This document shows positions 1 to 64,000 of a stretch of DNA of 64,000 bases, in pieces. A model generated the notes under the pieces. The model was not told the DNA's origin. It did not search any database and worked only from the letters and a program-made list of their open reading frames with translations. The stretch spans positions 124,001 through 188,000 of the forward strand of contig NZ_CANLWM010000007.1 in NCBI RefSeq assembly GCF_947494875.1, in the 5' to 3' direction. The stretch's first letter is position 1. The number at the start of each line of letters is the position of its first letter. Made by a program: the position numbers and the translations under genes. The DNA comes from an uncultured Williamsia sp. (GTDB lineage: Bacteria > Actinomycetota > Actinomycetes > Mycobacteriales > Mycobacteriaceae).

Positions 1-6
1 CTGATG

Positions 7-59
7 GCGTTCCGGTGTGCGTACGTGTCGCCGAGCGACACGTACGCACACCGGAACGG
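7..59. terminator. Perfect 24-bp inverted repeat downstream of DAHP synthase
   Basis: Bases 8-31 and 35-58 are perfectly complementary around a 3-nt loop, ending 4 bases past the stop codon of the minus-strand DAHP synthase gene. This fits a strong terminator hairpin of the actinobacterial type without a U-tract. No T-run is visible on either side, so it could alternatively be a protein-binding palindrome or a bidirectional terminator. Confidence 0.6.
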
Positions 60-62
60 CCG

Positions 63-1157
63 TCACACCTCGGCGGTCCGATCCGCGCGGCGCGCCCGAC
101 CCGATCGTCGTGCGGTGGCGAGGTCGCGCAGGACGTCGACGGTCGTGTCGAAGTCCATGCAGGCGTCGGTCACCGACTGCCCGTAGACCAGCGGTCGCGC
201 CGACGGAGACTGCGCACCTTCGACGAGGAAGCTCTCGAGCATCACGCCCGCGATCGACGCGCTGCCTCCCGCGACCTGGGCGGCGACGTCCGCCGCGACC
301 ACCGGCTGTCGGCGGTGGTCCTTGCCCGAGTTCGCGTGGGAGCAGTCGACCATGACCCGAGCGGTGACCCCCGCCGTCGCGCACGCCGCGCTCGCCGCGG
401 CGACCGATCCGGTGTCGGCGTTCGTCCCGGACCGCCCGCCGCGCAGGATGACGTGGCAGTCCTCGTTGCCCACGGTCTCGACCACGGCGGCACGACCGTC
501 CTCGTCGACGCCGAAGAAGGTGTGGGCACCGGCCGCGGCCCGGACGCCGTCGATCGCCGCCTGCAGGTCGCCGTCGGTGCCGTTCTTGAAGCCGATCGGC
601 ATCGACAGTCCCGACGCGAGCTGCCGATGCACCTGCGACTCGGTTGTCCGCGCGCCGATGGCACCCCACGCGACGGTGTCGGCGATGTACTGCGGACTCG
701 TCGGTTCGAGGAACTCGCATCCGATGGGCAGGCCGCGGTCGACGATGTCGAGCAGCAACGACCGCGCGGTGCGCAGCCCGCGCTCGATGTCATGGCTGCC
801 GTCCATGCCGGGGTCGTTGATGAGGCCCTTCCACCCCACCGTGGTGCGGGGCTTCTCGAAGTACACGCGCATCACGACGAGGAGGTCGTCCGCGAGATCC
901 CGCGCCTGGACCGCGAGTCGATCCGCGTAGTCGAGCGCGGCGGCGGGGTCGTGGACGGAGCAGGGCCCGACCACCACGAGCAACCGGTCGTCGCGTCCGG
1001 CGAGCACGTCGGCGACCTCGCGACGGTGAGCCGCCACGCGCGCGGCGGACCCGGCCGGCAACGGCAGCTCGTCGAGCAGTTCTCGTGGCCCGGGCAACGG
1101 GCGGATCCGCGCGACGCGGGTGTCGGTGACCGGGGATCGGTCCGAGATGACGGTCAT
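63..1157 (-). CDS. aroG: 3-deoxy-7-phosphoheptulonate (DAHP) synthase, class I
   Basis: This 364-aa enzyme would condense phosphoenolpyruvate and erythrose 4-phosphate in the first step of the shikimate pathway. It is of the AroF/G/H (type I alpha) class, not the type II class best known from mycobacteria. Visible family motifs are GPCSVHDP (64-71), KPRTTVGWKG (102-111), GARTTESQ (168-175), GFKNGTDG (189-196) and DCSHANSGKD (271-280), which together form the PEP, metal and phosphate sites. The length matches the family (about 350 aa). The ATG is preceded by GAAAGG, whose GG lies inside a 7-bp hairpin (1160-1185) that could hide the ribosome site. A 198-nt leader with a candidate aromatic leader peptide lies upstream, so expression is probably attenuated by aromatic amino acid supply. 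Isozyme letter (F, G or H) is not resolvable. Confidence 0.95.
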   Translation of the reverse strand: MTVISDRSPVTDTRVARIRPLPGPRELLDELPLPAGSAARVAAHRREVADVLAGRDDRLLVVVGPCSVHDPAAALDYADRLAVQARDLADDLLVVMRVYFEKPRTTVGWKGLINDPGMDGSHDIERGLRTARSLLLDIVDRGLPIGCEFLEPTSPQYIADTVAWGAIGARTTESQVHRQLASGLSMPIGFKNGTDGDLQAAIDGVRAAAGAHTFFGVDEDGRAAVVETVGNEDCHVILRGGRSGTNADTGSVAAASAACATAGVTARVMVDCSHANSGKDHRRQPVVAADVAAQVAGGSASIAGVMLESFLVEGAQSPSARPLVYGQSVTDACMDFDTTVDVLRDLATARRSGRARRADRTAEV

Positions 1158-1159
1158 GA

Positions 1160-1185
1160 GAGTGCCTTTCGTGGGGCGGGCACTC
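1160..1185 (-). promoter_or_regulatory. Hairpin sequestering the aroG ribosome-binding site, with an alternative partner
   Basis: On the minus-strand RNA, GAGTGCC (1185-1179) can pair with GGCACTC (1166-1160), which includes the last two bases of the GAAAGG Shine-Dalgarno sequence 2 nt before the aroG ATG. The same GTGCCC stretch can instead pair with GGGCAC at 1206-1201. The two hairpins exclude each other, as in a translational switch. Complementarity is read directly; switching is inferred. Confidence 0.5.
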
Positions 1186-1217
1186 GTCGTCTCACATCCG
1201 GTGCCCTGATGACAGGA

Positions 1218-1246
1218 AGAGCAGCGACCAAATCGGTCACTGCTCT
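1218..1246 (-). terminator. Terminator-like hairpin in the aroG leader
   Basis: In the minus-strand transcript, 12 bases at 1246-1235 pair with 1229-1218 (11 Watson-Crick pairs and one U-G) around a 5-nt loop, followed by UUCCUGU. It lies between the candidate leader peptide and aroG, where an attenuator would sit. The trailing tract is only moderately U-rich. Confidence 0.5.
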
Positions 1247-1249
1247 CGG

Positions 1250-1314
1250 GGCTCCGGGGAAGGTGTGGCGGCTACGTCCGGCGGGACGCTCCATCGTCGG
1301 CTCCACCCGGAGCC
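1250..1314 (-). promoter_or_regulatory. Mutually exclusive pairing segments of the aroG leader
   Basis: GGCTCC at 1314-1309 can form a 6-bp, 4-nt-loop hairpin with GGAGCC at 1304-1299. Alternatively GGCTCCGGG (1314-1306) is perfectly complementary over 9 bp to CCCGGAGCC (1258-1250), directly 5' of the terminator-like hairpin. The first segment starts five bases after the Phe codon of the leader peptide, so a ribosome stalled on the aromatic codons would cover it. This is the geometry of ribosome-mediated attenuation; which structure promotes read-through was not resolved. Confidence 0.45.
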
Positions 1315-1355
1315 TCGATAAAGCGCCAGCGATAGGCGCAGCCGGTGGTGATCAC
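1272..1355 (-). CDS. Candidate aromatic leader peptide (27 aa) for DAHP synthase attenuation
   Basis: A GTG-initiated 27-codon reading frame ends in TAG at 1274-1272, 114 nt before aroG. Residues 8-12 read Tyr-Arg-Trp-Arg-Phe, so all three end products of the pathway sit next to each other as potential stalling codons. A TAGCGT -10 box (1367-1362) lies exactly 6 nt before the GTG, so the mRNA would be leaderless, as for several other genes here. No Shine-Dalgarno is seen, consistent with that. It is too short to be judged by homology. A comparable leader (aroR) precedes aroF in Corynebacterium glutamicum, but the sequence here appears to sense Tyr and Trp as well as Phe. Alternative: chance ORF in a leader RNA. 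Confidence 0.6.
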   Translation of the reverse strand: MITTGCAYRWRFIEAPGGADDGASRRT

Positions 1356-1361
1356 GCACCC

Positions 1362-1367
1362 ACGCTA
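1362..1367 (-). promoter_or_regulatory. -10 box of the aroG leader promoter
   Basis: TAGCGT on the minus strand fits TANNNT and lies 6 nt before the GTG of the leader peptide. The start of transcription would then coincide with the start codon at 1355. No convincing -35 at 17-18 nt. Confidence 0.5.
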
Positions 1368-1529
1368 ACAGATGGCGACATGTCCATTTTTCGCGAAACC
1401 GAACTGTGGGTTCTCACCAAGTTGTTGAGGCGAACGAGTTTTCTCCCGCGAACCGCCCTACCGTTCCGATTCGGAAGTGACCGACATCACGGTCCTTCGT
1501 CACGAATCCACCCAGGAGGATCGCCCGTC

Positions 1530-2048
1530 ATGCGCACTCTCTCGTCCCGTTCGCGTTCGCTGACCACCGCTGTCGGCTCGATGGCCGCCGCTGTCGCCGT
1601 CGTCGGTGTGACCCTGGGAGCGGGGGTCGCCGGTGCGGCGACCATCTCACCCGCCAACACCACCTTCACCGCGCCCGGCACGATCACGGTGACCACACCG
1701 GCGTCCTTCAACGTGCCCGTCACCTGCAACATCGTGTTCTCGGGGTCGGTGAACGCCGACGGGTCGGCGGCCACCATCACCGACGCGAAGGTCAGCGGCA
1801 GCAACTTCCTCTGCACCGTGCCGAAGATCCAGAACCTCCCCTGGACCCTGACGCCCACCAGCGCGACCACAGGCACTGTCTCGAACGTCGCGTTCTCGGT
1901 GCTGTCGAGCAACTGCGGACCGGCCACGCTGTCCGGCTCCTTCGACAACATGACGAACACGCTGTCGTCGTCGAACCAGTCGCTGTCGGGGAACTGCACC
2001 ATCAACAACCTGTCGGTGAACCCGAACCCGGCCTTCACCCTGTCCTGA
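1530..2048 (+). CDS. Secreted PraB-like protein
   Basis: A 172-aa protein with a typical Sec signal peptide: basic start, hydrophobic residues 15-34, and an AGA-type cleavage site near residue 36. The mature part is rich in Ser, Thr and Asn, with four Cys and a beta-rich, repetitive look. It resembles the family annotated as activator of alkane oxidation PraB (small extracellular proteins known from Pseudomonas growth on hexadecane and present in Rhodococcus-type genomes). This is recognition by sequence character, not by a defined motif, so the assignment is tentative. AGGAGGA at 1514-1520 fixes the ATG at 1530. It is monocistronic, closed by a strong hairpin at 2060-2095. No alkane hydroxylase is nearby. 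Confidence 0.7.
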   Translation: MRTLSSRSRSLTTAVGSMAAAVAVVGVTLGAGVAGAATISPANTTFTAPGTITVTTPASFNVPVTCNIVFSGSVNADGSAATITDAKVSGSNFLCTVPKIQNLPWTLTPTSATTGTVSNVAFSVLSSNCGPATLSGSFDNMTNTLSSSNQSLSGNCTINNLSVNPNPAFTLS

Positions 2049-2059
2049 CCCACCGGACG

Positions 2060-2095
2060 CACACGGCCCCGGCGCAGATGCGCCGGGGCCGTGTG
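2060..2095. terminator. 17-bp terminator hairpin after the PraB-like gene
   Basis: Bases 2060-2076 and 2079-2095 are perfectly complementary with a 2-nt loop and are GC-rich, lying between the convergent ends of the PraB-like gene (+) and the 2106 gene (-). It could terminate both. Confidence 0.75.
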
Positions 2096-2105
2096 ACGTT
2101 GGCGA

Positions 2106-2408
2106 CTACTCGGTGTGCGGACGCCGACCGGCCGTCGTGTCGTCGTTGGCGGTGCCGGCCTCCGGCACACCGGGAGCGTCGGTGCCCTCGTCGGCGGCCT
2201 GGTCGGCGACGGGGTCGTCGCGGTCGAACTCGGTGGGCAGCTTGCGCAGGTGACGGCTCATCGACCGGATCAGGAACACCGTGGCGACGAGCAGCACCAG
2301 CACGATCAGCAGGCCGAGCGGCGACGCCTTGCCGAACTCGGGGCCGTCGGCGTCGCGGGCGAGGATGTCCACGACGGGTCCGGAGGCGAGAACACCCGTG
2401 GTCATCAT
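2106..2408 (-). CDS. Small membrane protein downstream of mca (Rv1083-like)
   Basis: A 100-aa protein with one strong transmembrane segment at about residues 31-47 and a charged, acidic C-terminal tail (about 65-100). Its ATG overlaps the mca stop codon (ATGA), so it is translationally coupled to mca. In M. tuberculosis a small membrane protein (Rv1083) follows mca in the same orientation, and this is probably its counterpart. Function is unknown; co-transcription with mca hints at a role near mycothiol-dependent detoxification, but that is inference only. Confidence 0.75.
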
Positions 2409-3295
2409 GCGGTCACCTCATCGGGTTCGTCCGCGACGATCCCGGCGAACAGGTCGGTCTCCGGAATGGCGGTCTTGACCCGGGTCCGGGCGAGTTCGAA
2501 CTCGTCCGTCGGCCAGAGTCGTTGCTGCCATTCCATCGGCACGGCGAAGAACATGCCGTTCGGGTCGATCTGGGTGGCGTGCGCGCGCAGCGCCTCGTCG
2601 CGCTGCGGGAAGTAGTCGCCGCTGGTCACCTGGGTGGTCACCCGACCCATCAGATCGCCGCGGCTGGGGTCCCAGTTCGACAGCCACTCCGCGAACGGGT
2701 TCTCCATGCCGTGCTTCTCGAACTCCTCGGAGAACAACAGCATCCGGTCTCGGATGAACCCGTGGGTGTAGTAGATCTTCGAGACCGTCCAGGGCTCACC
2801 GGCCTCGGGATAGCGGTCAGGGTCACCGGCCGCCTCGAACGCCGCCATCGACACCTCGTGGCATCGGATGTGGTCGGGATGGGGGTACCCGCCACGCTCG
2901 TCGTAGGTGATCATCACGTGCGGCCGGAACTGCCGGACCACCTCGACCAGCGTGCCGGTCGACTCCTCGAGCGGCACCAGCGCGAAGCAACCCTCCGGCA
3001 GCGGGGGCAGCGGGTCGCCCTCCGGCAGACCGGAATCCATGTACCCGAGCCACCGGTGCGACACCCCGAGCGCCGCGGCGGCCTTGGCCATCTCCTCGCG
3101 GCGGACCTCGACGATGTTGTCCTTGATCCCCGGCAGGTCCATCGCGGGGTTGAGGATGTCGCCGCGTTCGCCTCCGGTGAGCGTGACGACCATCACCTCG
3201 TTGCCCTCGGCGGCGTACTTGGCCATCGTGGCGGCACCCTTGCTCGACTCGTCATCGGGGTGGGCGTGGACCGCCATCAACCGAAGGCCACTCAC
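2405..3295 (-). CDS. mca: Mycothiol S-conjugate amidase
   Basis: Mca is a zinc amidohydrolase that cleaves mycothiol S-conjugates, releasing mercapturic acids for export and recycling GlcN-inositol; mycothiol is the main actinobacterial thiol. The protein belongs to the LmbE/PIG-L fold. The zinc-binding HPDD motif is at residues 12-15 and the later HPDH about residue 140; the [10 protein letters not shown] stretch is typical of Mca rather than MshB. I chose the GTG at 3295 because the protein then begins [14 protein letters not shown] like known Mca proteins, and GGAG sits about 10 nt upstream; an upstream extension to 3340 is open but lacks family similarity. The next gene starts within its stop codon. 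Presence of mca supports a mycothiol-making actinomycete. Confidence 0.93.
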
Positions 3296-3431
3296 CAGCA
3301 CAGCTCCACTTCTCGCGATCTCGAACTCGACGCGGTCCATTCTCCCACCGTCTGGCGACGTGCCGGTCCGCAGGTGGCCCCGAGGACCTCGCGCACGGGG
3401 TGTCCGCAGGTTCGCGTGCTACATCTGGTGC

Positions 3432-3890
3432 ATGACCGTCGGCCCCGATCCGTCCGCCTCGGGCAGCAGCGCACCGCCCGCCGGCCGGTACCCGACGGGC
3501 ACCAGCCCCGCGCGGCGTCGCCGTTGGCTGATCGGGTTGTCGGTGCTCGTGGTGTTGGCCGGGATCGGGATCGCCTACGTCGGGTACTCGCGCTTCGCCG
3601 ATCCCCCGGTGTCCGGTGAGGGCACGGGCTACTCCATCGTCGACAGCTCCACGGTGGACGTCTCCTTCACGGTCACCCGCAACGACCCGAGCAAGGCCGT
3701 CGCCTGCGTCGTGCGGGCCCGATCCCGCGACGGGGACGAGAACGGCCGTCGCGAGGTGCTCATCCCCCCGGGTGACTCGCAGCAGACCGCCGTCGACTCC
3801 CGGGTGAAGACCACCGGCCCGCCGGCGATCGGTGAGGTCTTCGGCTGCACCACCTCCGTCCCGCCGTACCTGACAGCCGACAACGGCTGA
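3432..3890 (+). CDS. DUF4307 membrane protein (Rv1081c-like)
   Basis: A 152-aa protein with a Pro/Ser/Arg-rich cytoplasmic N-terminus, one transmembrane segment at about residues 31-50, and an extracytoplasmic beta-type domain. This is the DUF4307 architecture, and the gene lies divergent to mca as in M. tuberculosis (Rv1081c). Function is unknown. Two Cys (about residues 88 and 140) in the outer domain could form a disulfide. TACATC lies exactly 6 nt before the ATG and may be a degenerate -10 box for leaderless expression; no ribosome-binding site is seen. Confidence 0.8.
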   Translation: MTVGPDPSASGSSAPPAGRYPTGTSPARRRRWLIGLSVLVVLAGIGIAYVGYSRFADPPVSGEGTGYSIVDSSTVDVSFTVTRNDPSKAVACVVRARSRDGDENGRREVLIPPGDSQQTAVDSRVKTTGPPAIGEVFGCTTSVPPYLTADNG

Positions 3891-4018
3891 CGTCCCGCGG
3901 CATGTCGTGCGATCGCACGACTTTCGGTCACGGACGGGTCTCAGCCGCTTCTGACGGCTAACGAACTGCTCCCCGTGCGCGAGATCCCGGTCACATGACC
4001 GCGAGGATCGGAGTGCAG

Positions 4019-4660
4019 GTGCAGATCTCGACCCGACACATCGCCGCCACAGGGGTCGTCGCCGCGGCGACCGCCCTGCTGGCCGGCTGCTCCGGCGACA
4101 CCCCGCGCGCAACGCCACCCACACCCACCGTCACGGTCACCTCCACCGCGAGCGGATCGACGACGGCGCCGGCGGTCACGTCCACGTCGGCCGCGGGCGC
4201 GACCGCGTCCGGGATCGCCGACACGTCCGCTCGGAGCGGCTGCTCCCCCGACATCGGGCTCACCGCCGCCGGATCACGGGACATGGTCCGCATCACTCAG
4301 CCCGAGCGCGGGTCGTGGCGTGCATACAACGCGGGCGGGACGTGGCGCCCGGGGATGAGCTGGGTCGAGCTCACCAGTACCGCGACGCAGGCCCCCATCC
4401 GGCCGCACCAGCTGCTGATCTACCAGGACGGGTACTTCCAGGGCACGGGCATCCGCTGCGATGCGCGCTACGGCCAGTACGTCGCCGCCACCGCACCCGA
4501 CGCGATAACCGTCCAGTACTCCTATCTCGACCCGACGAACCCCGAGCAGCAGCGCTCGCAAGGTGGTGTCGGCAGAGCAGTCGTCACGTTCCGCTGGAAC
4601 GGTTCCCGGGTCGTGATGGACGGCTCACTCCCCTACGCGTTCACGAAAGGCCAGTGCTGA
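4019..4660 (+). CDS. LppP/LprE-family lipoprotein, copy 1
   Basis: A 213-aa secreted lipoprotein. The lipobox LLAGC ends at about residue 22, followed by a long Thr/Ser/Pro-rich linker and a C-terminal domain of the LppP/LprE family (short conserved stretches such as QDGYFQGTGIRCDARYG and FRWNGSRVVMDGSLP). I start at GTG 4019 because GGAG lies 5 nt upstream and the N-terminus then aligns with the next gene's product (xQISTR versus MRISTR); an ATG at 3995 is possible. Paralogous to the following gene and separated from it by one base, so it is a tandem duplication. Cell-envelope location is certain from the lipobox; function unknown. Confidence 0.8.
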   Translation: MQISTRHIAATGVVAAATALLAGCSGDTPRATPPTPTVTVTSTASGSTTAPAVTSTSAAGATASGIADTSARSGCSPDIGLTAAGSRDMVRITQPERGSWRAYNAGGTWRPGMSWVELTSTATQAPIRPHQLLIYQDGYFQGTGIRCDARYGQYVAATAPDAITVQYSYLDPTNPEQQRSQGGVGRAVVTFRWNGSRVVMDGSLPYAFTKGQC

Positions 4661-4661
4661 C

Positions 4662-5321
4662 ATGAGGATCTCCACCCGCGCCGGCGTCGCCGGCATCGCC
4701 TGCCTGATCGGGTTCACCGTGGCCGGCTGTTCCACCGACACACCCCGCGCGACTCCGACCACACCCACGGTCATCCGTACGGTGACCGCAGCGCCGTCGG
4801 ACACCACTGCCGCGGCACCCGCCGACGACGCGAGCACGCAGGACACCGACACAGCCACCGCGACCACCGCACCCGTCACCGATGCAGACACACCGTGCGG
4901 CCCGTATCCCGATGCGGCGGAGAAGATCTCGGCGGCCAGTTCCCGCATTGCCCCTCCGTCGACGCAATTCGACTGGAAGTGGGGGACCATCCGCTCGGAC
5001 ATGACCTCCTGCAACCAGCTCTCGTGGGCGGAGCTCACCACCGAGCACGGGACGGCGTCCTCGTCCGATCAGCTCCTGCTCTTCGGCCCGGACGGACGCT
5101 GGCTCGGCACGGGGATCCGGTGCAACGCGAGCCTCGCGTGGGTCACCGGATCGGGCCCCGATCACGTCGATGTCCACTACGGCTACTTCCACGGGGAGAA
5201 CACCAGCACGGCGAACCCCGGCGGGGGCACCGACGTCACGTTCCGGTGGAACGGCTCACGCGTCGTGATGGAGGGGACACTCCCGCAGGAGTTCCTCGAC
5301 CAGTGCCAGAGCCCCAGCTGA
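4662..5321 (+). CDS. LppP/LprE-family lipoprotein, copy 2
   Basis: A 219-aa lipoprotein with lipobox TVAGC (Cys 23), a Thr/Asp/Pro-rich linker to about residue 75 and a C-terminal LppP/LprE domain. The stretches WLGTGIRCN and FRWNGSRVVMEGTLP match the upstream paralog almost residue for residue, while the linkers differ. It starts one base after the upstream stop, so the pair is an operon. The domain has two Cys-containing motifs that both paralogs share. Role unknown; the family includes mycobacterial lipoproteins LppP and LprE. Confidence 0.8.
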   Translation: MRISTRAGVAGIACLIGFTVAGCSTDTPRATPTTPTVIRTVTAAPSDTTAAAPADDASTQDTDTATATTAPVTDADTPCGPYPDAAEKISAASSRIAPPSTQFDWKWGTIRSDMTSCNQLSWAELTTEHGTASSSDQLLLFGPDGRWLGTGIRCNASLAWVTGSGPDHVDVHYGYFHGENTSTANPGGGTDVTFRWNGSRVVMEGTLPQEFLDQCQSPS

Positions 5322-5347
5322 CCTCCCGGGTGGCATGATCGCCCCTC

Positions 5348-6136
5348 ATGACCACCGCCAAGTCTGGGCGGCCGGTTCCACACACCGACGACGATCGGCG
5401 GGCGCATCGCCCGGTGGGCCCGGCCTTCGCCACCCTCTCGAGTCCGTACTTCCCCTACCTCGTCGCGCTGTTCGTCGGCGTGATGATCATCAGCAACATC
5501 ACCGGCACGAAGGGCGTCCTGCTCTTCCCGTCGCTCTCGTTCGATCTCGGCCCGCTCTCGATGCACGGCCTGGTCACCGACGGCGCCTTCTACCTCTTCC
5601 CCCTGGCCTACATCCTCGGAGACGTCATCAGCGAGGTGTACGGCTTCCGCGCGATGCGCCGCGTGATCTTCTCCGGTTTCGGGGTGCTGCTCCTGGCATC
5701 GCTCTGCTTCTGGATCACCATCGAACTCCCGGCCGCGGACTTCTACGACGGCCAGGACGCGTTCCGCACCGTCGCAGGCGTCGTCCCGCAGTTCCTCCTC
5801 GCCGGCTTGTCCGGCTACCTCGTCGGGGAGTTCCTCAACTCCTACGTCATGGTGAAGATGAAGGCGCGCAGCGGTGAACGTCGCCTGTGGGCCCGGTTGA
5901 TCAGTTCGACGATCGTCGGGGAGTTCGCCGACACCCTCGTCTTCTGTTCGATCGCCGCGTCCGCACTGGGCATCTCGCGGTGGCAGGACTTCGTCAACTA
6001 CACCGTTGTCGGGTTCGTCTGGAAGACCCTCGTCGAGGTCGCCGTCATGCCCATCACCTACGCCGTGTGCGGTCGACTGAAGAAGGCCGAGCCGACCTAT
6101 CAGGAGGCCCTCGCGGCACGCCTGCCGGAGCAGTGA
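5348..6136 (+). CDS. Queuosine-precursor transporter (YhhQ/VUT family)
   Basis: A 262-aa integral membrane protein with about six to seven hydrophobic segments. The motifs ISNITGTKG, ILGDVISEVYGFRAMRR and the LISSTIVGEFADTLVF helix are typical of the VUT/YhhQ family, which imports preQ0/preQ1-type 7-deazaguanine precursors for queuosine in tRNA. The length is close to the family's 220-250 aa plus an extended polar N-terminus. No queuosine biosynthesis gene or preQ1 riboswitch is visible nearby; only 26 bases separate it from the upstream gene. Salvage of the precursor is therefore the likely role. Substrate not proven. Confidence 0.85.
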   Translation: MTTAKSGRPVPHTDDDRRAHRPVGPAFATLSSPYFPYLVALFVGVMIISNITGTKGVLLFPSLSFDLGPLSMHGLVTDGAFYLFPLAYILGDVISEVYGFRAMRRVIFSGFGVLLLASLCFWITIELPAADFYDGQDAFRTVAGVVPQFLLAGLSGYLVGEFLNSYVMVKMKARSGERRLWARLISSTIVGEFADTLVFCSIAASALGISRWQDFVNYTVVGFVWKTLVEVAVMPITYAVCGRLKKAEPTYQEALAARLPEQ

Positions 6137-6173
6137 CCAGCACAAAAGCAGCGGTCAATTCGTACACATGGGG

Positions 6174-6210
6174 TAGTATCGACCGAAGCACGGCTCCGAG
6201 AGGGGCCGTG
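6174..6210 (+). promoter_or_regulatory. greA promoter -10 box and leader hairpin
   Basis: TAGTAT at 6174-6179 is a good -10 box about 105 nt before greA. Just downstream, CACGGC and GCCGTG (about 6188-6210) can form a stem at the very 5' end of the leader RNA. The hairpin could protect the transcript or act in early termination. Confidence 0.45.
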
Positions 6211-6287
6211 TTGCTGCATTTGAAGGTGCTACGCAGCAGGCACTGCGGCCCGACGCGGGCACGAACGAATTGGCGAGGAGCGAGACG

Positions 6288-6782
6288 ATGACCGACACCC
6301 AGGTGACGTGGCTGACCCAGGAGTCCCACGATCGGCTGAAGAACGAGTTGGACTCACTCATCGCGAACCGACCTGTGATCGCCGCCGAGATCAACGAGCG
6401 CCGCGAAGAAGGCGACCTCAAGGAGAACGGTGGCTATCACGCCGCGCGCGAGGAGCAGGGTCAGCAGGAAGCGCGGATCCGCCAGCTGCAGGAGTTGCTC
6501 AACACCGCCAAGGTCGGCGAGGCGCCGACCCAGTCGGGTGTCGCGCTGCTCGGTTCCGTGGTGAAGGTCTACTACGACGGCGACGAGTCCGACACGGAGA
6601 CCTTCCTCATCGCGACCCGCGAGGACAGCTCCGGTGACGGCAAGCTCGAGACCTACTCCCCCAGTTCGCCGCTGGGCGCGGCCCTTCTCGACGCCAAGGT
6701 CGGCGAGACCCGCGAGTACACGGTGCCCTCGGGTGCCGTCGTCAAGGTGACGCTGGTGAGTGCGGAGCCGTACCACTCCTGA
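6288..6782 (+). CDS. greA: Transcription elongation factor GreA
   Basis: A 164-aa Gre factor that rescues backtracked RNA polymerase by stimulating transcript cleavage. Residues about 10-80 form the coiled-coil domain with the acidic tip region ([20 protein letters not shown]), which carries the Asp/Glu pair that acts in the polymerase active site; residues about 88-164 are the FKBP-like C-terminal domain with the [17 protein letters not shown] signature. The ATG at 6288 has AGGAG at 6276-6280. An upstream in-frame ATG at 6270 is not needed. In M. tuberculosis greA also lies between metB and the Rv1081c/mca pair. Confidence 0.96.
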
Positions 6783-6853
6783 TCGACCCCACCCGACAGC
6801 CCGTGTCCTGACCAGGACGCGGGCTGTCGTCGTCTGCGCTCCGGCCACGCGTC

Positions 6854-6872
6854 TGTCAATCCGGGGTTGACA
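6854..6872. promoter_or_regulatory. Operator 1: palindrome TGTCAA-N7-TTGACA
   Basis: A 19-bp inverted repeat with perfect 6-bp arms, 55 bp upstream of the HTH-DUF3887 gene. Its centre is 53 bp from that of the second identical-arm palindrome, about five helical turns, so two dimers would bind the same DNA face. Likely target of the encoded HTH protein, by inference. Confidence 0.6.
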
Positions 6873-6906
6873 CACACGGTCGGTGGGTCCATCCTTCTCC
6901 CATGCC

Positions 6907-6925
6907 TGTCAACTGTAGATTGACA
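6907..6925. promoter_or_regulatory. Operator 2: palindrome TGTCAA-N7-TTGACA overlapping the -10 box
   Basis: The same 6-bp arms and spacing as at 6854-6872. TAGATT (6916-6921), a TANNNT -10 box 6 nt before the ATG at 6928, lies inside it, so binding here would block transcription. The transcript would be leaderless. Confidence 0.65.
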
Positions 6926-6927
6926 TC

Positions 6928-7530
6928 ATGCCCTCCGACGACGACCTGGCCGCTCGCCTGCGATCGGCAGCCGCGGTGATCGCCGCTGTGGTCGGCGGCG
7001 ACGCCGACGCCCCGCGCCCCATGTCCGCGGTCGCCGCCACCGACGCGCTGCAGGAGGCCCTCGACGAGTCCCGCCGTGAGACCGTCGCGCGAGCACGCGC
7101 CGCCGGGCACACGTGGGCCGAGATCGGCGCACTCCTGCACATCAGCCGGCAGGCCGCGCAACAGCGCTTCGGCAAGACGTCGCCGAACGCCGACGACCTC
7201 GCGGCCGACCGCATCGTGGCCCGCACTCGCCAGATCGCCGGCCAGTTCATCGATCACGATTTCGCGGGCATCCGGTCGGACTGGTCGCAGGTCATGCTCG
7301 ACGGCATCGACGAGTCCGCGCTCGCGACGCTGTGGACCGGCCTCGAGCGCGACGGCGGACCCGTTCAGACGCTGGGCAAGCCGGTCGTCGGTGTGCGCGG
7401 GCCCTACCGCGTCGTCGACCTCCCCCTCGTGCTGACGTACGGACCGATGTGGCTGACCGTGTCGTTCGCCCACGACGACAGCGTCGCCGGGCTGTGGGTG
7501 AAGACCACCCCGACGGTCGAGGAGAAGTGA
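6928..7530 (+). CDS. HTH-DUF3887 transcriptional regulator
   Basis: A 200-aa protein. Residues about 45-80 contain a helix-turn-helix of the type WAEIGALLHISRQAAQQRF; residues about 90-197 resemble DUF3887, a small NTF2-like fold domain otherwise found fused to secreted serine hydrolases. No membrane segment or signal, so it is cytoplasmic. Two identical-arm palindromes lie in its promoter, one over the -10 box, suggesting autoregulation. The next gene, a beta-lactamase-like lipoprotein, follows after 5 bases and must be co-transcribed. I infer a one-component regulator that senses a ligand through DUF3887 and controls the hydrolase. Which ligand is unknown; no family member with proven function is known to me. 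Confidence 0.7.
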   Translation: MPSDDDLAARLRSAAAVIAAVVGGDADAPRPMSAVAATDALQEALDESRRETVARARAAGHTWAEIGALLHISRQAAQQRFGKTSPNADDLAADRIVARTRQIAGQFIDHDFAGIRSDWSQVMLDGIDESALATLWTGLERDGGPVQTLGKPVVGVRGPYRVVDLPLVLTYGPMWLTVSFAHDDSVAGLWVKTTPTVEEK

Positions 7531-7535
7531 GGACG

Positions 7536-8888
7536 ATGGCCCTCACCCGTGTAGCCATCGCGCTGTGCGCTCTCGGACTCGTCGCCGGGTGCTCCATGTT
7601 CGCACCGGACGACGCCGCACCGTCGAGTGCCCCATCATCGTCCCAGCAGGCCCTCCCCACACCGGCCGCCGAGCAGCTGCAGTGGTTCATCGGCGCCAGT
7701 GCACGACTCCCGTTGCCCGACAGCGAACTCCGCGCACACTTCGCGGATGCCAACGTGCGTGACTTCGGCGGGACCGCCGACGGGGCGAACCGGCGACTCG
7801 CCCCCTTCGCCGATCTGCGGCTCGAGCGACTCGGTCCGTCCACGTCGCCGTACGCGCGGTCGGCCGTCGTGACCACACCCGCCGGAGCCGATCTGACGAT
7901 GACCGTCGGTCTCGACCGCGACGGCAAGGTGGCCACCCTGCTGTTCGCGCCGCGGCCCGCGGCCCCGACATCCTGGGCGGCGGTCGACCAGCAGCTCTCC
8001 GCGCTCGCCCCGCAGGTGTCGTTCGCGATCGACCGCGTCGACGGCGGTCGGTGCGTGCCCGTCCACCAGCTCGCCGGAGACACTCAACGGCCGCTGGGAT
8101 CTGCGTTCAAGCTCTACGTCCTCGGCGCACTCGGTGACGCCGTCGCCGCGGGGCGGGTCTCGTGGGACGACACGGTCACCGTGCGCGACGACTGGAAGAG
8201 CCTGCCGTCGGGCGACCTCCGCACCGCTCCGGCCGGGACGCCCGTCACCTATCGGCGCCTTGCGGACCTGATGATCTCCGTCAGCGACAACACCGCAGCC
8301 GACCACCTGATCCACCTCATGGGTCGGGACGCCGTGCAGGCGATGCTCACGCGGTTCGGCAACACCGACCCGTCGCGGACGACACCGTTCCTCACCACCC
8401 GAGAACTGTTCGCCCTCAAGACCAGCGACTACCCGTCTCTCGCCCGGCGGTACCTCGCGGCGACCACCGCACAACGCGCTGCGATGACGGCCGAACTCGA
8501 CAGGACACCGTTCGGTGACTGGCAGCACTGGACCGACCCACGCGACATCGACTCCATCGAGTGGTTCGCGTCGCCGCAGGACATGTGTCGCGCGATGGCC
8601 GGACTGGCCGGGGAGGCCGAGCGGCCGACCGGCGGTCCCATCGCGGATGCACTGTCGATCAGCGACGGCAACCTGCTGCTGGACCGGGTGGAGTATCCGA
8701 CGGTCTGGTTCAAGGGTGGCTCGGAACCGGGCGTCCTCACCCTGACATATCGGGTCGTCGCGCGCGACGGGGCGACCTACGTCGCGTCGGCGATGCTCGG
8801 GAACCCGACGACGCCGTTCGACGAGGCCTCCGCGCCGGCGGCGATGCAATCGGTCATCCGGGGGGCACTCGACCTCGCCCAGCGGTGA
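7536..8888 (+). CDS. Serine beta-lactamase-like lipoprotein (ORF12/LpqF type)
   Basis: A 450-aa lipoprotein (lipobox LVAGC, Cys 19) with an N-terminal cystatin/NTF2-like domain (about 45-150) and a C-terminal serine beta-lactamase fold (about 155-450). The three active-site motifs are present: SxxK in LGSAFKLY (about residue 189), SDN in SVSDNTA (about 249) and KGG in FKGGSEPG (about 392), the last in place of KTG. The two-domain layout is that of ORF12 of the clavulanic acid cluster and of mycobacterial LpqF, which act as esterases or weak beta-lactamases. Role here could be beta-lactam or lactam-ester hydrolysis at the cell surface. GGAG-type ribosome site before ATG 7536. Its stop codon directly abuts the stop of the convergent ilvA. 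Confidence 0.85.
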   Translation: MALTRVAIALCALGLVAGCSMFAPDDAAPSSAPSSSQQALPTPAAEQLQWFIGASARLPLPDSELRAHFADANVRDFGGTADGANRRLAPFADLRLERLGPSTSPYARSAVVTTPAGADLTMTVGLDRDGKVATLLFAPRPAAPTSWAAVDQQLSALAPQVSFAIDRVDGGRCVPVHQLAGDTQRPLGSAFKLYVLGALGDAVAAGRVSWDDTVTVRDDWKSLPSGDLRTAPAGTPVTYRRLADLMISVSDNTAADHLIHLMGRDAVQAMLTRFGNTDPSRTTPFLTTRELFALKTSDYPSLARRYLAATTAQRAAMTAELDRTPFGDWQHWTDPRDIDSIEWFASPQDMCRAMAGLAGEAERPTGGPIADALSISDGNLLLDRVEYPTVWFKGGSEPGVLTLTYRVVARDGATYVASAMLGNPTTPFDEASAPAAMQSVIRGALDLAQR

Positions 8889-10088
8889 TCAGTCCAGGTA
8901 GCCGGCGGCCGCCAAGGCCGATCGGACGTCGGCCTGATGGTCGGGCCCGCGGGTCTCGAGGCTGACCGTCACCTGCACCTCGCCGAGACGCAGCTCACCG
9001 GACACCCGGGAGTGGATGACGTCGACGACGCTGGCGCCGGTGTCACGCAGCGTCTCCAGCAGCTGCGCCAGGCCGCCGGGCCTGTCGGGGACGGTCACCG
9101 CGACGGTGAGATACCGGCCCGCCGCCTGCAGGCCGTGGGTCGTCAGGTGCGACAGCAGCAGCGGGTCGACGTTGCCGCCGGAGAGCACGACGCACACCTG
9201 CCCCGAGACGGCCGGCGCATCGGGATGCATGATCGCTGCGACGGCCACCGCGCCGGCGGGTTCGACGAGCAGCTTGGCACGTTCCAGCATCAGCAGCACC
9301 GCGCGGCTGATGAGATCCTCACCGACCGTGACGATCTCGTCGACGAGCGACTCCACGTGGGCGAACGTCACCTCACCCGGCATGGCCACCGCGATACCGT
9401 CGGCCATGGTCGACATCGACTCGGCGCGGACCGGCTTGCCCGCGGCCAGCGACCCCGGCCAGGCCGCAGCCTCCTCCGCCTGGACGCCGATCACGCGGAT
9501 GTCGGGACGCGACACCTTGATCGCCGCGGCGACCCCCGCGAGCAGTCCCCCGCCACCGAGCGGCACCACCACGGTGCCGACGTCGGGCATCTGCTGCAGG
9601 ATCTCGACACCGACGGTGGCCTGGCCGGCGACGATGTCCTCGTGGTCGAACGGGTGGATGAGGACCGTGCCCGTCTCGTCGGCGAATCGCCGTGCCTCGA
9701 CGAGGCTCTCGTCGATGATCGCCCCCGACAGCACCACCTCGGCGCCGTACGCGCGGGTCGCCGACACCTTCGGCAGCGACGCGCCGGTCGGCATGTAGAC
9801 CCGGGCAGGGATCCCGAGTGTGGTGGCCGACCAGGCGACACCCTGAGCGTGGTTGCCGGCGCTGGCGGCCACGACGCCACGCGCCCGCTCCTCGGCGGAC
9901 AGTCCGGCGATCCGCACGTAGGCGCCGCGAGGTTTGAACGATCCGGTGCGCTGCAGGTTCTCGCACTTGAGCCACACGTCGCCGCCGCACAGGTCCGACA
10001 GCGCACGCGACGCGACCATCGGTGTGCGTCGCATCACCGGGGCAAGGGTCTGCATCGCGTTCTCGATGCGGTCCGGTGTGATGATCAC
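8889..10088 (-). CDS. ilvA: Threonine ammonia-lyase with C-terminal ACT domain
   Basis: A 399-aa fold-type II PLP enzyme that deaminates threonine to 2-oxobutyrate for isoleucine synthesis. The PLP lysine is Lys52 in GSFKPRGAY; the Gly-rich phosphate-binding loop GGGGLLAG is near residue 178. Residues about 325-399 form one ACT domain (VPDRPGGLAQLLETL), as in the shorter catabolic-type/TdcB-like enzymes with a regulatory tail, rather than the two-ACT-like tail of E. coli IlvA. GTG start, with TACCGT 5 nt upstream as possible -10 box. It lies next to metB and cbs, so amino acid genes cluster here. Gene name by role; biosynthetic versus catabolic use is undecided. Confidence 0.9.
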   Translation of the reverse strand: MIITPDRIENAMQTLAPVMRRTPMVASRALSDLCGGDVWLKCENLQRTGSFKPRGAYVRIAGLSAEERARGVVAASAGNHAQGVAWSATTLGIPARVYMPTGASLPKVSATRAYGAEVVLSGAIIDESLVEARRFADETGTVLIHPFDHEDIVAGQATVGVEILQQMPDVGTVVVPLGGGGLLAGVAAAIKVSRPDIRVIGVQAEEAAAWPGSLAAGKPVRAESMSTMADGIAVAMPGEVTFAHVESLVDEIVTVGEDLISRAVLLMLERAKLLVEPAGAVAVAAIMHPDAPAVSGQVCVVLSGGNVDPLLLSHLTTHGLQAAGRYLTVAVTVPDRPGGLAQLLETLRDTGASVVDVIHSRVSGELRLGEVQVTVSLETRGPDHQADVRSALAAAGYLD

Positions 10089-10169
10089 GCCCGACGGTAG
10101 CGCCGAACTGCCATCCGGTCCTGTCCGTCACGCCAGAGAACCCTTAGACGCAGCCGGTGTGCTGGACGC

Positions 10170-10370
10170 ATGACGAACACAGCGACCCTCACCGTCACCG
10201 ACGAGATCGACGTCGACATCGCCCAGTCACTGCTGCGGCGCGGACACCGCGTCGTGGTCGAGGGCGACGACCTGCTGCTGCTGTTGCAGGCCGTGCGCGG
10301 CTTCGGCGCCCCGCGGGCGACGGTCGTCGCGACCGCACCGGCGCGCGACTCCGTCGCACTCGCGGCCTGA
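10170..10370 (+). CDS. Small hypothetical protein
   Basis: A 66-aa reading frame beginning MTNTATLTVTDEID, with an alpha/beta pattern (VDIAQSLLRRGHRVVVEGDDLLLLLQAV) and no Cys, signal or membrane segment. Third codon positions are strongly G/C, which supports coding. No recognised family. It lies alone between ilvA (divergent) and metB (convergent, 4 bases between stops). No clear ribosome site. Confidence 0.45.
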   Translation: MTNTATLTVTDEIDVDIAQSLLRRGHRVVVEGDDLLLLLQAVRGFGAPRATVVATAPARDSVALAA

Positions 10371-10374
10371 CGGC

Positions 10375-11547
10375 TCAGCCCAGCGCGCTCTCCAGGTCAC
10401 CGATCAGGTCGGCGACGTCCTCGATGCCGACCGACAGACGCACCAGGTTCGCCGGCACCTCCAGCAGCGACCCGGCGGTCGAGGCATGGGTCATCGCGGC
10501 CGGGTGCTCGATGAGCGACTCGATGCCGCCCAGCGACTCGGCGAGCGTGAAGACCTCGGTCCGTGCGCAGAACTCCTGCGCCGCAGCGGGCCCCCCGGCC
10601 ACCAGCACCGAGATCATGCCGCCGAAGCGACGCATCTGCCGAGCCGCGACCGCGTGCCCGGGATGCGACTCGACACCCGGGTAGAGCACCTTCTCGATCT
10701 TCGGGTGCCCGGCGAGGAAGTCGACGATCGCCTCGGCGTTGTCGCTGTGCCGATCCATGCGCACCGCGAGTGTCTTGATACCCCGCATCGTCAGGTACGC
10801 GTCGAACGGGCCGGGCACCGCGCCGGCACCGTTCTGCAGGAAGGCCAGGTCCGCGTCGAGGGACTCGTCGTCGGTGACCAGGGCGCCCCCGACGACGTCG
10901 GAGTGACCGCCGAGGTACTTGGTCGTCGAGTGCAGGACGACGTCGGCGCCGAGCGCCAACGGCTGCTGCAGGTACGGCGAGGCGAAGGTGTTGTCGACGA
11001 CGAGCCGCGCCCCACCGTCGTGCGCGACGCCCGCCAGCACCTCGATGTCGCCGACGTTCAGCAGCGGGTTGGTGGGGGTCTCGACCCAGACGAGCTTCGT
11101 CGCCGGGGTGATCGCCGCGCGGACCGCGTCGACGTCGGAGACAGGCGCCACCGAGTAGGTGATGCCCCACTGGGTGAACACCTTGTCGATGAGGCGGAAC
11201 GTGCCGCCGTACGCGTCGTTCGGGATGACGAGGTGGTCACCCGGGCGCAGCGTCGCGCGCAGGAGCGCGTCGGTGGCCGCCATGCCCGAGGCGAACGCCC
11301 GTCCGAACGCACCACCCTCGATGCCGGCGAGGTTGCCCTCGAGTGCCTGGCGGGTCGGGTTGCCGGTCCGGGCGTACTCGAATCCACCACGCAGCCCGCC
11401 GACGCCGTCCTGCGCGAACGTGGAACTCGCGTAGATGGGCGGGTTCACCGCCCCGGTCAACGGGTCGGGTTCGTATCCGGCGTGGATCGCCTTCGTCCCG
11501 AATCCCTGCCACCGGCTCGCGTCGGCCCGACTGCGCTGTTCAGACAT
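10375..11547 (-). CDS. metB: Cystathionine gamma-synthase / trans-sulfuration enzyme
   Basis: A 390-aa Cys/Met-metabolism PLP enzyme. The PLP lysine is Lys210 in STTKYLGGHSD; the YARTGNPTRQALE and VVDNTFASPYLQQP motifs are family hallmarks. It would form cystathionine from an activated homoserine and cysteine; close relatives act as cystathionine gamma-lyase, and with cbs just upstream the pair could run trans-sulfuration in either direction. In M. tuberculosis cbs and metB are also adjacent. A TAGGCT -10 box (11559-11554) 6 nt before the ATG implies its own leaderless promoter in addition to read-through from cbs (53 nt apart). Confidence 0.92.
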   Translation of the reverse strand: MSEQRSRADASRWQGFGTKAIHAGYEPDPLTGAVNPPIYASSTFAQDGVGGLRGGFEYARTGNPTRQALEGNLAGIEGGAFGRAFASGMAATDALLRATLRPGDHLVIPNDAYGGTFRLIDKVFTQWGITYSVAPVSDVDAVRAAITPATKLVWVETPTNPLLNVGDIEVLAGVAHDGGARLVVDNTFASPYLQQPLALGADVVLHSTTKYLGGHSDVVGGALVTDDESLDADLAFLQNGAGAVPGPFDAYLTMRGIKTLAVRMDRHSDNAEAIVDFLAGHPKIEKVLYPGVESHPGHAVAARQMRRFGGMISVLVAGGPAAAQEFCARTEVFTLAESLGGIESLIEHPAAMTHASTAGSLLEVPANLVRLSVGIEDVADLIGDLESALG

Positions 11548-11553
11548 GCACCC

Positions 11554-11559
11554 AGCCTA
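11554..11559 (-). promoter_or_regulatory. -10 box for leaderless metB transcript
   Basis: TAGGCT on the minus strand lies exactly 6 nt before the metB ATG, in the 53-nt gap to cbs. No riboswitch fits in this gap. Confidence 0.5.
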
Positions 11560-11600
11560 TCGCCGGGCGATGCGACCCCCGGGGGCCGGGCGCAGCGGGA

Positions 11601-12992
11601 TCAGAACCGTCCGGAGCTGACGAAGGTGAGCAGGTCGTGGCGGGTGATGACACCGATCGGCTTGCCGTCCTCGACCACCATCAACGCATCCGACTCGCCC
11701 AGTGCCTTGCGCGCGGCGGACACCTGCTCGCCCGCGCCGATCAACGGCAGGGGGTCACCCATGTGGGCCGAGACCGGGTCCGCGAGGTTGGCACGCCCCT
11801 CGAACACCGCGCTCAGCAGTTCGCGCTCGCTGACCGCACCGGCCACCTCGCCCGCCATGATCGGCGGCTCGGCACCGACCACCGGCATCTGCGACACCTC
11901 GAACTCGCGGAGGATCTCGATCGCGTCGCGCAGCGTCTCCGACGGGTGCGTGTGCACGAAGTCGGGCAGTGCACCGGACTTGCCGCGCAGCAGGTCGCCG
12001 ACCGTGGGCTCGGCGGCCTCCTTGCCGTCCATCGGGGTGCTCAGGAACCCGTAGCTGCGCATCCAGGCGTCGTTGAAGATCTTGCCCATGTAGCCGCGAC
12101 CGCCGTCGGGGAGCAGCACGACGACCAACGCGTCCGGACCCTCACGCTCGGCCACGCGCAGCGCGGCGACCATCGCCATGCCGCACGATCCGCCGACGAG
12201 CAGACCCTCCTCGCGGGCGAGGCGACGCGTCATCTCGAACGAGTCGGCGTCGGAGACGGCGATGATCTCGTCCGGGATCGAGGGGTCGTAGGCGCTGGGC
12301 CAGAAGTCCTCGCCCACACCCTCGACGAGGTACGGACGACCGGTGCCACCGGAGTAGACCGATCCCTCGGGGTCGGCGCCGATGATCTTCACGCGACCGT
12401 CGGACACCTCCTTGAGGTACCGGCCCGTGCCGGTGATGGTGCCGCCGGTGCCCACACCCGCGACGAAATGGGTGATCTTCCCGTCCGTGTCGGCCCAGAT
12501 CTCCGGGCCGGTCGTCTCGTAGTGACTCTGCGGGCCGGCCGGGTTGGCGTACTGGTTGGGCTTCCAGGCGCCGTCGATCTCGTTCACCAGACGGTCGGAG
12601 ACGCTGTAGTAGCTGTCGGGGTTGTCCGGGGCGACCGCGGTCGGGCAGACGACGACCTCGGCCCCGTAGGCGCGCAGGACGTTGCGCTTGTCCTCGCCGA
12701 CCTTGTCCGGGCAGACGAAGATGCAGTGGTACCCACGCTGCTGCGCGACCAACGCCAGACCCACTCCGGTGTTGCCCGAGGTCGGTTCGACGATGGTTCC
12801 TCCGGGCTTCAGCTCACCCGACGCCTCCGCGGCGTCGACCATCTTCACCGCGATGCGGTCCTTCGACGAACCGCCCGGGTTGAGGTACTCGACCTTCGCG
12901 GCGACGGTGGCCGAGTTCGGGGCGACGACGGAGTGGACCTTGACCAGCGGGGTGCCGCCGACCAGGTCGACGATGTGATCAGCGATGCGCAT
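11601..12992 (-). CDS. cbs: Cystathionine beta-synthase
   Basis: A 463-aa PLP enzyme that condenses serine and homocysteine to cystathionine. The N-terminal catalytic part (about 1-320) has PLP Lys44 in GSSKDRIAVK and the TSGNTG motif near residue 72; two CBS domains occupy about 335-460 (AEPPIMAGEVAGAVSERELL and IGVITRHDLL). No heme-binding N-terminal extension is present, as in other actinobacteria. I start at ATG 12992 so that the protein begins MRIADHIVDL like mycobacterial Cbs; an ATG three codons upstream (13001) is also possible because GGAG is only 3 nt from 12992. Reading frame stays open far upstream but that part is antisense to other genes. Confidence 0.92.
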   Translation of the reverse strand: MRIADHIVDLVGGTPLVKVHSVVAPNSATVAAKVEYLNPGGSSKDRIAVKMVDAAEASGELKPGGTIVEPTSGNTGVGLALVAQQRGYHCIFVCPDKVGEDKRNVLRAYGAEVVVCPTAVAPDNPDSYYSVSDRLVNEIDGAWKPNQYANPAGPQSHYETTGPEIWADTDGKITHFVAGVGTGGTITGTGRYLKEVSDGRVKIIGADPEGSVYSGGTGRPYLVEGVGEDFWPSAYDPSIPDEIIAVSDADSFEMTRRLAREEGLLVGGSCGMAMVAALRVAEREGPDALVVVLLPDGGRGYMGKIFNDAWMRSYGFLSTPMDGKEAAEPTVGDLLRGKSGALPDFVHTHPSETLRDAIEILREFEVSQMPVVGAEPPIMAGEVAGAVSERELLSAVFEGRANLADPVSAHMGDPLPLIGAGEQVSAARKALGESDALMVVEDGKPIGVITRHDLLTFVSSGRF

Positions 12993-13109
12993 GCACTCCA
13001 TCGTTCCAGACACGTCGACCCGGCGGTCGCGCGATGCGCCCCCGCCCGCAGCGGATGATCGACCGCCCCGGACACGCCCACGGGCGAGGAGTCCGCAATC
13101 GGGTGTCCG

Positions 13110-13115
13110 TATCCT
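13110..13115 (+). promoter_or_regulatory. -10 box for leaderless SGNH hydrolase gene
   Basis: TATCCT, then 6 nt, then GTG at 13122. The same hexamer and spacing recur at 40455. Confidence 0.5.
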
Positions 13116-13121
13116 GGGGCC

Positions 13122-14102
13122 GTGCCCCCTTCTCGCCGACGGATCGCACGCGACGTGGCGACGACCGCGGTGGCGACGGCCGGCAGCGCCGGCGCCGGCT
13201 GGGCCGCCTGGACCTTCCTGAACGGTCAGGCGCGCATCGCCCGCGAGGTCATCCCGCACCGCACCGACAACGCCCCGAACGGCGACGGGCTGTACCGGCC
13301 CGACGGCACCGGCCCCGAGCGCATCCGGCCCGGCGTCGAGCACGACCTGCACCTGATGGTCTTCGGCGACTCGACCGCGGCCGGTCTCGGTGCCGAGTCG
13401 CCCGACGAGACGCCCGGTGTGCAGCTCACACGCATGCTCACCCGGGAGACCGGCCGCAGTGTGCGGCTGAGCACCAAGGCGATCGTCGGTGCCACCTCCC
13501 GCGGCCTGTCGGGTCAGGTCGACGCGATGCTGATCGCGGGTCCACCGCCCGACATCGCCGTCATCCTCATCGGCGCGAACGACATCACCGCCGTCAACCA
13601 CATCCGTCCGTCCGCGAAGCGCCTCGGCGCCGCCGTGCGACGGCTCGTCGAGGTCGACGCGAAGGTGATCGTCGGCACGTGTCCCGACCTCGGCGTCGTC
13701 ACCGCGATCCCCCAACCGCTGCGAACCGTACTGCGGCAGTGGGGGTTTCAGCTGGCGAAGGCGCAGGCCCACGAGGTCCGCGCCGCCGGCGGGCGTCCCG
13801 TCCCCCTGGCAAACCTGCTGGCGCGCGAATTCCTCGCCGCGCCCGACCGGATGTTCTCCGCCGACCACTATCACCCGTCGGCCGCGGGGTACCTGCTCGC
13901 CGCGCAGACCCTGCTGCCGGAGGTCCTCGCCTCGATCGGTGAGTGGGGGTCGGCGCCGCTGCCGGATCCGCCGGAGGTCTCGGAGTTCGCCGAGAACAAC
14001 CGGGTCCTGGCGAGGATCGGCCGCGCCGTCGGTCGCCCCCTCCGTCCGCGTCGGCACATCGACGAGCCGGTGCTCCGCGAGCAGACAGAACCGACCGCGT
14101 AA
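13122..14102 (+). CDS. SGNH/GDSL-family hydrolase (Rv1075c-like)
   Basis: A 326-aa esterase-type protein. A hydrophobic N-terminal segment (about 15-33) probably anchors or exports it. Block I is FGDSTAAGLG with nucleophile Ser84; block III is IGANDIT near residue 150; the Asp-x-x-His pair is in ADHYHPS near residue 248. These are the SGNH catalytic residues, and the gene occupies the Rv1075c position next to fadA and cbs. A C-terminal tail of about 50 residues is polar and Arg-rich. Substrate unknown; carboxyl ester hydrolysis at the cell envelope is likely. GTG start, leaderless. Confidence 0.85.
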   Translation: MPPSRRRIARDVATTAVATAGSAGAGWAAWTFLNGQARIAREVIPHRTDNAPNGDGLYRPDGTGPERIRPGVEHDLHLMVFGDSTAAGLGAESPDETPGVQLTRMLTRETGRSVRLSTKAIVGATSRGLSGQVDAMLIAGPPPDIAVILIGANDITAVNHIRPSAKRLGAAVRRLVEVDAKVIVGTCPDLGVVTAIPQPLRTVLRQWGFQLAKAQAHEVRAAGGRPVPLANLLAREFLAAPDRMFSADHYHPSAAGYLLAAQTLLPEVLASIGEWGSAPLPDPPEVSEFAENNRVLARIGRAVGRPLRPRRHIDEPVLREQTEPTA

Positions 14103-14163
14103 CGTCCGATCCGACCTGCGGACACGTGTGCACCCGGCACCCCGCCGACACCGAGGAGTATCC

Positions 14164-15384
14164 ATGCCCGAAGCCGTCATCGTCTCCGTCGCCCGCTCGC
14201 CGATCGGCCGCGCCGGCAAGGGATCGCTGCGTGAGGTGCGTCCCGACGAGATGGGTCGTCAGATGATCCAGGCCGCCCTCGACAAGGTCCCCGCCCTCGA
14301 CACCGCCGACATCGACGACCTCCACTTCGGGATCGGCCAGCCCGGCGGCCAGGGCGGGTTCAACATCGCCCGCGTCGTCGCCGTGGAGCTCGGTCTCGAC
14401 CACGTTCCCGGCGTCACCGTGAACCGCTACTGCTCGTCGTCGCTGCAGACCACCCGGATGGCGTTCCACGCCATCAAGGCCGGCGAGGGCGACGTGTTCA
14501 TCTCGGCCGGCGCGGAGAGCGTCTCCAGCTTCGGCTCCGGCAGCGCCGACGGCTGGCCCGACACCAAGAACCCGGTGTTCGACGAGGCCATGGCCCGGAC
14601 CGACAAGGCCGCACAGGGTGGCGCCCCGGCGTGGACCGATCCGCGCGAGCAGGGCCTCATCCCCGACGTCTACATCCCGATGGGCCAGACCGCGGAGAAC
14701 GTCGCGAGCTTCACCGGCATCTCCCGGGAGGACCAGGACCGCTGGGGCGTGCTCAGCCAGAACCGCGCGGAGGACGCCATCAAGGCGGGCTTCTTCGAGC
14801 GTGAGATCACCCCGATCACCCTGCCCGACGGCTCGCAGGTCAGCACCGACGACGGCCCGCGGGCCGGCACCACCTACGAGAAGGTGTCGCAGCTGCAGCC
14901 GGTGTTCCGTCCCGACGGCACCATCACCGCCGGAAACGCGTGCCCGCTCAACGACGGTGCCGCCGCCGTGGTGATCATGAGCGACACCAAGGCCAAGGAA
15001 CTCGGCCTCACCCCGCTCGCGCGGATCGTGTCGACCGCCGCGACCGGCCTCTCGCCGGAGATCATGGGGCTCGGCCCGATCGAGGCGATCCGCAAGGCCC
15101 TGGCGATCGCGGGCAAGAGCGTCTCCGACATCGACCTTTTCGAGATCAACGAGGCCTTCGCCGTGCAGGTCCTCGGTTCGGCGAACGAGCTCGGCATCGA
15201 CCACGACTCGCTGAACGTGTCCGGCGGCGCGATCGCGCTGGGCCACCCGTTCGGGATGACCGGTGCCCGCATCACCGCGACCCTGCTGAACAACCTCACC
15301 ACCCACGACAAGACCTTCGGCGTCGAGTCGATGTGTGTCGGTGGCGGTCAGGGCATGGCGATGGTGCTCGAGCGCCTGAGCTGA
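14164..15384 (+). CDS. fadA: Thiolase (acetyl-CoA C-acyltransferase)
   Basis: A 406-aa thiolase. The acyl-accepting Cys90 lies in VNRYCSSSLQ, the GGAIALGHPFGMTGAR stretch (about 350-365) supplies the catalytic His, and the second Cys is in MCVGGGQG near residue 390. It would cleave 3-ketoacyl-CoA in beta-oxidation or condense acetyl-CoA. In M. tuberculosis fadA3 (Rv1074c) occupies this position. GAGGAG about 8 nt before ATG 14164. A 19-bp palindromic terminator follows. The paralog number is not assignable from sequence alone. Confidence 0.9.
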   Translation: MPEAVIVSVARSPIGRAGKGSLREVRPDEMGRQMIQAALDKVPALDTADIDDLHFGIGQPGGQGGFNIARVVAVELGLDHVPGVTVNRYCSSSLQTTRMAFHAIKAGEGDVFISAGAESVSSFGSGSADGWPDTKNPVFDEAMARTDKAAQGGAPAWTDPREQGLIPDVYIPMGQTAENVASFTGISREDQDRWGVLSQNRAEDAIKAGFFEREITPITLPDGSQVSTDDGPRAGTTYEKVSQLQPVFRPDGTITAGNACPLNDGAAAVVIMSDTKAKELGLTPLARIVSTAATGLSPEIMGLGPIEAIRKALAIAGKSVSDIDLFEINEAFAVQVLGSANELGIDHDSLNVSGGAIALGHPFGMTGARITATLLNNLTTHDKTFGVESMCVGGGQGMAMVLERLS

Positions 15385-15396
15385 CACGCACGACAC

Positions 15397-15434
15397 ACGA
15401 CGGCCGCCGGCGGGATCCCGCCGGCGGCCGTCGT
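15397..15434. terminator. 38-bp perfect palindrome between fadA and MFS gene
   Basis: Two 19-base perfectly complementary, GC-rich arms meet without a spacer, between the convergent ends of fadA (+) and the 15445 transporter gene (-). Probably a bidirectional terminator. Confidence 0.75.
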
Positions 15435-15444
15435 CGTCGTGGTG

Positions 15445-16938
15445 TCAGACCGCGGCGACCGCCACGTCGTCGGCGATCGCCGGGTCGACCGGCTTCGGCG
15501 CGCGCAGCAGACAGACGATCCCGATCAGGACGAATCCCAGGCATCCCGCGACCGTGAACACCGTGCGCACGCCGTCGGCGATCGCGTCCGAGGCAGCGGC
15601 CTGGGTCGCGTGGTCACCCGCTGACACCACCGTCATCACGGTGACGAACAACGCGGTGCCCGCCGCACCGGCGACCTGCTGGAAGGTGCCCAACGCGGCC
15701 GACCCGTGCGAGTACCGCTCCGGTGCCACCGATCCGAGAGCGAGCGTCATCAGAGGGGTGAAGGTCGCCGCGAGGCCCAGGCAGAGCAGGACGTTCGAGC
15801 CCAACAACCACCACACGCTCGTCGACGTGTCGACGACGGAGAGCGACCACACACCGGCCGTGATGGCGATCGCGCCCGGCAACACCAGCGGGCGATGCCC
15901 CCGCAGGTCGTAGACGCGACCGATCACCGGTCCGGCCAGTCCCATCACCAGTCCGCCGGGCAGGGTGAGCAACCCCGTGGTGAACGGGCTGAAGCCGAGC
16001 ACGGCCTGCGCGAAGTAGGGCACGACGATGAAGGTGCCCATCATCGTCGCCATCGCGACCACCATCGCGACGATCGACAGCGTGAACGTCGACGACGAGA
16101 ACACACGCAGGTCCAGCAGCGCGCGGTCGGTGCGGCCGAGCAGGAGCTGACGCGCGACGAACGCGGCGAGCGCACAGGCGCCGACGGTGAACGGGATCCA
16201 GACCGGGACGGCCGCACCGTGATCGGCGGCCTCGCCGATGCCGACGAGCCCGTACACCAGGCCACCGAAACCGAGGACGGCGAGCGGCACGGAGAGCAGG
16301 TCGATCGGCGCGGACACCCGCGGCCCGACGGGCTTCACGAGAACCAGACCGGTGACGAGCGCTGCGGCGGCGATCGGGGCGACCACGCCGAAGATCCAGC
16401 GCCACCCGAGATTGTCGAGGACGAGACCGGACACGGTCGGCCCGAGCGCCGGCGCGACCGCGATGACGACGGAGATGTTGCCCATCATGACCCCACGCCG
16501 GTTCTCGGGGACGACGGTCATGACCGTGGTCATCAGGAGCGGCAACATGATCGCGGTGCCGAGGGCCTGCACGACCCGCGCGACGAGCAGCACCTCGAAC
16601 CCCGGTGCGGCGAAGGCGATGACCGTCCCGAGCGTGAACGCCGACATGGCCGCGACGAACAGCGTCCGGGTGCCGTGGCGCTCGATGAGGAAGCCCGTCA
16701 GCGGGATGACGACCGCCATGGTCAGCATGAAGGCGGTGGTGAGCCACTGCCCCACACTCGGCGGGACACCGAGGTCGGTCTGCAACACGGGGATCGCGAC
16801 GCTCATCACCGTCTCGTTGAGGATCACCACGAACGTGGCGACGAGCAGCACACCGATCACGACGAGGTGCTCGCGGGAGATGCGATCGTCGGGGGCGGCC
16901 GGGGTCGGCGCGGCGGGCGTGGTCGCGGCGGCGGTCAT
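15445..16938 (-). CDS. MFS drug-efflux transporter, DHA2 (EmrB/QacA) family
   Basis: A 497-aa transporter with about 14 transmembrane helices. Motif A is present as LTGFLIERHGTRTLF (after TM2), motif C-like GxxxGP as PALGPTVSG in TM5, and NETVMSVAIP in TM1 is the DHA2 D1-type signature (N-E-T instead of D-x-T). It would export hydrophobic drugs with the proton gradient. AAGGGATC precedes the ATG. No regulator is adjacent, and a terminator separates it from fadA. Substrate unknown. Confidence 0.85.
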   Translation of the reverse strand: MTAAATTPAAPTPAAPDDRISREHLVVIGVLLVATFVVILNETVMSVAIPVLQTDLGVPPSVGQWLTTAFMLTMAVVIPLTGFLIERHGTRTLFVAAMSAFTLGTVIAFAAPGFEVLLVARVVQALGTAIMLPLLMTTVMTVVPENRRGVMMGNISVVIAVAPALGPTVSGLVLDNLGWRWIFGVVAPIAAAALVTGLVLVKPVGPRVSAPIDLLSVPLAVLGFGGLVYGLVGIGEAADHGAAVPVWIPFTVGACALAAFVARQLLLGRTDRALLDLRVFSSSTFTLSIVAMVVAMATMMGTFIVVPYFAQAVLGFSPFTTGLLTLPGGLVMGLAGPVIGRVYDLRGHRPLVLPGAIAITAGVWSLSVVDTSTSVWWLLGSNVLLCLGLAATFTPLMTLALGSVAPERYSHGSAALGTFQQVAGAAGTALFVTVMTVVSAGDHATQAAASDAIADGVRTVFTVAGCLGFVLIGIVCLLRAPKPVDPAIADDVAVAAV

Positions 16939-17093
16939 GTGGGGATCCCTTCGGCGTCGGGTGGCGTCACCGGGTACAGACCCGACGCGGCAGCAGAACT
17001 CATCGCCGTGATCGACAGGTGCGATCGGCGACGGTCGGGTGACGGTAGCAATCGTGGCCGACGCGGATCGACCGGTTTTCGTCGCCGAGCACG

Positions 17094-17130
17094 ACGACGG
17101 CCTCGCACCGCGGGGGTGCGAGGCCGTCGT
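17094..17130. terminator. 16-bp terminator hairpin
   Basis: Bases 17094-17109 pair perfectly with 17115-17130 around a 5-nt loop, 31 bases past the stop of the Bax inhibitor-1 gene. No gene is seen between 16939 and 17161; the rest holds the MFS promoter region. Confidence 0.75.
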
Positions 17131-17161
17131 ACGGCGGGTCCCGGTGTCACCGGGCGCCGGG

Positions 17162-18028
17162 TCAGTCCTGGTTGAAGTAGCTGAGCAGACGCAGGATCTC
17201 GACGTACAGCCAGACCAGGGTGACGGTCAGGCCGAGGGCGATGCCCCAGGCCGCACGCGACGGCGCGCCGGCGCGGATGAGACGGTCGGCCGAGTCGAAG
17301 TCGACGAGGAAGCTGAACGCCGCGAGGGCGATGCACAGCAGCGAGAAGCCGATCGCGAGCGGGCCGCCGTCGTAGAGGCCGAGGCCCGAGCCACCGTTGA
17401 AGAAGCCCACGACCAGGTTGCCCAGGATCAGGACGATGACACCCATCAGACCTGCGAACAGCATGCGGGTGAAACGGGGGGTGACGCGGATGGCGCCGGT
17501 CTTGTAGACGACGAGCATGCCGGCGAACACACCGAACGTGCCGAGGATCGCCTGACCGATGAGCACCCCGGCGGACGTACCGCTGACCGCCAGGTTGGCG
17601 AACACGAACGACACCGCGCCCACGAACAGGCCTTCGAGGACCGCGTACGAGAGCACGATCGCCGGATTGTCCTGTTTGCGGCCGAAGCTCGCGACCATCA
17701 CCAGGGCGAAGCCACCGAGCGCACCGACGAGGAGCAGCGGCATAGCCAGCGCCACGTTCTGGTGCACGAGGAAGTAGGAGACGATCGACGACAGGATGAG
17801 GACGCCGAGCGTCATCGCCGTCTTGGTGACGACGTCGTCGATGGTGAGGGCGCGGGTGCCGACAGGCTGACTGGGCCGCGCGTACGGGTCCACCTGCTGC
17901 GGCTGGCCCGCCTGGCCGTACATCGCCTGACCGGCGCCGGCGACACCGGTACCGAACCCGGCGTAGCCCCCGGCCTTCGAGTTGTCGCGGAGCACTCCGC
18001 GCATCACCGGATTGCTGCTCTCTCGCAC
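17162..18028 (-). CDS. Bax inhibitor-1/YccA family membrane protein
   Basis: A 288-aa protein with a Gly/Gln/Pro-rich cytoplasmic N-terminus (about 1-60) and seven hydrophobic helices, ending WLYVEILRLLSYFNQD, the conserved Bax inhibitor-1 C-terminus. Actinobacterial members (DUF4870-unrelated, YccA-like) are of unknown function; bacterial homologs such as BsYetJ are pH-sensitive calcium leak channels. GTG start at 18028 with AAAGGA about 9 nt upstream. Monocistronic, with its own terminator. Confidence 0.85.
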   Translation of the reverse strand: MRESSNPVMRGVLRDNSKAGGYAGFGTGVAGAGQAMYGQAGQPQQVDPYARPSQPVGTRALTIDDVVTKTAMTLGVLILSSIVSYFLVHQNVALAMPLLLVGALGGFALVMVASFGRKQDNPAIVLSYAVLEGLFVGAVSFVFANLAVSGTSAGVLIGQAILGTFGVFAGMLVVYKTGAIRVTPRFTRMLFAGLMGVIVLILGNLVVGFFNGGSGLGLYDGGPLAIGFSLLCIALAAFSFLVDFDSADRLIRAGAPSRAAWGIALGLTVTLVWLYVEILRLLSYFNQD

Positions 18029-18173
18029 CGCTGGGGTCCTTTCGAAGTTCTGCCTGTCCCGACCGGCGGTCGGGCGTCGACAGAGGCCTACATCGATCCA
18101 ACGACGGAGCCGTCGTCGGGGTTCCCGACCGACTTTACTTGCTCTTGACCTTCTGTGCCGTCGGACGCCCCCG

Positions 18174-19346
18174 CTACGGCGCGGTGATGTCCCCGGCCTC
18201 GCAGGCCAGGGCGAAACCCTTGTCGAACGCGCGGACCCGATCGGTCTCCACGTCGTAGAAGAGACGGGTCATGGCGTCGCGCATCTCCGGCAGGACCCGC
18301 CCCGACGCCCGCAGCATGCGCGGCACGAACGGCGCGGGGATCTCGGCACACAGGCGGTCGACGGCGACCGCGTACACCGGCGCCACGTCGAGGTAGTCGG
18401 CGCGGAACTCCCGGTAGTCACGCCCGTCGTCGGCGACTGCGGCATACGCCTCGGCCAGTGCCCGGGGCATGTCCTCCTCCATGTGCACGCGCGACGCGGC
18501 GATGATCCCGGTGGCCACGTGGCGGAACGAGCGCGGGTTGTCGTTCTCGTCGCAGACGGCCCACGCCTCACGCCACCCGGCGGACACGCCCCCACCCGAC
18601 CGGTAGGCGTGCAGGTTCGACACGTGCCGACGGTGGAGCACCGCCATCAGGCGCATCATCCACTCGGGCTCGGTGTACCGGCCCTCATCGATACGTCGGA
18701 GCAGTTCCTCGGTCGTGAGGGCGCACATCCGGGCGAACCAGTACTTCGGGTCCGCGGCCTCGGCCAGCTCCTCGGCGACGATCTGCTGGTGACCGAGGTA
18801 GCGCTGGATCTGGGGCCGCAGCGCGGCGACCCCACCGGGACGTCGACGGGGTGCGCGACGGTAGGGCAACGGTTCAGGGTCGGCAGCGAGTCGCCGCGAC
18901 TGCTCGGACAGGCCCTTGAGCGATTTCTCGATCGAGCGGCGCAGCGGCGGCTCGACGAACGGACCGACCGTGGGGACGAAGTCGACGTCGACGGTGTAGT
19001 GCACCGCGCATCCGTCGTCGGTCGGCTGGATGTCGATGGCACACGAGTACTCCCGCAGCAGCGGCGAGGCCTTGAAGATGCGGTACGCGAAACGGGTCGG
19101 CTCGTCGGCGCAGGTCACCACCTCCTGCACCCGGGGCCGCGTCGGCAGGTCGACGAGAACCTCGCGGACGGCGCCGGCGCGGTCCATCCGTCCGTCACCG
19201 CCGGCGTCCCGGGCGGTGGTGAGGCCCCGGGACCATTGGTTCTTGACGGCGGGGTCCGTCAGGAGACGCCACGCCTGCTCGACGCTGCAGTCGAGGTCGG
19301 TCGCCAGATCGAATCGGGTCATGGTGGTCCGTCGTCCATCGTTCAC
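18174..19346 (-). CDS. SRPBCC domain fused to DUF5995 domain
   Basis: A protein of up to 390 aa. Residues about 10-150 have the SRPBCC (START/polyketide-cyclase) fold pattern (SVEQAWRLLTDPAVKNQWSRG, TDDGCAVHYTVDVDF); residues about 185-385 match DUF5995, an all-helical family of unknown function, with a His-rich helix VLHRRHVSNLHAY and HMEEDMPRALAEAY. SRPBCC domains bind hydrophobic ligands, so a ligand-processing or transport role is possible, but this is inference. Start uncertain: GTG 19346 or ATG 19322, neither with a strong ribosome site. Flanked by unrelated single genes. Confidence 0.75.
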   Translation of the reverse strand: MNDGRRTTMTRFDLATDLDCSVEQAWRLLTDPAVKNQWSRGLTTARDAGGDGRMDRAGAVREVLVDLPTRPRVQEVVTCADEPTRFAYRIFKASPLLREYSCAIDIQPTDDGCAVHYTVDVDFVPTVGPFVEPPLRRSIEKSLKGLSEQSRRLAADPEPLPYRRAPRRRPGGVAALRPQIQRYLGHQQIVAEELAEAADPKYWFARMCALTTEELLRRIDEGRYTEPEWMMRLMAVLHRRHVSNLHAYRSGGGVSAGWREAWAVCDENDNPRSFRHVATGIIAASRVHMEEDMPRALAEAYAAVADDGRDYREFRADYLDVAPVYAVAVDRLCAEIPAPFVPRMLRASGRVLPEMRDAMTRLFYDVETDRVRAFDKGFALACEAGDITAP

Positions 19347-19620
19347 ATGTACAGGGATGACGCATCATCCTGCGCGCCCCGACACCTGAGGGTCAACAGG
19401 TGCCGATGGCTGCGCCCCCGAACGCCGCCTCAGGACCCCACGGTGGCACAGGTCATCCGGCCCGTCGACCTCATACCGGCCGGTTCGTGACGGGTCACCG
19501 GGGACCCCGCCGTGCCGCAGTCCCCCATGTCGGCGAACATGGGACCCTGCAGGCGATTCCGCGGCGACGACGGACGCCATGCTGCTTAACGCAACAAATG
19601 ATGTGTGATGTGAAACCAAC

Positions 19621-19694
19621 GCCCCCATAGCCCAATTGGCAGAGGCAGCGGACTTAAAATCCGCCCAGTGTCGGTTCGAGCCCGACTGGGGGCA
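19621..19694 (+). tRNA. tRNA-Leu (anticodon UAA), short variable loop
   Basis: A complete 74-nt cloverleaf: acceptor GCCCCCA/TGGGGGC with discriminator A, D-arm with GG, anticodon stem GCGGA/TCCGC holding loop CTTAAAA (anticodon TAA), T-stem GTCGG/CCGAC with TTCGAGC loop. CCA is not encoded. The variable loop is only 5 nt (CCAGT), although leucine tRNAs of most bacteria are type II with a long variable arm. It is followed immediately by repeats resembling its own 3' end. Confidence 0.9.
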
Positions 19695-19696
19695 CT

Positions 19697-19820
19697 GTCG
19701 GTCTTCGACCGAGGGGCACAAAGTCGGTCTCCGACTGGGGGCACTGTCGGTCTTCGACCGAGGGGCACAAAGCCGGTCCCCGACCGGGGGGCACTGTCGG
19801 TCTCCGACCGAGGGGCCACG
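19697..19820. repeat. Tandem hairpin array resembling the tRNA-Leu T-arm/3' end
   Basis: Five degenerate units of 23-26 bp (19697-19722, 19723-19745, 19746-19771, 19772-19795, 19796-19820) each carry a small hairpin of the form GTCGG-TCT(T)-CCGAC followed by a run GGGGGCAC. The tRNA itself ends GTCGGTTCGAGCCCGAC then TGGGGGCAC, so each unit looks like a copy of its T-arm plus the 3' acceptor strand. Units 1+2 and 3+4 form a 49-50 bp higher-order repeat. The array ends 8 bases before the stop codon of the convergent transporter gene. Confidence 0.75.
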
Positions 19821-19827
19821 GAACCTG

Positions 19828-21069
19828 TCAGTGTGCCGGCAGCGGGGTGAGCACCTCGCGGAGTCGGGCCGGTCCCCATCCGGCGCGGAGGCCGCGGAGC
19901 ATCACGACACAGCCGAGCGCGGAGAGCACCGTCGCCGACGAGTAGAGCGCCACGTAGCCGAATGCGTCCCCGACGATCCCGGCCGCGAAGCCGGCGACGC
20001 CCTGCGTCACGACGACGGCCGAGGCCAGCAGCGTGTAGTCCGTTCCCGCGAAGGACTTCTCGGCGGAATCCATCATGAGCGCGAACACCGCGACCGTGGC
20101 GATCCCACCGCAGACGTGCTCCCCCACCGTCGCCACCACGATCATCCCGATCCCACCGACGTCGGCCGCGGCGGCGACGAACGCGATCAGCGCGACCGAC
20201 TGCGCGACACCGCCCACGGTCAGGGCGGTGAGCCGACCGAGCCGGAACGCGAGCAGACCGCCGAGCGCGGCGCCCGCGAGCGCCGCGCCCGAGGACACCG
20301 CGCCGTCCAGCAGCGCGATCTGCCGCACCGACAGACCCTGATCGGACAGGAACGGGCCTAGCACCGCCGACCCCATCGAGTTCCCGAACTTGTAAGCCGC
20401 GACCACCGCGATCAGCGCGAGGACCCCGGGTCGCGTGAGACGCGTCCACCACGCGATGGGTGACGCGGCGCGACCGCCGTCGGGGGCGGACGGCGGGGTG
20501 TGACGCATCAGCATCGCGGGGATCGTCGTGAGCAGCACCAGGACCGCCATGACGACGAACAGCGCCCGCCAGCTCGCGAACGAGTACACCCAGAGCAGAC
20601 CGCCTCCGCCGGCGATCATCCCGAGACGATATGCGCCGACCTGGATCCCGTTCCCGAGGCCGCGACCGTGCGCGTCGAGGGCGGTGACCGTGATGCCGTC
20701 GGTGGCGACGTCCTGTGTCGCCGCGAACACGTTGACGAGCGCGATGCCCACGAACAGCGGCGTCATCGACGCGTCGAGGTCGACCCACGCCAGCGCGAGA
20801 GCCACTGCGGCGGTGCCGATCTGCATCGACACAACCCACCGCTTGCGGGTGCCGACGCGGTCGACCCACGGCGCCCAGAGGAACTTCAGCGCCCACGGCA
20901 GGAAGAGGACGCCCGTCGCGCTGATGGCGACCAACGAGTACCCCGACTGCCGCAGGACGACGGGCAGCGCCGTCGTGAAGAAGCCGTAGGGCAGGCCCTG
21001 CGCGAAGTACAGGGAGACGAGCAGGACGACGACCGACGGCCGGACGGATCGGCTCCGCACCACGGTCAT
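19828..21069 (-). CDS. AmpG-like MFS transporter (PAT family)
   Basis: A 413-aa transporter with about 12 helices. The N-terminal pattern LYFAQGLPYGFF, then ISATGVLFLPWALKFLWAPWVDR, RKRWV and ATQDVATDG are hallmarks of the AmpG/peptide-acetyl-CoA transporter family. In Gram-negatives AmpG imports muropeptides (GlcNAc-anhydroMurNAc peptides) during cell-wall recycling; the substrate in actinobacteria is not established. It follows the SRPBCC gene on the same strand after 21 bases and is likely co-transcribed with it. Confidence 0.75.
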   Translation of the reverse strand: MTVVRSRSVRPSVVVLLVSLYFAQGLPYGFFTTALPVVLRQSGYSLVAISATGVLFLPWALKFLWAPWVDRVGTRKRWVVSMQIGTAAVALALAWVDLDASMTPLFVGIALVNVFAATQDVATDGITVTALDAHGRGLGNGIQVGAYRLGMIAGGGGLLWVYSFASWRALFVVMAVLVLLTTIPAMLMRHTPPSAPDGGRAASPIAWWTRLTRPGVLALIAVVAAYKFGNSMGSAVLGPFLSDQGLSVRQIALLDGAVSSGAALAGAALGGLLAFRLGRLTALTVGGVAQSVALIAFVAAAADVGGIGMIVVATVGEHVCGGIATVAVFALMMDSAEKSFAGTDYTLLASAVVVTQGVAGFAAGIVGDAFGYVALYSSATVLSALGCVVMLRGLRAGWGPARLREVLTPLPAH

Positions 21070-21090
21070 CGCACGCTCAGCGAGCGGAGA

Positions 21091-21519
21091 TCAGCCGTCG
21101 ACCTGCTCGCGCAGACCGTCGGTCGCCATCTCGATGATCGCCTTCTTGCCCTTGTTCAGGACGAAGCCGGGAACCGGGATCTTCGGGTCGAGGCTCATCT
21201 CGAACTCGACGTGGGTGCCGCCGCCGTCGGCGTCGGTGAGCTTGTACTCGGCGTGCTGGGACTTCTGCTGGCCACCCTCGATCAGATCCCAGGTGACACC
21301 CGAGTCCGACCACTCGAACGAGAGGGTCTGCTCGTCACTGATCCCCATGAGCGACACCTTCATCCACGCCTTCGCGGGCCGTCCCTCGTCGTCGCGCTCG
21401 AGGATTTTCACCTCTTTGTGGATGGGGGACCAACTCGGGAAGGTCTCGATGTCGGCGATCGCCGCGAGCACATCGGCGCGGGCGGCCTTGACATCGACCT
21501 GTGCGTTTCCGGACACCAT
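21091..21519 (-). CDS. SRPBCC family protein
   Basis: A 142-aa single-domain protein of the polyketide-cyclase/START type: VDVKAARADVLAAIADIETFPSWSPIHKEVKI at the N-terminus, beta strands, and a long C-terminal helix (KKAIIEMATDGLREQVDG). Mycobacterial genomes carry many such proteins; a hydrophobic-ligand-binding role is general to the fold. A TAGAGT -10 box at 21527-21532 lies 7 nt before the ATG, and its first three bases are the stop codon of the upstream MFS gene. Likely an operon with the AmpG-like gene. Confidence 0.8.
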   Translation of the reverse strand: MVSGNAQVDVKAARADVLAAIADIETFPSWSPIHKEVKILERDDEGRPAKAWMKVSLMGISDEQTLSFEWSDSGVTWDLIEGGQQKSQHAEYKLTDADGGGTHVEFEMSLDPKIPVPGFVLNKGKKAIIEMATDGLREQVDG

Positions 21520-21529
21520 GTCGACAACT

Positions 21530-22840
21530 CTAACGTGACAACGACCGTTGCAACGTCGGGTCGCCGTCCGCCGGTGCGGTTGTGGGACTGTTCACCGCGC
21601 GAGGCCCCCGGATCCCGGCACAGCACACAGCGGCGACGACGCACAAGCCCGCCGCGACCTGGAAGGCGAGGTCGTAACTGCCGTCGGCGTCCCGTATCCA
21701 CCCGGCACCGAAGGCGGCGACCGCGGCACCGATCTGGTGCGAGGCGAACACCCATCCGAAGACGACAGGGGTCCGTTCCCCGAACCACTCTCGGCAGATC
21801 GAGATCGTCGGCGGCACCGTCGCCACCCAGTCGAGGCCGTAGAAGACGATGAACACCCATGTGCTCGGTTCGGCGTGCGGCGACAGCAGTGAGGGCAGCA
21901 GGACCAGCGACACCCCGCGGCCGAGGTAGTAGACCATCAGCAGGACGCGAGGACTGACCCTGTCGGTCAGCCAACCCGAGAACACCGTGCCCGCGACGTC
22001 GAAGATCCCGATGGTGGCCAGCAGGCCCGCAGCGACCGTGGTGGGCATGCCGTGATCACCCGCCGCAGGGATGAAGTGGGTCCCGATCAGTCCGTTGGTC
22101 GTCGCCCCGCAGATCGCGAAACTGGCTGCCAGGAGCCAGAACGCGCGGGTTCGCACCCCGATCGCCAGACCCGAGAACGCAGCGGAGAAGGTGCCCGCCG
22201 GCAGGGGCGTCGCGGGGGCGTCCTCGGTCGCGCCGAGCGGCCGGAGTCCGACGTCGGATGGACGGTCGCGGATGAACACGAGCACCAACGGGACGACGGC
22301 CACGGCCACGGCGGTGACGATGAGCGACGCCACGCGCCACCCGAAGCGGTCGGTGGCCGTGGCGACCACCGGGAGGAAGATCAGCTGCCCGGTGGCGCTC
22401 GCGGCGGTGAGGATGCCGGTGACGAGTCCCCGACGCTCCACGAACCAGCGGGTCGCGATCGTGGCGACGAAACCCATGGAGATCGACCCGGTTCCGAGCC
22501 CCACCAGCACGCCCCACAACAGCAGCAGTTGCCACTCGGCGGTCATCGTCGATCCCAGCCCCGTGCCCGCGGCGATGAGTGCGAGGGCCACCGCGAGGAC
22601 GGGCCGTACGCCGAACCGGTCCATCAGCGCCGCGGCGAACGGTGCCGTCAGACCGAAGAGGGTCATGTTGATCGACATCGCGGCACCGACCGTGGCGTGC
22701 GACCAGCCGAACTCCATGTGCAGCGGGTCCATCATCACGCTGGGCACGGCTCGGAAGCCCGCGGCGCCCAGGATCGCGACGAACGCGACCGCCGCGACGA
22801 CCCATCCCCGGTGTATCCGGCGCGTCGGTGTGAACAGCAT
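21530..22840 (-). CDS. MFS transporter, monocarboxylate/OFA-like
   Basis: A 436-aa, 12-helix transporter. It begins HRGWVVAAVAFVAI, has FGWSHATVGAAMSINM in TM1-2, motif A as MDRFGVRPVLAVA, and SGWLTDRVSPRVLLMVYY between the halves, all typical of the MCT/oxalate-formate antiporter branch of the MFS. It would move small carboxylates or similar anions. It is divergent from a DJ-1/AraC regulator with a 9-bp inverted repeat between the starts, so the regulator probably controls it. Substrate unknown. Confidence 0.85.
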   Translation of the reverse strand: MLFTPTRRIHRGWVVAAVAFVAILGAAGFRAVPSVMMDPLHMEFGWSHATVGAAMSINMTLFGLTAPFAAALMDRFGVRPVLAVALALIAAGTGLGSTMTAEWQLLLLWGVLVGLGTGSISMGFVATIATRWFVERRGLVTGILTAASATGQLIFLPVVATATDRFGWRVASLIVTAVAVAVVPLVLVFIRDRPSDVGLRPLGATEDAPATPLPAGTFSAAFSGLAIGVRTRAFWLLAASFAICGATTNGLIGTHFIPAAGDHGMPTTVAAGLLATIGIFDVAGTVFSGWLTDRVSPRVLLMVYYLGRGVSLVLLPSLLSPHAEPSTWVFIVFYGLDWVATVPPTISICREWFGERTPVVFGWVFASHQIGAAVAAFGAGWIRDADGSYDLAFQVAAGLCVVAAVCCAGIRGPRAVNSPTTAPADGDPTLQRSLSR

Positions 22841-22878
22841 GCGAAGAACTCTCGGTCATCGCGGCCGCGCTCGCCATT

Positions 22879-22911
22879 GGCACGATCGCCACAATGCGGG
22901 AAGATCGTGCC
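22879..22911. promoter_or_regulatory. Inverted repeat between MFS and AraC-type regulator genes
   Basis: GGCACGATC (22879-22887) and GATCGTGCC (22903-22911) are perfect 9-bp arms 15 nt apart, ending at the ATG of the regulator. Probably the operator for autoregulation and control of the divergent transporter. Confidence 0.5.
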
Positions 22912-23916
22912 ATGAACGATGGTCGACCCCACCGCGTCGTGGTCCTGCTCCTCGCCCCCGTGGTCGGCTTCGACGCGACCATCGCCCCGCTGGTGTTCGG
23001 GGAGGCCCGCGATCGGGACGGATCACCGCTCTACGAGGTGATCACCTGCGCGCCGCGTGGGCAGCCCGTCGCCACCACCACCGGCTACGGCATGGTGCCC
23101 GCCGGTGGTCTCGACGAGCTCGCGACCGCCGACACGGTCGTCGTGCCCGGCACGCGGTATCCCAGCGCCCGGGAGGACGGGACGCTCGACCCCGAGGTGT
23201 CGGCCGCGCTCGACAGCGTCCCGTCGGGGGCTCGCTGGGTGTCGATCTGCACCGGCGCGTTCGTGCTCGCCGCGTCCGGTCGGCTCGACGGTCTACCGGC
23301 GACGACGCACTGGCGCGCCGCGGATGGGTTCCGGACGCTGTTCCCGCAGGTCCGACTCGACGAGGCCGTCCTGTTCGTCGACGGTGGCACCGGCGGGCCG
23401 GAGTCGACCGGACCGTTCACCTCCGCCGGACTGTCCGCCGGGATCGACCTCTGTCTGCATCTGGTCCGACTCGATCACGGTGCCGCCCTGGCGAACACCG
23501 TCGCCCGGTACTGCGTGGTGCCGCCCGTCCGGGAGGGTGGCCAGGCGCAGTTCATCAGCCACGCCGTCGTCGACCGCCCCGACGACAGCACGGCGGCCAC
23601 TCGTGCCTGGGCCCTCGAGCATCTGGTGGAGGACCTGTCCATCCGTCGTCTGGCGGAGCACGCGCACATGAGCACGCGCACCTTCAGCCGCCGATTCCGC
23701 GACGAGACAGGCGTGTCGCCCGGTGAATGGGTACGCAACCGTCGGGTCGATCGGGCCCGCGAACTGCTCGAGGCGGGCGGGGCGACCGTCGACGAGGTCG
23801 CGACGCGATCGGGGTTGGGCAGCGCCGACAACCTGCGCCATCACCTGCGGTCCGGCATCGGCATGTCTCCGACCACCTACCGAAAAGCGTTCTCGCAGGT
23901 CACCGCAATCGGGTGA
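22912..23916 (+). CDS. AraC-family regulator with DJ-1/PfpI (GATase1-like) sensor domain
   Basis: A 334-aa regulator. Residues about 8-190 have the DJ-1/PfpI fold (VVVLLLAPVVGFDATIAPLVF; the nucleophile elbow at about residue 112 reads SICTGAFVLAASG with the Cys retained); residues about 225-325 form the two-HTH AraC domain (IRRLAEHAHMSTRTFSRRFRDETGVSPGEWV). The layout is that of the GlxA/FtrA/CdhR group, which often control catabolic transport genes. The ATG at 22912 directly follows the inverted repeat; an upstream GTG at 22894 would run through it. Its stop codon lies inside a terminator hairpin. Confidence 0.88.
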   Translation: MNDGRPHRVVVLLLAPVVGFDATIAPLVFGEARDRDGSPLYEVITCAPRGQPVATTTGYGMVPAGGLDELATADTVVVPGTRYPSAREDGTLDPEVSAALDSVPSGARWVSICTGAFVLAASGRLDGLPATTHWRAADGFRTLFPQVRLDEAVLFVDGGTGGPESTGPFTSAGLSAGIDLCLHLVRLDHGAALANTVARYCVVPPVREGGQAQFISHAVVDRPDDSTAATRAWALEHLVEDLSIRRLAEHAHMSTRTFSRRFRDETGVSPGEWVRNRRVDRARELLEAGGATVDEVATRSGLGSADNLRHHLRSGIGMSPTTYRKAFSQVTAIG

Positions 23917-23929
23917 CCTGCGAGAACGC
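23887..23929. terminator. 18-bp hairpin that contains the regulator's stop codon
   Basis: Bases 23887-23904 pair perfectly with 23912-23929 around a 7-nt loop. The left arm encodes the last residues of the AraC-type regulator and the TGA stop (23914-23916) lies in the right arm. It sits between convergent genes. Confidence 0.75.
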
Positions 23930-23953
23930 GAATTCAGCTCGGCGTGACCTGAC

Positions 23954-24307
23954 TCAGGACGACGAGTCCTGGTGCTGCGGGTAGTGGCTCCGGTACCGAC
24001 CCCGCTGGACCCGGGCGATGTGCTCCTGCAAGGTCCGGTCCCCACGAGCCATGGCCGAGGCCCGGATCGAGTAGACGACGGTGCCGTAGAGCACGACCCA
24101 CACGACGAGCGCGACGCTGCCGGGCACGGTGTTCCCGGTCGCGAGACCTGCGATGCCCAGGGCCAGCGCCGCCGACCCGAACATGAACGCGGCGAACCCG
24201 ACGCGTCCCCATTGAAGTGCCTTGCGCAGGTGTGCGCGGCGTTCCTGGGCCGGCGTCGCGACCTTGCTGCGACGCTTCTCGGCCCCGCTTCCGACTGATG
24301 CAGTCAT
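23954..24307 (-). CDS. Two-helix membrane protein of unknown function
   Basis: A 117-aa protein with a basic, Arg/Lys-rich N-terminus (about 1-32), two transmembrane segments (about 36-56 and 62-82) and a polar C-terminal tail with several Arg and His. AAGGAG about 8 nt before the ATG supports the start. No recognised family. Stands alone between the AraC-type regulator (convergent) and the dehydrogenase gene. Confidence 0.7.
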   Translation of the reverse strand: MTASVGSGAEKRRSKVATPAQERRAHLRKALQWGRVGFAAFMFGSAALALGIAGLATGNTVPGSVALVVWVVLYGTVVYSIRASAMARGDRTLQEHIARVQRGRYRSHYPQHQDSSS

Positions 24308-24416
24308 TGCCTGCTCCTTGCTTCACGGGCGACTGGACCAACTGTCCAACACCGGACGATCTGAACTATTCCGCCGGCGGGCGGAAACAGCACGCCCCGT
24401 CCTTCGGCTGCCGGCG

Positions 24417-25277
24417 TCAGCGACGGCCGAAGCCGTCGATCACCGACGCCATGTCCTCACGCCCGTGACCTGCGTCGACGGTCGCCACGAAGCGATCGTG
24501 GATGGCCTGCATCACCGATGCGTCCATGCCGACCGATTCCATCGCCGCGGCGATCAGACCGGCGTCCTTCAGGGCACCGTCGGCGCCGAACGACGCCGGG
24601 AACTCCCGCGCGAGCATGGCCTTCCCCTTGAGCTGCGCGTACCCGGCGTCGAGGGGCCCGCCGGAGATCGCGTCGAGGAAGAGCTGTGGGTCGACGCCGA
24701 GCCGCTGGGCCAGGCCGATCGCCTGACCGGTCGCCGTGACCAGCGACAACACCCAGGAGTTCGCGACGAGCTTCAGCCTGTGGCCGTCGCCCAGTTCGGA
24801 GCCCACCCACACCGTCCCGGCACCGATCGCCTCGAGGACGGGTCCGACACGCTCCCGCAGCGCCTCGTCCCCACCGACGAGGACGGTCAGCGCACCCTTC
24901 TCTGCGGGCTCCTTCGTACCGAGGACCGGCGCGTCGAGCATGGCGACCCCGTGCTCACGGGCCAGCCGCGCGAGGCGATCCACCCCGTCGAGTCCGACCG
25001 TCGACGTCTGCAACCAGACGGCGTCGTCGGAGAACGCGTCGGCGACCGTGCCGAACACATCGGCGACGGAGTCGACGTCGTAGAGCATCGTGACGACGAC
25101 GTCGGCACCGCGGACGGCCTCCACCGGATCGGTGACCACGGTCGCGCCGTCCTGGGCGAGCGGAGCCGCCTTGTCGTGGCTGCGATTCCAGACCGTCAGG
25201 TCGTGGCCGGCGCGGATGATGCTGCGCGCCATGCCGGCTCCCATGATCCCGGTACCGAGAAGTCCGATTCGCGCCAT
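24417..25277 (-). CDS. NAD(P)-dependent oxidoreductase, 3-hydroxyisobutyrate dehydrogenase family
   Basis: A 286-aa beta-hydroxyacid dehydrogenase. The Rossmann GLLGTGIMGAGMA motif is at residues 4-16; the substrate loop DAPVLGTKEPAEKGALTVLVGG near residue 115 and the catalytic Lys in GHRLKLVANSW near residue 166 follow the family pattern. Relatives act on 3-hydroxyisobutyrate, tartronate semialdehyde, glyoxylate/succinic semialdehyde or as imine reductases, so the substrate cannot be read off. ATG 25277 preferred (MARIGLLG), GGAAC upstream; GTG/ATG at 25286 possible. No pathway neighbours. Confidence 0.85.
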   Translation of the reverse strand: MARIGLLGTGIMGAGMARSIIRAGHDLTVWNRSHDKAAPLAQDGATVVTDPVEAVRGADVVVTMLYDVDSVADVFGTVADAFSDDAVWLQTSTVGLDGVDRLARLAREHGVAMLDAPVLGTKEPAEKGALTVLVGGDEALRERVGPVLEAIGAGTVWVGSELGDGHRLKLVANSWVLSLVTATGQAIGLAQRLGVDPQLFLDAISGGPLDAGYAQLKGKAMLAREFPASFGADGALKDAGLIAAAMESVGMDASVMQAIHDRFVATVDAGHGREDMASVIDGFGRR

Positions 25278-25411
25278 TGTTCCCACATCCCATCGCGTCA
25301 GGTGACAAATGCCGTGCCCGACCCGTGACGTCTGTCATGAGGGTCGGGCGACGGTCGCATCAACACTGACGCGCGTGACGAACTTCCCCTCCCGCCGGAC
25401 GCGACGGGCGC

Positions 25412-25547
25412 CGTCGAGCGTGCAGTGGATCCCGTCGAGCGTGCAGCGGATCCCGCCGAGCGTGCAGATGACGCCGCGACGACGGCATCGACCGCACGGT
25501 CGACGGGATCAACGGCACGGTCGGCGAGATCGAGTGCACGCTCGGCG
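25412..25547. repeat. 65-bp imperfect inverted repeat built of 21-bp units
   Basis: Bases 25412-25476 and 25483-25547 match in inverse-complement orientation at 50 of 65 positions around a 6-nt loop. Each arm consists of three 21-bp repeats of the form CGTCGAGCGTGCAGNGGATC. The flanking 25287-25593 region (307 nt) contains no supported gene; both neighbours are on the minus strand, so this lies 3' of the symporter operon and 5' of the dehydrogenase gene. It could be a very large terminator hairpin, a protein-binding array or remnant coding repeat. Confidence 0.7.
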
Positions 25548-25593
25548 AGGTGTGTCGGCCCGCTCGGCGCCGTCGGGCCCGAGACCCACAGGG

Positions 25594-25932
25594 TCAGCCG
25601 ACGTCGACCGTGTCGCCGTCGGCCGGCTTCTCGTCCGAGACCTCGCGGATCGGCAAGGGCCGCAGCAGGGCCCAGGCCACGAAGAGCGCGGCGACCGCGG
25701 CGAGGATCAGGCCGACCCAGAGGTTGGCCGACGTGCCAGCCTCGAGGTCGACACGGTTGGCGTCCGAGGGTTTGTGGGACTCGATGCCCAGGACACCGGG
25801 CGCCGCGCCTCCGATGATCAGGACGATGCCGTAGATACCCATCAGCGCGGCCACGATGATGCGGATGTCGAACAGTCGGGCGAGGACCGCGGCGCCCCGA
25901 CCCGCGGTCGGGTGTGGTTGCTCAGTGATCAT
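25594..25932 (-). CDS. Small membrane protein of the galactose symporter operon
   Basis: A 112-aa protein with two hydrophobic segments (about 25-47 and 69-89) joined by a polar loop (IESHKPSDANRVDLEAGTSANLW) and an acidic C-terminal tail. It starts 17 nt after the symporter stop with AGGAG before the ATG, so it is co-transcribed. Similar small two-helix proteins accompany SSS-type symporters in actinobacteria and may be accessory subunits; that role is inference. Confidence 0.75.
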   Translation of the reverse strand: MITEQPHPTAGRGAAVLARLFDIRIIVAALMGIYGIVLIIGGAAPGVLGIESHKPSDANRVDLEAGTSANLWVGLILAAVAALFVAWALLRPLPIREVSDEKPADGDTVDVG

Positions 25933-25949
25933 GCGAGAACTCCTGCGAC

Positions 25950-27653
25950 TCAGTGGAAGACGATGTTGAGGGCGATGACAAGGACCAGTGCGACCCCCGC
26001 GAGGGGAACCGGCCGCGAGTACCAGGAGGCGCCGGCGTCGGCGGGGTCGGTGAAGTGCGACTTCGGGGTCTCCGAGTAGACCAGTCCGACGAGTTCCTTC
26101 GCGGGCTTGGGCTGCGTGGCCATGGTGACCACCACGCTCACGAGGATGTCGACGACGAAGGCCGCGGACGCCGCGACGAACGGCATGCCCTGCCCGGGCA
26201 GGTTGATCACCCCGACCTCGGAGAGGATGAACACCACCACGGCAGAGAGGGTTCCGGCCACCAGACCGGTCCAGCCGGCGGTCGCGGTCATCCGCTTCCA
26301 GAACATGCCGAGCAGGAACGTCGCGAACAGCGGCGCGTTGAAGAACCCGAACAGCGTCTGCAGGTAGTCCATCAGGTTCGAGTAGCCCGACGCGATGAGT
26401 GCGGTGAAGATGGCGAGCACCGTCGCACCGACCGTCGCGAGCCGACCCACGGTGATGTAGTAGCCGTCCGGACGGTTCTTGACGATGTACTGCTGCCAGA
26501 TGTCGTAGCTGAACACGGTGTTGAACGCCGAGATGTTCGCGGCCATGCCGGCCATGAAGGACGCGAGCAGGCCCGCGACCGCGACGCCGAGCAGTCCGTT
26601 GGGGAGGATGTCGCGGATCATCAGCAGCATCGCGTCGTTGTAGGTGACGTTCGCGGCGTTGGGGCCGCTCTTCAGCGAGATCATGTCGCCGATGACCGCG
26701 GCGCAGATCATGCCGGGGATGACGACGACGAAGGGGATGAACATCTTCGGGATCGCACCGATGATCGGAGCGCGTCGCGAGGCGTTCATCGAGTTGGACG
26801 CCATGGCGCGCTGGACCTCGACGAAATTCGTCGTCCAGTAGCCGAAGCTGAGCACGAAGCCCAGGCCGAAGACGATGCCGATCACCGACCACACGGGACT
26901 GTCGAAGCCGCTCAACGCATTGCCCGGCCACGACGTGATCTGGTCGTGGACGCTGGCGGTGACCTTGTTGTCGCTCGTGGTCGCGACGATCTTCTCCTTC
27001 AGCCCGTTCCATCCACCCACCTTGATGAGACCGAAGACGGTGAGCGGCACCAGGGCGGCGAGGATGACGAAGAACTGCAGCACCTCGTTGTAGATCGCCG
27101 CCGACAACCCACCGAGCGCGGTGTAGGTGAGGACGATGACGGCGGCGACGATCAGCGAGACCCATTGGCTCCAGCCGAGGATCACGTTGACGATGGTCGC
27201 CAGGAGGTACAGGTTGACCCCGGCGATGAGGACCTGCGCGACCGCGAAGCTGATCGCGTTGACGAGGTGCGCTCCGGTGCCGAACCGTCGCCGCATGAAC
27301 TCGGGGACACTGCGGACCTTCGAGCCGTAGTAGAACGGCATCATCACGACGCCGAGGAACAGCATCGCGGGGATGGCGCCGATCCAGTAGTAGTGCATGG
27401 TCGCCAACCCGATCTGGGCGCCATTGGCGGACATGCCCATGATCTCGACCGCGCCGAGGTTCGCCGAGACGAACGCGATGCCGGTGACCCAGGCGGGCAG
27501 TCGTCGTCCCGACAGGAAGAAGTCGAGGCTCGACGAGATCTGGCTGCGGGCCAGATACCCGATGCCGAGGACGAACACGAAGTACAGGGCGATCAACACG
27601 TAGTCCACGGCCCCGGCGTTCAGCCGGAGCACGGAGTCCGCGGCAAGCGTCAT
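25950..27653 (-). CDS. Sodium:solute symporter (SSS family), probable galactose transporter
   Basis: A 567-aa transporter with about 14 helices, in the SglT-like branch of the SSS family. FFLSGRRLPAWVTGIAFVSANLGAVEIMGMSANGAQIG at the N-terminal part and the TALGGLSAAIYNEVLQFFVI helix are family signatures. It is divergent from deoR-galT-galK, which makes galactose (or a galactoside) the likely Na+-coupled substrate. AAGGAG precedes the ATG. Its promoter shares the 140-nt intergenic region and operator with the deoR-type gene. Confidence 0.88.
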   Translation of the reverse strand: MTLAADSVLRLNAGAVDYVLIALYFVFVLGIGYLARSQISSSLDFFLSGRRLPAWVTGIAFVSANLGAVEIMGMSANGAQIGLATMHYYWIGAIPAMLFLGVVMMPFYYGSKVRSVPEFMRRRFGTGAHLVNAISFAVAQVLIAGVNLYLLATIVNVILGWSQWVSLIVAAVIVLTYTALGGLSAAIYNEVLQFFVILAALVPLTVFGLIKVGGWNGLKEKIVATTSDNKVTASVHDQITSWPGNALSGFDSPVWSVIGIVFGLGFVLSFGYWTTNFVEVQRAMASNSMNASRRAPIIGAIPKMFIPFVVVIPGMICAAVIGDMISLKSGPNAANVTYNDAMLLMIRDILPNGLLGVAVAGLLASFMAGMAANISAFNTVFSYDIWQQYIVKNRPDGYYITVGRLATVGATVLAIFTALIASGYSNLMDYLQTLFGFFNAPLFATFLLGMFWKRMTATAGWTGLVAGTLSAVVVFILSEVGVINLPGQGMPFVAASAAFVVDILVSVVVTMATQPKPAKELVGLVYSETPKSHFTDPADAGASWYSRPVPLAGVALVLVIALNIVFH

Positions 27654-27732
27654 TCGACAACTCCTTCGGGTGGGTCACTGCCGTAGTGACCCGGGTCACG
27701 ACGAGACACAACCTCACACATTTCCGAACAGA

Positions 27733-27756
27733 TATCAACACAGATGGTGTTTGATA
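27733..27756. promoter_or_regulatory. DeoR-type operator between the symporter and galactose operons
   Basis: TATCAACAC and GTGTTTGATA form an inverted repeat (one-base arm difference) midway between the divergent starts. TACTGT at 27755-27760, overlapping its right edge, is a TANNNT -10 box for the plus-strand operon. The upstream context suggests repression of both operons without galactose. Confidence 0.6.
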
Positions 27757-27792
27757 CTGTGCGATTCACCCATTGGTCCCCCAGGAGGTGCC

Positions 27793-28581
27793 GTGCTCCC
27801 CGCAGAACGACGCCGCCGCATCCTCGACGTGCTCGACCGCGACGGCACGGCACGCGTCACCGACCTCGCCGGCGAGCTGAACGTGTCGGAGATGACCGTG
27901 CGCCGCGACCTGGACGTACTCCAGGACGACGAGGCGCTGCACAAGGTGCACGGAGGGGCGGTGGCCCGGCACAGTCGCGGCGAGGAGCCGCGGTCGTCGG
28001 CCAAGGCCACGCGGGAGACGGCCGAGAAACGGGCCATCGGCGCGACGGCCGCCGAACTCGTCGAGGACGGGATGACGGTCGCCATCAGTGCGGGCACCAC
28101 CACGCTCGAGGTGGCCCGGCTGCTGCGCGACCGCGATGCGCTCACGGTGGTGACCAACTCGATCCCGATCTTCTCCGAACTCACCGATCCTGATGCGACA
28201 CCTCGCCGTTCGCGGCCCACCGTGATGTTGACCGGCGGGACGCGGACCCCGTCCGACGCCCTGGTCGGACCTGTCGCCGACGCCGCTCTCGCGTCCTTCC
28301 GGGTCGACCTGACACTGCTGGGTGTGCACGGCCTCGACACCGACGCGGGCCTCACCACCCCCAACACGGCCGAGGCCGCCACCAATCGGAGGTTGATCGA
28401 GATCGGGCGCACCCTGGTGGTCGTCGCCGACCACACCAAGGTCGGTGAGGTGGGCGCCAACGTCATCGCCGGCATCGATCGCGCCGACACCCTCGTCGTC
28501 GACGACGGTCTGTCCGAGACGGCACACGCCGTGCTCGCCCGCCACATCCGCGACGTGCGGATCGCGCAGGTGGCTCGGTGA
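27793..28581 (+). CDS. DeoR/GlpR-family regulator of galactose genes
   Basis: A 262-aa repressor. Residues 4-58 are the DeoR HTH (RRRILDVLDRDGTARVTDLAGELNVSEMTVRRDL), and about 75-235 the sugar-phosphate isomerase-like sensor domain with the AGTTTLEVARLL and VVADHTKVGE signatures. It probably senses a phosphorylated sugar such as galactose 1-phosphate. GTG start at 27793 with AGGAGG at 27783-27788. galT starts inside its stop codon, so the three genes are one operon. Confidence 0.9.
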   Translation: MLPAERRRRILDVLDRDGTARVTDLAGELNVSEMTVRRDLDVLQDDEALHKVHGGAVARHSRGEEPRSSAKATRETAEKRAIGATAAELVEDGMTVAISAGTTTLEVARLLRDRDALTVVTNSIPIFSELTDPDATPRRSRPTVMLTGGTRTPSDALVGPVADAALASFRVDLTLLGVHGLDTDAGLTTPNTAEAATNRRLIEIGRTLVVVADHTKVGEVGANVIAGIDRADTLVVDDGLSETAHAVLARHIRDVRIAQVAR

Positions 28582-29696
28582 CCCCGCCCGAGCTCCGCGC
28601 ACCGGCGGTGACGACGCACCTCGCGGACGGTCGGGAGATCGACTTCTTCGCACTCGACGGGCATGTGCCGCAACCGGTTCCCGATCGCCGACCCCTCCCC
28701 GACCGCTCTGGTCTGCACTCCCAGATCCGGTACGACCGCCAGACCGGCGACTGGGTCGCGGTGGCCGCCCTCCGTCAGGACCGGACGTACAAGCCGCCGG
28801 CCGACCAGTGTCCGCTGTGCCCGTCGCCGGACGGCACCGTCAGCGAGGTGCCGGCCCCCGACTACGACGTCGTGGTGTTCGAGAACCGCTTCCCCAGCCT
28901 GTCCGGGGCCGGGCCCGACCAGCCGTTCGACCTGCCCGACCCGGCATCGGCAGACCTGGTGAGCGCCGCGGGTCACGGTCGCTGTGAGGTCATCTGCTTC
29001 TCCAGCGACCACACCGCGTCGTTCGCCTCCCTGGACCACGATCACGCGCGCCTGGTCGTCGACGCGTGGCGCACCCGCACGGCGACACTGCTCGCTCTGC
29101 CCGGCGTGGCGCAGGTGTTCTGCTTCGAGAACCGTGGGGAGGAGATCGGTGTGACGCTGACCCACCCGCACGGCCAGATCTACGCGTACCCCTACCTCAC
29201 ACCCCGAACGCGATCGATGATCGCGCGAGCGGACGAGCACCGGGATCGCACCGGACGCAACCTCTTCGAGGACATCGTGGCCTCCGAGGTGTCGGTCGGG
29301 TCGCGCGTCGTGGTCGACCACCCACTGGTGGTGGCGTTCGTCCCGTTCGCCGCGCGGTGGCCGGTGGAGGTCCACATCCACCCGCGGCGGCGTGTCGCGA
29401 ACCTCGTCGACCTCGACGACGACGAACTCGACGCGCTGACGACGGTCTACCTCGACGTCCTCCGCCGCTTCGACCGGCTCTACGACACCCCCCTGCCGTA
29501 CATCGCGGCGGTGCACCAGTACTCGGGCCGTGACGTCGACGCCGAGGGCGCACTGCACATCGAGTTGATGTCGGTGCGCCGCTCGGCGACGAAACTCAAG
29601 TTCCTCGCAGGATCGGAATCGGCCATGGACGCCTTCATCACCGACGTCACCCCCGAGGACGTCGCGGAACGCCTGCGAGCGGCGGGCGAGGCGTGA
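28578..29696 (+). CDS. galT: Galactose-1-phosphate uridylyltransferase
   Basis: A 372-aa Leloir-pathway enzyme that swaps UMP between UDP-glucose and galactose 1-phosphate. The catalytic HPHGQ motif is near residues 196-200 (nucleophilic second His); the Cys pair CPLCPS near residue 75 and the [10 protein letters not shown] stretch are typical, and the C-terminal half carries VHIHPRRR and HQYSGRD. GTG start overlaps the regulator's TGA. galK follows with the same kind of overlap. No galE is seen in this window. Confidence 0.95.
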
Positions 29697-30796
29697 CCGG
29701 CACCGTGATCGCGAGCGCACCGGGGCGCGTCAACCTCATCGGCGAACACACCGACTACAACGACGGATTCGCCCTCCCCATCGCGCTGGACCGACACACC
29801 GAGGTGACCCTGCGTCGCACCGATTACGACGCCGTCACCGTGCGCGCCGAGGGACACGGGGAGGCGCGCTTCCGGGTCGACATCGAGCCGGGCGACGTGA
29901 CCGGCTGGGCAGCCTACGTGGCGGGGGTGTTCTGGGCGGCCCACGAAGCGGGTGTGACCGTCTCGGGGGCCGACCTGACGATCACGAGCACCGTGCCCGT
30001 CGGCGCGGGGCTCTCGTCCTCCGCCGCGCTCGAATGTGCCGTTCTCACGGCGATCTCGGCCGCGGCCGGCGTCGTACTCGACCCGATCCAGGCCGCCCGG
30101 ATAGCGCAGACCGCCGAGAACGACTACGTCGGGGCGCCGACGGGACTCCTCGACCAGGTCGCCTCCATGTGCGGTCGGGACGGTCACGCCCTGCTTGTCG
30201 ACTTCGCCGACACGTCGGTCGAGGCGGTCCCGTTCGATCCGACCGCCGACGGCGTCGAGCTCGTCGTCGTCGACTCACGGACCACCCACGGACACGCCGG
30301 CGGCGAGTACTCCGCTCGACGCGACTCCTGCGAACGCGCGGCACGCGACCTCGGGGTGGCGATGCTGCGCGAGGTCGCAGACGACGACCTCGACGAGGTC
30401 CTCGCCGCGGTCGTCGATCCCGTCGATCGTCTGCGCGCGCGGCACGTGGTCACCGAGAACCGGCGTGTGCTCGACGCCGTGCAGGCGCTGCGTGCCCGCG
30501 ACCTGCCGACGTTCGGGCTGCTCATGGACTGCTCCCATGCGTCGATGCGCGACGACTTCGCGATCACGACACCGGTGATCGACCGGATCGCCGAGGTCGC
30601 GCGCCGCCACGGCGCACTCGGCGCCCGGATGACCGGCGGCGGCTTCGGCGGCAGCGTCATCGCGCTGATGCCCCCCGACGCGATCGACGGGATGACCGCC
30701 GCACTGCACGACGAGGCCCGGGCCGCCGACCGTCCGTCTCCGGAGGTCCGCGTGGCCCGGGCCGGCGCGGGGGCGCAGGTGATCACCCCGCGCTGA
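29693..30796 (+). CDS. galK: Galactokinase
   Basis: A 367-aa GHMP kinase that phosphorylates galactose. The galactose-binding signature [15 protein letters not shown] is near residue 17, the ATP loop [13 protein letters not shown] near residue 100, and the C-terminal GGGFGGS motif near residue 316. Length is typical (about 380). GTG start overlaps the galT stop (GTGA). The 3' end overlaps the convergent membrane-protein gene by 14 bases, leaving no room for a conventional terminator. Confidence 0.95.
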
Positions 30797-31406
30797 CGAC
30801 TCTCCCGTCCTCCTGGCGGACCAGGCCGCCGGCGCGGGCCAGCAGGACTCCGAGGACCGCGTAGCCGACGACGACGTGGACGCTCGGCAGCGCCATCGCG
30901 AGCGCCCCTCCGGTCATCGCCACGGGGACCAGCGCGAACCAGCTCTGCGCTCCGAGCGTCCACCAGCGGAGGATCCCGGTCCAGCGGCCGGCGATCGCGA
31001 CGCGGATCCCGATGCCCAGCATGCCGAACATCGACAACGGCCAGCACGCGTCGAACACTGCCCAGACGGGCGTGCCGTGCAGTGTGCCGAGACCGTCGAG
31101 CACGGTGGACACCATCGCGCCGCCCATGAGGACGAACTCGGCGCGGTGGAAGCCGCGCGCGACGCGACCGTCACCCATCGCCGCGGTGCGGTACTGCGTC
31201 GCGAGCAGCCAGACGACACCCGCCTGGAAGGCCAGTGCGGCAAGGGCACCCATCACCCCGGAGAGGCCGTGATCGGAGGAGTCGGCGGTGAACGGCAGCA
31301 TCCCGATCCAGGCCAGGGATCCGAGCGTCAGCAGCGTGCCGGCGGTACGGGTCGGCACGGTGATGCGGGAAGTGACAGTCGGGGCGGTGGTCTCGAGGGT
31401 GGTCAT
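30783..31406 (-). CDS. Multi-pass membrane protein of unknown function
   Basis: A 207-aa protein with about six transmembrane helices and short loops ([52 protein letters not shown] and so on). No recognised motif. Start chosen at ATG 31406 because AGGAG lies 6 nt upstream; the open frame extends 17 codons further. Its end overlaps galK by 14 bases on the other strand. Appears monocistronic. Confidence 0.7.
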
Positions 31407-31557
31407 GGCGAGCTCCTGTGTGGGCGTCGGTGGTGGACGCCGACGACGATCACCCACCGCACCGGGATCCGACTGGGGTGGCGTTCCCAGTCACCTCCCA
31501 GCCACACAGACGACCCTGTCTCCTGTGTCCCCGTCCCGCCCGTCGCCGCGCGACCCG

Positions 31558-34389
31558 TCAGCCGACCGCGGCGTCGAACCGCCCGCGGACGTCGGCGCGG
31601 CTCAGATCGCGTCCGCGCTCTGCGGCCGTCGCGAACACCACGGGGTCGATGCCGTCGCGCATCTCGCGTCCGTACCGGGCGAGCTCGACGACGTCCATGG
31701 CCTCGGGGGAGAACCCGGTCGCGTCGGTGAAGCGTTCGACCACACCCAACAGCTGCCCGGCGCCCTCGGCGTCACCCCGTCGGAACACCAGGTACGCGAG
31801 GGTGAACACCGCGACCATCCACGACGTCACGTCCTCGGCGCGGTCGCAGTGGTCGACCATCTCCACGAGCCGCCGCGCCGGCGCGGCGTCGAGGACGCCC
31901 TGCTCGATGTCGCTCTTGACGTGGAGCCAGAGGGTGGATGCCGCGCACCAGTCGTAGCCCACCTCCCGCGCGACGGCGAGCGCCTCGGTGAAGCGGGCAG
32001 CGGCGCAGGCGTGGTCGCCCGCGCGGAAGTCGGCCATCCCCAGCGACATCAACGCCTCGGCGACGGTCGCCGTCGCCCCGATGCGCTGGGAGATCGCGAG
32101 TGCGCGCGTCGCGAGCACGCGGCCGTCGTCCACCGCCCCTGCGCCGGCGAGGAAGAAGCCGACGGTCTCCGCGGCGTCCGCCCGCGCCTGCAGCAACCGC
32201 TCGTCGTCGATCACGTCGTCCTCGCCGGCGGATGTGGACTCGACCAGCAACTCCCGCAGACGTGTGAGCGCGGCGAACAGTGTCTCGAGCTCGGAGCCGA
32301 GGTAGCTCATCACCACCAGCCCCGCTACCGCACGGATGCGCACGACGACGTCGATGTCGGCACCCGCCTCGAGCGCCGGCACCAGCATCCTCATCCCCTC
32401 CGCGACGTGGCCGCTGCGGAACCAGAACCAGTGCACGTCGCCGGCGATCGCGAGATGGTCGAGGCTGTGGCGGGCAGGCGTGTCCCGGGTCGAGCGGGAC
32501 AGCGCCGCTCGGACATTCGGCATCTCGGCCGACAGCGACCGTGTCTGCCGGGCCGAGTCCGGGCCGCGCAGAACGTGATACGCGCGGGCGGCCAGTTCCC
32601 GGACCCATGCGACGTGTCGGTCCCCGATCTGCTCACCCCGGGTCGGGTCGAGGGCGTCGCGGGCGTACGCGCGGATGGGTTGCAGAAGTCGGTACCGCCG
32701 CGGATCTCCCCCGACCACGGTGACCAGCGACTTCGACACCAGTGCCGTGACACCGGCCACCACGTCCGCACGGCCGGTCACGGCGGTCGCCGCAGCGAGG
32801 TCGAAGCCACCGTCGAACACCGACAGGTCGGCGAACAGGGCACGCTCGTCGTCTGTCAGACCGGCGAACGACCCGTCGATCGCGGCGCGCACACTCTCAT
32901 GACGCGCCACGGTGCGCGATCCGCCCCGCAGGAGTTCGATGCGGTCGTCGAGCATCTCGCGGATCTGCCGGACCGACAGCGATCGGCTCTGCGCCGCAGC
33001 CAGTTCGACGGCCAGCGGCATCCGGTCCACCGCGTCGCACAGGGCGGCGACGTCGGCGGGGTCGGCGTCGGCGGCCCAGCGGCCGGCGCGGCGGGTGAAG
33101 AGATCCTCGGCCTCGGCGAGCGGTCCGAGTTCGTGCACGCACTCACCACCGACGCCGAGCGCCTCCCGGCTCGTCGCCAGGACGTCGACGCGGGGACATG
33201 CCATGAGGATGCTCTCGACCACCGCCGCGACCGCATCGACGAGATGTTCGCAGTTGTCCGCCACCAGCAGCGTGCGCCGCGTGCCGATCGCTGCGCAGAC
33301 GTCGTCGATGCCGCCGGACACGGTGAGCCCCATCGTGGCTCGCAGCACGTCGAGGATGCCCTCGGGAGCACGGACGTCGGCCAGCGGGACCCACCAGGGG
33401 CCGTCGGCGTCGCGGCGGGCCGCCGCGACGGCGAGCGCAAGACGCGTCTTGCCCATGCCTCCGGGCCCGACCACCGTCACGAGACGGTTGTCGTCGACGA
33501 GAGCGGCCACCTCCGCGACGTCGTCGTCGCGGCCGACCAGCGCGGTGAGCGGCGAGGGGATGTTCGCGATCGGTGCGGCCGACCCCCGCACGGCGATCCC
33601 TTGGGGCACGGACGATGTCACGTCGAGCGCGGGGTCTTGCGCGAGGACGGCCTCGTGCAGCCGGGCCAATGCGGGTCCCGGGTCGACACCGAGCTCGTCA
33701 GCCAGCACGCGCCGCGCGCGGTCGAGCGCGGCCAGCGCATCTCCCTGCCGACCCGCGCGGTACTGCGCGAGGGCCAGCACCTCCCAGCCCCGTTCCCGCA
33801 ACGGCCACCGGTCGACATGGACCCGGGCCTCGGTGACGACGGTCGACTGATCGCCGGTGGCCGAGAGCGCCATCAGACGGTCCTCCACCGCGTCGAGGCG
33901 GATGCCGTCGAGCCGATCTGCGTCGGCGGCGGCGAAGTCCCACGCGGTGACGTCGGCGTAGGCCGGTCCCGACCACAGCGAGAGCGCGGTGGCGATCGAC
34001 TCGACGGCGCCGGCCACGTCGCCCGCGTCGAGCTGCTTCCGGCCGGTGCGGGCGAGCTCGACGAAGTCGTCGGCGTCCAGGCGGTGGTGGTCGCGGGCGA
34101 GCGCGTAACCGATTCCCTTGCGGAGGAGGATGTCGACCTCGGAAGCCCGCCGTCCGGGCTCCATCGACTTGCGCAGCGTGGCGACGTACCCCTGCACGGT
34201 CACCCGTGCGGAGGGCGGCGGGTCCCCCCGCCAGAGGTCGTCGATCAGGACGTCGTCGGGGACGACGTCGCCGTGCGCGACGGCGAGACGGGCCAGCAGC
34301 GCACGCGGGACCGCGCCCCCGAGCGGCACCTCCCTGCCGTCGACGGCGGCACCGAGAGCCCCCAACACCCGGAGCGAGAGGAACGCCAT
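31558..34389 (-). CDS. AfsR/SARP-like regulator: wHTH, BTAD, NB-ARC ATPase and TPR
   Basis: A 943-aa regulator. Residues about 5-95 are an OmpR-type winged helix (VLGALGAAVDGREVPLGG, TVQGYVATLRKSME), about 100-245 the bacterial transcriptional activation domain, about 285-560 an NB-ARC/STAND ATPase with Walker A GPGGMGKT (about 306-313) and ADNCEHL as Walker B region, and the remainder TPR-like helices. This is the full AfsR architecture known from Streptomyces antibiotic regulation; no biosynthetic cluster is adjacent. TACAGT (34403-34398) lies 8 nt before the ATG. Its start codon overlaps, on the other strand, a possible ATG of the divergent small gene (CATG at 34387-34390). Confidence 0.88.
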   Translation of the reverse strand: MAFLSLRVLGALGAAVDGREVPLGGAVPRALLARLAVAHGDVVPDDVLIDDLWRGDPPPSARVTVQGYVATLRKSMEPGRRASEVDILLRKGIGYALARDHHRLDADDFVELARTGRKQLDAGDVAGAVESIATALSLWSGPAYADVTAWDFAAADADRLDGIRLDAVEDRLMALSATGDQSTVVTEARVHVDRWPLRERGWEVLALAQYRAGRQGDALAALDRARRVLADELGVDPGPALARLHEAVLAQDPALDVTSSVPQGIAVRGSAAPIANIPSPLTALVGRDDDVAEVAALVDDNRLVTVVGPGGMGKTRLALAVAAARRDADGPWWVPLADVRAPEGILDVLRATMGLTVSGGIDDVCAAIGTRRTLLVADNCEHLVDAVAAVVESILMACPRVDVLATSREALGVGGECVHELGPLAEAEDLFTRRAGRWAADADPADVAALCDAVDRMPLAVELAAAQSRSLSVRQIREMLDDRIELLRGGSRTVARHESVRAAIDGSFAGLTDDERALFADLSVFDGGFDLAAATAVTGRADVVAGVTALVSKSLVTVVGGDPRRYRLLQPIRAYARDALDPTRGEQIGDRHVAWVRELAARAYHVLRGPDSARQTRSLSAEMPNVRAALSRSTRDTPARHSLDHLAIAGDVHWFWFRSGHVAEGMRMLVPALEAGADIDVVVRIRAVAGLVVMSYLGSELETLFAALTRLRELLVESTSAGEDDVIDDERLLQARADAAETVGFFLAGAGAVDDGRVLATRALAISQRIGATATVAEALMSLGMADFRAGDHACAAARFTEALAVAREVGYDWCAASTLWLHVKSDIEQGVLDAAPARRLVEMVDHCDRAEDVTSWMVAVFTLAYLVFRRGDAEGAGQLLGVVERFTDATGFSPEAMDVVELARYGREMRDGIDPVVFATAAERGRDLSRADVRGRFDAAVG

Positions 34390-34438
34390 GATCGAGGACT
34401 GTAAATCGGACGAGCCGGACGCGACGGATGTACAGGGC

Positions 34439-34741
34439 ATGTCGTCGCTCCGTGCCGCGTGCCGAGAGCCGTTCCCGCGTCGGACCGGATGGGCCGACGA
34501 GGTCCGTGCGGCGGTGATGTCGATCATCGGCGCCGACGGGACGGGTTGTCGCACATCACCGCACGCCGGGCGGATCGCCGTCGCCGGGGACCGTGTCCTC
34601 GCCGCGGTCGACGCCGCGGACGCCGACGCTGTCCTCGCTGCGGTGGATCGCCTGGAAGCCCTCGTCGGAGTACCCGCACGCGTGGCGGACACAGTGGTTC
34701 GGACGACACCACCGGGTCCACCGGGGACACTGATGCGATGA
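34439..34741 (+). CDS. Small hypothetical protein ahead of the SIMPL lipoprotein
   Basis: A 100-aa frame (about 117 aa if the ATG at 34388 is used) whose stop overlaps the next start as ATGA, which suggests translational coupling. The middle (about 40-80: GRIAVAGDRVLAAVDAADADAVLAAVDRLEAL) is helical and GC3-rich like real genes; the ends are Arg/Pro-rich. No family recognised. It is divergent from the AfsR-like gene. Start not determinable; real gene status moderately likely. Confidence 0.45.
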   Translation: MSSLRAACREPFPRRTGWADEVRAAVMSIIGADGTGCRTSPHAGRIAVAGDRVLAAVDAADADAVLAAVDRLEALVGVPARVADTVVRTTPPGPPGTLMR

Positions 34742-35463
34742 CGCGATCGCGATGGGTACCGGTGGCGACCGTTGCCGTGGGGGCGATCCTCACCGGCGCG
34801 CTCACCGCCTGCGGGTCCGACAGCCCGGCACCGGCGTCCGATCCGCCCGCGGTGACGGTGACAGGGACCGGCGAGGTCCGGGGCACCCCCGACACGCTCA
34901 CCGCGACGGTCGGGGTGTCCACGCAGGCCGGTGACGTCTCGACCGCGATCGCGCAGGCGGGCGGCCGGGTGCAGGCGGTGACCGATGCGGTCGAGCGCGC
35001 CGGCGTCACGCGCTCGGACGTGCAGACCGAACAGGTGTCCCTGCAACCCCAGTACGCGGGTTCGTTGCCGGGGGCCGGACCGTCGATCACCGGTTACGAG
35101 GCGACGAACACGGTGCGGGTGACCGTCCGCGACCTGTCGAAGGCGTCGTCCGTTCTCGGTGCGGCCGTCGACGCCGGCGGGGACGACGCGCGGTTGTCGG
35201 GTGTCGCGTTCCGCATCGACGACGACTCCCGCCTGCTCGCCGACGCGCGGTCACGGGCGTTCGGCGACGCGAAGACGCGCGCCGAGCAGTACGCGAAGCT
35301 CTCCGGCACGTCGCTGTCGCGGGTCCTCTCGGTCCAGGAGAACGTGACCGGCCAGGACCAGCCGCTCACCTCCGACCGCAGCGCACAGGCCGCGACCGTG
35401 CCGATCGAACCGGGGCAGCAGACACTCTCGGTGTCGGTCACCGTCAAGTGGGGGCTGCGGTAG
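34738..35463 (+). CDS. SIMPL-domain (DUF541) lipoprotein
   Basis: A 241-aa lipoprotein (lipobox LTACG, Cys about 22-23). The rest is the SIMPL/DUF541 domain: VTVTGTGEVRGTPDTLTATVGV near the start, and ARSRAFGDAKTRAEQYAKLSGTSLSRVLSV about 175-205. Family members include periplasmic/outer-surface proteins such as BP26 and YggE, which form oligomers and are linked to stress. Start overlaps the upstream small ORF (ATGA), and its end overlaps the following protease gene by 16 bases, so the three form an operon. Confidence 0.85.
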   Translation: MTRSRWVPVATVAVGAILTGALTACGSDSPAPASDPPAVTVTGTGEVRGTPDTLTATVGVSTQAGDVSTAIAQAGGRVQAVTDAVERAGVTRSDVQTEQVSLQPQYAGSLPGAGPSITGYEATNTVRVTVRDLSKASSVLGAAVDAGGDDARLSGVAFRIDDDSRLLADARSRAFGDAKTRAEQYAKLSGTSLSRVLSVQENVTGQDQPLTSDRSAQAATVPIEPGQQTLSVSVTVKWGLR

Positions 35464-36215
35464 CCGCGGAGGTCCGCCGCGCGCTGGGTCGCCGGCGGGT
35501 GGTTCTCGTCGTGCTGCTGGCCGCCCTGATGCTGTGCGTGGGTGGCGCGGTCACGTCGAACGCAGAGGACGTGCAGGCGAACCGGCGCATCGGGCCGGTG
35601 TTCTTCGACGGCGACGCGCGCCACACCTGCACCGCAGGCGTCGTCCACTCGACCCATGGCGATCTCATGGTGACCGCGGCGCACTGTCTCACCGGCGAGC
35701 ACGGTCTGATCACGGTCTCCCCGGGCTACGACCGCGGTCGCAGTCCGTTCGGCGTCTGGCAGGTCGCCGCGGTGTACCTCGACCCCGCGGTCGCGGCCGA
35801 GCCCGACGTCCTCGACTTCGCCGTGCTGCGCCTGCAGCCGCGGAAGGGACGGTCCCTGGAGTCGGTCACGGGCCGCGGGTGGTCGCTCGCTCCCTATCGG
35901 GCGGGTCTGCGGATCCGCGTCGTCGGATACGGTGCGGGTGAGGGGGATTCACCCGTCGGGTGTCGGGCGCGAACGGCGACCGTCGAGGGGATCCCGACCA
36001 TCCGGTGCCGCGGCCTCGTCGACGGGACCAGCGGCTCGCCGTGGCTGTCGGGGCGGTCGGTGGTCGGCATCGTGGGCGGATTCCGTCAGGGCGGCTGCGT
36101 CAGCTTCATCTCCCACTCACCGCCCCTGCTCCCCCGGCTCGCGGCCCTCCTCGCGCGCGCCGACCAGGGCGGCCCCGGCGACACACCGCCCGACACCTCA
36201 CCCGACGACTGCTGA
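35448..36215 (+). CDS. Secreted trypsin-like (S1 family) serine protease
   Basis: A 255-aa protein with a basic N-terminus and a hydrophobic signal/anchor (about 18-36). The triad is visible: His in VTAAHCL (about 84), Asp in DVLDFAVLRL (about 126) and Ser in GTSGSPW (about 194). Four Cys besides could form disulfides. Domain length of about 200 aa is short, as for secreted actinobacterial S1 proteases. GTG 35448 overlaps the SIMPL gene; in-frame alternatives lie just downstream. Exported or membrane-tethered peptidase; substrate unknown. Confidence 0.85.
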   Translation: MGAAVAAEVRRALGRRRVVLVVLLAALMLCVGGAVTSNAEDVQANRRIGPVFFDGDARHTCTAGVVHSTHGDLMVTAAHCLTGEHGLITVSPGYDRGRSPFGVWQVAAVYLDPAVAAEPDVLDFAVLRLQPRKGRSLESVTGRGWSLAPYRAGLRIRVVGYGAGEGDSPVGCRARTATVEGIPTIRCRGLVDGTSGSPWLSGRSVVGIVGGFRQGGCVSFISHSPPLLPRLAALLARADQGGPGDTPPDTSPDDC

Positions 36216-36227
36216 CGCGGGCCCTGG

Positions 36228-36794
36228 TCAGTAGATGTAGACCACGGCGTCGTCGCCGCCCGTGCAGGTCACGATGTCGGACCGCGCGGCGCACATCATC
36301 CTGATCCGTTGACCGGTCTCGGGACTGGTGGCGACCACCGGACGCGGCAACTGACCAGGCCGTCCGGAGTCGGCGTAGGCCTTGCGCACGCGTTCGGCGA
36401 AACCACACGTGGTCACCGAGGACCCGACCGACGACGCCCGATACAGCTGGTAGGGCGGATAGATCACGGGGCATGGCGTCGACCCGTTCGGGGCCCCCGC
36501 GACGGTCGCACGCGGGGCCGACGTCGGTGTCGAGGTGGTCGAGGCGCTCGACGACGGAGCCGACGAGGGGGCAGGACTCGCGGTGTCCTCGGTCTGGGTG
36601 GAGGTCACCGTGACCGTCGACGGGGTCACGGGGGTGACGTCGAAGTCGCCGCCGGATCCACCGCGGCCCAGCACGCTGTAGCCGACGATCGCGGCGCCGG
36701 CGAGCAGGAACACCACGATCCCCACGATGAGGACGATGACGGCGGGTCGCGTCGGTCCGGGGTGTCGAGCGGGGCGCGGCGGCTCCTCGGTCAT
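36228..36794 (-). CDS. Membrane-anchored protein with Ser/Thr-rich stalk
   Basis: A 188-aa protein: Pro/Arg-rich cytoplasmic tail (1-16), one transmembrane segment (about 17-43), a Thr/Ser/Pro-rich linker (about 55-100), and a small outer domain with four Cys (CPVIYPPYQLYRASSVGSSVTTCGF; MMCAARSDIVTCTGG). The plan matches many mycobacterial envelope proteins of unknown function. TAAGAT lies exactly 6 nt before the ATG, so it is probably leaderless. Convergent with the protease gene, 12 bases between stops. Confidence 0.75.
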   Translation of the reverse strand: MTEEPPRPARHPGPTRPAVIVLIVGIVVFLLAGAAIVGYSVLGRGGSGGDFDVTPVTPSTVTVTSTQTEDTASPAPSSAPSSSASTTSTPTSAPRATVAGAPNGSTPCPVIYPPYQLYRASSVGSSVTTCGFAERVRKAYADSGRPGQLPRPVVATSPETGQRIRMMCAARSDIVTCTGGDDAVVYIY

Positions 36795-36800
36795 GCCGCG

Positions 36801-36806
36801 ATCTTA
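36801..36806 (-). promoter_or_regulatory. -10 box of the membrane-anchored protein gene
   Basis: TAAGAT (TANNNT) 6 nt upstream of the ATG at 36794, on the minus strand. Confidence 0.45.
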
Positions 36807-36849
36807 CGGACCCGGGGCTGCGCTGACGGCGTCACGACGACGTCCGGGA

Positions 36850-37554
36850 TCAGTCCGTCCGCCAGGAGTTCATGCCGAGGATGATCATCACCAACTTGCG
36901 CTCCGTGCGGGCGATGAGCTCGGCGTCGTCCTCGGGACCGCGCGAGTCCAGCAGGTCGGCCACGGCCTGCAGCATGACGGTCACGATCAGTTCGGCCGCA
37001 AGCTCGAGGTGGTCGGCCTTCCACCGCGCCATCTCCGGGATGCGGGAGAGGTCGATCGCGAGTTCCTTGACGAACAGCCGCAACTCGGTGTCGATCGCGC
37101 GCCGGATCTCGCTGACACCACCGTGCTGCTCGCGGACGAGGAAACGGAACTGCGCCTCGTTGGTGCGCACCTGACGGACGAGGATCGCCAAAGAGTTGGC
37201 GGCCGTCGGCACGGCGGCACGGGCGGCGAGGTCACGCCGCCCGTCTCGCAGCATCCGACGCAGGACCCGCATCGCGTCCTCGACGAGCGTGACGCCGAGG
37301 TCGTCCATCGACGCGAAATGGCGGTAGAAGGCGGTGGGGACGATGCCGGCGGCCTTGGCCACCTCACGCAGGCTGAGGCTGGCGAAGCTGCGCTCGGCCA
37401 CGAGCTCGAGCGTCTCGTCGAGCAGGGCCTGGCGGGTCCGACTCTTGCGGGCCGAGCGCGACTCCGAGGCGTCGACCGCCGGTCGCGCGGAGTCGACGGG
37501 TCCCCGCGCGCGTCCCCGTGGACGCGCGGAGGCGTGATCCCCGGTCCGCGACAC
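36850..37554 (-). CDS. TetR-family regulator, probable repressor of the desaturase operon
   Basis: A 234-aa TetR regulator. Residues about 40-85 are the HTH (RQALLDETLELVAERSFASLSLREVAKAAGIVPTAFYRHFASMDDL), preceded by an Arg/Pro-rich tail; the rest is the all-helical ligand domain. TAGACT lies 7 nt before GTG 37554, so I take that as a leaderless start instead of 37572. It is divergent from the reductase/desaturase pair and the intergenic region holds a 22-bp palindrome of the acyl-CoA-responsive FadR/DesT-like TetR type. I infer it adjusts membrane unsaturation by sensing acyl-CoA. Confidence 0.85.
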   Translation of the reverse strand: MSRTGDHASARPRGRARGPVDSARPAVDASESRSARKSRTRQALLDETLELVAERSFASLSLREVAKAAGIVPTAFYRHFASMDDLGVTLVEDAMRVLRRMLRDGRRDLAARAAVPTAANSLAILVRQVRTNEAQFRFLVREQHGGVSEIRRAIDTELRLFVKELAIDLSRIPEMARWKADHLELAAELIVTVMLQAVADLLDSRGPEDDAELIARTERKLVMIILGMNSWRTD

Positions 37555-37640
37555 GCAGCCGAGTCTAGGCACCTGACCTGTTGTGACAGCGGTTACACGG
37601 TTCCGCTATTGACCGGCTGCCGCGACGAGGTGGCACACTG

Positions 37641-37662
37641 TGAGTGCACACCTGTTCACTCA
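37641..37662. promoter_or_regulatory. 22-bp palindromic TetR operator upstream of the desaturase operon
   Basis: TGAGTGCACA and TGTTCACTCA flank a 2-bp centre; nine of ten arm positions are complementary. The form TGAGTGNACA-N2-TGTNCACTCA resembles operators of TetR regulators of fatty acid desaturases. It lies about 50 bp before the reductase ATG. Confidence 0.7.
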
Positions 37663-37712
37663 AACGTCGCGGGAGTCCTCCACCGACTTCCCGATCACCC
37701 CAGGAGGCGACG

Positions 37713-38804
37713 ATGTTCGACCGCTTGCCCAAGATGGTCGGCTCGGTCATCGAGGCCGCGCTCGCGCCGCACCCCGTCGACCGGTACCTCGAACTGGTCG
37801 ACCCCATGGTGACGTGGGAGGAGATGCGGGCACGCGTGGTCGCGGTGTCGCGTCCCACCGACCGCGCCGTCCGCCTGACCCTGGCCCCCACCCGTCAGTG
37901 GACCGGTCACGACGCAGGCCAGTACGTGCAGCTCAGCGTCGTCATCGACGGCGTCCGACAGACGCGGTGCTTCTCACCCGCGAACGCCGCGAGCGGCCGC
38001 GACGGGACCATCGAGCTGACGGTCACCGCGCACGACGACGGTCACGTGTCGCGACATCTCTACGACACCGCGAAGGTCGGTGACGTCCTGGGCCTGACCC
38101 CGGCCACCGGCGACTTCGTCCTGCCCACGCGACGCCCGCACGCGGCCGTGTTCGTGAGCGGTGGCAGTGGTGTTACACCTGTTCTCTCGATGACCCGGAC
38201 ACTCGTCGCCGAGGGGTACCGCGAGCCGGTGCTGTTCGTCCACTACGCCGCCGGTCCCGAGGACGTCGCCTACGCCGACGAACTCCGGGAGATGGACGCA
38301 CTCGACAACGTCGACGTGCGGATCGTCCACACCCGCGGGGACGGGAACGCCGGACGCACCGGTCATTTCACGCCGGAACACCTCACGACCTCGTCGGCGT
38401 TCGTCGAGGACGCTCCGGTGTTCGTGTGTGGACCCGCCGCCCTGATGGACGACGTGCGCGACTTCTACGAGTCGCGCGGCGCCGGCGACCTCGTGCACAG
38501 CGAGGCGTTCACCGCGCCCGCATCGTTCGTCCCCGACCCCGACGAGCCGGTGACCGGCGAGATCCGTTTCGCCCGTTCGGGGAAGCAGGCCGACAACGAC
38601 GGCCGCACGCTGCTGGAGCAGGCCGAGTCGGCCGGGCTCTCGCCGGAGTTCGGGTGCCGCATGGGCATCTGCTTCTCCTGCACCGCACCGAAGAAATCGG
38701 GCTGCACGCGCAACGTGCTGTCCGGCGAGCTGGACACCGACAGCGACAAGCACATCCAGCTCTGCATCTCGGCGCCTGTCGGCGACGTCGAGCTCGACAT
38801 CTGA
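37713..38804 (+). CDS. Ferredoxin reductase-type electron donor for acyl-CoA desaturase
   Basis: A 363-aa flavoprotein. The FAD domain (about 35-135) is followed by an NAD(P)H-binding domain (AVFVSGGSGVTPVLSM near 145) and a C-terminal plant-type 2Fe-2S domain (about 280-363) with C-x4-C-x2-C in GCRMGICFSC and the fourth Cys in QLCIS. It is the counterpart of M. tuberculosis Rv3230c, which passes electrons to the DesA3 desaturase. AGGAGG 5 nt before ATG 37713. The desaturase follows after 58 bases, so they form an operon under the palindromic operator. Confidence 0.92.
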   Translation: MFDRLPKMVGSVIEAALAPHPVDRYLELVDPMVTWEEMRARVVAVSRPTDRAVRLTLAPTRQWTGHDAGQYVQLSVVIDGVRQTRCFSPANAASGRDGTIELTVTAHDDGHVSRHLYDTAKVGDVLGLTPATGDFVLPTRRPHAAVFVSGGSGVTPVLSMTRTLVAEGYREPVLFVHYAAGPEDVAYADELREMDALDNVDVRIVHTRGDGNAGRTGHFTPEHLTTSSAFVEDAPVFVCGPAALMDDVRDFYESRGAGDLVHSEAFTAPASFVPDPDEPVTGEIRFARSGKQADNDGRTLLEQAESAGLSPEFGCRMGICFSCTAPKKSGCTRNVLSGELDTDSDKHIQLCISAPVGDVELDI

Positions 38805-38862
38805 CCCGCACGTCCCACCCAGACATCCCAGCTCCATCGATGCGACATCCCAGGAGGACCCG

Positions 38863-40059
38863 ATGACCATCATGACGCTCCCGACCACGGTCGAGACCGA
38901 CGAGACCACCACCTCGTCGGCGCAGGACACCACGGCCGAGAACCAGATCACGCTGTCCTACGAGCAGGTCGAGAACCTCGGTCGTGACCTCGACGCCCTG
39001 CGCGCCCGCGTCGTCGGCGACCTCGGACAGTCCGACCGCGACTACATCTACAAGATCATCAAGGCGCAGCGGACCCTCGAGGTCGCCGGACGCGGGATGT
39101 TCTTCTTCGGCTGGTTCCCGCCGGCCTGGATCGCGGGCGTGGCCGCGCTGTCGGTGTCGAAGATCCTCGACAACATGGAGATCGGCCACAACGTCATGCA
39201 CGGCCAGTACGACTGGATGCGGGAGCCCTCGCTGAACTCGCGCGAGTTCGAGTGGGACACCGTGTGCCCGTCCGACCAGTGGCGCCACAGCCACAACTAC
39301 ATGCACCACACCTTCACCAACATCGTCGGTGAGGACCGCGACATCGGCTACGGCATCCTCCGCATGGACCGTGATCAGCAGTGGAACCCCTACTACCTCG
39401 GCAACCTCGTCTACGCCTCCGCGCTGATGGTGCTCTTCGAGTGGGGCGTCATGCTGCACGACCTCGAGGTCGAGAACATCGTCGCGGGCAAGCGCAAGTG
39501 GTACGACGTCAAGGGCCTCGTGAAGGGCATGTGGCGCAAGGCCGGCAAGCAGGTCCTCAAGGACTACGTCGTCTTCCCCGCGCTCACCGGTCCGCTGTTC
39601 CCGTTGACCCTGGCGGGCAACGTCAGCGCCAACCTGGTCCGCAACCTGTGGACGTTCTCGATCATCTTCTGCGGTCACTTCCCCTCGGGCGTCCAGACGT
39701 TCACCCCGGAGGAGTGCCAGAACGAGACCAAGGGTCAGTGGTACCTGCGGCAGATGTTGGGCTCGGCCAACATCGAGGGCAGCCCGCTCTTCCACATCAT
39801 GAGCGGCAACCTCTCGCACCAGATCGAGCACCACCTGTTCCCCGACATCCCGGCGAACCGCTACCCGGAGATCGCCCCCGAGGTCCGCGCGATCTGTGAG
39901 AAGTACGGATTGCCCTACAACACGGGCGGTTTCACGCACCAGATCGCGTCGACGTGGAAGAAGATCGCGAAGCTGTCGCTGCCCAACTCGTGGACGTCCG
40001 ACGACGACGAGTTCAGTGTTAAGGTCGAGCGCCAGAAGGACGCGGCGAAGGCGTCGTGA
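38863..40059 (+). CDS. desA3: Acyl-CoA delta-9 fatty acid desaturase (DesA3-like)
   Basis: A 398-aa membrane di-iron desaturase. The three His boxes are HNVMH (near residue 108), HSHNYMHH (near 142) and HQIEHH (near 320), giving the eight His that bind the diiron centre. Two hydrophobic hairpins are visible (about 79-98 and 195-215, 235-262). It would introduce the delta-9 double bond of oleate using the reductase encoded just upstream. GGAGGA precedes the ATG. A small gene overlaps its stop codon. Strain-specific gene name follows the mycobacterial pair desA3/Rv3230c by similarity. Confidence 0.93.
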   Translation: MTIMTLPTTVETDETTTSSAQDTTAENQITLSYEQVENLGRDLDALRARVVGDLGQSDRDYIYKIIKAQRTLEVAGRGMFFFGWFPPAWIAGVAALSVSKILDNMEIGHNVMHGQYDWMREPSLNSREFEWDTVCPSDQWRHSHNYMHHTFTNIVGEDRDIGYGILRMDRDQQWNPYYLGNLVYASALMVLFEWGVMLHDLEVENIVAGKRKWYDVKGLVKGMWRKAGKQVLKDYVVFPALTGPLFPLTLAGNVSANLVRNLWTFSIIFCGHFPSGVQTFTPEECQNETKGQWYLRQMLGSANIEGSPLFHIMSGNLSHQIEHHLFPDIPANRYPEIAPEVRAICEKYGLPYNTGGFTHQIASTWKKIAKLSLPNSWTSDDDEFSVKVERQKDAAKAS

Positions 40060-40085
40060 TGCCGGCGCGGACCCCGGGAGGTCAG

Positions 40086-40379
40086 ATGGTCGGGCGGTTC
40101 GAGCGCAACAAGGACCTGCTGCAGGAAGCAGTCGAGTCCACCGCCACCCACGTCGGGCGGATCGCCACGATCATCACCGGTGCGGTCGCCGACATCACCC
40201 GGGAGATCGGGGATCTGGTGACCGACGGGTTCGAGATGCGGGACGCCATGAAGCGTGCCGAACTCGACTCCGACGACGCACCCGGGCTCCCGAAGGCCCG
40301 CTCCGGGCGGGACTCCCTTCTCGACGACCTCGACATCAGTGCGCGGCGCGACGACGACGTCGACGACCACCGCGTCTGA
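40086..40379 (+). CDS. Small helical protein of the desaturase operon
   Basis: A 97-aa protein (107 aa from GTG 40056, which overlaps the desaturase stop). It is predominantly helical (LLQEAVESTATHVGRIATIITGAVADITREIGDLVTDGFEMRDAMKRA) and ends in an acidic tail. I favour ATG 40086 because GGGAGG lies 4 nt upstream. No characterised family known to me. Co-transcription suggests a link to desaturase function or membrane lipid state, by inference. A terminator follows. Confidence 0.65.
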   Translation: MVGRFERNKDLLQEAVESTATHVGRIATIITGAVADITREIGDLVTDGFEMRDAMKRAELDSDDAPGLPKARSGRDSLLDDLDISARRDDDVDDHRV

Positions 40380-40390
40380 CCGGAACAGAC

Positions 40391-40425
40391 CGACGGCGGC
40401 CCACACGATGTGTGGGCCGCCGTCG
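40391..40425. terminator. 16-bp terminator hairpin after the desaturase operon
   Basis: Bases 40391-40406 pair perfectly with 40410-40425 around a 3-nt loop, GC-rich, 12 bases past the stop of the last operon gene. Confidence 0.75.
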
Positions 40426-40454
40426 TCGTCTCGCCGGGTGTCGGATCCGCCGAC

Positions 40455-40460
40455 TATCCT
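40455..40460 (+). promoter_or_regulatory. -10 box for leaderless MFS gene
   Basis: TATCCT, 6 nt, then the ATG at 40467. Same hexamer and spacing as at 13110. Confidence 0.5.
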
Positions 40461-40466
40461 CCCTGC

Positions 40467-41936
40467 ATGACAACGGCCCACCGGCTGCGTGTGCCGGCGA
40501 TGATCGTCCTGACGTTCGCGATGTTCATGGACCTCATGGACGTCACGATCGTCAACGTCGCCCTCCCCTCCATCCGTGGCGACCTGGGTGCCTCGCCCTC
40601 ACAGCTCGAATGGGTCGTCGGCGGATACATCCTGGCGTTCGCCTCGGTGCTCATCACCGCGGGTCGCCTCGGCGACCGCTACGGCCGTCAGCGCGTCTTC
40701 ATCGCCGGGATCGTCGGCTTCACCCTCGCGTCGCTGCTGGCCTCGCTCGCCCAGAACGGCGACGTCCTGGTCGCGTCGCGCGTCGTCCAGGGGCTCTTCG
40801 CAGGGTTGATGGTCCCGCAGGTGCTGGCCAGCGTGCAGTCGCTGTTCGCACCATCCGAGCGGGCTCCGGTCTTCGGTGCGATCGGTGTCGTCACCGCGAT
40901 GGCCGCGGTGATCGGTCCGGTGCTCGGCGGCTGGCTCGTCACCTCCGACCCCTTGGGAGGCGAGTGGCGGTCGATCTTCTACATCAACGTGCCCGTCGGG
41001 ATCGTCATCGTGATCGCCGCCCTGGTCGTCGTGCCGAACACCACGGTCGACCGGCCGTCACCCATCGACCCGATCGGTGTCGTCCTCGCCGTCGGCGGCA
41101 TCCTCCTGCTGGTCTATCCCCTCATCGAGGGACGCCAGCTCGGCTGGCCCGCATGGTCGTTCGTGCTGATGGTCGCCTCCCCGGTGGTCCTCGCGGTGTT
41201 CGTCCTCTACGAACGACGACATGGCGCCGACTCGGCGATGATGCCGATGCGGCTGTTCACCGACCGCGGGTTCGTGGGTGGCGTCGCCATCCAGTTCCTC
41301 TTCGCCGGGTCCATCAACTCGTTCTTCCTGATCCTCGCGCTGTACGTGCAGACCGGCCTCGGGTTCTCCGCCATCGGATCCGGACTCCTCACCCTCCCCT
41401 TCAGCGTCGGCGCGGTCGTCGCCGCCGGGGTGGCAGCGGCGCTGGTGTCGCGGGTGGGCCGGTTGTTGCCGCTCATCGGGGGCGTCTTCATCTCCGGCGG
41501 CACCGCCGCGACCATCTGGGTGTTCCACCGCGAGGGCGGTGACTACTCCGGGTGGGACACCGTGATCCCGATGGCCGTCGCCGGTGTGGGCCTCGCCCTC
41601 ACGCTCGTCCCCCTGCTCGACATCGCTCTCGCCACCATCGGCGGCCGCGACTCGGGCGCGGCCTCGGGCGTCATCAACACCTTCCAGCAGGTCGGCGGCG
41701 CGGTGGGCGTCGCGGTCGTGGGTGTCGTCTTCTTCGACAACGTCGGGCGATACACCCCCGACGACCTGTTGCACGCACTGGTGCTGGCCGCCGCGGTCCC
41801 GGTCGTCGGCTACGCCCTGGTGGCCGTGGCGTCCGTACTGCTGCCGTCCATCTCCTCGGTGCGAGCACACCTCGCCGAACAATCCGATGGCGACGAGACG
41901 GGATCCGACGCCGAGGGTGTCGTCGCCGCGACATAG
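40467..41936 (+). CDS. MFS drug-efflux transporter, DHA2 family
   Basis: A 489-aa transporter with about 14 helices. MDLMDVTIVNVALPSI in TM1 is the DHA2 D1 motif, LITAGRLGDRYGRQRVFIAG is motif A, and IGPVLGGWL is the antiporter motif C. A hydrophilic acidic C-terminus of about 25 residues follows. Likely proton-driven drug export. The leaderless start at 40467 replaces a longer open frame that begins upstream. No regulator adjacent. Confidence 0.87.
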   Translation: MTTAHRLRVPAMIVLTFAMFMDLMDVTIVNVALPSIRGDLGASPSQLEWVVGGYILAFASVLITAGRLGDRYGRQRVFIAGIVGFTLASLLASLAQNGDVLVASRVVQGLFAGLMVPQVLASVQSLFAPSERAPVFGAIGVVTAMAAVIGPVLGGWLVTSDPLGGEWRSIFYINVPVGIVIVIAALVVVPNTTVDRPSPIDPIGVVLAVGGILLLVYPLIEGRQLGWPAWSFVLMVASPVVLAVFVLYERRHGADSAMMPMRLFTDRGFVGGVAIQFLFAGSINSFFLILALYVQTGLGFSAIGSGLLTLPFSVGAVVAAGVAAALVSRVGRLLPLIGGVFISGGTAATIWVFHREGGDYSGWDTVIPMAVAGVGLALTLVPLLDIALATIGGRDSGAASGVINTFQQVGGAVGVAVVGVVFFDNVGRYTPDDLLHALVLAAAVPVVGYALVAVASVLLPSISSVRAHLAEQSDGDETGSDAEGVVAAT

Positions 41937-41978
41937 ACCCAGCGTGAGGGCAACACTGGCGCCCCGATCCGCGATGAC

Positions 41979-41984
41979 TAGCCT
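41979..41984 (+). promoter_or_regulatory. -10 box for leaderless DUF4395 gene
   Basis: TAGCCT, 6 nt, then GTG at 41991. Confidence 0.5.
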
Positions 41985-41990
41985 GGTCCG

Positions 41991-42476
41991 GTGCTTCCCG
42001 AATCGCTGCGCTTCCCCAACCCCGTCAACGAGTACGCCGCCCGCTCCACCGCAGGCCTCGTCGTCGTGTTCGCCGTCGTCGCGATCATCGTGGACAACCC
42101 GATCGTCTACGGTCTCCTCGCACTCGGCTTCGCCCTCCGCGTGATCTCGGGGCCGACGCTGTCGCCGTTCGGCCAGCTGTCGGTGAAGGTGATCGTGCCC
42201 GCGCTCGGCAAGACGAAGCTCGTCCCCGGCCCGCCGAAGCGGTTCGCGCAGGCCATCGGGCTCACCATCACCGCGGTGGCGTTCGTGTTCAGCCTCGCCG
42301 GCCTCGGCACCGCCGCGCAGGTCACCGTCGGACTCGTCGTCGTCGCCGCGCTCCTGGAGTCCGTCTTCGGGATCTGCCTGGGCTGCATCGTCTTCGGCTT
42401 CCTGCAGCGTCGAGGCGTCATCCCCGAGAGCGTCTGCGAGGCCTGCAACAACATCAGCCTGCGCCAGCCCGCCTGA
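41991..42476 (+). CDS. DUF4395 membrane protein
   Basis: A 161-aa protein with about four transmembrane segments. The N-terminal FPNPVNEYAARSTAGL and the VISGPTLSPFGQLSVKVIVP stretch are typical of DUF4395. Two Cys pairs are notable: ICLGC in the last helix and CEAC near the C-terminus, suggesting redox or metal chemistry at the membrane; DUF4395 genes often occur beside thioredoxin/rhodanese-type genes elsewhere, though not here. Function unknown. Confidence 0.8.
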   Translation: MLPESLRFPNPVNEYAARSTAGLVVVFAVVAIIVDNPIVYGLLALGFALRVISGPTLSPFGQLSVKVIVPALGKTKLVPGPPKRFAQAIGLTITAVAFVFSLAGLGTAAQVTVGLVVVAALLESVFGICLGCIVFGFLQRRGVIPESVCEACNNISLRQPA

Positions 42477-42506
42477 TCGCGGTCGCGGAATCAGGCCCCA
42501 CCCACC

Positions 42507-43445
42507 TCAGGCGCTCAGCGCGATCCCGTCGAGGATGTCCTTCTCGCTGACCACCAGTGCGTCGATCCCCGCGCGATCGGCGAACTCGCGCGCCAACTCG
42601 AGCGTCACGATCGATCCACCGCCGATGACGTCCACGCGTCCCGGATGCATCGGGCCGAGCGCCGCGCGCTGATCCCGCGTCATCGCGACGAGCCCCTCGC
42701 ACACCTCGCGCAGCCGTTCCAGCGGCACGCGCGCGCGATGGATGCGGTCGGCGTCGTAGGTCTCGAGACCGTCGGCGAGCGCGGCGAGCGTCGTCATCGT
42801 CCCGGCCACCCCGACCCAGGTCCGCCCCTGCTCAACGGGGACCGCGTCGAACGCCGCCTGCAGCTCCCCGCGGGCGACCGCGTGCGCGGTGGTGACCTCG
42901 TCGGCCGTCGGGGGGTCGGAGTGCAGCACGCGCTCGGTGAGCCGCACACATCCGATGTTCACCGACCGCGCCGCGACGACCTCACCGTCGACACCGAGCA
43001 CCACCTCCGTCGAGCCGCCACCCAGGTCGGTGACCACGAACGGCCCGTCGGCGGGGTCGAACTCTCCGACCGCACCCGCGAACGACAGGCGTGCCTCCTC
43101 GTCGCCGGTGATCACCTCCGCGACCGACCCGGCGACCACACCGGCGAGCACCTCCCGCGTCATGTCGAAGAACACGTGGCGGTTCTCGGCGTCACGGGTG
43201 GCCGACGTCGCGACCATCCGCAGCGCCTCGACGTCGTGCTGCCGCATGATCTCGGCGTAGTCCTCCAGTGCCTCACGGGTTCGCGCGAGGGCACCCTCGG
43301 CGAACCGGCCCGTCGCATCGACGCCCTCCCCGAGTCGCACGACGCGCATCTCGCGGTGCAGGTCGGTGAGCACACCGTCCGCGCGACGCGCGACGAGCAG
43401 CCGGATCGAGTTCGTGCCGCAGTCGACCGCTCCGACCACCGTCAT
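42507..43445 (-). CDS. ppx: Exopolyphosphatase/pppGpp phosphohydrolase (Ppx/GppA)
   Basis: A 312-aa ASKHA-fold phosphatase. The phosphate-1 loop VDCGTNSIRLLVA is at residues 7-19 and the DLGGGSTEVVLG phosphate-2 loop near residue 142. M. tuberculosis has two such short proteins, and Rv1026 lies in the same eno-ftsB-DUF501-ppx order. It would hydrolyse short-chain polyphosphate or pppGpp. Start overlaps the DUF501 stop (ATGA), marking translational coupling; it is the last gene of the operon. Confidence 0.92.
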   Translation of the reverse strand: MTVVGAVDCGTNSIRLLVARRADGVLTDLHREMRVVRLGEGVDATGRFAEGALARTREALEDYAEIMRQHDVEALRMVATSATRDAENRHVFFDMTREVLAGVVAGSVAEVITGDEEARLSFAGAVGEFDPADGPFVVTDLGGGSTEVVLGVDGEVVAARSVNIGCVRLTERVLHSDPPTADEVTTAHAVARGELQAAFDAVPVEQGRTWVGVAGTMTTLAALADGLETYDADRIHRARVPLERLREVCEGLVAMTRDQRAALGPMHPGRVDVIGGGSIVTLELAREFADRAGIDALVVSEKDILDGIALSA

Positions 43446-43987
43446 GGCGTGTCCCCTTCCGGGTCGGGTTCGTCGACACCGGGCCAGTCGGCGGGCAGCG
43501 CCGTCCCCCGCAGGTGCGGCGATCGTGCCGCGGCCGCGACGGTCTCGTCACCGAGGGGGTTGACGCCGGGACCCTTCGCCAGGGAGTGCGCCATCAGGAC
43601 GTGCAGGCACTTCACGCGGTCGGGCATGCCGCCACCGGTGAACTCGGTGCCCAACGACTCAATCGCGTCACGCTCGGCGAGGTAGCTCTCGTGGGCGGCG
43701 CGGTAGGCCTGCGCGAGAACAGGATCGGACTGCAGGCGCGCCGTCATCTCCCGCATCAGCCCGGCCGACTCGAGGCGACTCGCCTCCGCGGTGAGGCGCG
43801 GGTCGGTGAGGTAGTAGAGCGTGGGGAACGGCGTCCCGTCGCGCAGGCGAGGGGCGGTCGTCACCACAGCGGGGACACCGTCGGGGGTGCGATAGCTGAT
43901 CTCCAGCACACCGCGCGGTTCGCGACCCAACTGCGCCGCGACGGTCGCGAGGTCCTCCGAGGTGGGCGGCTCGAAACCCGGTGTCAC
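43442..43987 (-). CDS. DUF501 protein (Rv1025-like)
   Basis: A 181-aa soluble protein with the DUF501 pattern: LGREPRGVLEISYRTPDGVPAVVTTAPRL then PFPTLYYLTDPRLTAEASRLE, and VKCLHVLMAHSLAKGPGVNPLGDE with the conserved Cys and His. The family is found in actinobacteria and some other bacteria next to eno, ftsB and ppx; biochemical role unknown. GTG start overlaps the FtsB-like stop, and its stop overlaps ppx. The conserved context suggests a role tied to cell division or envelope growth. Confidence 0.9.
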   Translation of the reverse strand: MTPGFEPPTSEDLATVAAQLGREPRGVLEISYRTPDGVPAVVTTAPRLRDGTPFPTLYYLTDPRLTAEASRLESAGLMREMTARLQSDPVLAQAYRAAHESYLAERDAIESLGTEFTGGGMPDRVKCLHVLMAHSLAKGPGVNPLGDETVAAAARSPHLRGTALPADWPGVDEPDPEGDTP

Positions 43988-44649
43988 TGCCCCGCCGGCG
44001 TGGACACCGCGTCGAGCAGGTTGGTGTACCAGGGGTTCGACGCCTGTCGCTCGGCGCGCTTCTCGTCCGCGGACTTCTCCGGCGGGGCGGGGAACTGCAT
44101 GACGAGCGGCGTCTCACCCGGCTTCACCATCAGCAGCCGGCTGCGGGCCTGTTCCTGGATGTACGACGGCTCGTTCTGCTCGTCGACCTTCTTCTGCAAC
44201 GAGGCGACGTCACGACTGATCGACGCGTTCGCCGACCGCAGCTGTTCCGCCTCCGACCGCTGGGCGAAATAGGTCCGCAACGGCACCGCGAGTGTCAGCG
44301 CGACGGCGCTGACGACCAACGCGAGGATCACCGCCCTCTTGGGGCTGAGACCGCCGACGGTCAGCCCCTCCCAGGAGGCGGGCATCCGACGGCGCGGGCC
44401 GATGACCGACCGCGACCGCTCGCGGGTCTCGATCGCCTCGGGCGCATCGGCCGACGCGTCGTCGACGACCTCGGGGATGTCGGTGAGATCGGGGCCGAGC
44501 GCGTCGTCGGTCACCCGCGGGGAGCGACGCCGCTCCGGGGCCCGGCTGTCGGGCCGGCGCCCCGTGCGGCGGTCCTCGACGCGCCGACGCGCGGACGACC
44601 CGGCCGACCGGCCGTCCCGTCCCCGCGATGCGGAGCGTCGTTGCGCCAT
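43984..44649 (-). CDS. ftsB: FtsB/DivIC-type septum formation initiator
   Basis: A 221-aa bitopic division protein. A long Arg/Asp-rich cytoplasmic N-terminus (about 1-105) precedes one transmembrane segment (about 107-125) and a coiled coil (about 128-160: AQRSEAEQLRSANASISRDVASLQKKVDE) ending in the conserved ARSRLLMVKPGET motif. FtsB/DivIC pairs with FtsL and FtsQ in the divisome. The extended N-terminus is usual in actinobacteria. Starts 8 nt after eno. Confidence 0.9.
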   Translation of the reverse strand: MAQRRSASRGRDGRSAGSSARRRVEDRRTGRRPDSRAPERRRSPRVTDDALGPDLTDIPEVVDDASADAPEAIETRERSRSVIGPRRRMPASWEGLTVGGLSPKRAVILALVVSAVALTLAVPLRTYFAQRSEAEQLRSANASISRDVASLQKKVDEQNEPSYIQEQARSRLLMVKPGETPLVMQFPAPPEKSADEKRAERQASNPWYTNLLDAVSTPAGQ

Positions 44650-44657
44650 GGGGAGCC

Positions 44658-45950
<1,293 letters not shown>

Positions 45951-46010
45951 TCACCTTTCGTCCTGCGCGCTCCCCCGGCGCCACCAGCCGGCCGGGTCAT
46001 GTCGCGTCAA

Positions 46011-46016
46011 AGACTA
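46011..46016 (-). promoter_or_regulatory. -10 box of the eno operon
   Basis: TAGTCT on the minus strand, about 67 nt upstream of the eno GTG. The GGGGG/CCCCC stem at about 46023-46037 just upstream may end the transglycosylase transcript. Confidence 0.4.
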
Positions 46017-46080
46017 GTGCGTGGGGGCCGATCCCCCCGGCCGGACTCGCCCGGCGGGCCGCGATGTCCGGTGATCGGCG

Positions 46081-46845
46081 TCAGAAGCGGACGTTGATCG
46101 AATACGCGTTGGCGTGGTCACGGACGTCGAGCACGTACTTGCGCGAGTTGTTGTAGACGCGGACCGCCTTCTGCCACCCGGCGGCCGTCGTCAGGTCACC
46201 CCCCGAGACGCACAGATAACGCGCCGCCGATAGGGCCGCGTCGTCGATGTTGTCGGGGTTCGCGACACCGTCGCCGTTCGCGTCGACGCCATAGCGCTTC
46301 CACGTCTCGGGGATGAACTGGAACGGGCCCATCGCGCGGTCGTGCTCGGGGTCGCCGTCCATCGTCCCGCCGTCGGTGTCGCGGATGGTGAGGTTGCCGG
46401 CGGTGCCGTCGAGCTTGACGCCACGGATGGGCGGGCTGACATCGCCGTTCGGCGCGATCCGCGCACCGCGGTAGGTCCCGTGTTTGCTCTCGACGCCGGC
46501 GATGCCGGCGAGTGTCGTCCAGGCCAGTCCGCACTCCGGATGCTGCTGACGCTGGATCTCCGCGGCATTGCCGTAGGCCTCCATCGCGATGAGCGGTATC
46601 CCGGTCCCCTCCGACAACGGGCGGGCCCACGCATCGAGGCGGTCGGCGGTGCGCCCGGGGGCGTTGATGTCGAGGTAGGGCACGGCGGCACCGGGTCCGG
46701 GCGGGAGGCCCTCGGGGATGTCGACGTTCGGTCTGCCGGGGAGGTCGACGCATGCGGTCGCCCCGAGTGCGGTCGCGACGACGAGGACGACGGGTGCGAT
46801 CAGCCTCGCGAGCCGACGCGGCGCCCGACGGCGTGTGCCCGACAT
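46081..46845 (-). CDS. Lytic transglycosylase-like protein (LpqU position)
   Basis: A 254-aa exported protein. The N-terminus (1-35) is a basic then hydrophobic signal ending ATACVD, compatible with a lipoprotein (Cys about 32). Residues about 85-230 have the lysozyme-like transglycosylase pattern: LAGIAGVESKHGTYRG with the catalytic Glu, then DHDRAMGPFQFIPETWKRYGVDANGDGVANPDNIDDAALSAARYLC-type blocks. It would cleave peptidoglycan glycan strands. In M. tuberculosis lpqU lies between mazG and eno, as this gene does apart from the inserted efe operon. ATG 46845 has AGGAGGAG upstream. Confidence 0.88.
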   Translation of the reverse strand: MSGTRRRAPRRLARLIAPVVLVVATALGATACVDLPGRPNVDIPEGLPPGPGAAVPYLDINAPGRTADRLDAWARPLSEGTGIPLIAMEAYGNAAEIQRQQHPECGLAWTTLAGIAGVESKHGTYRGARIAPNGDVSPPIRGVKLDGTAGNLTIRDTDGGTMDGDPEHDRAMGPFQFIPETWKRYGVDANGDGVANPDNIDDAALSAARYLCVSGGDLTTAAGWQKAVRVYNNSRKYVLDVRDHANAYSINVRF

Positions 46846-46929
46846 CTCGTCACTCCTCCTGCGCCCGGTGGTCACGGGTTCAGGGTGACAACTGTCGAGA
46901 CCTGATTGTGGTTCCCACGCCGCGACGAG

Positions 46930-46978
46930 TACTGTCCGCTGAGGCCAGCCTAACCGAAGGTTGCCGAGCCTAACCTGT
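46930..46978 (+). promoter_or_regulatory. efeUOB promoter with IdeR/DtxR-type boxes
   Basis: TACTGT (46930-46935) is a -10 box with TTGTGG 18 nt upstream. Immediately downstream, 46940-46958 matches the IdeR/DtxR 19-bp consensus at about 15 positions, with the right half AGCCTAACCGAA nearly perfect; a second half-site AGCCTAACC lies at 46967-46975. Iron-bound IdeR on these would block the operon. Confidence 0.65.
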
Positions 46979-47004
46979 CTTGCCCGTGACGAAGGGATGC
47001 CGCC

Positions 47005-47877
47005 GTGAGCAGTCCGTCGGTCGCCTCGCAGCTGCTCGGCAGTGGCCTGATCGGTGTCCGCGAGGGTCTCGAGACCGGCATCGTCGTGATGATCCTGGTC
47101 GCCTTCCTGGTCAAGTCCGACCGACGCGACGCGCTGCGGTGGGTCTGGCTCGGCGTCGCCGCAGCCGTCGTGATGGTGCTGGCCGTGTTCGTGGGCATCC
47201 ACTACGGGACGTCCACCATCTCGGGGCTCGCCGCCGAGGCGGTCGCCGGCGTCGCGTCCCTGGTCGCGGTCGTCATCGTCACGGGCATGGTGCTGTGGAT
47301 GCGCAGGGCGGCCGCCCACATCTCGTCGGACCTGAAGGCGGGCATGGGTCGTGCCCTCCAGCTGGGCGCTCCGGCCGTGCTGTTGCTCGCGTTCCTCGCC
47401 GTCGGCCGCGAGGGCCTCGAGACCGCGCTGCTGATGGTGGGCTACGCCGAGAACACCTCCGGCAGCAGCTGGCCGCTCGTCGGGCTGGTGCTCGGTGTGC
47501 TGGTGGCCGTCGTACTGACGATCGGGCTGTACCAGGGGACGGTCCGCATCGACCTGCAGAAGTTCTTCACCTGGACCGGCGCCTTCCTCGTGGTCGTCGC
47601 GGCCGGCATCCTCGCCTACGGCGTCCGCGCGATCCAGACCGTCGGCTGGCTGCCCGGACTGGGCACGCGCGCCTTCGACATCTCGTCGGTGTACGACCAG
47701 TCGTCCTGGTACGGGACGCTTCTCGCCGGGATCTTCAACTTCCGGCCCGATCCGACGCTGCTCCAGGTGATCGCCTGGTGCGTCTACCTCGCCGTCGTGA
47801 TGACACTGTTCTTCCGTCCCTCCCCCGCGTCGCGCGTCCGTCCCGACGCCGCGAGCACCCCCGTCCCGGCCGCCTGA
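47005..47877 (+). CDS. efeU: Iron permease EfeU (FTR1 family)
   Basis: A 290-aa, seven-helix permease. Two REGLE motifs (REGLETG near residue 19 and REGLETA near 134) are the iron-binding signature of FTR1/EfeU. It imports ferrous or re-oxidised iron across the membrane. GTG start; the nearest purine-rich stretch is GAAGGGATG, about 6 nt upstream. It is followed by efeO after 30 bases, and the promoter carries IdeR-like boxes. Confidence 0.92.
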   Translation: MSSPSVASQLLGSGLIGVREGLETGIVVMILVAFLVKSDRRDALRWVWLGVAAAVVMVLAVFVGIHYGTSTISGLAAEAVAGVASLVAVVIVTGMVLWMRRAAAHISSDLKAGMGRALQLGAPAVLLLAFLAVGREGLETALLMVGYAENTSGSSWPLVGLVLGVLVAVVLTIGLYQGTVRIDLQKFFTWTGAFLVVVAAGILAYGVRAIQTVGWLPGLGTRAFDISSVYDQSSWYGTLLAGIFNFRPDPTLLQVIAWCVYLAVVMTLFFRPSPASRVRPDAASTPVPAA

Positions 47878-47907
47878 GCGCGCCGACCCGTGAGAAAGGC
47901 ACCATCG

Positions 47908-49119
47908 GTGAAGCGAAGCGTCGTCACCACCTCTGCGGCGTGCGCCGCCATCGCCGCCGTCGCGTTGACGGCCGGCTGTACCGCGAAGTCGTCGTCGTCC
48001 GACGGCGCGATCGCGGTCACCTCGACCGACTCGTCCTGTGATCTGTCGCGCACCGAGGCATCCACGGGCACCGTCGATTTCGCGGTGACGAACAACGGCG
48101 ACAAGGTCACCGAGTTCTACGTGTACGGGAACAACAACCGCGTTCTCGGCGAGGTGGAGAACATCGGGCCGGGTCTCACCGGCAAGCTCACCGTCGAGGT
48201 CGTCGACCCCGGCACGTACCAGACCGCCTGCAAACCCGGCATGGTCGGCGACGGGATCCGCACCGCACTCACCGTCTCCGGCGAGAAGAAGGAGAAGCAG
48301 CAGGCGCCGGCGAGCGTGCAGCAGGCCAAGGCGACCTACCTCACCTACGTCCGCGGCCAACTCGACGGCCTGGCCGCGCAGACGAAGTCGTTCACCGACG
48401 AGATCATCGCGGGCAACCTGGACGCGGCGCGGGCCCAGTTCGGCCTGACGCGCACGTTCTACGAGCGGATCGAGCCCGTCGCGGAGTCCTTCCCCGATCT
48501 CGACCCCGCCATCGACATGCGCTGGGACGACACCGCCGACGGCGCCGAGCCCTTCACCGGTTTCCACCGCCTCGAGCGGTTCCTGTGGCCGCCGCAGCAG
48601 GCCGACGTGGGCGAGCAGCCCGGCGACGTCGCCCCGGCCGACATGGCGAACGCGAAGGCCACCGACACCAAGCAGAACATCGACGCCGTGGCCGCACAGC
48701 TGAACACCGACGTCGGTCGGCTGCGCACCGAGGTGAACAAGCCCGACTTCACCTTCGAGACACAGTCGTTCGTGAAGGGCCCGCAGGCTCTCGTCGACGA
48801 GGTCGCCGCCACCAAGGTCGGCGGTGAGGAGGATCGCTACTCCCACACCGACCTCTTCGACTTCGCCGCGAACATCGACGGGTCGGAGACGCTGATCGCC
48901 GACATGCAGCCGATCATCTCCGCCAAGAACCCCGCGCTGATGGACAAGATCACGCAGCAGTTCGCCGCGATCCGCTCCGACATCAACGCATTCCGCTCCG
49001 GCGACGGGTACGCCTCGTACGACGAGGTCCCCGAGGACAAGCGCAAGGCACTCTCCGACCAGATCGACGCGCTGTCGCAGTCGCTGAGCCAGGTGCCGGG
49101 GCTGGTCCTGCAGCAGTGA
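47908..49119 (+). CDS. efeO: Iron-uptake lipoprotein EfeO
   Basis: A 403-aa lipoprotein (lipobox LTAGC). Residues about 35-125 are a cupredoxin-like EfeO N-domain, and about 140-400 the imelysin/M75 domain with the metal motif GFHRLERFLW (GxHxxE, near residue 217). It captures iron for EfeU. I use GTG 47908, which has AAAGG upstream, over the in-frame GTG 47890. efeB starts inside its stop codon, so the order efeU-efeO-efeB is a tight operon. Confidence 0.92.
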   Translation: MKRSVVTTSAACAAIAAVALTAGCTAKSSSSDGAIAVTSTDSSCDLSRTEASTGTVDFAVTNNGDKVTEFYVYGNNNRVLGEVENIGPGLTGKLTVEVVDPGTYQTACKPGMVGDGIRTALTVSGEKKEKQQAPASVQQAKATYLTYVRGQLDGLAAQTKSFTDEIIAGNLDAARAQFGLTRTFYERIEPVAESFPDLDPAIDMRWDDTADGAEPFTGFHRLERFLWPPQQADVGEQPGDVAPADMANAKATDTKQNIDAVAAQLNTDVGRLRTEVNKPDFTFETQSFVKGPQALVDEVAATKVGGEEDRYSHTDLFDFAANIDGSETLIADMQPIISAKNPALMDKITQQFAAIRSDINAFRSGDGYASYDEVPEDKRKALSDQIDALSQSLSQVPGLVLQQ

Positions 49120-50387
49120 GCGGGTTCTCGCGCCGGGCCCTGCTCGGAGGCGCCGGTGCCGGCGTGGTCGCAGCCGCGGCGGCGGGCGTCGCGGTCGGTC
49201 GCAGCACCGCCGACGACCATGCGTCGATGGCGGGTGTGGTGCCGTTCCGCGGTGACCGCCAGGCCGGGATCACCACTGCGGCGCAGGATCGGCTGCACTT
49301 CGCCTCATTCGACGTCATCACCGACTCGAAGGCCGATCTCGTCGACATGCTGCAGCGGTGGACCGCCGCGGCCGAGCGGATGACCCGGGGCGAGGAGACC
49401 GTCGCCGGCGGCGCCGTCGACCACGGTGAGTACATGCCGCCCGCCGACACCGGCGAAGCCCTCGGCCTCGACGCGTCGTCGCTGACGCTGACGATCGGTT
49501 TCGGGCCCGGACTGTTCGGCCCGAGCGCGTCGGACCCGACCCACACCGACCGGTTCGGCCTCGCCGACCATCGTCCTGCGGCGCTGGTGGACCTGCCGAA
49601 GTTCGCCAAGGACGCGATCGAGCCGACACGCAGCTTCGGCGACATCTGCGTGCAGGCGTGTGCCGACGATCCGCAGGTCGCCGTCCACGCGATCCGCAAC
49701 CTCGCCCGGATGGGCTTCGGAGTGGTGAGCGTGCGGTGGTCGCAGCTCGGTTTCGGTCGCACGTCGAGCACGACCTCGTCGCAGCAGACGCCACGGAACA
49801 TGTTCGGGTTCAAGGACGGAACGGCCAACATCCGCGCCGACCAGACCGACGTGCTGAACCGGTGGGTCTGGGTCGACCCGGCCGACGTCCCCGGCAAGGC
49901 CGCGTGGATGGCCGGTGGTTCCTACCTCGTCGCCCGGCGTATCCGCATGGACATCGAGCCGTGGGATCGAGCCAACCTGTCCGAGCAGGAGGCGATCGTC
50001 GGGCGCACCAAGGGTGTCGGTGCGCCGCTGGGGATGTCGAACGAGAACGACACCCCCGACTTCTCGGTCGCCACCGGTGACGGACCTGTCATCGCACGGG
50101 ATGCGCATGTGCGTCTGGCCCACCCCGACAACCTCGGTGGGGTGCAGATCCTACGGCGCGGCTACAACTTCACCGACGGCTCGGACGGCTTCGGTCACCT
50201 CGACGCGGGCCTGTTCTTCATCGCCTACTGCCGCGATCCGGGCAAGCAGTTCGTCCCGATGCAGCGGGCACTCGCGTCGAAGGACGCGATGATGGAGTAC
50301 CTCACACACAACGGCAGCGCCCTCTTCGCCTGCCCACCCGGCCTGGGGTCCGGCGAGTGGTGGGGCCAACGACTCTTCGAGTCCTGA
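49116..50387 (+). CDS. efeB: Dyp-type peroxidase / deferrochelatase EfeB
   Basis: A 423-aa heme peroxidase with a Tat signal (SRRALLGGAGAG, twin Arg at residues 6-7), so it is exported folded. The Dyp motif GFKDGT is near residue 231 (distal Asp) and the proximal His is in the C-terminal half (AHVRLAHP near 330). EfeB oxidises ferrous iron for EfeU or strips iron from heme. GTG start overlaps efeO (GTGA). It closes the operon. Confidence 0.93.
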   Translation: MSGFSRRALLGGAGAGVVAAAAAGVAVGRSTADDHASMAGVVPFRGDRQAGITTAAQDRLHFASFDVITDSKADLVDMLQRWTAAAERMTRGEETVAGGAVDHGEYMPPADTGEALGLDASSLTLTIGFGPGLFGPSASDPTHTDRFGLADHRPAALVDLPKFAKDAIEPTRSFGDICVQACADDPQVAVHAIRNLARMGFGVVSVRWSQLGFGRTSSTTSSQQTPRNMFGFKDGTANIRADQTDVLNRWVWVDPADVPGKAAWMAGGSYLVARRIRMDIEPWDRANLSEQEAIVGRTKGVGAPLGMSNENDTPDFSVATGDGPVIARDAHVRLAHPDNLGGVQILRRGYNFTDGSDGFGHLDAGLFFIAYCRDPGKQFVPMQRALASKDAMMEYLTHNGSALFACPPGLGSGEWWGQRLFES

Positions 50388-50400
50388 CCCGCCTCCCGCC

Positions 50401-50632
50401 CGATCCGTAGCAGAACGTGTCGCCTACCGACACGAACTGCTACCAGCCGACACTGAGCCGGCATCGAACTTTCTGGCGATCCGTAGAGATTCCTCCCGCT
50501 CAGCGGGAAACATCTCTACCGATCCGCCCAGCCCGTAGCAGAACGTGTCGTCCACCGACACAAACTGCTACCTGCCGACGCCGAGCCGGCATCCGACGCA
50601 GTTGTTCCCGCCCAGCGGGAGGTATCTCTACC
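50401..50632. repeat. Two tandem copies of a structured intergenic repeat
   Basis: Copy 1 (50401-50520) and copy 2 (50529-50632) are direct repeats about 128 bp apart. Each begins with a hairpin GTAGCAG-3nt-GTGTCG-5nt-CGACAC-3nt-CTGCTAC (50407-50443 and 50535-50571) followed by a shared GAGCCGGCATC stretch and a second hairpin with CCCGC/GCGGG core. Copy 1 also has GTAGAGAT/ATCTCTAC outer arms (50483-50519); copy 2 keeps only the right arm. Sequence between 50388 and 50666 contains no gene. Confidence 0.75.
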
Positions 50633-50654
50633 GATTCGGAGCCCCACGTGTCGG

Positions 50655-50660
50655 TAGCGT
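50655..50660 (+). promoter_or_regulatory. -10 box for the leaderless 139-aa gene
   Basis: TAGCGT, 6 nt (GGAGGT), then GTG at 50667. Confidence 0.5.
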
Positions 50661-50666
50661 GGAGGT

Positions 50667-51086
50667 GTGGATCTCGGCCTCTGGCGCAGTCGGATCCCCG
50701 TGCGGCGGCCGTCGGACGGGGAGATCGTCGGGTGGACGGTCACCGACCGTGACGACGACCTCGTCGACGCGGTGAACCCCGTCGGGCAGCCCGTGGCCCA
50801 CGGCCTCGAGTTCGAGCAGGCACACGACGTGCTGGTGGCGCGCGGTCTCGCGTCCCTGAGCGACCGCTGCTGGGCGCTCATGCCCACGCCCATCACCCGC
50901 GACACCGACCTCACACGGCCGCAGCCTGACTGGCGGTGGCGGCGGGTCGTGCTCACCCAGCTCGACGACACCCAGGTGTGGGTGCGTCCGGCCTACCCGT
51001 CCTGGGCGGAACGGTTCACCGAGATCCCGCTGTGGCTCCCGGCCGACGACATCCTCCGGCAGGACCCGCCGGCCACCGACGAGTGA
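50667..51086 (+). CDS. Hypothetical protein
   Basis: A 139-aa soluble protein rich in Trp, Asp and Pro (for example DWRWRRVVLTQLDDTQVWVRPAYPSW). No signal, membrane segment or known motif. Third codon positions are G/C-rich, and a -10 box at 50655 plus GTG start support a real gene. Its stop abuts that of the convergent mazG without a gap. Confidence 0.7.
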   Translation: MDLGLWRSRIPVRRPSDGEIVGWTVTDRDDDLVDAVNPVGQPVAHGLEFEQAHDVLVARGLASLSDRCWALMPTPITRDTDLTRPQPDWRWRRVVLTQLDDTQVWVRPAYPSWAERFTEIPLWLPADDILRQDPPATDE

Positions 51087-51764
51087 TCACCCCAGCGCGC
51101 GGCGCCAGGCGTCCCCGTCGGGTGTCGTGATGCCTGCCGCGCGCAGCGCCGACTCCGCGGTGCGTACCTGCTCGACGAACGCGATCACGCGGGAACGCTG
51201 ACGGTCCTCGACGCTCGACTCGTCGTCGGTCGCCAGGTCCGCGGCGAGATGCACCGTCAGAAGTGCCTCGGGAACCATATCGCGAGGGAAACCGGCGGCG
51301 TCGAGCCGTTCGATCACCTTCTGCGTCAACGCGAGAGCGGGCTGCGCGGTCGGGACGCCGTCGAGGACGGAGTCGCGCCGCTTCTCGGTCGCCTTGTTCT
51401 GCTCCCACTGCGCGATCTGCGTGGCCAGATCGGTCTCCCCCGCCAGCACACCGGCCGACCGCGCCGAGATCTTCCCGGTGAACGCCCGGGCGACGTCGTC
51501 GATGTCGAACGGGTCGTCGTCGCGATCGGCGCCGATCCGCGCGTGGAACAGCACCTGCAGCAACAGGTCCGACAGCTCCTCGACGATGTCGTCACGGTTG
51601 CCCGAGTCGATCGCGTCGAGCAGTTCGTAGGTCTCCTCGAGCAGGTATCGCCGCAGCGAGTCGTGCGTCTGCGTGGCCTCCCACGGGCCGACCCGTCGGA
51701 GGTGGTCCATGAGTTCGACGGCCTCGAGCAGGGCCTCGCCCGAGCGCGGCCCCGGCTCGGTCAC
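51087..51764 (-). CDS. mazG: Nucleoside triphosphate pyrophosphohydrolase MazG
   Basis: A 225-aa MazG-fold enzyme that hydrolyses (d)NTPs to monophosphates, with a role in housekeeping of damaged nucleotides. The metal-binding pattern EATQTHDSLRRYLLEETYELLDAID ... EELSDLLLQVLFHARIG (residues about 28-80) is the MazG E-x-x-E ... E-x-x-D signature. C-terminal part is helical and less conserved, as in M. tuberculosis Rv1021. GTG start 10 nt after mfd; the two are co-transcribed. Confidence 0.9.
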   Translation of the reverse strand: MTEPGPRSGEALLEAVELMDHLRRVGPWEATQTHDSLRRYLLEETYELLDAIDSGNRDDIVEELSDLLLQVLFHARIGADRDDDPFDIDDVARAFTGKISARSAGVLAGETDLATQIAQWEQNKATEKRRDSVLDGVPTAQPALALTQKVIERLDAAGFPRDMVPEALLTVHLAADLATDDESSVEDRQRSRVIAFVEQVRTAESALRAAGITTPDGDAWRRALG

Positions 51765-51774
51765 GACATCCCCG

Positions 51775-54700
51775 TCACGATGCTTCGGTGACGACGGGCC
51801 CGCGCATGTCCCGGGACCCGGGGTCGTTGCCGCTCACCACCGACAGCACGTCGGCCACGAACTGGATCAACTCGACGTCGCGGACGCGTGCACTGCCCAG
51901 GCCCGACGTACGCGGCACGGGCACCGTCAGCACCGAGGTGGTCGCGCGGTACGTGGACCCCTGGAACACGCGCTTGACCCGGATCTGCTGGCTGTCCATC
52001 AGGTCGACCGGCGCGATCTTCACCTGTGTGCCGGCCATACCGACCTCGGTGACGCCGCGTTCGCGGGCGAGGATCCGGAGCTTGGCCACCGACACCAGGC
52101 GTGAGACCTCCTCCGGCAGTGGGCCGTAGCGGTCGAGCATCTCGTCGACGACGGCGCGCACGTCGTCGTCGGTGGTCGCCGCCGCGAGCTTGCGGTAGGC
52201 CTCGAGTCGGAGCCGGTCGGAGTCGACGTAGTCGGCGGGGATGTGTGCGTCGACGGGCAGGTCGATGCGGACCTCCTTCGACTCCTCGGCCGCGATCGGT
52301 TGACCGTCGGCGGCCGCCCGGTAGGCCTCGACGGCCTCGCCGACAAGACGCACGTAGAGGTCGAAGCCGACGCCCGCGACGTGCCCGGACTGCTCCGCGC
52401 CGAGCACGTTGCCCGCGCCGCGCAGCTCCAGATCCTTCAGCGCCACAGCCATACCGGCGCCGAGCTCGTTGTTCTGCGCGATGGTCGACAGCCTGTCGTA
52501 GGCCGTCTCGGTGAGCGGCTTCTCCCCGCTGTAGAGCAGGTACGCGTACCCGCGCTCACGGCTGCGACCGACGCGACCACGCAGCTGGTGCAGCTGCGAC
52601 AGACCCAGCGCCTCGGCGCGATCGACGATGAGCGTGTTCGCGTTCGAGATGTCCAGGCCGGTCTCGATGATGGTGGTGCACACCAGCACGTCGTACTCAC
52701 GGTTCCAGAAGCCGGCGACCGTGCGTTCGAGCTGGTCCTCGTTCATCTGGCCGTGCGCCACCACGACCCGCGCCTCGGGGACCATGTCCTGCACCTGTTT
52801 CGCGGTGCGGTCGATCGAGCTCACGCGGTTGTGGACGTAGAAGACCTGCCCGTCGCGCAGCAGCTCGCGCCGGATGGCCGCGGCGACCTGCTTGGGTTGG
52901 TAGGCACCGACATACGTCAGCACCGGGTGGCGTTCCTCGGGCGGGGTGAGGATGGTCGACATCTCACGGATGCCGGCCATCGACATCTCCAGCGTGCGCG
53001 GGATCGGTGTCGCCGACATGGTGAGCACGTCGACGTGGGTCCGCAGGGACTTGATGTGCTCCTTGTGCTCGACGCCGAACCGCTGCTCCTCGTCGACGAT
53101 GACCAGCCCGAGGTCCTTCCAGCGGACCGCGGTCTGCAGCAGCCGGTGGGTCCCGACGACGATGTCGACGGACCCCTCGGCCATCGCGTCGATGATCTCG
53201 CGCGAGTCCTTGGCGTCGGTGAACCGCGACAGGCCCCGGATGCGGACCGGGAAGCCGGACATGCGCTCGGTGAAGGTCTGCAGATGCTGTTGCGCCAGAA
53301 TGGTCGTCGGGACGAGCACCGCCACCTGCTTGCCGTCCTGGACGGCCTTGAACGCGGCGCGCACGGCGATCTCGGTCTTGCCGTAGCCGACGTCGCCGAC
53401 GATGACGCGGTCCATGGGGACCGCCTTCTCCATGTCGGATTTCACCTCGCCGATGACCGTCATCTGGTCGATGGTCTCGGTGAACCCGAACGCGTCCTCC
53501 ATCTCGGCCTGCCACGGGGTGTCGGGCGCGAACGCGTGACCGGGCGCGGCGTGCCGTGCCGCGTACAGCGCGACCAGCTCACCGGCGATCTCACGAACGG
53601 CCTTGCGCGCCTTGCGCTTGGTGTTCTGCCAGTCCGAGCCACCCAGCTTCGACAACGACGGCTGCTCGCCACCGACGTAGCGGGAGAGCTGGTCGAGTGA
53701 GTCCATCGGCACGAACAGTCGGTCGCCGGGATGCCCCCGCTTCGACGCGGCGTACTCGAGCACCAGGTATTCGCGCCGGGCACCACCGATGGTCCGTTCG
53801 ATCATCTCGACGAACTTGCCGATGCCGTGCTGGTCGTGCACGACGAGGTCGCCGGCGGACAGCGCCAGTGGGTCGACGGTGTTGCGACGCTTGGCGGGCA
53901 TGCGCTTGCCGTCACCGGCGGCCGCGACGCGCGTCCCGGTGAGGTCGGCCTCCGACACCACGACGAGACCCGCTCCGGGACAGACGATGCCGTGCCGCAG
54001 CGGCCCACACATGACCGAGACGACACCCTCGTCGGGGACGGCGCCCTCGTCGACGATCGCCGCGGGCACCTCGGCCTCCCCGAGTCGCTCGCGGTACCGC
54101 TGCGCGGTTCCCTTGCCCTGCACCACGATCGCGGCACGACCGCCGGTGCTGACGTGGGCGCGCAGGGACGCGAACGTCGTCGCGACCTCGTCCTCGCTGC
54201 CTCGCGGCGACGGTCCGGGCGTCACGTCGACGACGAGCGTGTACTCGTCCTCCTCGGGCCCGGTCGCCAGCGGCGACACCGTCCACCAGGGACGCCGCGT
54301 GTCGATGACGGTCTCGCGCACCTCGTCGAGCGACCGGTAGGCACTGGCCTGCAGGTCCACCCCACCCAGGGCGGAGCCGTTGGCGCCCGAGTCCAGCGGC
54401 GCGTCGCCGCCGGTCGCCGCGGCGGTCCAGGACGCCTCGAGGAACTCCATGCCCGTCGCCGACAGGTCGGCGGCGCGCGTGCGCACCTTCTCGGGGTCGA
54501 GCACCACGATGTGGGTGCGCTGCGGCATCACCTCGGCGAGCAGCCGCATCCTGCCGTCGACCAGCGCAGGGATCAGCGCCTCCATCCCCTCCACGGGGAT
54601 GCCCTCGGCCAGCTTCGCGAACATCTCGGCGGTCGCCCGGTCACCGGAGTTCGCCGCCCCCAACTCCTCCGCGCGTCGGCGCACCTCAGCGGTCAGCAGC

Positions 54701-55440
54701 AGCTCGCGGCAGGGGTGGACGTGCACCAGCGACGCGTCGACCTCGGGCTGGCTGCGCTGGTCGGCGACGGCGAACGCGCGTTGCTCGGTGATCTCGTCCC
54801 CCCAGAACTCGACACGGACCGGGTGGTCGGCGGTCGAGGGGAAGATGTCGAGGATCCCGCCGCGAACTGCGAACTCGCCGCGCTTGCCGACCATGTCGAC
54901 GCGGGTGTAGGCGAGCTCCACGAGTCGGGCGAGCAGGTCGTCGAAGTCGAACTCGGCGCCCTCGCGCAGCACGATCGGCTCGACGGTCCCCGCGTCGGGC
55001 GCCATCGGCTGGATCAACGAGCGGACCGTGGTCACGACCACCTGCACGGGTGGGCCGTAGGAGTCGTCGTCGGGATGCGACAGCCGGTAGAGCACCTGCA
55101 GGCGCCGCCCCACGGTGTCGGCGCTGGGTGAGAGCCGCTCGTGCGGGAGGGTCTCCCAGGACGGGAAGTCGACGACGCCGTCGCCGAGCATCGCCTGCAG
55201 CTCGGCTGTCAGGTCCTCGGCCTCGCGGCCGTTCGCGGACACGACGAGGATCGGCGCGCCCGCTGCACCCGCCGCCGCGGCGGCGAGCAGGAAGGGACGC
55301 GCCGCGTCGGGCGCGACGATGTCGAGCTGAGGACGGCCGAGGCTGTCGCGGATCTGCGCGATGGCGGGATCTGCGCAGGCGACCTCGGTGAGGCCGGCGA
55401 GCGGGGACCCAACGGCCAGAGTGGATGGCACTCTGTCCAT
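51775..55440 (-). CDS. mfd: Transcription-repair coupling factor Mfd
   Basis: A 1221-aa DNA translocase that removes stalled RNA polymerase and recruits UvrA. Domains in order: UvrB-homology region (about 20-350), polymerase-interacting domain with [12 protein letters not shown] near residue 540, two RecA-like translocase lobes with Walker [12 protein letters not shown] near 680 and the DEEQRFG box near 785, TRG-like motif region, and C-terminal D7 regulatory domain (about 1050-1160). Length is typical (about 1150-1230). Divergent from the FMN-binding protein gene. Same order as Rv1020-Rv1021. Confidence 0.97.
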
Positions 55441-55483
55441 CCTAGAGAAAACACCTCGTCACCCCGACACCGGCGGTGCGACG

Positions 55484-56122
55484 ATGAGCGCCATGACGAC
55501 CGCGGACCCCACCGACCACACCGTCACCTCCCCGGCGCAGCTCGAGGCCATCGTCGGGGTGCCGAATCAGCGGGCCGCGACGAAGGTCCGCTCGCGGCTC
55601 ACCGACATCCACCGCGAGTGGATCGCCGCCTCACCGTTCCTCGTGCTGTCGACCGTGGACTCCGACGGCCGCGTCGACGCCTCACCCAAGGGCGATCCCC
55701 CGGGATTCGTGCACGTCCTCGACGACACGACGATCGCCATCCCCGAACGACCCGGGAACCGTCGGGTCGACGGCCACCGCAACATCCTCGACACCCCGCG
55801 GGCCGGGACGCTGTTCCTCGTCCCCGGCCGCGGCGACACCCTCCGCGTCAACGGTCGGGCACGGATCGTCGCCGACGCGCCGTACTTCGACGCGATGCGG
55901 GTGCAGGATAAACGCCCGATCCTCGCCGTCGAGATCGCGGTCGAGGAGGTGTTCTTCCACTGCGCGAAGGCGTTCCTGCGATCGCATCTCTGGGACACGG
56001 AGACCTGGGAACCCGACACCCTCCCGAGCCCCGCGCAGATCGCGCACACGATCAGCGGCGACGACCTCGCCGAGCTGCAGGAGCACTACAGCGACGAGAA
56101 CTACCGCCGCCTCCTGTACTGA
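55484..56122 (+). CDS. Pyridoxamine 5'-phosphate oxidase-like FMN-binding protein (MSMEG_1061 type)
   Basis: A 212-aa split-barrel flavin-binding protein. The core HREWIAASPFLVLSTVDSDGRVDASPKGDPPGFVHVLDDTTIAIPERPGNRRVDG (quoted as blocks ending at about residue 95) contains the SPKGDPPGF and RPGNRR motifs of the F420/FMN-binding PNPOx group. C-terminal region HCAKAFLRSHLWDTETW is typical for this subgroup. Substrate unknown; a redox or heme-degradation role is possible. Start ATG 55484 or 55493, no strong ribosome site. Confidence 0.8.
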   Translation: MSAMTTADPTDHTVTSPAQLEAIVGVPNQRAATKVRSRLTDIHREWIAASPFLVLSTVDSDGRVDASPKGDPPGFVHVLDDTTIAIPERPGNRRVDGHRNILDTPRAGTLFLVPGRGDTLRVNGRARIVADAPYFDAMRVQDKRPILAVEIAVEEVFFHCAKAFLRSHLWDTETWEPDTLPSPAQIAHTISGDDLAELQEHYSDENYRRLLY

Positions 56123-56155
56123 GGCGGGGCGCGAGTCGGGGATATCGTTCGCGCC

Positions 56156-57043
56156 ATGACCTCGACCTGGACGGCGGCGCATCTGCCCCGCCTCGACGGC
56201 CGCACGATCGTCGTCACCGGCGGCACCCGGGGGATCGGCCTCGCCACCGCCCGCGCCGCTGCGGCCGCCGGTGCGCACGTCGTCATCACGGGCCGGTCGG
56301 AGGAGGCCGCGGTCGACGTCGCGGCCGGCGTGTCCGCCGACACCGGCGCGCACGTCGTCGGCGCCGGCCTCGATCTCACCGACCGCGACTCGATCCTACG
56401 GTTCGCCGACAGCCTCGTCGACGTCGACGTCCTGCTGCACAACGCCGGGATCATCCCCGCCGCACCGGAACACACCTCCGACGGGTTCGAGTCGGGGATG
56501 GCGACGAACCTGCTCGGCCCGTTCCTGCTGACGAACTCCGTCCTGCCGCGCGTGCGTGACCGTGTCGTCGTCGTCACGTCGATCGTCCACCGGCTCGGCG
56601 TCGTCGACCCGTCCGACCTGCACTTCGCGAAGCGCCGCTGGTCACAGAAGCGCGCCTACGCCGACTCGAAACTGGCGAACGCCCAGTGGGCGCTCGAACT
56701 CGACCGACGGCTGCGGCAGGCGGGGTCACGGACGGCGGCCGTCCTGTGCCATCCCGGCGTCGCGGCGACCGAGATCACCAGCCTCACACCCCTGCAGCGG
56801 GTGAACGACGGCGTCATCTGGGCGGCCGCGCGGATCGCCAACACCGCGGAGCGCGCCGCCGACTGCGAGCTCTACGCCGCGGTGATGCCCGTCCCACCCG
56901 GCGCGTTCGTCGGGCCTCGTGGTCGCGGCATCCGTGGCGCGCCGACGCTCGTCGGGCGATCCCCGGCGGCGTCCGACCTGCGTGCCGCCGGGTTGTTGTG
57001 GGAGGCCGCGGCCGCGCAGACAGGATCGGAGTTCCCGCTGTGA
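56156..57043 (+). CDS. SDR-family oxidoreductase
   Basis: A 295-aa short-chain dehydrogenase. The cofactor motif TGGTRGIG is near residues 21-28, NAG in LLHNAGII near 98, catalytic Tyr and Lys in YADSK near 167-171, with Ser of VVTSIV upstream. Resembles the retinol-dehydrogenase-like/DHRS group. TATCGT lies 7 nt before the ATG. The GNAT gene starts inside its stop codon, so the two are an operon. Confidence 0.87.
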   Translation: MTSTWTAAHLPRLDGRTIVVTGGTRGIGLATARAAAAAGAHVVITGRSEEAAVDVAAGVSADTGAHVVGAGLDLTDRDSILRFADSLVDVDVLLHNAGIIPAAPEHTSDGFESGMATNLLGPFLLTNSVLPRVRDRVVVVTSIVHRLGVVDPSDLHFAKRRWSQKRAYADSKLANAQWALELDRRLRQAGSRTAAVLCHPGVAATEITSLTPLQRVNDGVIWAAARIANTAERAADCELYAAVMPVPPGAFVGPRGRGIRGAPTLVGRSPAASDLRAAGLLWEAAAAQTGSEFPL

Positions 57044-57555
57044 GTACGACCATCCGCCCCGCCGTCGAGTCCGATCTGGGCCAGGTGGCAGAGATCTACG
57101 CCCACTACGTGGCGCACACCGTCATCACGTTCGACTACACCGCCCCCGACGTCGACGAGTGGCGCTCGCGACTGGCGACGATCACCGGGCGGGGTCGCCC
57201 GTTCCTCGTCGCCACCGACACCGAGGACCGCGACGTGGTGCTCGGCTACGCCTACCTCGGTGACTTCCGCACGAAGACCGCCTACGACTGGACCACGGAG
57301 GACAGCATCTATCTCCGGCCGGACGCGACCGGGCGCGGGCTGGGATCGGCGATGCTGCAGGCCCTGCTCGCCGATCTCGACACCGAGTCGGTCCGACGGG
57401 TGGTCGCGGTGATCTCGGTGATCGAATCCGACGCGTCGATCCGCCTGCACGAGCGGTTCGGGTTCGAGCGGACCGGCACCCTGCGGCGGATCGGGTGGAA
57501 GTTCGACCGCTGGATCGACTGCGCCGTGCTGCAGTACGAGGTCCCGGGCACCTGA
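57040..57555 (+). CDS. GNAT N-acetyltransferase (phosphinothricin acetyltransferase-like)
   Basis: A 171-aa GNAT. The acetyl-CoA loop RPDATGRGLGSAML (about 101-114) and the RIGWKFDRWIDCAVLQYEV end are typical of the Pat/MddA group, which acetylates phosphinothricin, methionine sulfoximine or methionine sulfone. Real substrate cannot be read. GTG start overlaps the SDR stop (GTGA); the open frame continues upstream but only as antisense noise. Confidence 0.85.
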   Translation: MSTTIRPAVESDLGQVAEIYAHYVAHTVITFDYTAPDVDEWRSRLATITGRGRPFLVATDTEDRDVVLGYAYLGDFRTKTAYDWTTEDSIYLRPDATGRGLGSAMLQALLADLDTESVRRVVAVISVIESDASIRLHERFGFERTGTLRRIGWKFDRWIDCAVLQYEVPGT

Positions 57556-57612
57556 CGTGTCCCCGCCCGCCAGGATGGGAACATTTGCGGACCACGGTCC
57601 GTTTGGAGGGTC

Positions 57613-58398
57613 ATGACCACAGCGACCCGACTGCCCGCGCTGTTCATCAGTCACGGCGCCCCGCCGTTGCTCGACGACGCGCGCTGGGTCGGCGAACTAC
57701 GCGATCTCGCGGCGTCGCTGCCGCGACCGACGGCGATCCTCGTCCTCTCCGCGCACTGGGAGTCCGCACCGCTCACCATCGGGTCGACCGACGGCGCGAC
57801 CCCGCTCACCTACGACTTCTGGGGTTTCGAGGACCGCTTCTACCGTCTGCGCTACGACTCCCCCGGCGCCCCCGATCTCGCGCGCCGGGTGGCGGCGATG
57901 ATGCCCGACCCCGTCGCCGTCCGGCACGACCCCGACCGGCGCCTGGACCACGGCGCGTTCGTGCCGCTGTCGGTGATGTACCCCGACGCCGACATCCCCG
58001 TGCTGCAGGTGTCGCTGCCGACCCTGGAACCGGAGTCGCTGATCGATCTCGGTCGGCGCCTGCACGATCTGCGCGACGAGGGTGTTCTCGTCCTCGGCTC
58101 GGGGTTCACCACCCACGGCCTGCCGTACCTCACCGACCGGACGCCGGAGGCGACGCCTCCGGGATGGTCACAGGAGTTCGACGCGTGGACGGCGGAGAGG
58201 CTGGCCGACGCCGACGTCGACGCTCTCGTCGACTTCCGCACGCGCGCACCGGGAATGCCCTACGCGCACCCGACGATCGAGCACTTCGCGCCACTGTTCG
58301 TCGCCCTCGGGGCGTCCGACGATCCGGGGCAGATCCCCGACCAGGTGATCGACGGGTTCTGGATGGGCCTGTCGAAGCGGAGCATCACCCTGCGCTGA
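57613..58398 (+). CDS. LigB-type extradiol dioxygenase (DODA/YgiD-like)
   Basis: A 261-aa protein of the class III ring-cleavage family. The metal ligands are His in FISHGAPP (about residue 14), His in LSAHWES (about 48) and Glu/His later (HPTIEHFAP near 220). LSAHWE and LDHGAFVPL are hallmarks of 4,5-DOPA dioxygenase-like proteins. GGAGGG before the ATG. Convergent with the TetR gene, 4 bases between stops. Physiological substrate unknown. Confidence 0.87.
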   Translation: MTTATRLPALFISHGAPPLLDDARWVGELRDLAASLPRPTAILVLSAHWESAPLTIGSTDGATPLTYDFWGFEDRFYRLRYDSPGAPDLARRVAAMMPDPVAVRHDPDRRLDHGAFVPLSVMYPDADIPVLQVSLPTLEPESLIDLGRRLHDLRDEGVLVLGSGFTTHGLPYLTDRTPEATPPGWSQEFDAWTAERLADADVDALVDFRTRAPGMPYAHPTIEHFAPLFVALGASDDPGQIPDQVIDGFWMGLSKRSITLR

Positions 58399-58402
58399 CG
58401 CG

Positions 58403-59056
58403 TCAGGCCTCGCCGATGCGCGGGTCGATCTCCAGGTGGGTCAGGCCGTTCCAGCACAGGTTCACCAGGTGCGCCGCGACGACCTCCTTCGACGGCTCCC
58501 GCACGTCGAGCCACCACTGCGCCGTCACCGACACCATCCCCACCAGCGCCTGGGCGTAGAGCGGGGCGAGCGACGCGTCGAACCCGCGTCGTTCGAAGTC
58601 GCCGGCGAGGATGTGCTCGACCTGGCTGATGGCGTCGTTGAGGAGGCTGGAGTACTTGGGGTCACCGCCCGTGGCGGGTGACCCGTGCACCAGGATCCGG
58701 AACCCGTCGGTCCGCTCCTCCATGTAGGTCAGCAGCGCCAGCGCGACCGCCTCCAGTCGTGAGCGGGAGCGGTTGTTGGTGAGCGACGACGTGACACGCT
58801 CGAGAAGTGTCTCCATCTCGCGGTCGATGATGACCGCGTAGAGGGCCTCCTTGCCGCCGAAGTGTTCGTAGACGACCGGCTTCGACACCGACGCCCGCTG
58901 CGCGATCTCCTCGACCGAGGTGCCCTCGTACCCCCGCTCGGCGAACAGGCCGCGGGCGACCTCGATCAGTTGCAGTCGGCGCTGGGCACCGGTCATCCGG
59001 GCTCGCGGTGCCGCGCGGACCTCGCGTTCGGCATCGGCGGGTCGGTCGACGGCCAT
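58403..59056 (-). CDS. TetR-family regulator (Rv1019-like)
   Basis: A 217-aa TetR protein with HTH at about 25-70 (RRLQLIEVARGLFAERGYEGTSVEEIAQRASVSKPVVYEHFGGKEAL) and a helical ligand domain. Position beside mfd matches M. tuberculosis Rv1019. ATG 59056 has GGAGGG 4 nt upstream; the open frame extends 13 codons further. The target genes cannot be deduced; it is convergent with the dioxygenase and divergent from the SnoaL-like gene. Confidence 0.87.
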   Translation of the reverse strand: MAVDRPADAEREVRAAPRARMTGAQRRLQLIEVARGLFAERGYEGTSVEEIAQRASVSKPVVYEHFGGKEALYAVIIDREMETLLERVTSSLTNNRSRSRLEAVALALLTYMEERTDGFRILVHGSPATGGDPKYSSLLNDAISQVEHILAGDFERRGFDASLAPLYAQALVGMVSVTAQWWLDVREPSKEVVAAHLVNLCWNGLTHLEIDPRIGEA

Positions 59057-59114
59057 CGGTCCCTCCAGGTCAGGGCTCCATGAGAACGTGTTCACCCAGC
59101 TCGGTCTCGGCCAT

Positions 59115-59120
59115 TACGGT
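59115..59120 (+). promoter_or_regulatory. -10 box for leaderless SnoaL-like gene
   Basis: TACGGT, 6 nt, then ATG at 59127. Confidence 0.5.
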
Positions 59121-59126
59121 GACTTC

Positions 59127-59540
59127 ATGCTCAGTGTGCAGGAGATCTCCGACCGACTCGAACTGCAGCAGTTGCTCACCGACTACGCGACCGCGGTCGA
59201 CCGTCGCCGCTTCGACGACCTCCACGAGATCTTCACCCCGGACGCCCACGTCGACTACTCCGCCGTCGGAGGGGCCGTCGGGACGCCGGGCGAGATCGTC
59301 CCGTGGCTGCGGGAGAACCTGGCGCTGTTCTCGGCGTACTACCACCTGAACGCGAACATCGACCTCCGGGTCGACGGCGACGAGGCCACCGGCACCGTCA
59401 TGTGTTTCAACCCGATGGTGTTCGCCGGGGAGGAGAACACCGTGCTCACCGTCGGCGTCTGGTACCACGACACCTACCGCCGCATCGACGGTCGCTGGCG
59501 TATCGCGAGCCGGGTCGAGGAGAAGTGCTTCATGCACTGA
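59127..59540 (+). CDS. SnoaL-like (NTF2-fold) protein
   Basis: A 137-aa protein with the NTF2/SnoaL pattern: IADRLEL-type helix, DYATAVDRRRFDDLHEIFTPDAHVDYS and the C-terminal strand pair YHDTYRRIDGRWRIASRVEEKCFMH. Such proteins are hydrolases, isomerases or ligand-binding modules; the Asp-rich pocket (DYS, H-V-D) suggests an enzyme, but the reaction is unknown. Monocistronic, before the tRNA-Gln. Confidence 0.83.
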   Translation: MLSVQEISDRLELQQLLTDYATAVDRRRFDDLHEIFTPDAHVDYSAVGGAVGTPGEIVPWLRENLALFSAYYHLNANIDLRVDGDEATGTVMCFNPMVFAGEENTVLTVGVWYHDTYRRIDGRWRIASRVEEKCFMH

Positions 59541-59551
59541 TCGGACCAGGG

Positions 59552-59623
59552 CTCCCCCACCAGGACTCGAACCTGGAATGCCTGAACCAAAATCAGAAGT
59601 GTTGCCGATTACACCATGGGGGA
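59552..59623 (-). tRNA. tRNA-Gln (anticodon UUG)
   Basis: 72-nt cloverleaf on the minus strand: acceptor TCCCCCA/TGGGGGA with discriminator G, anticodon stem TCTGA/TCAGG holding loop TTTTGGT (anticodon TTG), T-arm CCAGG-TTCGAGT-CCTGG. CCA not encoded. Confidence 0.93.
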
Positions 59624-59662
59624 CCGGCGGGCAGAGCCCGCCGCACGAGATTCTGCCACGGG

Positions 59663-62600
59663 TCATTCGCGAGCCCGGATCCAGTCGATCAGCTCGTCGA
59701 TCGGCATCGGATGCGCGACGTGATAGCCCTGGATGAGATCGGCGTCGAGCTCGGCGGCGAGTTCCGCCATGCCCGCGTCCTCCACCCCTTCGAGCACCAC
59801 CCGGGCGTCGAGTGCCTTGGCCACCTCGATCGCGGCGCGCAGGATCTTGTGCCCGCGCGCGTCCTCGACCGCTCGACGCACCAACGACCGGTCGATCTTC
59901 ATCACGCCCGGCTCGAGTCGGTCGAGCAACTCCAGATTGGAGTAGCCGGTGCCGAAATCGTCGATGCTCACCGTGGCGCCGAGGCGGCGGAGGACACCGA
60001 GTGTGTCCATGGCCCGGCTCCCGGGGTCGAGGAGGGCGGACTCGACCACCTCGACGACGACTCGGCCGAGCCCGCCGGCGGGTGCCCACACCATCAGCCG
60101 GTCGACGATCTCGCGCTCGTCGAGTTCGACCGCGGACAGGTTGACGGCCACGCTCGGCCGCTTCACCCCGAGCGCGTCCTGCAGTTCGGTGATCCCCCGG
60201 TCGACCAGTGTGAGCACCGTGTGTCCCAGGGCTCGCATCTGCCCCGTCTCCACCGTGTACCCGATGAACTCGCCCGCCGGCATCAACCGCCCGTCGTCGC
60301 GTCGCCATCGCACCAGGGCCTCCACCATGGCGATCGATCCGTCACGGACGTGGACGACGGGCTGGTAGTGCATGACGAACTGGTCGGCGTCGAGGGCGGC
60401 GGCCAACTGCTGCCGCATCGCCGCGCGCTCGTCGGCGGCGGCGTTCATCTCGGAGGTGAAGTACGCGTGACGATCACGTCCGCGCTGCTTGGCGGCGTAC
60501 ATCGCGGTGTCCGCGTTGTGCAGCAGCTCGTCGGCGCTCGACCCGTCCTGGGGGTGCACCGCGATCCCCACCGAGGCGGACACGTACACGAGCGAGTGCT
60601 GCATGTGTATCGGTTCGCGGATGGCCGACAGGACGCGGCGGGCGAGGGCGTCGAGCCCGTCGAGATCGTCGATGCGGGGCACCAGCATCGCGAACTCGTC
60701 GCCGCCGAGCCGACCCACGACGTCGTCGGGACGCGCCGACCGATGCAGGCGCTCGGCGACCGTCGCGAGAACGAGGTCGCCGGTGCGGTGACCGAAGCGG
60801 TCGTTGACGAGCTTGAAACCGTCGAGGTCGATCCACAGCAGCGCGACACCGTGCGTCGACCCCGCCATCATCTCGTCGGCGCGCGTGCGCAGGTGCTCGC
60901 GGGTCAGCAGACCGGTCTGCGGATCGAACTGCTGGTGCCGGGCGAGGCGCGCGACCCTCTCCCACAGCGCGGTCACGTCGCGCAGCAGCACGACCGTCCG
61001 CGGTGTCGTCATTCCCGGCTCGAGGTCGGCCACCGGATGCGTGTCGACGGCGACCCACTTCGTCTCGCCGTCGACGACGATGACCTCCGCGGCCTGCTCG
61101 ACGAACTCCTGGCCGCCCGAACCGTCCCGCTGGACGACCGATTCCAGCAGCATCGAGAAGGGACTGCCCAACAAGGACGCCACGGTGTGGCCGAAGATCT
61201 CCCCCACGGTCTCGTTCGCGCTCAGCACGCGATCGTCCGCGTCGAGGACGGCGACGCCGAGGCCGGGTGACGCCGAGATCGCCTCCAGCACAGCGGAACT
61301 GTATGCGGACCGACGTGCGATCTCCCAGGTCTCGGTGGTGTCCCGCGAGCTCCCGTTGATGTGCTCGGGCCCGCCGTCGTCGGACGAGACCCGTTGTGCC
61401 GACTCGCTGATCCTGCGCACACTGCCGTCCGGCCGCACGACGCGGTAGTCGAGTTGCCATCGTGACTGCGCCGACGCCCACATCATGCGGACCTGTTCGC
61501 GGTCGTCGGGATGGACGGTCGCCAGCAACAGGCCGGGCTCGGCGAGGACCGACTGGCGACTGACCCCGAACATCTCCTCGACCTGCGGGGTGACGACGGT
61601 CAGCGTCCCGTCCAGACGGCGCTGCCAGACCATCTCGCGGACCGAGGCGACGACGTCGTTGAGGTTGCGCATCGCCGCCGCGGCGATCCGTCGCTCCGTG
61701 GCGAGGTCGGCGATGTCGGTGACGGTGAGGATCGCGCCCTGCACCTCGTCGTCGGAGCCGATGTAGGGCTGGATCTGCAGCATCAGGTCACGGCGGTCGT
61801 CGGACAGCTCACGCAGACGCGTCCCGCGGCCCGTCCACGACGCCTCCAGGTCCTCCTCGAGTCCGGGCACCGGGATGGTCGTCGGGATCGCCGGCAGGGG
61901 ACGACCGATGTCCTCGGCGATCAGGGAGAACAGGCGGACGGCGAGCGACGTGTACCTCGTGACCCGCATCTCCCGGTCCACGATCACCAGGCCGCTGCTG
62001 AGCGACGACTGGATGTTCTGCAGATCGACGTTGAGGCGCTGGACCTCGTCGCTGCGCAAGACCACCTCGGCGTTGAGGGTGGACAGCTCCTCGTTCGTCG
62101 CCTCGAGCTCCTCGTTGGAGGCCTGCGCCTCCTCGGTGGTCGCCTGCAGTTCCTCCGCCGACGCCTGCAACTCCTCGTTCAGCGCCTGTAGGTCCTCGTT
62201 CGACGCGGTGAGGTCGGCGATCGTCGCCTGCAGCGCGTCCTGCGTCGCGCGGAGTTCGTCGGTCAGCGCCGACCGCACCGCCGAGTCGCCCGCGTCCACC
62301 GCGTGTTCCACGGGTTCCGGGTCGCCCTCGGCGGCGAGCGCGGTGAACGAGATGACCGTCCCGACGCCCTCTCCCACGAGCCGCGTGGCCGTGATCTCCA
62401 CCGGATCCGCGCCGGGGCGGTACATCGTCCGCGAGAGGGATCCCGGGGTGCTGAACCGCAGCTGGCTCAACATCGTCCGCACGACGACGCGGTAGCGCTC
62501 CCTGATCAGGTCACTGACGTGGCCGGTGTGTTGTCCCGTGCCCACGGCACACCAGGGCGACACGTCACCGATGACCTCCACCACCGACTCGGCGCCGTCG

Positions 62601-64000
62601 AGGACCAGTGACGGCGGGACCAGGGTCGCCAGCAGACGACGGAACAGCGTCGTGGGCGGCTGCGCCCCGCGCACCGCGGTGACGATCGACGGAGGGGCCG
62701 CCGGCGGCAGGTACGAACCGGCGGGCAGCGTCACCGGGCGCGGCATCGCCGCACGTCGGTAGACCCGGCTGGTCGCGTCGACCGTGGTGAAGAGTCGGTT
62801 CACGAAGGGTATGCGCTCCGACTGCCCCAGGACGAGGAGACCCTGCGGGACCAGAGCGAACTGACACAGAGAGAGGACCCGCTCCTGCAGATGGCTCTGG
62901 AAGTAGATCATCGTGTTGCGCAACGAGATCATCGACAGCCGGGGGAACGGTGGATCGTGCACGATGTCGTGCCAGGCGATCACCAGACACTCGCGCAGCA
63001 CGGGGACGATCTCCCACTCCGCACCGCGGGCCTGCATCCACGTCGTGCGGAGGCGCTCGGGCACGGAGGCCACGGCAGCGCCGGGGAAGCGACCACGCCG
63101 CGCGACGGCGAGCGCACTCTCGTTGAGATCGGTCCCGAACACCTTCAACGACGTCCGCACGTCGCGACCTCGTCCGGAGAGCGCGTCGGCCGCGATCATG
63201 GCGACGGTGTAGGCCTCCTCGCCGGTGGCACAACCCGGCACCCAGATGCGGAGTTGCTCGTCCCGGGGGAGGTCGTCGACGAGTGCCGCGAGATGTTCCG
63301 CCACCGCCTGCCACACGGGCGGATCGCGGAAGAACGACGTCACCCCGACCAGGATGTTGGCCATGAGCGCGCGTGCCTCGCCCGGATCGTCGGCGACGCT
63401 CGCGAGGTATCCCTCGCGTCCGAGCCCGGAGATCCGTTGCCGACGCAGGACCTGCCGCTCGAGTGTCGACCGCTTGTACCCGGAGAAGTCCACACCGGTC
63501 CGCTCGCGGAGTGCCTCGACGACGTCGTGCACCAACGCCTCGTCGCCGGCGTCGTCGGCCTGCGGCGGGGTCGGAGCTCCGTCCTGCCGATCGAGCACGT
63601 CGAGGACGCCCTCGACCATGGCCGACACCGGGAGCACGAGATCGACTGCGCCCGTGGAGATCCCGGAATCGGGCATGTCCGGGAAGTCCGCCGTCGCGGG
63701 ATCTTGGGCGACCACCAGCCCGCCGGCACGCTGCACCGCCTCGAGCCCCGCCGTCCCGTCGTCACCGGTGCCCGACAGCAACACCGCGATCGCACCGGCC
63801 CCGTACGCCTCTGCCACCGACGAGAACAACACGTCGATGCTGGGCGACATGCGGTGCTCCCCGACGCTGGGCGTGACGCGCAGTCGGTCGTTCTCCACCG
63901 ACAAATCGGCACCCGGCGTCGGGGTGTAGACGACGTCCGCCTCGAGCACGGCACCGTCGGATCCGGCCGCGACATGCAGATCGGTGACGTTGGCGATGAT
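59663..64000 (-). CDS. CheB-CheR-PAS-GGDEF-EAL fusion protein, N-terminus beyond the window
   Basis: The frame is open to the right edge, so 1445 residues are visible and the protein is partial at the 5' end. Counting from the edge: CheB methylesterase C-terminal part (GTGDDG near 77), CheR methyltransferase with SAM motif GCATGEEAYTVAM near 254 and RNTMIYF, a long coiled coil (about 590-690), two or three PAS domains, GGDEF with intact RLGGDEF near 1096 and an I-site RxxD five residues before it, and EAL with EALVR near 1224, NLSAVEL, DDFGTGYS and QGYHVAHP. Both cyclase and phosphodiesterase motifs look intact. Such proteins link chemoreceptor-type methylation enzymes to c-di-GMP turnover; no flagellar or Mcp gene is nearby. 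Confidence 0.92.
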   Translation of the reverse strand: MIANVTDLHVAAGSDGAVLEADVVYTPTPGADLSVENDRLRVTPSVGEHRMSPSIDVLFSSVAEAYGAGAIAVLLSGTGDDGTAGLEAVQRAGGLVVAQDPATADFPDMPDSGISTGAVDLVLPVSAMVEGVLDVLDRQDGAPTPPQADDAGDEALVHDVVEALRERTGVDFSGYKRSTLERQVLRRQRISGLGREGYLASVADDPGEARALMANILVGVTSFFRDPPVWQAVAEHLAALVDDLPRDEQLRIWVPGCATGEEAYTVAMIAADALSGRGRDVRTSLKVFGTDLNESALAVARRGRFPGAAVASVPERLRTTWMQARGAEWEIVPVLRECLVIAWHDIVHDPPFPRLSMISLRNTMIYFQSHLQERVLSLCQFALVPQGLLVLGQSERIPFVNRLFTTVDATSRVYRRAAMPRPVTLPAGSYLPPAAPPSIVTAVRGAQPPTTLFRRLLATLVPPSLVLDGAESVVEVIGDVSPWCAVGTGQHTGHVSDLIRERYRVVVRTMLSQLRFSTPGSLSRTMYRPGADPVEITATRLVGEGVGTVISFTALAAEGDPEPVEHAVDAGDSAVRSALTDELRATQDALQATIADLTASNEDLQALNEELQASAEELQATTEEAQASNEELEATNEELSTLNAEVVLRSDEVQRLNVDLQNIQSSLSSGLVIVDREMRVTRYTSLAVRLFSLIAEDIGRPLPAIPTTIPVPGLEEDLEASWTGRGTRLRELSDDRRDLMLQIQPYIGSDDEVQGAILTVTDIADLATERRIAAAAMRNLNDVVASVREMVWQRRLDGTLTVVTPQVEEMFGVSRQSVLAEPGLLLATVHPDDREQVRMMWASAQSRWQLDYRVVRPDGSVRRISESAQRVSSDDGGPEHINGSSRDTTETWEIARRSAYSSAVLEAISASPGLGVAVLDADDRVLSANETVGEIFGHTVASLLGSPFSMLLESVVQRDGSGGQEFVEQAAEVIVVDGETKWVAVDTHPVADLEPGMTTPRTVVLLRDVTALWERVARLARHQQFDPQTGLLTREHLRTRADEMMAGSTHGVALLWIDLDGFKLVNDRFGHRTGDLVLATVAERLHRSARPDDVVGRLGGDEFAMLVPRIDDLDGLDALARRVLSAIREPIHMQHSLVYVSASVGIAVHPQDGSSADELLHNADTAMYAAKQRGRDRHAYFTSEMNAAADERAAMRQQLAAALDADQFVMHYQPVVHVRDGSIAMVEALVRWRRDDGRLMPAGEFIGYTVETGQMRALGHTVLTLVDRGITELQDALGVKRPSVAVNLSAVELDEREIVDRLMVWAPAGGLGRVVVEVVESALLDPGSRAMDTLGVLRRLGATVSIDDFGTGYSNLELLDRLEPGVMKIDRSLVRRAVEDARGHKILRAAIEVAKALDARVVLEGVEDAGMAELAAELDADLIQGYHVAHPMPIDELIDWIRARE

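Follow-up and report, generated by a model that had tools for sequence, protein, structure and literature searches.

A candidate ribosome-mediated attenuator with tyrosine, tryptophan and phenylalanine codons precedes the type I DAHP synthase gene of an uncultured Williamsia

We analysed a stretch of 64,000 nucleotides from an uncultured Williamsia sp. (contig NZ_CANLWM010000007.1, positions 124,001 to 188,000), hereafter called the window, near whose start a type I DAHP synthase gene, aroG, is read on the minus strand. The closest named matches of AroG come from Mycobacterium (69 % identity), Williamsia (68 %) and Dietzia (68 %). The genome has a single type I DAHP synthase gene and, elsewhere, a single type II gene, so that aroG specifies one of two entry enzymes. 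Directly past the aroG stop codon lies a perfect 22-bp inverted repeat (window 9-57, arms 9-30 and 36-57), which is possibly the aroG terminator and in which a clear U-run is absent. Upstream, aroG shares its intergenic region with a divergent ORF (window 1531-2048, plus strand) whose small product has an Ala-rich N-terminus resembling a signal sequence (MRTLSSRSRSLTTAVGSMAAAVAVVGVTLGAGVAGA...). The features of aroG and its upstream region are the following.

63..1157, minus strand: aroG, type I DAHP synthase of 364 aa, from ORF reading (PF00793, E 6.5e-88)
1157, minus strand: start codon ATG of aroG, from minus-strand reading
1165..1170, minus strand: GAAAGG, the aroG Shine-Dalgarno sequence, from minus-strand reading
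1198..1206, minus strand: segment D, GGGCACCGG, able to pair with C in a helix that encloses T, from the fold and a complementarity test
1217..1247, minus strand: terminator-like hairpin T, two nt past C, from covariation; weak U-run in this species
1250..1258, minus strand: segment C, CCCGGAGCC; A:C is the proposed antiterminator helix
1272..1355, minus strand: leader ORF MITTGCAYRWRFIEAPGGADDGASRRT, 27 codons with GTG start and TAG stop, from ORF reading; conserved in the family
1274-1272, minus strand: leader stop codon TAG, from minus-strand reading
1287..1326, minus strand: hairpin P1, the proposed anti-antiterminator, in which the codon arm and A core (1326-1309) face B and the 3' arm (1304-1287)
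1299..1304, minus strand: segment B, GGAGCC, from sequence reading and covariation of A:B
1306..1314, minus strand: segment A, GGCTCCGGG, shortly 3' of the aromatic codons; pairs with B or C
1320..1334, minus strand: codons TAT CGC TGG CGC TTT (Tyr 1334-1332, Trp 1328-1326, Phe 1322-1320)
1362..1367, minus strand: TAGCGT, a -10 box six nt 5' of the leader GTG (putative leaderless transcript), from sequence reading

The initial annotation had described a 27-codon GTG ORF with a TAGCGT box six nt upstream, encoding Tyr, Trp and Phe in alternation with Arg. Reading of the minus strand bore this out (ORF 1355-1272, box 1367-1362), and the ORF indeed encodes Tyr-Arg-Trp-Arg-Phe. The annotation had also made its proposal depend on conservation in relatives, and the leader is conserved. 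In a family sample, 170/201 genomes carried a type I DAHP synthase gene, and the upstream regions of 95 of these 170 were read; at all 95 family loci examined the gene was preceded by a short leaderless ORF in which two or more of six residues are aromatic. The reverse strand gave such an ORF in 0/95 cases and block-shuffled sequence in 16/950, which refutes a chance ORF in a GC-rich intergenic region, an explanation to which we assign practically no weight.

Named actinobacterial loci passed the same test in 24/31 cases; the ORFs of two that passed, L020 and L063, bear no resemblance to the leader, and L010 shows the leader by eye, without the box. The DAHPS gene was carried by 39/296 genomes of a phylum sample, and outside the family only 7/24 DAHPS loci of this sample had the leader ORF. 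The leader is thus present in several, not all, actinobacterial families. The phylum sample contains three non-family loci, L121, L125 and L126, with leaders such as ERFYYRF upstream of the DAHPS match; in L121 and L125, inspection by eye reveals a long helix resembling A:C directly beside a hairpin whose U-run is good.

Larger counts were taken over 142 loci (88 + 25 + 29) from several families, in which some genomes are counted twice and which yield 107 distinct peptides. A TANNNT box was located 6-10 nt 5' of a start codon at 142/142 loci and at exactly 7 nt at 108 of them; such a box occurs at an arbitrary position with a frequency of 0.46 %, although the choice among candidate start codons helps the box count somewhat. 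The transcript would be expected to begin at the leader itself. Leader peptides of the leaderless kind are no rarity in this phylum: 7/8 of those described in Streptomyces lividans are called so in the available text of PMC8079986. Codons for all three of Phe, Trp and Tyr were found before segment A at 126/142 loci, and F, W and Y occurred anywhere in the peptide in 95 of the 107 distinct leader peptides.

These peptides vary by branch (YWRF, YAYF, YPYF, YFWF, WRFYF), with the aromatic residues kept while the surrounding nucleotides differ. This persistence argues against a metabolite-binding riboswitch or a protein-bound RNA in which the ORF would be incidental, a reading that would suit the nucleotide conservation in A, B and C. 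The conserved start box speaks against it as well, as does the search of the window with Rfam 15, which at gathering score returned only two tRNAs and no matching family, and at a relaxed threshold a best match of E 2.9 on the other strand. We therefore consider such an RNA very improbable.

A covariance model built from the alignment described below found a single copy of the element in this genome and matched 50/296 class genomes. All 29 class loci examined lie before a type I DAHPS gene; 22 further places without a locus were left out. In a genus presumed to be of Corynebacterium type, the model matched in 19/201 genomes, with 15 of the 19 matches before the DAHPS gene and the four weakest elsewhere. 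The leaders before the gene contained R-F-Y-F in 15/15 cases, 12 of them as W-R-F-Y-F. None of the 201 genomes of this presumed Corynebacterium genus contained a 27-base stretch from C. glutamicum aroF, so that the C. glutamicum genome probably lies outside the sample.

Among non-actinobacterial loci, 13/49 had an aromatic-rich short ORF upstream (p<=0.05), including loci from Bradyrhizobium, Comamonas, Xanthomonas and others. Phe/Tyr/Trp-rich leader ORFs (e.g. FYFYFWF, SYFWYFSY) precede the proteobacterial type I DAHPS genes of L047, L051, L061, L065, L067, L071, L074 and L077. By eye, the leader end at several proteobacterial loci repeats part of the 3' arm of the following terminator, which has a good U-run; this repeat is shared with the classical attenuator.

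Codon choice sets the leaders apart from the gene that they precede. U-ending Tyr and Phe codons are almost absent from aroG itself: AroG genes of 55 loci used TAC 255 times vs TAT 4 times for Tyr, and TTC 419 times vs TTT 3 times for Phe. The leaders of the first 139 loci used TAT 60 times vs TAC 3 times, and TTT 53 times vs TTC 9 times. GC-ending codons made up 12/125 of the leader Phe/Tyr codons, 338/414 of the other leader codons before A, 372/606 of the codons after A begins and 15968/18040 of those in AroG, so that the inversion between leader and AroG is strongest for Tyr and Phe. Since TTT lies within the P1 stem, structure accounts for some of the inversion; the leader TAT lies outside P1. 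We infer from the inversion selection for slower wobble reading of the aromatic codons.

The annotation had further held that a segment just after these codons can pair with either the adjacent GGAGCC or a distant segment. This stood up in the comparison, in which A:B and A:C both covary; its suggestion to look for covariation of the stems was likewise rewarded, as A:C, the terminator hairpin and, less strongly, P1 covary. Loci were parsed by the presence of an exact six-base complement of A downstream, and at 87/91 parsed loci A:C was 9-16 bp long including G-U pairs, a helix that is partly selected for because parsing demanded the exact six-base core. Removal of L014, L094 and L177, which had been parsed with a wrong frame or a wrong C, left 88 loci. 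Six more with a hairpin >6 nt from C (L089, L166, L170, L172, L173 and L182) were excluded from the alignment, arm-partner and abutment tests.

An alignment of 65 of 71 chosen sequences had 95.6 % paired cells in A:C and the terminator hairpin together. Double changes occurred in 12/22 pairs, with 102 doubly changed cells vs 25.4 in shuffles, and all slid versions scored far below the true register. P1 also covaried above controls, more weakly than A:C and T, with 33 cells vs 11.0 in shuffles and 7 pairs with double changes vs 4.6 (19/500 shuffles reached 7). These covariation counts are inflated by relatedness; the changes nevertheless run across families. For example, the A/B core changes from GGCTCC/GGAGCC to GGCTCT/AGAGCC in loci named Arthrobacter and Catellatospora, and is of the CCGGCC/GAGCCGG type in the Nocardia/Rhodococcus branch.

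The terminator-like hairpin that the annotation had placed after the leader is present at 1247-1217 and belongs to the covarying part of the alignment. Its U-run is good in many relatives and poor in the window; in the Nocardia/Rhodococcus-type branch, a hairpin overlapping C is, by eye, mostly followed by no U-run. At 82/88 loci the hairpin begins at most 6 nt from C, and there its pairing probability was >=0.72 in every state. A comparison with shuffled sequence at these 82 loci revealed no better upstream partner for either terminator arm (T5 mean -9.5 vs -10.7 kcal/mol shuffled; T3 -13.2 vs -13.3). A hidden antiterminator partner of the arms was rejected on this basis, as the arms pair upstream no better than shuffles. 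Given the persistence of the hairpin and the lack of a competing upstream segment, classical terminator exclusion does not apply.

Instead, A:C and T adjoin. For this test, 111 elements were reduced to 60 non-redundant ones, of which 53 had a gap of 0-3 nt between A:C and T; with one mismatch allowed, the two overlapped in 18/60. The abutment count is conditional on a hairpin near C, which for the 29 added loci was sought only close to C. Forcing A:C lowered the mean probability of T's two basal pairs from 0.82 to 0.73 in 50 homologues, with a fall >0.3 in 5 of them; the basal-pair and Shine-Dalgarno tests used 50 of the 60, the other 10 being without a perfect six-pair A:B core. From this contact we suggest that A:C would lead to less termination at T.

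Constrained folding indicated how a ribosome may govern the choice between the two helices. In RNA ending before C, A was paired locally in 60/60 non-redundant homologues (mean 0.96). Once C was included, and in the absence of a ribosome, A:C prevailed in 38/60 homologues; in the window's own RNA, A:B prevailed (0.97). Stall folding was reported for codon positions with >=3 cases. A stall on Tyr (-20, -17) or Trp (-20, -17, -14) gave A:C >0.5 in 113/113 cases, and this held at each assumed footprint of 8, 10, 12 and 14 nt. A Phe stall at -8 (58 cases) gave a mean A:C of 0.83, 0.48, 0.14 and 0.00 at these four footprints, and a Tyr or Phe stall at -11 (13 cases) was intermediate, with A:C only with footprints up to +12. 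Refolding is thus robust for early stalls on Tyr and Trp, and Phe at -8 brings it about only with a short footprint.

This bears on the claim that the leader senses all three aromatic amino acids at once. All three residues do occur in the conserved leader; equal sensing fared worse, because a ribosome stalled on Phe at -8 masks A, and on the folding model the claim appears too strong for this species. A ribosome halted at the single Phe codon of this leader would sit on A, so that Phe starvation should have a weak effect in this species. L175, the sole Corynebacterium-type locus folded fully, has its first Phe at -14, and a stall there gives A:C, which fits the Phe response of C. glutamicum as reported in the accessible literature. 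In the Nocardia/Rhodococcus-type branch, at least one stall gave A:C >0.5 at only 3/25 loci and C:D was dominant in almost every state of these 25; given this dominance, equilibrium folding tells us little about a switch in that branch. A ribosome at the stop codon also favoured A:C at equilibrium (54/60). Together with the 38/60 seen without a ribosome, this means that the OFF state needs kinetics, and any model must meet the bias at the stop codon via release or kinetics.

The annotation had also placed two mutually exclusive hairpins in control of the aroG Shine-Dalgarno sequence. Such a translation-level switch would act as a relay of exclusive helices, A:B, C:D and E:F against A:C and D:E, that hides or frees this sequence. 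Complementary segments D, E and F do exist in the window, where GGGCAC/GTGCCC and GAGTGCC/GGCACTC lie near the Shine-Dalgarno, and C:D complementarity was enriched, reaching p<0.05 in 27/60 homologues vs 3/60 for a neighbouring control segment (p=0.129 at this locus). The Shine-Dalgarno region itself was only slightly more paired than shuffles, with the sequence hidden at p<=0.05 in only 7/48 homologues. Furthermore, its accessibility moved the wrong way: forcing A:C rather than A:B in 86 homologues (two of the 88 loci have no B) raised it by >0.1 in 9 and lowered it in 19, with a median shift of about 0 and a Wilcoxon p of 0.02 towards the wrong side. In the window, accessibility was 0.56 in both the A:B and the A:C state. 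These accessibility calculations lend no support to a relay via D, E and F, and we hold a translation-level switch to be quite improbable. Of the combined transcription- and translation-level switch that had been proposed, the attenuation signature therefore stands and the translation arm goes unsupported.

A conserved leader with three aromatic residues, two exclusive folds and a terminator-like hairpin together support the signature of ribosome-mediated attenuation. Judging from sequence and folding models, we think that the element is likely an attenuator akin to aroR in which the ribosome mediates control, with a transcript that starts at the leader start codon and an A:C helix that lowers termination. 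The mRNA would start at the leader's own start codon, and P1, made of A:B and the codon arm, would form while RNA polymerase makes the leader. With an ample supply of charged tRNA-Tyr and tRNA-Trp, the ribosome would run through, P1 would re-form behind it and C would stay free, so that the terminator hairpin could end transcription before aroG. A ribosome stalled on the Tyr or Trp codon would cover the codon arm of P1 and leave A free to pair with C. The resulting A:C helix would end against the terminator base and take or crowd its basal pairs, termination would be lowered, and aroG expression would be expected to rise on starvation.

Attenuation might also work otherwise than through contact of A:C with the terminator base. 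A:C could bring the stalled ribosome near RNA polymerase, with transcription-translation coupling carrying the polymerase through T, or Rho could be involved. In folding, A:C leaves T almost unchanged, and the abutment suggests that A:C draws the ribosome and T together; both would agree with such a route. The route is itself pure inference, however, and mutations at the base of the terminator in the similar ilvBNC attenuator of C. glutamicum raised valine synthesis about tenfold, according to the available part of PMC11857589; we regard coupling or Rho as unlikely. An attenuator in which A:C acts at the terminator base thus remains our preferred reading.

More tentatively, the element may be a position-coded, multi-input aromatic sensor that forms a common control of type I DAHPS in several actinobacterial families. 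Tyr and Trp stalls would free A and a Phe stall would mask it, giving unequal or opposite effects; U-ending wobble codons would tune the stall; and A:C would abut the terminator base without sharing an arm with it. We offer this wider reading as a possibility, with the odds rather against it. All three aromatic amino acids are made by way of DAHP synthase, and this entry step would be linked directly to its end products by a leader responsive to several aminoacyl-tRNAs. The natural leader variants may allow codon identity and position to be related to the amino acid sensed, and abutting helices as a means of antitermination can be studied here by comparison. Engineering of aromatic production may benefit as well.

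The nearest known system is the aroR leader of aroF in Corynebacterium glutamicum, reportedly the one described by Neshat et al. in 2014. Like the leader studied here, it is an aromatic leader peptide before a DAHP synthase gene (aroF) that is regulated by aromatic supply, as far as the accessible accounts go. Its motif is F-Y-F in the available text of PMC4046766, and a review, in its accessible portion, has aroF-operon transcription rise on Phe limitation (PMC11802643). In these accounts the motif is Phe-Tyr-Phe and the leader responds to Phe but not Tyr, and the published motif places a Phe earlier; the R-F-Y-F leaders found at the same place in all 15 Corynebacterium-type relatives match it. 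According to the part of PMC7356990 available, strain engineering for aromatic production in C. glutamicum has already included the replacement of aroR. The leader of the window, Tyr-Arg-Trp-Arg-Phe, differs from aroR in that it has Trp, carries Phe only at the masked position and contains no F-Y-F.

The trpL leader of E. coli is a trp-type attenuator. In attenuators of this type, including actinobacterial trpL as portrayed in the accessible text of PMC8079986, stalling on end-product codons selects the fold before the terminator, as proposed here; they serve one amino acid and their antiterminator overlaps a terminator arm, both unlike this leader.

Closer in architecture are the ilvBNC attenuator of C. 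glutamicum, whose three-helix topology was tested by mutation (PMC11857589), and the ilvB-II motif of Corynebacterium (PMC10272879). In the available parts of these two sources, the leaders carry several end-product codons and begin at the 5' end or right beside it, as here. Like the window, ilvBNC combines a local anti-antiterminator with a distant antiterminator that use one shared segment (here A), with adjoining helix bases. It differs in its branched-chain codons and in that its antiterminator and terminator share three nt, whereas the codons here are aromatic and the helices abut. By analogy, and from what these texts make available, we take ilvBNC as the best precedent for A:C possibly acting at the terminator base.

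A search of the open-access literature revealed no leader peptide with all three aromatics before a DAHP synthase gene, and none with the spread, the codon inversion or the position-dependent prediction described here. Neither aroG nor aroF is named in the accessible portion of Seliverstov 2005, which reports that Phe or Tyr operons of Actinobacteria are preceded by no conserved RNA structure (PMC1262725). A leader before DAHP synthase is already known from aroR, and three-helix attenuators with several codons from ilvBNC. What is new here, as we read it, is a three-aromatic form of the aroR kind of attenuator, absent from Rfam and distributed across several actinobacterial families.
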